Shown here one piece after another: positions 1-14,267 of a stretch of DNA of 14,267 bases. How positions within the stretch are numbered: the first letter of the stretch is position 1; each line of letters opens with the position of its first letter. The stretch spans positions 1-14,267 of the forward strand of contig JAUSIJ010000008.1 of the NCBI GenBank assembly GCA_030647855.1, written 5' to 3'. The position numbers and the translations under genes are program-made. The notes under the pieces were generated by a model that saw nothing but the letters and a program-made list of their open reading frames with translations, made no database searches and was not told the DNA's origin. This stretch comes from a bacterium (GTDB lineage Bacteria; Patescibacteriota; Minisyncoccia; Phycocordibacterales; JAUSIJ01).

Positions 1-2
1 AA

Positions 3-338
3 GAAAAACTGGTTTTTGAGGAAAGTCGGAGCGGAAATGTTGACATCATATCGCTCGGTGGCGTTATTGTCGCCCAGAAAGGGTCGTCTGGAGGCGCGGT
101 CGTCGCCGAGAGTGGCAAGCTCGTGGCGATCATTGTCACGAGCACCGAGGCGCCTCAAACAAGTGAACGAGATCTGCGAGCCATAACACTCTCCCACATT
201 AATCGAAACCTCATTGCTGACAAAAATGTCAGTCTCTCTTCTTTCCTCGGAGGGAATTTGTCTCAGAAAGCAGAGGAATTCCGAAGCGGCGAATTTACGA
301 GGCTTGCGGCGCTTATCACCGACGCTCTTGTTGATTAG
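3..338 (+). CDS. Trypsin-like serine protease, C-terminal part (5' truncated by window edge)
   Basis: The frame is open from the window edge to a TAG stop and gives 111 residues. Residues 27-31 read GSSGG, followed by AVV..GKLVAIIV. This matches the GxSGG catalytic-serine motif and following beta strand of chymotrypsin-fold proteases (S1/S1C, HtrA-like); the nucleophile would be Ser29 of the visible part. The His and Asp of the triad would lie upstream, outside the window. No PDZ domain follows: about 80 residues after the motif are polar and end in ALITDALVD, so this is not a classical DegP layout. The stop is 12 bp from the convergent methyltransferase stop, with no obvious terminator between them. 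Fold assignment is fairly confident; substrate and location are unknown. Confidence 0.7.
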   Translation, partial: EKLVFEESRSGNVDIISLGGVIVAQKGSSGGAVVAESGKLVAIIVTSTEAPQTSERDLRAITLSHINRNLIADKNVSLSSFLGGNLSQKAEEFRSGEFTRLAALITDALVD

Positions 339-350
339 CTGGCCTTTTCT

Positions 351-965
351 CTACTTCCGCGCTATGCCGAAGATATGCGGAGCAATAAGACCGTTCCCTA
401 TTTTCAGTGACTCGGCTTTCACCTCGGAAAAACCGGCACGCTTGATTAAATAGAGCGTTTCCTGATCCGGGCGGCAACCGTCAGCGATGAACCCCCACGG
501 TAGCTTAAAAATCTTTTGGAAAAAGTAGAGCAAACTTCTCCGCGGCGCTGCCACGTGCTCAATAAAAATAAATTCTCCAGCCGGCTTTAACAAACGCCGT
601 ACTTCGTGGAGCACTTTGGTTAGATCTCTGACCGAGCAGAGTACGCGGGTGCTTACCACGGCATCTGCAGTATTGTCTCCTAAAGGAATTTCCTCTGCGC
701 TACTCGTAAGAAATTTATAATTATTGAATCCTATCGTGTGAGCACGGGCCTCAAAATACTCGCGCATGTGACTGTTCGGTTCGACCGCAACAAGCGTTAT
801 GCCCTTCGGAAAATACGGAAGATTGCTACCGGGACCTGAACCGATCTCCACGACCAAGCCTCGCATGCCTGAAAAAAGTTCCCTTTTAAGTCGCTCAGTT
901 TCAACTTCCGGACTTTCCGCGCCTTTCGCGAGAAGCCAGGCGTGAAGACGTTTTCGAAAACTCAT
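351..965 (-). CDS. METTL7/TMT1-like class I SAM-dependent methyltransferase
   Basis: 204 aa with a Rossmann methyltransferase core. Motif I is VVEIGSGPG (about residues 38-46), the acidic end of strand 2 is VEPN (61-64), and motif IV/post-motif is VVSTRVLCSVRD (104-115). The order EIGSGPGSNLPYFP, VLCSVRD, EHVAAP, DGC and C-terminal PHIFGIA is the signature I know from METTL7 (TMT1) thiol methyltransferases and their bacterial relatives, which are UbiE-like. The substrate in bacteria is unknown; thiols or lipids are possible. The start ATG overlaps the RNHCP stop in ATGA, so translation is probably coupled, and this is the last gene of the minus-strand run. It has no membrane anchor, unlike the animal proteins. 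Family confident, function not. Confidence 0.8.
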   Translation of the reverse strand: MSFRKRLHAWLLAKGAESPEVETERLKRELFSGMRGLVVEIGSGPGSNLPYFPKGITLVAVEPNSHMREYFEARAHTIGFNNYKFLTSSAEEIPLGDNTADAVVSTRVLCSVRDLTKVLHEVRRLLKPAGEFIFIEHVAAPRRSLLYFFQKIFKLPWGFIADGCRPDQETLYLIKRAGFSEVKAESLKIGNGLIAPHIFGIARK

Positions 966-1258
966 AGGCTGCCTTTGCTCATCAGACTAAGATCGTCATT
1001 CTTGTCCACTTTATTCTTCTTTTGCATACCGCACTTTTGGCACTTATGTAAAATGACAAATTTTCCTCTTTCCTGCTCGAACGCAACCGGTTCCATGAGC
1101 CCGCGGCAGAGTGCCAGTCGATCTCCAGGATGAACGTCCACATGCTTTGACCAGAGACACGCCGGACAATGATTCGTATAACCGCTTCCTTTAACGGCAA
1201 ACCCGCACTGCTCGCAGAGAAAATCTTCGACCGTTCGCTTAAATCTTGTATCGCTCAT
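962..1258 (-). CDS. RNHCP domain protein
   Basis: 98 aa. The arrangement F.CEQCGF (Cys15, Cys18), YTNHCPACLWSKHVD (Cys31, Cys34), PGDR....C.GLMEPV, then HKCQKCG (Cys73, Cys76) and a final N...DD matches the RNHCP domain, a small zinc-binding family of unknown function named after its RNHCP motif. Here the Arg is Thr (TNHCP). The four CxxC-type pairs suggest one or two structural zinc sites. Both ends overlap neighbours by ATGA (start with the MutY-like stop, stop with the methyltransferase start), showing a tightly coupled three-gene unit. The role is unknown. The domain call is based on motif order and is fairly secure. Confidence 0.8.
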   Translation of the reverse strand: MSDTRFKRTVEDFLCEQCGFAVKGSGYTNHCPACLWSKHVDVHPGDRLALCRGLMEPVAFEQERGKFVILHKCQKCGMQKKNKVDKNDDLSLMSKGSL

Positions 1259-1545
1259 TTGAATGTCAGTACTCCTCGTTTATACGTTATGAAACCTTCC
1301 CGGGCAAGCTCGATGACTGCTTTTTCGAGCCGGACTGACGAAAACTTTCCATCAAAAAGATTGCACTTCGCAACAACCGGTTCAGCATGCGTTTGCTGGA
1401 GCATCACCTCTGACACTAAAATCTTGTAAGGGTCAGTTGTTTCCCGCCACGGCAGATTTCTTTTATGCTTGCGGTAGTGGTAAAGAATCTTCCTCCTAAA
1501 TTTTTTAATTAGTGTCGACCCATTTCTCATTGCTTGGTAAAGCAT
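1255..1545 (-). CDS. MutY-like protein with the catalytic core missing (probable internal deletion)
   Basis: About 96 aa from ATG 1545 (TTG 1551 and ATG 1530 are other possible starts). The N-terminal half carries the A/G-specific adenine glycosylase signature: FRRKIL.HYRKHKRNLPWR, DPYKILVSEVMLQQT. In MutY about 150 residues should follow, with the helix-hairpin-helix, catalytic Asp and 4Fe-4S Cys cluster. Here the frame passes at once into VRLEKAVIELAREGFITYKRGVLTFK, which looks like the short winged-helix tail seen at the C-terminus of some MutY proteins. Only about 170 bp lie between the last MutY motif and the next start, so the core is not hidden in another frame. Glycosylase activity is not expected. 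The ATGA junction with RNHCP shows the reading frame is still kept. The winged-helix reading of the tail is inference. Confidence 0.6.
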   Translation of the reverse strand: MLYQAMRNGSTLIKKFRRKILYHYRKHKRNLPWRETTDPYKILVSEVMLQQTHAEPVVAKCNLFDGKFSSVRLEKAVIELAREGFITYKRGVLTFK

Positions 1546-1678
1546 GGGCAATTATACCTAAATTGTAGCTTTGGTTTTTCGTATACCACGCCTCACATTT
1601 TTCGGCCCGGGTCTTGTCAGGATACCTAAAACCACATTTTTCACACACGTAATGATTAGAATGAAGGGTTTGAACCAT
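1505..1678 (-). CDS. Small zinc-ribbon-like protein (57 aa), start abutting tRNA-Pro
   Basis: A short gene of 57 codons plus TAA. The protein has HYVCEKCGFRYPDKTRAEKCEAW (Cys12, Cys15, Cys28) then NQSYNLGIIAHA. From memory this matches a family of 40-50 aa Patescibacteria proteins with the pattern CxxCGF.Y.D..AEKCE.WC....SCNLEI. Two family Cys positions are Tyr here (WY and SYNL; codons TAT and TAC), each one transition from Cys, so the second metal-binding half may be lost. The ATG lies 2 nt after the tRNA-Pro discriminator base. The 3' end overlaps the start region of the MutY-like frame. Function unknown. Coding status rests on the family resemblance; the N-terminal start could be later. 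Confidence 0.6.
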   Translation of the reverse strand: MVQTLHSNHYVCEKCGFRYPDKTRAEKCEAWYTKNQSYNLGIIAHALPSNEKWVDTN

Positions 1679-1680
1679 TT

Positions 1681-1751
1681 TCGGGGCGCCGAGAATCGAA
1701 CTCGGACCTCACGCTCCCAAAGCGTGTATACTGCCACTATACTACGCCCCG
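1681..1751 (-). tRNA. tRNA-Pro (anticodon UGG)
   Basis: 71 nt on the minus strand. Acceptor CGGGGCG (1751-1745) pairs with CGCCCCG, giving the C1-G72 pair typical of bacterial tRNA-Pro; discriminator A at 1681. Anticodon stem CACGC/GCGTG encloses TTTGGGA, so the anticodon is TGG. The T arm is CCGAG-TTCGATT-CTCGG. The D stem is weak (GTAT/GTAT with wobble pairs). No CCA is encoded; the next bases are AAA, the last being the A of the zinc-ribbon ATG. It reads into the zinc-ribbon/MutY-like/RNHCP/methyltransferase genes, so it may be the first unit of that transcript. Confidence 0.93.
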
Positions 1752-1763
1752 TTTAGTCACAAA

Positions 1764-1772
1764 ATGGTAGCA
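1764..1772 (-). promoter_or_regulatory. Extended -10 promoter element for tRNA-Pro
   Basis: The minus strand reads TGC-TACCAT, an extended -10 (TGn plus a TATAAT-like hexamer) ending 12 nt before the tRNA-Pro 5' end, so transcription would start about 6 nt upstream of the mature tRNA. No convincing -35 is visible at 17-18 nt. Confidence 0.45.
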
Positions 1773-1822
1773 CACCAAATGATATCGAACCAGCCATAAC
1801 ATAAAGGACGCCTCGCTATCCT

Positions 1823-2242
1823 TTAAAGGACAAGATTCTCAAGATACTCAACCTTTGCTGTCTTATTAGCTATATCGAGATAGACGGTGACTCCATCGAG
1901 TTGCCATTCCGCATCCTCGTCAATGTCCTTTTCAACTAAGTAGGAGTTGATCGCTCGACCAAGACGTTCAAGCTTCCAGGGATGTATGTTGTCCTCGGGC
2001 CTATAATCATCCCCTTCTATCGCCTCGGAACCTGTTTCACGGGTAACATTAGATCGTGAAACGGTCTTCACCTCAATAAAATGAAGGGTTTTTCCATTCT
2101 CTGCGATGACATCTATTTCTCCCCATTTCTTTCGATAGTTCCTACAGAGAAGCTTGAAACCGCGTTTCACGAGAAACCTACAGGCTGTATCTTCGCCTAT
2201 TGCCCCTATCTTTTGCTTATCTGTCGACTCTCTGTTACTCAT
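1823..2242 (-). CDS. yraN: YraN/UPF0102 family predicted nuclease
   Basis: 139 aa from ATG 2242. The frame extends 7 codons further, but ATG 2242 has GGGAGG 9 nt upstream and directly precedes the conserved N-terminus (KQKIGAIGEDTACRFLVKRG), so it is preferred. Restriction-endonuclease-like core: Glu17 in IGED, WGEIDVIA (Glu42, Asp44) and HFIEVKT (Glu57, Lys59). UPF0102 proteins are conserved nuclease-fold proteins resembling Holliday-junction resolvases; their role is unsettled. The start overlaps the NUDIX stop by 8 nt, so the two are co-transcribed. Two parS-like sites (2033-2048, 2163-2178) lie inside this reading frame. Confidence 0.85.
   Translation of the reverse strand: MSNRESTDKQKIGAIGEDTACRFLVKRGFKLLCRNYRKKWGEIDVIAENGKTLHFIEVKTVSRSNVTRETGSEAIEGDDYRPEDNIHPWKLERLGRAINSYLVEKDIDEDAEWQLDGVTVYLDIANKTAKVEYLENLVL
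2033..2048. promoter_or_regulatory. parS-like site A (14/16)
   Basis: TGTTTCACGGGTAACA differs at two positions from the widely conserved chromosomal parS TGTTTCACGTGAAACA bound by ParB. It lies inside yraN. A GTGAAAC half site follows at 2056-2062. Confidence 0.45.
2163..2178. promoter_or_regulatory. parS-like site B (13/16)
   Basis: CGTTTCACGAGAAACC matches the parS palindrome in the inner 14 bases except for one position; both outer bases differ. It lies inside yraN, 114 bp beyond site A. Confidence 0.4.
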
Positions 2243-2657
2243 GAAACAAATCCTCCCTAACAAGCCCTTTCATCACTAACTCTTGGAAAAACTCATCCAA
2301 ATTCGCCATATTCTTAAGCTCATCAAAAGTCACCCAACGATAGTCCATGCTTTCGTCGTCAACAACAGGATCACCTTTGGTGAAACCTACATAGGTAATT
2401 CTAACTATGTGCCTCTTACCGTCCTTTAGGATGTCCTGCGCCTCCATAACCCTTGGCTCACCGATGATAGTAAGGCCTGTTTCCTCATTGACTTCCCTCC
2501 TAAGATTAGCCAAGAGTGTTTCACCTGAAACAATCCTACCGCCAACAATGTCCCAAGCCCCTTCAATCCCCGGGTATTTTGAAGACCTCTGTAGAAGCAA
2601 AAAACGGTCATTTTCAATGTTTTTTAAGAGAATTTTCACTCCCACCTGTAGTTCCAT
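2235..2657 (-). CDS. NUDIX hydrolase
   Basis: 140 aa. The Nudix box is complete: G-RIVSG-E, seven residues, REVNEETGL, fitting GX5EX7REUXEEXGU, so Mg-dependent hydrolysis of a nucleoside diphosphate linked to another group is expected. The strand before the box (LLLQRSSKYPGIEGAWDIVGG) and the later Y.GFTKGDPVVDDESMDYRWV resemble MutT-like and ADP-ribose-type members, but the substrate cannot be read from sequence. It is the first gene of a two-gene unit with yraN and its 5' end borders the putative origin. No Shine-Dalgarno precedes ATG 2657; TATAGT and TATGAT hexamers lie just upstream, so the leader is very short. A parS-like site lies inside (2517-2532). Confidence 0.9.
   Translation of the reverse strand: MELQVGVKILLKNIENDRFLLLQRSSKYPGIEGAWDIVGGRIVSGETLLANLRREVNEETGLTIIGEPRVMEAQDILKDGKRHIVRITYVGFTKGDPVVDDESMDYRWVTFDELKNMANLDEFFQELVMKGLVREDLFHE
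2517..2532. promoter_or_regulatory. parS-like site C (15/16)
   Basis: TGTTTCACCTGAAACA differs from consensus parS TGTTTCACGTGAAACA at one central base. It lies inside the NUDIX gene, where the codons spell E..TL.A, so it is not forced by the Nudix motif residues themselves. Confidence 0.55.
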
Positions 2658-2682
2658 AGACTATACGATACATCATACCCCA

Positions 2683-2714
2683 TGTTTCATAACAAACATG
2701 TTTCACGTGAAACC
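2683..2714. promoter_or_regulatory. parS site D (15/16, 2699-2714) with adjoining degenerate copy (2683-2698)
   Basis: TGTTTCACGTGAAACC at 2699-2714 differs from consensus parS only at the last base. The 16 bp immediately to its left, TGTTTCATAACAAACA, keep both outer arms of the palindrome but not the centre (12/16), so the two look like a head-to-tail duplication of which one copy decayed. Confidence 0.7.
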
Positions 2715-2719
2715 TTTTC

Positions 2720-2728
2720 TGTGGATAA
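2720..2728 (-). promoter_or_regulatory. DnaA box 1 (perfect)
   Basis: The minus strand reads TTATCCACA, the perfect DnaA box, 5 bp from parS site D. Confidence 0.6.
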
Positions 2729-2841
2729 GTATCAATAGGACTCTTCGTAACGTCGTCTTTTAGGAATTAACTTTATTATTAGCCATATTTCTGGTGTAGG
2801 ACATTATGCTTTACAGCAAAAATAAGTCATGTTATTAAGAT

Positions 2842-2862
2842 TAATCCACAGGTTTATCCACA
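2842..2862 (+). promoter_or_regulatory. Tandem DnaA boxes 2 and 3
   Basis: TAATCCACA (2842-2850, one mismatch) and TTATCCACA (2854-2862, perfect) face the same way with a 3-bp gap, a spacing that would favour cooperative DnaA binding. An AT-rich stretch lies to the left. Confidence 0.6.
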
Positions 2863-2961
2863 GTTTTGGACTCATTAACCCTTATTTTTCGTATTACGCT
2901 GTCTCGCCTAGGATCATCATATAGGACGCACGGTGTCTTTTAGAGTCAGACTGGGTTAGAG

Positions 2962-2970
2962 TGCTATACT
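2962..2970 (+). promoter_or_regulatory. Extended -10 promoter for a leaderless HSD-like mRNA
   Basis: TGC-TATACT (2962-2970) is an extended -10 box. It ends 6 nt before ATG 2977, so the predicted +1 falls on or next to the A of the start codon and the mRNA would be leaderless. No clear -35 is visible. Confidence 0.5.
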
Positions 2971-2976
2971 TTGTCA

Positions 2977-3915
2977 ATGAAGGAGGCGATCCTCATAGGT
3001 ACTGGTCTTGTTGGGTCTGAAATCCAAAGACTCGGAAAGGGGAGTCTCCGTATCAAGTATCTTTTAAGAACAACCGGTATTTATAGCGAGAGTGGCGATA
3101 AATTGACTACTCTGAGTGAGCTCCCAAAATATACAGATGTCGATATTGCGATCATTGCAATCCCAACTCTTGATAACGGTGAAAGGGCATTTGAATATTT
3201 ACTGCATTTTCTAAAAAAGGGAGTTCCAGTCGTAACCTGCGAGAAAGGTGCGCTTGCTAACTTCTTTCCTGAACTCAAGCCGTATCTTCGTAGCGTCGGC
3301 TATTCGGCAACCGTTGGGGGAGGAACACGTATGATTCCTTTCCTGCAAGGGTACGATAATAAAAAAATTGAAAGCATTTTAGCGGTTATTAATGGCACTT
3401 TAAACTATATCGGTTCACAAATTGCCGCAGGAGAGGAGCCCCGGGCGGCGGTAACACAAGCGATCGAAAATGGCTACACTGAGCCGGGACCAACAGGCCT
3501 CATTGCCCTAATAAATAATGAAATGCAAGATGTTCTTTTGAAGTGCATTATCCTTGCAAACACCTTTAATAAAGACTTCGAGTTGCGCGCCTCTAACGTG
3601 CCGTGGGAACCTATCAGTGAGTCGCAACTTGAAGAAATTGCATCGAATAGTAAAACTTTGCGGTGCCAACTCTCAATCTCCAAAAGCAGACCCGCCTCAA
3701 GAATCGGCGGGTTTTTGCTGAAAGAAGGCGACTGGTATATCGCCGCTGGTTTCATGCCTATAGAACGGCTTGGTAGCAATGTATCCCTTGGCGTTGAAAA
3801 TATTTTGATTATTAAGGGCTCGGACGGTGAACGGGTTCTCCGAGGACCCGGGGCAGGCAAAACACCAACCGCTCTTTCGATGCTCGAAGATGTTATGGGA
3901 CTGTTGGGAGAGTGA
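2977..3915 (+). CDS. Homoserine dehydrogenase-like NAD(P)-dependent oxidoreductase
   Basis: 312 aa from ATG 2977 (an in-frame TTG at 2971 is less likely). N-terminal Rossmann fold with GTGLVG (8-13); VVTCEKGALA (86-94) corresponds to the HSD VTANK segment; VGGGTRMIPFL (113-123), INGTLNYI (138-145) and GYTEPGP (167-172) match the HSD substrate region; GPGAGKTPTA (290-299) matches the HSD GPGAGG..TA signature. By comparison with yeast HSD the active-site Glu169, Asp185 and Lys189 are kept (QDVLLK for DVARK), but the Asp-rich loop after EP is replaced by GPTGLIALINNE. Length and lack of an ACT domain fit the short monofunctional form. HSD reduces aspartate semialdehyde to homoserine; no other Thr/Met pathway genes are nearby, so substrate and role are uncertain. 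An intrinsic-terminator-like hairpin lies inside the gene. Confidence 0.8.
   Translation: MKEAILIGTGLVGSEIQRLGKGSLRIKYLLRTTGIYSESGDKLTTLSELPKYTDVDIAIIAIPTLDNGERAFEYLLHFLKKGVPVVTCEKGALANFFPELKPYLRSVGYSATVGGGTRMIPFLQGYDNKKIESILAVINGTLNYIGSQIAAGEEPRAAVTQAIENGYTEPGPTGLIALINNEMQDVLLKCIILANTFNKDFELRASNVPWEPISESQLEEIASNSKTLRCQLSISKSRPASRIGGFLLKEGDWYIAAGFMPIERLGSNVSLGVENILIIKGSDGERVLRGPGAGKTPTALSMLEDVMGLLGE
3687..3716. terminator. Terminator-like hairpin inside the HSD-like gene
   Basis: CCCGCC (3691-3696), a 9-nt loop and GGCGGG (3706-3711) are followed by five T; the outer AGCA/TGCT bases can extend the stem. This has the form of an intrinsic terminator but lies in the coding frame, about 200 bp before the stop, where it encodes RPASRIGGF. 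Confidence 0.45.
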
Positions 3916-3922
3916 AATGCTG

Positions 3923-3993
3923 TGCGGGCAGGGGTAATCGAAACCCCGCCTCGTCCTTGGCAAGGACGCGTCCTACCACTAAACCATGCCCGC
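3923..3993 (-). tRNA. tRNA-Gly (anticodon GCC)
   Basis: 71 nt on the minus strand. Acceptor GCGGGCA/TGCCCGC, anticodon stem CGTCC/GGACG around TTGCCAA (anticodon GCC), T arm GGGGT-TTCGATT-ACCCC. The discriminator base (3923) is A, while bacterial tRNA-Gly usually has U73. CCA is not encoded (ACA follows). Convergent with the HSD-like gene, 7 bp apart. Confidence 0.93.
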
Positions 3994-4013
3994 AAAATAG
4001 GGAAGACTCTGGT

Positions 4014-4043
4014 ACTGTATCACGCGGGAGACTGATCTTTCAA
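4014..4043 (-). promoter_or_regulatory. Promoter of tRNA-Gly
   Basis: On the minus strand TTGAAA (4043-4038), an 18-nt spacer and TGA-TACAGT (-10 at 4019-4014, with extended TGn) form a sigma70-type promoter; the -10 ends 20 nt before the tRNA. Confidence 0.55.
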
Positions 4044-4077
4044 GCCTATTTTAAAATTTCTTTTTGATGTCGAGTAG

Positions 4078-4083
4078 TATAAT
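4078..4083 (+). promoter_or_regulatory. -10 box for tRNA-Arg (and probably cca)
   Basis: A perfect TATAAT ends 10 nt before the tRNA-Arg 5' end, putting +1 near 4090. The -35 region is AT-rich without a clear hexamer. No other convincing promoter lies before cca, so tRNA and cca may share this transcript. Confidence 0.55.
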
Positions 4084-4093
4084 ATGTGAGGAC

Positions 4094-4165
4094 GCGCCCG
4101 TAGTGAAATGGATATCATAACTGCCTTCGAAGCAGTCGTTGCGGGTTCGAATCCTGCCGGGCGCG
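4094..4165 (+). tRNA. tRNA-Arg (anticodon UCG)
   Basis: 72 nt. Acceptor GCGCCCG (4094-4100) pairs with CGGGCGC (4158-4164), discriminator G at 4165. Anticodon stem ACTGC/GCAGT with loop CTTCGAA gives anticodon TCG. T arm GCGGG-TTCGAAT-CCTGC. CCA is not encoded. Its T-loop/acceptor 3' half is repeated exactly 165 bp downstream. Confidence 0.93.
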
Positions 4166-4168
4166 CTC
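4148..4168 (+). repeat. 21-bp direct repeat, copy 1 (inside tRNA-Arg 3' end)
   Basis: Begins in the T loop (CGAATCCTG) and runs through the acceptor 3' strand and discriminator plus 3 nt. Identical to 4313-4333. Confidence 0.9.
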
Positions 4169-4176
4169 ATTGTGTG

Positions 4177-4347
4177 GTCGGGAAAAGCCAACCGTTTGGC
4201 TTTCGACAGGATTCGAAAGGCGGAATATGCTGCCGCAAGCAGCCATGAGCCGGCCTCGCCCATAAGCTACGGCTGAGAGGGTCGCGGGTTTGCGGAAGGC
4301 AAAACCTGTGACCGAATCCTGCCGGGCGCGCTCGTTTTTACTCTAAA
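4177..4347 (+). ncRNA. Candidate structured RNA leader of cca
   Basis: By eye this segment folds compactly. Hairpin A: GTCG + AAAGCCAA paired with TTGGCTTT + CGAC, loop CCGT (4177-4207). Long-range helix AGGATTC (4208-4214) with GAATCCT (4314-4320), stacking directly on A. Inside it are hairpin B, GCTGC-CGCAA-GCAGC (4229-4243); a possible H-type pseudoknot, AGCCG (4248-4252)/CGGCT (4270-4274) crossed by CCTC (4254-4257)/GAGG (4277-4280); and hairpin C, 14 bp with two G-U pairs and one bulged A, loop GGAAG (4280-4313). The 3' strand of the long helix lies in the second copy of the tRNA-Arg 3' end. The structure ends 27 nt before the cca ATG. No known RNA family was recognised. It could be a cis-regulator of cca, a decayed insertion at the tRNA, or both. 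Confidence 0.5.
4313..4333 (+). repeat. 21-bp direct repeat, copy 2 (tRNA-Arg 3'-end duplicate, 14 nt before cca)
   Basis: Exact copy of tRNA-Arg positions from T loop to 3 nt past the discriminator, without a tRNA body. It is followed by GTTTTT and the cca start. Repeats of a tRNA 3' end are typical of att sites, but the 144 bp between the copies hold no integrase or open gene. Confidence 0.9.
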
Positions 4348-5826
4348 ATGAACAGACAAACTCGATTCTCAATCCCAAAAGAGGTGTTGGACGTCATACA
4401 AGCGCTCCATACGGCGCGCTTTCAAGCATATCTCGTAGGCGGCTGCGTACGCGATCTTTTGCTCGGCATAAAGCCCCGTGATTGGGATATCACCACTAAT
4501 GCAACCCCGGAAGAGATTGTTAAGCTTTTCCCAAAAACTTTTTACGAAAACGCTTACGGTACCGTCGGTATAGTGAATGAGCAAACGACCGACGAGACGC
4601 TCAAGGTAGTCGAGGTTACTCCGTATCGCCTCGAGAGCGAGTATTCCGACTTTCGCCGACCCGACAAAGTGACATGGAGCGATAAATTGGAGGACGATCT
4701 CAAGCGCCGCGATTTCACCGTGAACGCCATGGCCTACGACCCAACAAAAGGACAGACGGTTGACCTTTATAAAGGACAGAGTGACTTAGCGGCAAAAGTT
4801 ATTAGAACCGTCGGCCCTCCGAAAGATCGATTCAGTGAAGATGCGCTCCGAATGCTGCGCGCTGTTCGACTCTCGGCAGAGCTCGGCTTTGCAATCGAAA
4901 CGGAAACCGAAAAAGCGATCGCTCGGCACGCCGAAAACCTCGGTAAGATCTCGGCTGAGAGAATTCGTGACGAATTTATCCGCCTGCTCATGTCAAAGGA
5001 ACCGATGCGCGCTATTGTCAAGCTCGAGAGCCTTGGTTTGCTTTCGCACTTCCTTCCGGAGCTTGAAAAAAGCGTCGGCGTAAAGCAAAACCAAGCCCAT
5101 AAATATGAAGTTTTTGAGCATCTCCTCCGTTCGTTGCAATGTGCAGCCGATAAAAACTGGCCACAGGACATTCGCTTGACAGCCCTCTTTCATGACATTG
5201 GCAAACCACCCACCCGGGAATGGTCAGATGAAAAAGGTGACTGGACTTTTCATGGCCATGAGGTAGTCGGCGCCCGCATGACCAAAAAAATCCTTGAGCG
5301 GCTTCGTTTTTCCAAAGCAGTCGCGGAACGCGTGGTAATGCTCGTCCGATGGCATATGTTTTTTTCCGACGTGGAACAGATCTCGCTCTCGGCTGTTCGA
5401 CGGCTCGTCGCCCATGTCGGTGCTGAAAATATATGGGACCTCATGAACGTACGCGTTTGCGATAGGGTAGGGACTGGTCGCCCCAAGGAAACGCCGTACC
5501 GACTGCGCAAATACAAAGCTATGATCGACATGGTGCTTCGAGACCCTGTCTCTGTCGGAATGCTCAAGATTGACGGCACAGGGGTAATGGAGATCACCAA
5601 GCTGCCGGCGGGCCCTAAGATAGGCCATATATTGCACGCCCTGCTCGATTTGGTGCTCGACGATCCGAAGCGTAATACCAAAGAATTTCTTGAGGGAGAG
5701 GCCTCGAAGCTGGCCAAACTTTCTGACCAAGTACTGAAAACTTACGGCGAACAAGGCAGAACAGCCAAAGAAAAAGAGGAAGAGAAAGAACTGCAAAAAA
5801 TTCTTTCCCGTCACAAAGTTCAGTAG
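4348..5826 (+). CDS. cca: CCA-adding tRNA nucleotidyltransferase with HD domain
   Basis: 492 aa. Class II nucleotidyltransferase: VGGCVRDLLLG (30-40) and the metal-binding DWDIT (45-49); RRDFTVNAMA (120-129) for ribose recognition; EDALRMLRAVR (164-174) is the EDxxR nucleotide-template motif. After the neck and body an HD domain has FHDIGKP (281-287) and FHGHEVVGA (301-309), as in long bacterial CCA enzymes with phosphohydrolase activity. It adds CCA to tRNA 3' ends, needed here because the three tRNA genes lack CCA. A charged C-terminal tail (KEKEEEKELQKIL) follows. No Shine-Dalgarno is seen before ATG 4348; the leader holds a tRNA-Arg 3'-end copy and a strong RNA fold. Confidence 0.95.
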   Translation: MNRQTRFSIPKEVLDVIQALHTARFQAYLVGGCVRDLLLGIKPRDWDITTNATPEEIVKLFPKTFYENAYGTVGIVNEQTTDETLKVVEVTPYRLESEYSDFRRPDKVTWSDKLEDDLKRRDFTVNAMAYDPTKGQTVDLYKGQSDLAAKVIRTVGPPKDRFSEDALRMLRAVRLSAELGFAIETETEKAIARHAENLGKISAERIRDEFIRLLMSKEPMRAIVKLESLGLLSHFLPELEKSVGVKQNQAHKYEVFEHLLRSLQCAADKNWPQDIRLTALFHDIGKPPTREWSDEKGDWTFHGHEVVGARMTKKILERLRFSKAVAERVVMLVRWHMFFSDVEQISLSAVRRLVAHVGAENIWDLMNVRVCDRVGTGRPKETPYRLRKYKAMIDMVLRDPVSVGMLKIDGTGVMEITKLPAGPKIGHILHALLDLVLDDPKRNTKEFLEGEASKLAKLSDQVLKTYGEQGRTAKEKEEEKELQKILSRHKVQ

Positions 5827-5837
5827 ACCAGAGTGTC

Positions 5838-6209
5838 ATGGGTCATAGGAAGGACATGATTAAGTTGTTATACAAAAGAATAATCAGAAAATTTGATCTT
5901 TCGGAGACGCAGCTGAAAGAATTGAGAGTTAGATTAGTTCCAGAAAACATCTGCAAAGGTCCATTCATACAGGGAGAGAAAAGTTGTCCTAACACAACAG
6001 CGTTAGCAATTAAAGAGAAGGTGAGTAGATTTAAAACTGCAGGTGAGGTAAAAAAATTGATGGAGAAATACAGTGTGAAAAACGCTCAATTATGGGCATT
6101 TTACGTAATATTCGACTTCCCGGCAATATTATCCGAAAGATATTTCAAAAAATCTCTTGTAAAGATGAGAAACGCTCTTGGTGAGTTAATTATAGAAAAA
6201 CAAAGTTAA
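5838..6209 (+). CDS. Hypothetical protein, AT-rich orphan
   Basis: 123 aa from ATG 5838, or 117 aa from ATG 5856. Not recognised. It starts 12 nt after the cca stop, so it may be co-transcribed. The protein is basic and mostly helical by composition, with NICKGPFIQGEKSCPNTTALAIKEKVSRF (two Cys, no metal motif) and a C-terminal LWAFYVIFDFPAILSERYFKKSL. The DNA is clearly more AT-rich and A-ending in codon use than cca, suggesting recent acquisition. GGAAGGAC lies directly before ATG 5856, too close for a normal ribosome binding site. Confidence 0.55.
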   Translation: MGHRKDMIKLLYKRIIRKFDLSETQLKELRVRLVPENICKGPFIQGEKSCPNTTALAIKEKVSRFKTAGEVKKLMEKYSVKNAQLWAFYVIFDFPAILSERYFKKSLVKMRNALGELIIEKQS

Positions 6210-6237
6210 GTCAAAATCACCCCCTTCGGAAGTAGAA

Positions 6238-6282
6238 ATAAAAAAAACCGCCTAAGCAGTTTTGAGAACATGCTAGGCGGTT
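6238..6282 (-). terminator. Intrinsic terminator for minus-strand transcription
   Basis: AACCGCCTA (6246-6254) pairs with TAGGCGGTT (6274-6282), with an inner GCA/TGC after a bulge. On the minus strand the stem is followed by eight T (positions 6247-6240). On the plus strand there is no T run. It would end transcripts coming from the xth remnant. Confidence 0.75.
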
Positions 6283-6539
6283 GAAAGAGCCGCCCAGTGA
6301 GAAATTAATCCAGGTTTGGTATCACTTAACTTTTAAGTGGAAGATAGTGTTGTTGATACGTACCTCGTTAGATCATTCCTGACCAGATGGTCTTTCGAAA
6401 AGAGCGCGCAGAACTCTTTTCTTTCAAAGAACACATGCCGCCAGTGTACTGGAGAATAAAAATTGTACACTTTTGGCCTGCTCCCATTTTAACGAATGCT
6501 TCAAGTCATGTAAAGGACATAATTGGGGATAAATGTCCT
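6283..6539. other. Gene-poor stretch with inverted repeats
   Basis: No convincing gene on either strand. Inverted repeats: CACTTAA-CTT-TTAAGTG (6323-6339), GACCA/TGGTC near 6380, and TAAAGGACAT (6511-6520)/ATGTCCTTTA (6533-6542) with a 12-nt loop at the very end of the xth remnant. The last could be a weak terminator for the remnant. Confidence 0.4.
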
Positions 6540-6935
6540 TTATATGGGACAGCCCCGGCCGAGCTCTATTTCAAGGCCGATTGGGCAATGATCCGAACCG
6601 AGCACCTGTGGATAAGTCGAGACTTCTCTGATCTTTGGAGCAAGATCAGAGCTCACAAAGAAATAATCTATCCTCCATCCGATATTACGCTCGCGTGATG
6701 CCGTCTTCATATCCCAATATGTATAAACCTCTCGCTTGCTGGGATAGCGGTAGCAGTAGCTGTCGACATAACCGTGTCGTTCCACTTCATCAATCCGGAT
6801 TAGAACTTTACCAAAAAAATTGGTAAATTTATGACTGATGATTTCGTACAAACGCTCATGCAGAGAAGCCTTGCTCGTTAAACCTCTAACGGGGTTGACA
6901 CTTTTAAGACCCGGTCTATAGTAAAGACAGAACAC
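6540..6935 (-). pseudogene. xth: Exodeoxyribonuclease III remnant (C-terminal part only)
   Basis: 131 aa frame. The second half is unmistakably the C-terminus of ExoIII-type AP endonucleases: HGYVDSY.YRYPSKREVYTYWD, ARERN-like SRERNIGWRIDYFFVSSDLAPKI, then VLGSDHCPIGLEIEL with the conserved WRIDY Asp and GSDHCP Asp-His. The N-terminal catalytic half (metal-binding Glu of LQETK, active-site Tyr, GDxN) is missing, and the first 45 residues do not resemble ExoIII. ExoIII is normally about 255 aa. It is therefore a 3' remnant. A strong plus-strand promoter (6895-6922) for the next gene lies across its 5' end, so rearrangement that brought in that gene may have removed the N-terminal half. Confidence 0.75.
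6895..6922 (+). promoter_or_regulatory. Strong sigma70-type promoter
   Basis: A perfect TTGACA (6895-6900), a 16-nt spacer and TATAGT (6917-6922). It is the most canonical promoter in the window and points at the gene starting at 6999, giving about a 70-nt leader. It lies inside the xth remnant frame on the other strand. Confidence 0.7.
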
Positions 6936-6998
6936 ATCTTTTCAGCTCATCTCTATCCGCGTGGGAAGGATGTCGCTGATACACTGAAAGGACTTGCC

Positions 6999-7616
6999 AT
7001 GGAAAGGGCAACCCTCATGGATGCGGTGGGATCACCAGTCAACGTCGCATTGGCGGAGGAGGAACTCCGAAAACGGGTCAGACGCTCAGGTGTCTCTCGA
7101 TCGAACTTGCAGCTTCTCCTTTCCGGAGGGCTGACGTCGGCGCTTTTCCGAGCCGAGATCTCGGGAATCGACCGTCAGTGGTTCGATATTTCACTCATGC
7201 GAAACGAGACGCGAAGTGTATCACGTAAGGCTCAAGCGGCCACGAACGAGCAGATCAAAAAGCTCGAGTTGCAGCTCGTTCAGAGCCGGATGACAGAGAA
7301 GCGCTTCCGGGAGATCCTTGAATCGGGCCTTCTCGACGAGTTGCTTAAGGCGGAGCCCTTGAGCATCTGCCGGGAGACCTTTTTTAAGGCGCTCCATCAG
7401 GATGACACACGATGCGAGGGCTGCTGCGTCGCTCGTCGTGAGCGAGGTTCTCAGTACTGCTCATCTTGCTGGACCAAACTTTTCGGTTTCGACCAGCCAC
7501 TCAATAAGCCAGCGGCACATCTAAGCCCTCCGGTGGAAACCGAAGATTTCCATCATGATCTGGATCTCGACGCCGAAGGAGACTGGCAATACGCCATGCA
7601 CCTGCTCGAACAGTAG
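6999..7616 (+). CDS. Hypothetical protein with C-terminal zinc ribbon
   Basis: 205 aa, not recognised. ATG 6999 has GAAAGGA about 7 nt upstream. The N-terminal half is charged and helical; EQIKKLELQLVQSRMTEKRFREILESGLLDELL (about 84-116) could be a coiled coil. A zinc-ribbon-like group follows: Cys139-x2-Cys142 (Cys143) and Cys154-x2-Cys157 in CEGCCVARRERGSQYCSSCW. The tail is acidic and His-rich (HHDLDLDAEGDW). It has its own TTGACA promoter and an intrinsic terminator right after the stop, so it is a free-standing unit. Nucleic-acid or protein binding is plausible but unproven. Confidence 0.65.
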   Translation: MERATLMDAVGSPVNVALAEEELRKRVRRSGVSRSNLQLLLSGGLTSALFRAEISGIDRQWFDISLMRNETRSVSRKAQAATNEQIKKLELQLVQSRMTEKRFREILESGLLDELLKAEPLSICRETFFKALHQDDTRCEGCCVARRERGSQYCSSCWTKLFGFDQPLNKPAAHLSPPVETEDFHHDLDLDAEGDWQYAMHLLEQ

Positions 7617-7877
7617 AAGGAGACCAAATACATACAACCCTTCATGAGGCGAAGGGTTGTTTTTTAAGAAAAAAATCCGCTCTTTGCGAGCGGATTTTGT
7701 GCGAGTGCGATCGCGGTACTCATCAGTATCGTTTAGTTTACGCAAGATCCTTACAGCTTCCTTTACTTTTTTGACCACCGAACCGGGAAGGGCATCATGG
7801 TCAAGAACCGACTTTCGCACAATTTGGTTGAGCAAACCAAGCGCCCAGCGCTCTATTTCGCTCTTTCTTGATCTCAC
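7521..7877 (-). CDS. Hypothetical GTG-start gene running through terminators (possibly truncated)
   Basis: 118-aa frame from GTG 7877, chosen because AAGGAG lies 5 nt upstream, a strong ribosome binding site. The first 60 residues (RKSEIERWALGLLNQIVRK..., VVKKVKEAVRILRKLN) look like a small helical protein; no family recognised. After that the frame crosses the minus-strand terminator hairpin (7672-7698), then the convergent gene's terminator and its last 96 bp, so the final 50 residues are doubtful. A one-base change in the T7 run at the terminator would give a TAA at once, so a frameshift or a transcript without a stop codon is possible. The start is better supported than the end. Confidence 0.4.
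   Translation of the reverse strand: MRSRKSEIERWALGLLNQIVRKSVLDHDALPGSVVKKVKEAVRILRKLNDTDEYRDRTRTKSARKERIFFLKNNPSPHEGLYVFGLLLLFEQVHGVLPVSFGVEIQIMMEIFGFHRRA
7635..7665 (+). terminator. Intrinsic terminator of the zinc-ribbon gene
   Basis: CAACCCTTC (7635-7643), loop ATGAGGC, GAAGGGTTG (7651-7659), then six T. It lies 18 bp after the stop codon at 7616. Confidence 0.9.
7672..7698 (-). terminator. Second intrinsic terminator, minus-strand (bidirectional shape)
   Basis: AAAATCCGCTC / GAGCGGATTTT, 11 bp around the 5-nt loop TTTGC. On the minus strand the stem runs into seven T, so it would stop transcripts from 7877 about 145 nt before that frame's stop codon. Confidence 0.8.
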
Positions 7878-7963
7878 CGCAGCTCCTTAATCTTTTCTAA
7901 AGTAATTCTACTCCAAAAAAATTAAAGAAAAACCCATCGATTAGTTTCGGGGGGTTGTCTCGG

Positions 7964-8419
7964 CTATCGATCTGGGTCGCCCATACACTCGTCCGGAACC
8001 TCGGTAAGCTTCTGGAGAGTAACACCGCTTATAATTTCGGCTTCATCTTCTCCAAAGCCGAAACACGTACCCTCAGCCCTTGGGAAACAGTGGTCTCTCC
8101 ACCAGGCGGCTGCAGCAGGAGCATGACGCACAAGGATAGCGATGGCTTCGGCTTGCGGAACGCTGTAGCCATAGCGGTTAAACCTAAGCGGTTCTTTTGA
8201 CACCACTCCTATTTCACTGCCACTGTCAGGATAACCACAGACTGGATCGCACGGTAGTTCAAGCCCAACCCATGCTCTCCGTACTTCAAGAGGGGCCTCG
8301 CCGGCCGGTATCTTGATTATTCGTATTCGACCGGTCGCCTTGGGCGTCGGCTCATTTTCGAGCCGCTTGTCGCAGAGATGATTGCTACACCGTGCACACT
8401 TTTCTCTCGCTTGGCACAT
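7964..8419 (-). CDS. Conserved hypothetical protein (Patescibacteria-type family)
   Basis: 151 aa from ATG 8419, chosen because GGAGG lies 4 nt upstream; an ATG at 8446 has no such site. A Cys-rich N-terminus (CQAREKCARCSNHLC) is followed by RIRIIKIPAGEAPLEVRRAWVGLELPCDP, SVPQAEAIAILVRHAPAAAAWWRDH, FGFGEDEAEIISGV and a final MGDPDR. From memory this order (IP.G.AP..VR.AWVG..LPCDP, PQAEAI, AA.WW, F.F..DE.EI) belongs to a family of uncharacterised proteins frequent in Parcubacteria. No enzymatic motif is apparent. The 86-bp gap to the next gene on the left holds nothing clear. Confidence 0.7.
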   Translation of the reverse strand: MCQAREKCARCSNHLCDKRLENEPTPKATGRIRIIKIPAGEAPLEVRRAWVGLELPCDPVCGYPDSGSEIGVVSKEPLRFNRYGYSVPQAEAIAILVRHAPAAAAWWRDHCFPRAEGTCFGFGEDEAEIISGVTLQKLTEVPDECMGDPDR

Positions 8420-8475
8420 TAAGCCTCCGTTATGTTCTGCACTCATAGTACGACAATCGGACAGTAAAGAAAATG

Positions 8476-9375
8476 CTACTCCTTGCCTCTGTTATGAAAC
8501 CGTTTGTGCACCTCTTTTAAATGTTTATCGGTAAGATGAGTATAGATCTGGGTTGTGGAGATATTGGCGTGCCCAAGCATCATTTGTACCGAACGCAGAT
8601 CTGCGCCGTTTTGCAGCAGATCGGTGGCGAAACTGTGTCGAATGACGTGCGGCGTCACTTTTTTTGAAATACCAGCCTTGATGGCATAGTGTTTTACAAT
8701 TCGTTCGACCGAACGAGACGTGAGCGGAGAGGTTTCCTTGCTTTTGTTGCGGTGTCGCACAAAAAGGGCGTCGTGCATATCTTTGCGTGCTTCAAGGTAT
8801 GATTTGACTGCTTTTTTTGCGTCATCCGATAGAAACACCACCCGGACTTTGTCGCCCTTTCCTCTGACAGAGAGTTCATCATGTTTGAGATTGATATCCC
8901 GAGGCAAGGCGCAGAGCTCGGAAACACGAAGGCCGGTCGAGAAAAACAACTCGAGAATAGCTTTGTCCCGCAGCGACTTAAGATCTTTACCGCTTGAGGC
9001 ACCGATCAAACGCTCAAGCTCATCGTGGGTAATAAGATCAAGTGATCTTTCTGGGATTTTGGCGAGCTCGATGCGCTCCGGCGCGAGCGACTCGATCCCG
9101 CGCCGAGAGAGATACTTGAGAAACGTGCGCAGGGCGATGAGATAATAATTCTGGGTTTTTCGCTTCATGGTGTCACCTACGCCCGGCTGGCGGTTGAGCC
9201 ATAGTCGGAACTCGCGCACGAGCTCGTCCGTCACCGACTTCGGAATCGAGGCCCTGGTCTGATTCAAAAAGCGAGTCAGATAGCGGTCATAGCTCTCGAT
9301 AGTCTTTAAACTTCGCCCCCGCTCAATTTCGAGATGTTCCAGAAACTCGCGTTTTAATTCTTGAAGTGTAGCCAT
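8476..9375 (-). CDS. xerD: XerC/XerD-like tyrosine recombinase
   Basis: 299 aa, the usual Xer length. N-terminal SAM-like core-binding domain (LKREFLEHLEIERGRSLKTIESY, 1-90) and a C-terminal catalytic domain with Arg150 (FSTGLRVSEL), Lys173/176 (RGKGDKVR), His243-x2-Arg246 (PHVIRHSFAT), His269 (LGHANISTTQIYTH) and the nucleophile Tyr278. A complete active site suggests chromosome dimer resolution at dif, perhaps as the single Xer of a reduced genome; XerC versus XerD cannot be told apart. No dif-like site was seen nearby. It diverges from rpsO across a 100-bp gap; a TACAAT hexamer lies about 35 nt upstream. No Shine-Dalgarno. Confidence 0.9.
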   Translation of the reverse strand: MATLQELKREFLEHLEIERGRSLKTIESYDRYLTRFLNQTRASIPKSVTDELVREFRLWLNRQPGVGDTMKRKTQNYYLIALRTFLKYLSRRGIESLAPERIELAKIPERSLDLITHDELERLIGASSGKDLKSLRDKAILELFFSTGLRVSELCALPRDINLKHDELSVRGKGDKVRVVFLSDDAKKAVKSYLEARKDMHDALFVRHRNKSKETSPLTSRSVERIVKHYAIKAGISKKVTPHVIRHSFATDLLQNGADLRSVQMMLGHANISTTQIYTHLTDKHLKEVHKRFHNRGKE

Positions 9376-9460
9376 GCTAGAAGCCGAATATTGTGCGACA
9401 TTACCCCTTGATTGTACTATGAAACACTGCCGGTTTTTCGACTTGCAGAGATAACTGTTT

Positions 9461-9466
9461 TATGCT
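9461..9466 (+). promoter_or_regulatory. -10 box for rpsO
   Basis: TATGCT directly precedes ATG 9467. Transcription would start near 9473, downstream of that ATG, which favours ATG 9479 as the real start with a leader of about 6 nt. Confidence 0.4.
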
Positions 9467-9478
9467 ATGGTTAAAAAG

Positions 9479-9754
9479 ATGTTAACCAAACGTCAAAAGA
9501 ACAGGGTTATCGGTGAAACCAAGGTCCATGACACGGACACTGGTTCTCCTGAAGTCCAGATCGGCCTCCTTACGCGGAGAATTGAGGAATTGACCGATCA
9601 CCTCAAGAAACATCAGAAAGACAAACACTCTCGGCGAGGGCTTTTGCAGATGGTGGCAAATCGTCAGACGCTCGTGAAATATCTTCAAAAGAAGAGCGCG
9701 CGCCGCTACAACGCCATCGCCAAGAAGCTCAATCTGCGCAAAAGAGAAAAATAA
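9479..9754 (+). CDS. rpsO: 30S ribosomal protein uS15
   Basis: 91 aa from ATG 9479. An in-frame ATG at 9467 would add MVKK; 9479 gives the same distance to the conserved DTGSPEVQ as in E. coli S15. Signature segments DTGSPEVQIGLLTRRIEELTDHLKKHQKDKHSRRGLLQMVANRQTLVKYL are intact; these helices bind 16S rRNA helices 20-22. It is the head of a plus-strand block leading to pnp, the classic rpsO-pnp linkage of bacteria, here with a NYN-domain gene between them. The 78-bp gap downstream is T-rich but without a terminator hairpin. Confidence 0.96.
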   Translation: MLTKRQKNRVIGETKVHDTDTGSPEVQIGLLTRRIEELTDHLKKHQKDKHSRRGLLQMVANRQTLVKYLQKKSARRYNAIAKKLNLRKREK

Positions 9755-9820
9755 AATGTCCGTTCTTTACAATTGCATAGGGTCCTTTTTTTAGTTTTTT
9801 CTTTATTAATTTTTACTTTT

Positions 9821-9826
9821 TAATTT
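9821..9826 (+). promoter_or_regulatory. -10-like box for a leaderless NYN mRNA
   Basis: TAATTT lies exactly 6 nt before ATG 9833, the same spacing as at 2977 and 13705. The AT-rich surroundings make the hexamer weak on its own. Confidence 0.35.
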
Positions 9827-9832
9827 TATTAC

Positions 9833-10375
9833 ATGGCTGTAGTCAAACATAAGGAACAGCGTGTCGGTATTTTTATCGATACGCAAAATCTCTACCATAG
9901 CGCCAAGAATTTATACAAAGCGCGCGTCAATTTCGGACAAGTGCTCAAAGAAGCGCTCGCCAACCGAGTACTCATCAGAGCCATCGCCTACGTCATTACG
10001 ACGGAAAGCGGCGAGGAACAAGGTTTTTTTGATGCCTTGGTCAAGATCGGAATCGAAACCAAAACCAAAAATCTCCAGATCTTCGCCGGTGGGGCGAAAA
10101 AAGCTGACTGGGATGTGGGGCTCGCCGTTGATGCGATTAAGCTTGGGCCGAAACTCGACACGGTGATCATTGCTTCGGGAGACGGCGATTTCATTCCGCT
10201 CGTCGAATACCTGAAGATCAACCAAGGATGCCAAGTGGAAGTCATTGCTTTCGGCAAATCCTCATCGGGGAAACTCATTGAAGCGGCAGACGATTTTATC
10301 GACATGTGCGCCGACCCGAAAAAGTTTCTGATCGGCACCTATAGATCAGAACGCCGGCCAATAAAGAGCCCGTAA
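9833..10375 (+). CDS. NYN-domain (LabA/DUF88-like) predicted ribonuclease
   Basis: 180 aa with the PIN-like NYN fold: VGIFIDTQNLYH (Asp16, Asn19), ADWDVGLAVDAIKL (Asp92, Asp94, Asp100) and VIIASGDGDFIPLVEYL (Asp117, Asp119), the acidic set expected to bind metal. After GCQVEVIAFG...LIEAADDFIDM the protein ends with a short basic tail. LabA-type NYN proteins are thought to cleave RNA. Its place between rpsO and pnp suggests a role in RNA turnover or rRNA/mRNA processing. An intrinsic terminator separates it from pnp. Confidence 0.88.
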   Translation: MAVVKHKEQRVGIFIDTQNLYHSAKNLYKARVNFGQVLKEALANRVLIRAIAYVITTESGEEQGFFDALVKIGIETKTKNLQIFAGGAKKADWDVGLAVDAIKLGPKLDTVIIASGDGDFIPLVEYLKINQGCQVEVIAFGKSSSGKLIEAADDFIDMCADPKKFLIGTYRSERRPIKSP

Positions 10376-10380
10376 GAAGG

Positions 10381-10408
10381 GCAAAAAAACCCGCACGGGG
10401 TTTTTTGC
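10381..10408 (+). terminator. Intrinsic terminator between the NYN gene and pnp
   Basis: GCAAAAAAACCC, loop GCAC, GGGGTTTTTTGC: A-rich and T-rich arms pair around a GC core and give a T run at 10401-10406. It begins 5 bp after the stop at 10375. Confidence 0.8.
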
Positions 10409-10425
10409 TTTTAAATCGCGAGATC

Positions 10426-10445
10426 TGTTACACTGCACATATTAT
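10426..10445 (+). promoter_or_regulatory. pnp promoter
   Basis: TGT-TACACT (10426-10434) is an extended -10, with TTGCTT 18 nt upstream as a weak -35 inside the terminator; +1 would be near 10441. A second -10-like TATTAT lies at 10440-10445. Either gives a leader of about 70-80 nt to ATG 10524. Confidence 0.45.
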
Positions 10446-10461
10446 AAGTAGCCGGTTATGG

Positions 10462-10509
10462 TTTCCAGATTCATAGATTTGAGCACACCTCAAGTCTGCC
10501 ATCTGGAAA
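10462..10509 (+). promoter_or_regulatory. Long leader hairpin of pnp (putative autoregulatory element)
   Basis: TTTCCAGAT (10462-10470) pairs perfectly with ATCTGGAAA (10501-10509). Inside, AGATTTGAG (10475-10483) pairs with CTCAAGTCT (10489-10497) with one G-U, loop CACAC. Only a small internal loop (TCAT/GCC) separates the two 9-bp stems. The structure ends 14 nt before ATG 10524. In E. coli a long leader hairpin of pnp is cut by RNase III and then used by PNPase to repress its own mRNA; this looks like the functional counterpart. Confidence 0.6.
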
Positions 10510-10523
10510 TCAAGCCTCGAAGT

Positions 10524-12665
10524 ATGAATAAGCGCCAATTCTCGACTGAAGTCAGCGGTAAAACGCTTACCGCGGAATTTAGCGACCTCGCCGACCAAGC
10601 CAACGGCTCGGTCATGCTTAAATACGGCAATACAGTGGTCCTCACCACCGCCGTCATGTCAAAATATGCTCGAGAGGGGAGCGATTTCTTCCCGCTCACC
10701 GTTGATTACGAAGAAAAGTTCTATGCCGCAGGAAAAATTCTCGGCAGCCGCTTTCTGCGCCGTGAAGGCCGGCCTTCTGACGAGTCAATCTTGTCGGGTC
10801 GTGTGGTTGACCGCACCATCCGACCGCTTTTTGACCAATGGCTGCGAAACGAGATCCAAGTGGTCGTGAGCGTCCTCTCGATCGATGAGGACGACCCGGA
10901 TATTCTTGCCGTTAACGCCGCTTCACTCGCACTCGGCGTCTCTGATATTCCTTGGAACGGACCGGTGAGCGCCGTGCGCATCGGCAAACACAAAGGAAAG
11001 GCCGATTTTATCGTTAAACCAACATACAAATTCAGAGAGGACCCTGATGTCGAGCTCGATATGGTTGCCTGCGGCAAGAATGGCAATATTAATATGATCG
11101 AGGTCGGGGCAATGATTACCAGCGAAACGGTTATCGTCGATGCCCTTAAAAGTGCTTCGCTCGAGATAGAAAAAATCCAGGCATTTCAGGAAAAAATAAT
11201 TGCCGAGATAGGCAAGCAAAAGATTAGTATCGAGCGACCGGCCATGGACCCAAGCCTTGTGGCACTTTTTGAGGAAGCAATTCTCCCGAAGATGCTTCCG
11301 GCCATTTTTAGGGGAGTGCCCGGCAAGGGCGATATCGAGGCGCTAAAAAGCGAGTGGCTCACCCAGGCGCAGGAAAAACTAGAGTCTTCGGATCTCCCAG
11401 AGGCTCGGGAACTTTTTGAAAGTAAGGTTGACGAACTTGTGCACCGCGAAGCGATCGACAATGACCGACGTCCGGACGGGCGCGGCATGGACGATCTGCG
11501 TCCGCTCTACGCCGAGGCCGGCGGTATCTCACCCATTCTCCACGGCACCGGCATCTTTTATCGCGGCGGCACTCATATTCTTTCAGCGCTGACGTTAGGC
11601 GGGCCCGGCGATTCACAGGTGATTGAGGGCATGGAATATCAGCTCAAAAAGCGATTCATGCATCACTATAATTTTCCCCCCTACTCAACCGGCGAAACCG
11701 GCAGGATGGGAGGAACCAACCGCCGCATGATCGGCCACGGAGCACTCGCGGAAAAAGCGCTTGCTCCGATTATTCCCCCACAGGAAGCGTTTCCGTACAC
11801 CATTCGACTGGTTTCCGAATCGATGGCGTCGAACGGCTCGACCTCGATGGGCTCGGTCTGCGCCTCCACTTTAGCGCTTATGGATGGCGGCGTACCGATA
11901 AGATCTCCTGTAGCCGGTATCGCCTCCGGCCTCATGTTGAGCGAAGCGAAATCCGCCTCCGGCGCAGCGGAGTACCGCTACAAAGTACTCACCGATATCC
12001 AAGGGCCGGAAGATCATCATGGCGATATGGACTTCAAAGTAGCCGGCACCCGCGAGGGTGTTACGGCAGTGCAAATGGATGTCAAAGTCGGCGGCATTCC
12101 TATCCCCATTCTAGAAGAAGCACTCGAGAAAGCGCGCGTGGCTCGGCTAAAGATCTTGGATGTCATGGCGGGAGCGATCAAGGAACCGCGGCCGCAAATT
12201 TCCCCGAATGCTCCCAAAATCATCATCATTAAGATCAAAGTTGACCAAATCGGTCTTATCATCGGCACGGGAGGCAAAACCATTAATGAGATCAAAGACA
12301 AGACGGGCGCGGAGATTGATATCGAAGACGACGGCTCGGTCTTCATCACCGGCAAGAACGGCGCCGCTGATATGGCGAGAGCCATCATCCTTGAAATGAC
12401 GCGCGAATACAAGAGAGGAGAAGTGCTCAAAGGGGAGGTGACCAAAATCACCGAGTTCGGCGCATTTGTCAAAATCGGCGCTAATGCCGAAGGACTGGTC
12501 CACGTCTCGGAAATCGCCCCGTTTAGAATTGCCCGCGTGCAGGATGTTCTCAAAGAAGGAGAGACGGTTAATGTTATAATTAAAGAAATCGACGAAAGAG
12601 GGAGGATTAGGTTATCCATAAAAGATATAGATCCTAATTTCGCAAAAAACAAGGCGCAGAAGTAA
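10524..12665 (+). CDS. pnp: Polynucleotide phosphorylase
   Basis: 713 aa from ATG 10524 (MNKRQFSTEVSGKTL), the normal PNPase N-terminus and length. The frame stays open for 22 more codons to ATG 10458, but that extension encodes the leader hairpin and has no match to the family, so it is judged untranslated. Domains: RNase PH 1 (GNTVVLTTAVMS, about 10-145), helical linker, RNase PH 2 (from about 320) with SESMASNGSTSMGSVCASTLALMDGG for phosphate binding and DIQGPEDHHGDMDFKVAGT with the catalytic Asp, KH domain (GLIIGTGGKTI, about 575-585) and S1 domain (about 636-700). A trimeric 3'-5' exoribonuclease using phosphate. The next gene starts 3 bp after the stop. Confidence 0.97.
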   Translation: MNKRQFSTEVSGKTLTAEFSDLADQANGSVMLKYGNTVVLTTAVMSKYAREGSDFFPLTVDYEEKFYAAGKILGSRFLRREGRPSDESILSGRVVDRTIRPLFDQWLRNEIQVVVSVLSIDEDDPDILAVNAASLALGVSDIPWNGPVSAVRIGKHKGKADFIVKPTYKFREDPDVELDMVACGKNGNINMIEVGAMITSETVIVDALKSASLEIEKIQAFQEKIIAEIGKQKISIERPAMDPSLVALFEEAILPKMLPAIFRGVPGKGDIEALKSEWLTQAQEKLESSDLPEARELFESKVDELVHREAIDNDRRPDGRGMDDLRPLYAEAGGISPILHGTGIFYRGGTHILSALTLGGPGDSQVIEGMEYQLKKRFMHHYNFPPYSTGETGRMGGTNRRMIGHGALAEKALAPIIPPQEAFPYTIRLVSESMASNGSTSMGSVCASTLALMDGGVPIRSPVAGIASGLMLSEAKSASGAAEYRYKVLTDIQGPEDHHGDMDFKVAGTREGVTAVQMDVKVGGIPIPILEEALEKARVARLKILDVMAGAIKEPRPQISPNAPKIIIIKIKVDQIGLIIGTGGKTINEIKDKTGAEIDIEDDGSVFITGKNGAADMARAIILEMTREYKRGEVLKGEVTKITEFGAFVKIGANAEGLVHVSEIAPFRIARVQDVLKEGETVNVIIKEIDERGRIRLSIKDIDPNFAKNKAQK

Positions 12666-12668
12666 GTC

Positions 12669-13658
12669 ATGGAACTGCCAGAGGACATAAAACCTGAAAA
12701 AGTCGGGGCGACCCCCGACCAGGCTCCCCCAGATGGTGGAGAAGCTTCGGTTGCCACAGAAGATTCCCTCAAACCACTTCGCACTTACAAGAGCGACGTG
12801 GCGGAAGCCGTCAAAAATAAAAATGCGTCAGTAGTCAAGATCGCCATGGCGGAGCAGGAGCGCCGTGAGAAGCGGGGGCTTATCGTGGCGCCGCTCATAC
12901 CGGGTGAAGTAAGTTTTTGGGAGCGGCATCGCTACCAGATTTTCGTCACTCTGAGCATTCTTCTCATCGTTTCAAGCGTCGCCACCTCTATTTTTTTGTT
13001 TATCGCTAACCGTTTTGAGAAAACCGAACCGGCTCGCCCTATCAATACCGGGACGCCCGGCGCCATCATGCACTTCGAAAGTGAGCGTTTCGTGGATACG
13101 ACGGATATGACCGAACTCACCCTACGAAACCATCTTGAGAGCGAGAAGCGGCGACCGCTGACGCTCAATACCGTCGCTAATGTCGCTCTGCTTACAAGGG
13201 ACGCGAGCCTCACCCCTCCGCGGCGGCCGATCACGAGCGCCGAGGTTCTGACACTCATCAAAGCGCGCGCCTCAGGAGCCTTTAGCCGTTCGCTCGAGCC
13301 AAATTTTATGTATGGCATTCATAACTGGAACCGAAACACGCCTTTTCTCGTATTTAAGATCGCCTCATTCGATGCTGCCTTTTCCGGAATGCTCGGCTGG
13401 GAGGAGTTCCTCTATGATGATATCAGCGAATATCTTGTCGATAATCCAACCCTCGACACCGAAGCAATTCTTGAGAGTAAAAAACCCTACGAGGACATTG
13501 TTATAAAAAACAAAGACGTACGAGCCCTCCGCTTACCTTCGGGCGAAATAGCACTGATGTACACGTTCGTTGACCGCGAAACGCTTGTCATTACTACCGA
13601 CGAAAGCACCCTGCGAGAAGTGGTGGACCGAGTCCAGAGTGCCAAACTCATCAGATAA
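12669..13658 (+). CDS. Single-pass membrane protein of unknown function
   Basis: 329 aa. The first 85 residues are hydrophilic and cytoplasmic-looking (PLRTYKSDVAEAVKNKNASVVKIAMAEQERREKRG), then one membrane segment (IFVTLSILLIVSSVATSIFLFIA, about 91-113) and a 215-residue outer domain without Cys. The PLRTYKSDVAEA..K..SVV.IA.AEQ..RE stretch recurs, from memory, in uncharacterised Parcubacteria membrane proteins. The outer part (FSGMLGWEEFLYDDISEYL, IVIKNKDVRALRLPSGEIALMYTFVDRETLVITTDESTLREVV) could be one folded domain. It follows pnp by 3 bp and is surely co-transcribed; a link to RNA turnover is not implied by any motif. Confidence 0.8.
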   Translation: MELPEDIKPEKVGATPDQAPPDGGEASVATEDSLKPLRTYKSDVAEAVKNKNASVVKIAMAEQERREKRGLIVAPLIPGEVSFWERHRYQIFVTLSILLIVSSVATSIFLFIANRFEKTEPARPINTGTPGAIMHFESERFVDTTDMTELTLRNHLESEKRRPLTLNTVANVALLTRDASLTPPRRPITSAEVLTLIKARASGAFSRSLEPNFMYGIHNWNRNTPFLVFKIASFDAAFSGMLGWEEFLYDDISEYLVDNPTLDTEAILESKKPYEDIVIKNKDVRALRLPSGEIALMYTFVDRETLVITTDESTLREVVDRVQSAKLIR

Positions 13659-13692
13659 CCGAGCGCAGTTTTTACTTTTTATTTTTAACTTG

Positions 13693-13698
13693 TATTAT
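13693..13698 (+). promoter_or_regulatory. -10 box for a leaderless DksA/TraR-like mRNA
   Basis: TATTAT ends exactly 6 nt before ATG 13705 and there is no Shine-Dalgarno, so the transcript would begin at or next to the start codon. Confidence 0.45.
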
Positions 13699-13704
13699 TA
13701 GGCC

Positions 13705-14067
13705 ATGACAATAGACACTGGCCAATTTAAAGCGAGGATCGAAGACGAATTGAAGACGGTCGTCGCCGAGCTTAAAACTGTCGGCAGAATTAATCCTGAC
13801 AACCCGCTCGACTGGGAATCAATGCCGGGGGAGCTCGATATTATGCAAGCCGACCGAAATGAAGCGGCTGATAAGTTTGAAGAATACGAGAATAACACGG
13901 CAATTTTAAAACAACTTGAGATACGATTCAATGAATTGCGCGGTGCCCTCAAACGTATTGAGCAAGGCACGTACGGCACGTGCACAGTCGGAGGAGAAGA
14001 GATCGAAAAAGAACGACTGGAAGCTAACCCTGCCGCCACGACCTGCATGAAGCATCTTGGTAAGTAA
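13705..14067 (+). CDS. DksA/TraR-like protein with degenerate zinc finger
   Basis: 120 aa. The N-terminal two thirds form a helical hairpin (FKARIEDELKTVVAELKTVG; AADKFEEYENNTAILKQLEIRFNELRGALKRIEQGTYG), and the end matches the DksA/TraR zinc-finger region: GTYGTCTVGGEEIEKERLEANPAATTC. The usual CxxC...CxxC is reduced: Cys93-x2-Gly96 and Cys114-x2-His117, so only two Cys remain and normal C4 zinc binding is unlikely. DksA-type proteins enter the RNA polymerase secondary channel; Cys-poor versions such as Pseudomonas DksA2 still work. The coiled-coil tip lacks an obvious DxxDxA motif, so ppGpp/RNAP function is uncertain. It is followed 30 bp later by comM. Confidence 0.8.
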   Translation: MTIDTGQFKARIEDELKTVVAELKTVGRINPDNPLDWESMPGELDIMQADRNEAADKFEEYENNTAILKQLEIRFNELRGALKRIEQGTYGTCTVGGEEIEKERLEANPAATTCMKHLGK

Positions 14068-14097
14068 AAAATCAAAAAGAAAAAATAAAAATTAAGG

Positions 14098-14267
14098 ATG
14101 AAGAATTTCTCCAAGGTTTTCAGCGCCCAGACTACGCTTCTTAAAGCGCAGATCGTTGATATAGAGGTTGACCTATCGAGAGGTTTGCACTCTTTCTCGA
14201 TTGTCGGACTGCCTGACAAAGCGGTAGAAGAATCGCGCGACCGCGTCAGCGCCGCCATCAAAAACTC
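14098..14267 (+). CDS. comM: ComM/YifB family Mg chelatase-like AAA ATPase, N-terminus (cut by window end)
   Basis: 56 codons are visible from ATG 14098. KVFSAQTTLLKAQIVDIEVDLSRGLHSFSIVGLPDKAVEESRDRVSAAIKN is the conserved N-terminal ChlI-like domain of YifB/ComM (VDISRGLP.F.IVGLPD.AV.ESRERVRAAIKN). ComM is a hexameric helicase promoting branch migration during integration of incoming DNA in transformation. AAGG touches the start codon, too close for a standard site. The AAA domain is beyond the window. Confidence 0.93.
   Translation, partial: MKNFSKVFSAQTTLLKAQIVDIEVDLSRGLHSFSIVGLPDKAVEESRDRVSAAIKN

Follow-up and report, generated by a model that had tools for sequence, protein, structure and literature searches.

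The segment at positions 4172-4312 of the window, by which we mean the whole analysed stretch of 14,267 nucleotides, is probably (we would put the chance at roughly 65%) a member of a family of small folded insertions that follow tRNA and tmRNA genes in Patescibacteria (CPR), that are mobile and that have their guide re-fitted to each tRNA. The elements measure roughly 110-150 nt and are folded, and on either side of the insertion stands a direct repeat of the tRNA portion that begins at C56 and reaches at least approximately to the end of the tRNA. In its topology this equals an insertion at the T-loop position C56/G57 by which the tRNA upstream stays intact and a spare tail is added downstream. 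Comparison among loci shows a predicted fold of the sense strand together with two putative guides, placed around a hairpin (P0) and complementary to the tRNA just upstream. It also shows near-identical cores located within one genome at different tRNAs and accompanied by different guides, as well as one pair of an occupied and an empty site.

At the window locus (Table 1), the tail of tRNA-Arg at 4148-4168 recurs exactly, over 21 nt, at 4313-4333, and over 24 nt with one mismatch if 4148-4171 is set against 4313-4336; the inserted stretch amounts to 141 bp. The exact tail copy stops 14 nt short of the ATG of a 492-aa open reading frame, whose name, cca, is taken over from the initial annotation and not from a family search. 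Segment 4204-4217 can pair with 4146-4159 at 13 of 14 positions, and 4204-4215 with 4313-4324 at 11 of 12. When 4167-4347 was folded, 2 of 200 shuffled sequences folded equally well (z -2.6), and none of 200 did so for 4094-4347 (z -4.2). The initial annotation had described both the repeated tail in front of cca and strong complementary segments, and these descriptions hold. It had also pointed out that AGGATTC may pair either with the repeat copy or with the T arm, which is correct and proved to be the key. The helices it proposed agree within a few nucleotides with P0, with the helix between guide 1 and the copy and with P3, while P2 was not among them. Its second suggestion, the scar of a tiny insertion, came near the truth as far as the insertion is concerned, but what was inserted is one of a conserved, folded and guide-bearing family of elements rather than a mere scar.

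Table 1. Features of the tRNA-Arg locus, in window coordinates
Feature	Position	Strand	Remarks
tRNA-Arg(TCG)	4094..4166	+	T54-T55-C56 = 4146-4148
Direct repeat, upstream copy (from tRNA position 56 through the 5 nt that follow the tRNA)	4148..4171	+	
Guide 2	4172..4181	+	complement of acceptor 3' strand and following nucleotides, 9/10 positions including G-U
Hairpin P0	4184..4203	+	sits between guide 2 and guide 1
Guide 1	4207..4217	+	exact complement of tRNA-Arg 4146-4156 (positions 54-64); spans the C56/G57 copy boundary
Core hairpin P2	4219..4251	+	with internal loop
Additional hairpin-like stretch	4254..4280	+	missing from this genome's other element, behind tRNA-Lys
Core hairpin P3 (GUCG...UGAC)	4281..4312	+	long
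tRNA-Arg 3' end, downstream copy	4313..4336	+	
cca (CCA-adding enzyme) ORF, 492 aa	4348..5826	+	neighbour, outside the element

Distribution and fold of the element family

A second element is present on another contig of the window's genome (472 kb, 68% complete). It lies 46 nt behind tRNA-Lys(TTT), carries a copy of the tRNA-Lys tail and has guides that match tRNA-Lys, and the two elements of this genome differ by compensatory changes in their helices. With a covariance model built from the pair (R1), matches at E<=0.01 were obtained in 85 of the order's 148 genomes. The refined model (R2), built from 41 sequences, matched 47 of 379 genomes of the phylum at E<=1e-4 under strict filters and 33 of 40 genomes of the order at E<=0.001 under laxer ones, and elements were found in several classes of the phylum. 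Five genomes of 0.8-1.1 Mb that were re-queried with R2 yielded 16, 21, 26, 26 and 30 matches, and this in a phylum of very small genomes. R2 gave no match in 7 of the 40 order genomes, an indication that the model is probably not triggered by ordinary tRNA genes.

One exact core pattern, searched in contigs of one genome per species from 84,980 species (genome_contigs), occurred in six stretches, all assigned to Adlerbacteria, Parcubacteria or Patescibacteria. A looser pattern, GGAATATG-N-CATGAG, matched 50 of 383 genomes of the class and at least 120 viral stretches; among its 154 matches in fetched stretches, those with GAA just upstream were inspected, and the only element-like ones were the copies belonging to the two elements of the window's own genome. 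At gathering score, Rfam 15 returned only tRNA and tmRNA in the window, in a permissive scan of 4030-4400 and in 18 related loci (54 kb).

Partial R2 matches were read in 14 stretches, 11 of which, from outside the class, represent a shorter form consisting of guide 1, P2, P3 and the copy; a same-strand tRNA ends at most 60 nt upstream in 7 of the 14. The short-form loci from outside the class (L296-L301, L305-L309) are without P0, and their P3 loop often reads CAGCAG. In some of them, for example L299 and L306, a long hairpin starting in the tRNA tail takes the place of P0. Upstream of positions 801-876 of L309 there is a tRNA-Met-like sequence, not called by ARAGORN, from which about 7 nt of the T arm around C56/G57 are apparently absent.

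The anatomy of the elements was derived from 183 matches at 138 loci, 181 of them distinct and coming from 82 genomes. Most (137 of 183) begin at most 150 nt 3' of a tRNA or tmRNA gene on the same strand, 131 of these within 60 nt. Another 28 are found 150-400 nt from a tRNA, many of them as second or third units of tandem rows, and 2 lie further away. For the other 16, ARAGORN finds no same-strand tRNA upstream in the stretch; some of these are at contig ends, and for one of them (L172) Rfam identifies a tmRNA. The host genes cover 39 anticodons and tmRNA (5 cases). Elements behind tmRNA genes were seen at L172, L219, L234, L235, L250 and L293, and in the five tmRNA cases that were scored guide 1 fits the tmRNA tail, L293 excepted.

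The initial annotation had recommended a covariance-model search of relatives for compensatory changes, and in an alignment of 102 related sequences all 44 modelled pairs vary on both sides, far more than chance would give. In this alignment 88.4% of the cells are paired, compared with 60.4% after shuffling and at most 47.8% after sliding, the counts resting on alignments fitted to the covariance model. For P0 the paired fraction in the 102 sequences reaches 98.8%, and all of its 8 pairs vary on both sides. G-U cells exceed A-C cells by 510 to 195 (both alignments summed), an indication that it is the tRNA sense strand that folds. The same module of guide 2, P0 and guide 1 was observed ahead of differing core types, among them a GACTTTTC...GAAAAGTAC type, a GGTGCCCAGACC type and a GTCCAGC/GTCCCGC type (L186:1501-1632, L165:1097-1209; L178:1677-1827, L206, L242; L184, L187, L218, L251). 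With one module ahead of different cores, it may be that targeting modules and cores can be exchanged.

Guides, tail copies and retargeting

Guide 1 was scored in 134 elements, 3 of 137 being dropped for want of an anchor or of a register with 6 matches, and the register was the one with the best match. Watson-Crick pairing with tRNA position 54 is found in 134 of these elements, with position 55 in 133 and with position 56 in 134, and positions 57-64 are paired in 84-100%. Positions 54-55 lie outside the copied tail, yet they are paired by guide 1. In 9 tRNAs positions 54-56 read TCC or TGC and not TTC, and guide 1 carries the matching change in 8 of these cases; in the usual TTC cases the conserved AA facing T54-T55 could be structural. 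There are 61 T-arm sites at which copy and tRNA differ, counted only for copies at least 7/10 identical, and here the guide agrees with the tRNA in 47 (one of them contributed by a locus fetched twice), with the copy in 8 and with neither in 6. The comparison shows guide 1 keeping its predicted match to the tRNA while the spare tail decays.

Guide 2 fits tRNA and copy equally well in 89 of 137 elements, the tRNA better in 41 and the copy better in 7. With both guides combined, the own tRNA beats all 20 randomly chosen other tRNAs in 94 of 137 elements. Within single genomes, the own tRNA was compared with the best other listed tRNA: it wins in 11 of 11 cases in genome G478, whereas in G405 there are 10 wins, 6 ties and 5 losses among 21; tRNA tails resemble one another. 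At L227:601-751 and L230:601-751 the guide fits the element's own copy (CAGCACCC) but no adjacent tRNA; these elements may be orphans or have a target that was not recognised as a tRNA.

The copies themselves are in various states of preservation. Among 120 that were scored (tmRNA and unanchored cases excluded), 68 are identical at the stem sites, 27 are substituted and 25 are gapped or poor. Where stem sites differ, the pair is present only in the tRNA tail at 49 sites, only in the copy at 5, in both at 23 and in neither at 1. We also considered the copy as the displaced original tail, which should then fit the tRNA 5' strands better than the present tail does; this idea was rejected, as such a fit is seen in only 4 of the 27 substituted cases. 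In the 87 recent cases, out of 136 scored, the repeat starts exactly at C56 in 78, with an extension of 1 nt in 5 and of 2 nt in 4. At three loci (L175, L182 and L273) it continues to 0-2 nt from guide 2, in the first two through a terminator-like hairpin, so that here the inserted unit begins with guide 2 and ends with P3, while the duplicated target starts at C56 and reaches up to the element. Orthologous loci in two species of one genus provide the empty (L331) and the occupied (L332) site; their downstream sequences are related, and a target segment of 21 nt aligns twice.

The cores group by genome and not by tRNA. Their mean identity is 0.669 for different tRNAs of the same genome (108 pairs), compared with 0.583 for the same tRNA in other genomes (257 pairs) and 0.585 for other tRNAs in other genomes (8680 pairs). 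Lineages each homing on one particular tRNA were therefore rejected, as elements at the same tRNA in other genomes are no closer than the rest. When the nearest core was determined for each of 177 cores, 29 had it at a different tRNA of their own genome, 8 at the same tRNA of another genome and 70 at a different tRNA of another genome; an unassigned tRNA was involved in the other 70, 9 of them within the same genome. Cores that are 95-98% identical occur with different guides at tRNA-Met and tRNA-Gly in G478, at tRNA-Cys and tRNA-Leu in G411 and at tRNA-Ser and tRNA-Arg in G413, and with partly different guides at two Arg tRNAs in G331. It is the guides that differ between such near-identical cores, and often P0 too.

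Together with these pairs, the Gly element of G478 suggests retargeting. This element is recent, its duplication running through the terminator, its nearest core, at tRNA-Met, is 95% identical, and the Gly guides occur in none of the other 12 matches read from this genome (13 of 16 matches were read). Part of the similarity of cores within a genome could come from gene conversion between resident elements. Such conversion among old residents is conceivable because the copy of L218 has changed, yet its core is 97% like that of L251.

If these elements are indeed mobile, they would move as a folded single strand, either RNA or ssDNA. Guide 1 would recognise the T loop by spanning the cleavage site C56/G57, and every insertion would be accompanied, or soon followed, by a refitting of the guide to the tRNA. 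The mover would be some enzyme or the element's own catalysis. Taken to its full extent, the scheme describes a self-retargeting, gene-less element of ~130 nt that inserts at C56/G57, takes a new two-part guide (with hairpin changes) from the tail of the new tRNA and colonises nearly any tRNA or tmRNA gene throughout the phylum without disabling it. We offer this full scheme only tentatively, as a possibility on which we would not yet stake the interpretation.

Alternative readings and candidate partners

The alternative that fares best is a host-useful resident RNA, which in cis or in trans would act on its own tRNA (as a folding check, in processing or in the control of termination), its guides being kept by selection and its cores homogenised by gene conversion. 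Guide 1 following the tRNA and not the copy would be in line with such a role, as would the presence of up to 30 elements in one genome and the near-identical cores with differing guides and often differing P0. We consider it unlikely all the same: an orthologous site is empty within one genus, genomes of a single order carry anything between 0 and 30 copies, and sharing the same tRNA does not make elements of different genomes more similar than elements picked at random. In addition, the direct repeat is a mark of insertion, and in several loci a terminator-like hairpin stands between the tRNA and the element.

If the elements are mobile insertions, it is natural to ask what moves them, and we compared 23 element-rich genomes (at least 5 elements) with 17 that have fewer. 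A weak association was seen for the Y1_Tnp family, found in 20 of 23 element-rich and 8 of 17 element-poor genomes (Fisher p 0.013). It would suit a REP-like element that is moved in trans by a Y1 (HUH) transposase binding P0, with guides corresponding to the cleavage-site guides of the IS200/IS605 type. A hairpin does lie beside a guide, and IS608 is reported to select its target through base pairing and to be open to re-programming (PMC5934647). Such a partnership is nonetheless improbable in our view, given that G384, G476 and G390 carry 18, 15 and 14 elements without any Y1 match and that R2 detected no element at E<=1 at 20 Y1 loci, many of whose reading frames have palindromes of their own that differ from P0 by eye. 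RAYT-like Y1 transposase genes (L342-L361) are common in the order. A reverse transcriptase as partner, judged by the RVT_1 model only, was set aside for lack of association (9 of 23 element-rich against 9 of 17 element-poor genomes, p 0.52).

Tyrosine integrases deserve attention for a different reason. A direct repeat of the tRNA 3' end next to a restored, intact tRNA is the classic pattern of tRNA-integrated islands, and it is present in the elements, which might accordingly be remnant att sites of tRNA-targeting tyrosine integrases, with only incidental folding. We regard this as very improbable in view of the conserved, covarying core and the guides. Moreover, 16 of the 23 element-rich genomes have a single Phage_integrase match, presumably Xer, while 6 have two or three and G469 has none. 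The latter genome, a contig of 752,630 bases (99% complete), harbours 12 elements and shows neither a Phage_integrase (PF00589) match at E<=0.001 nor a cca match. The window element had no match in plasmid and phage records, and the exact core pattern occurred 0 times in viral contigs. The window itself contains, at 8476-9375 on the minus strand, a tyrosine recombinase ORF, which is the sole PF00589 match in its incomplete genome. Since each of the three families (RVT_1, Y1_Tnp and Phage_integrase) is missing from some element-rich genomes, none of them is a sufficient general partner, unless some of the elements are relics.

Slightly weaker again, and hardly credible, is an intron, in which the mature tRNA would consist of positions 1-56 joined to the downstream copy after removal of the middle. 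The minimum-energy fold of the window locus, where the 5' end of the tRNA pairs with the tail copy and the guide with the upstream tail, speaks for such an intron. However, copies decay (25 gapped or poor and 27 substituted among the 120 scored), and it is the upstream tail that keeps the stem pairs (49 versus 5), for which reason we rejected the copy as the true 3' end as a general rule.

The tRNA-mimic leader controlling cca, which the initial annotation had favoured, can practically be dismissed: the copy 14 nt before the cca ATG is what speaks for it, whereas the same element is found behind 38 other anticodon types and tmRNA, and across the family elements are unlinked to cca. A cca match was obtained in just 8 of 158 element loci (L158-L315), many of which have only ~0.6 kb of flank, and none in 3 kb of sequence surrounding the element behind tRNA-Lys in the window's genome. 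The relatives' cca genes point in the same direction. With a cca match in 19 of 20 relatives' genomes, 20 cca loci were read (L316-L335), and the orientations, derived from the listed coordinates, place tRNA-Arg(TCG) pointing away from cca in 14, directly before it in 1 (L327) and on the same strand at a distance of ~1.2 kb in 1 (L328), with the tRNA unseen in 4. In L327 the tRNA runs directly into cca and R2 detects no element, an arrangement that the initial annotation itself had named as contrary to a cca switch. A conserved position 5' of cca was thus found neither across the element family nor at the 20 cca loci of relatives.

Relation to known systems

A search of the published full-text literature, with preprints outside its scope, returned no description of this element family, which is apparently undescribed. 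If mobile as we infer, it would represent a small, naturally re-programmable, gene-less and site-specific inserter whose target rewrites its guide. If it is useful to the host instead, it would amount to an RNA system operating tRNA by tRNA. On either reading, the anatomy leads to predictions about partners and about a site, C56/G57, that can be put to the test.

Several known systems share individual traits with the elements. Group I and group II introns and IStrons are structured RNAs found at tRNA genes, with guide pairing across the insertion point, much as seen here; in contrast to these, the elements have no Rfam match in the window and the 18 related loci and no recognised intron core, and the tRNA is uninterrupted. 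Islands of tyrosine integrases leave a direct repeat of the tRNA 3' end and keep the tRNA intact, which also holds for our elements. Unlike such islands, these are tiny (141 bp in the window, with no integrase of their own), possess a conserved fold and a guide, and reside in hosts with few or no extra tyrosine recombinases. In REP/RAYT systems, by definition, the palindromes also flank the gene of an associated Y1 transposase, whereas 0 elements were found beside 20 Y1 genes, many of which have other palindromes next to them. The tandem rows of element units recall a CRISPR array.

Casposons are reported to insert at tRNA genes and to duplicate a target segment (PMC6614799), so that insertion at tRNA genes with target duplication likens the elements to casposons and Cas1 integration. 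They differ in being ~0.1 kb long and thus too short for an integrase gene, in having no terminal inverted repeats that we noticed, and in guides complementary to the target. REP sequences are described as small high-copy hairpin elements that may be mobilised in trans (PMC8266576), and the small size, the hairpins and the high copy number are common to both. With IS608 the elements share the choice of a target by base pairing (PMC5934647). What separates them from REP and IS200/IS605 elements is the absence of Y1 from some element-rich genomes, a larger, RNA-like core, guides of ~20 nt that come in two blocks and are matched to the host tRNA, and a site that is one single T-loop position.
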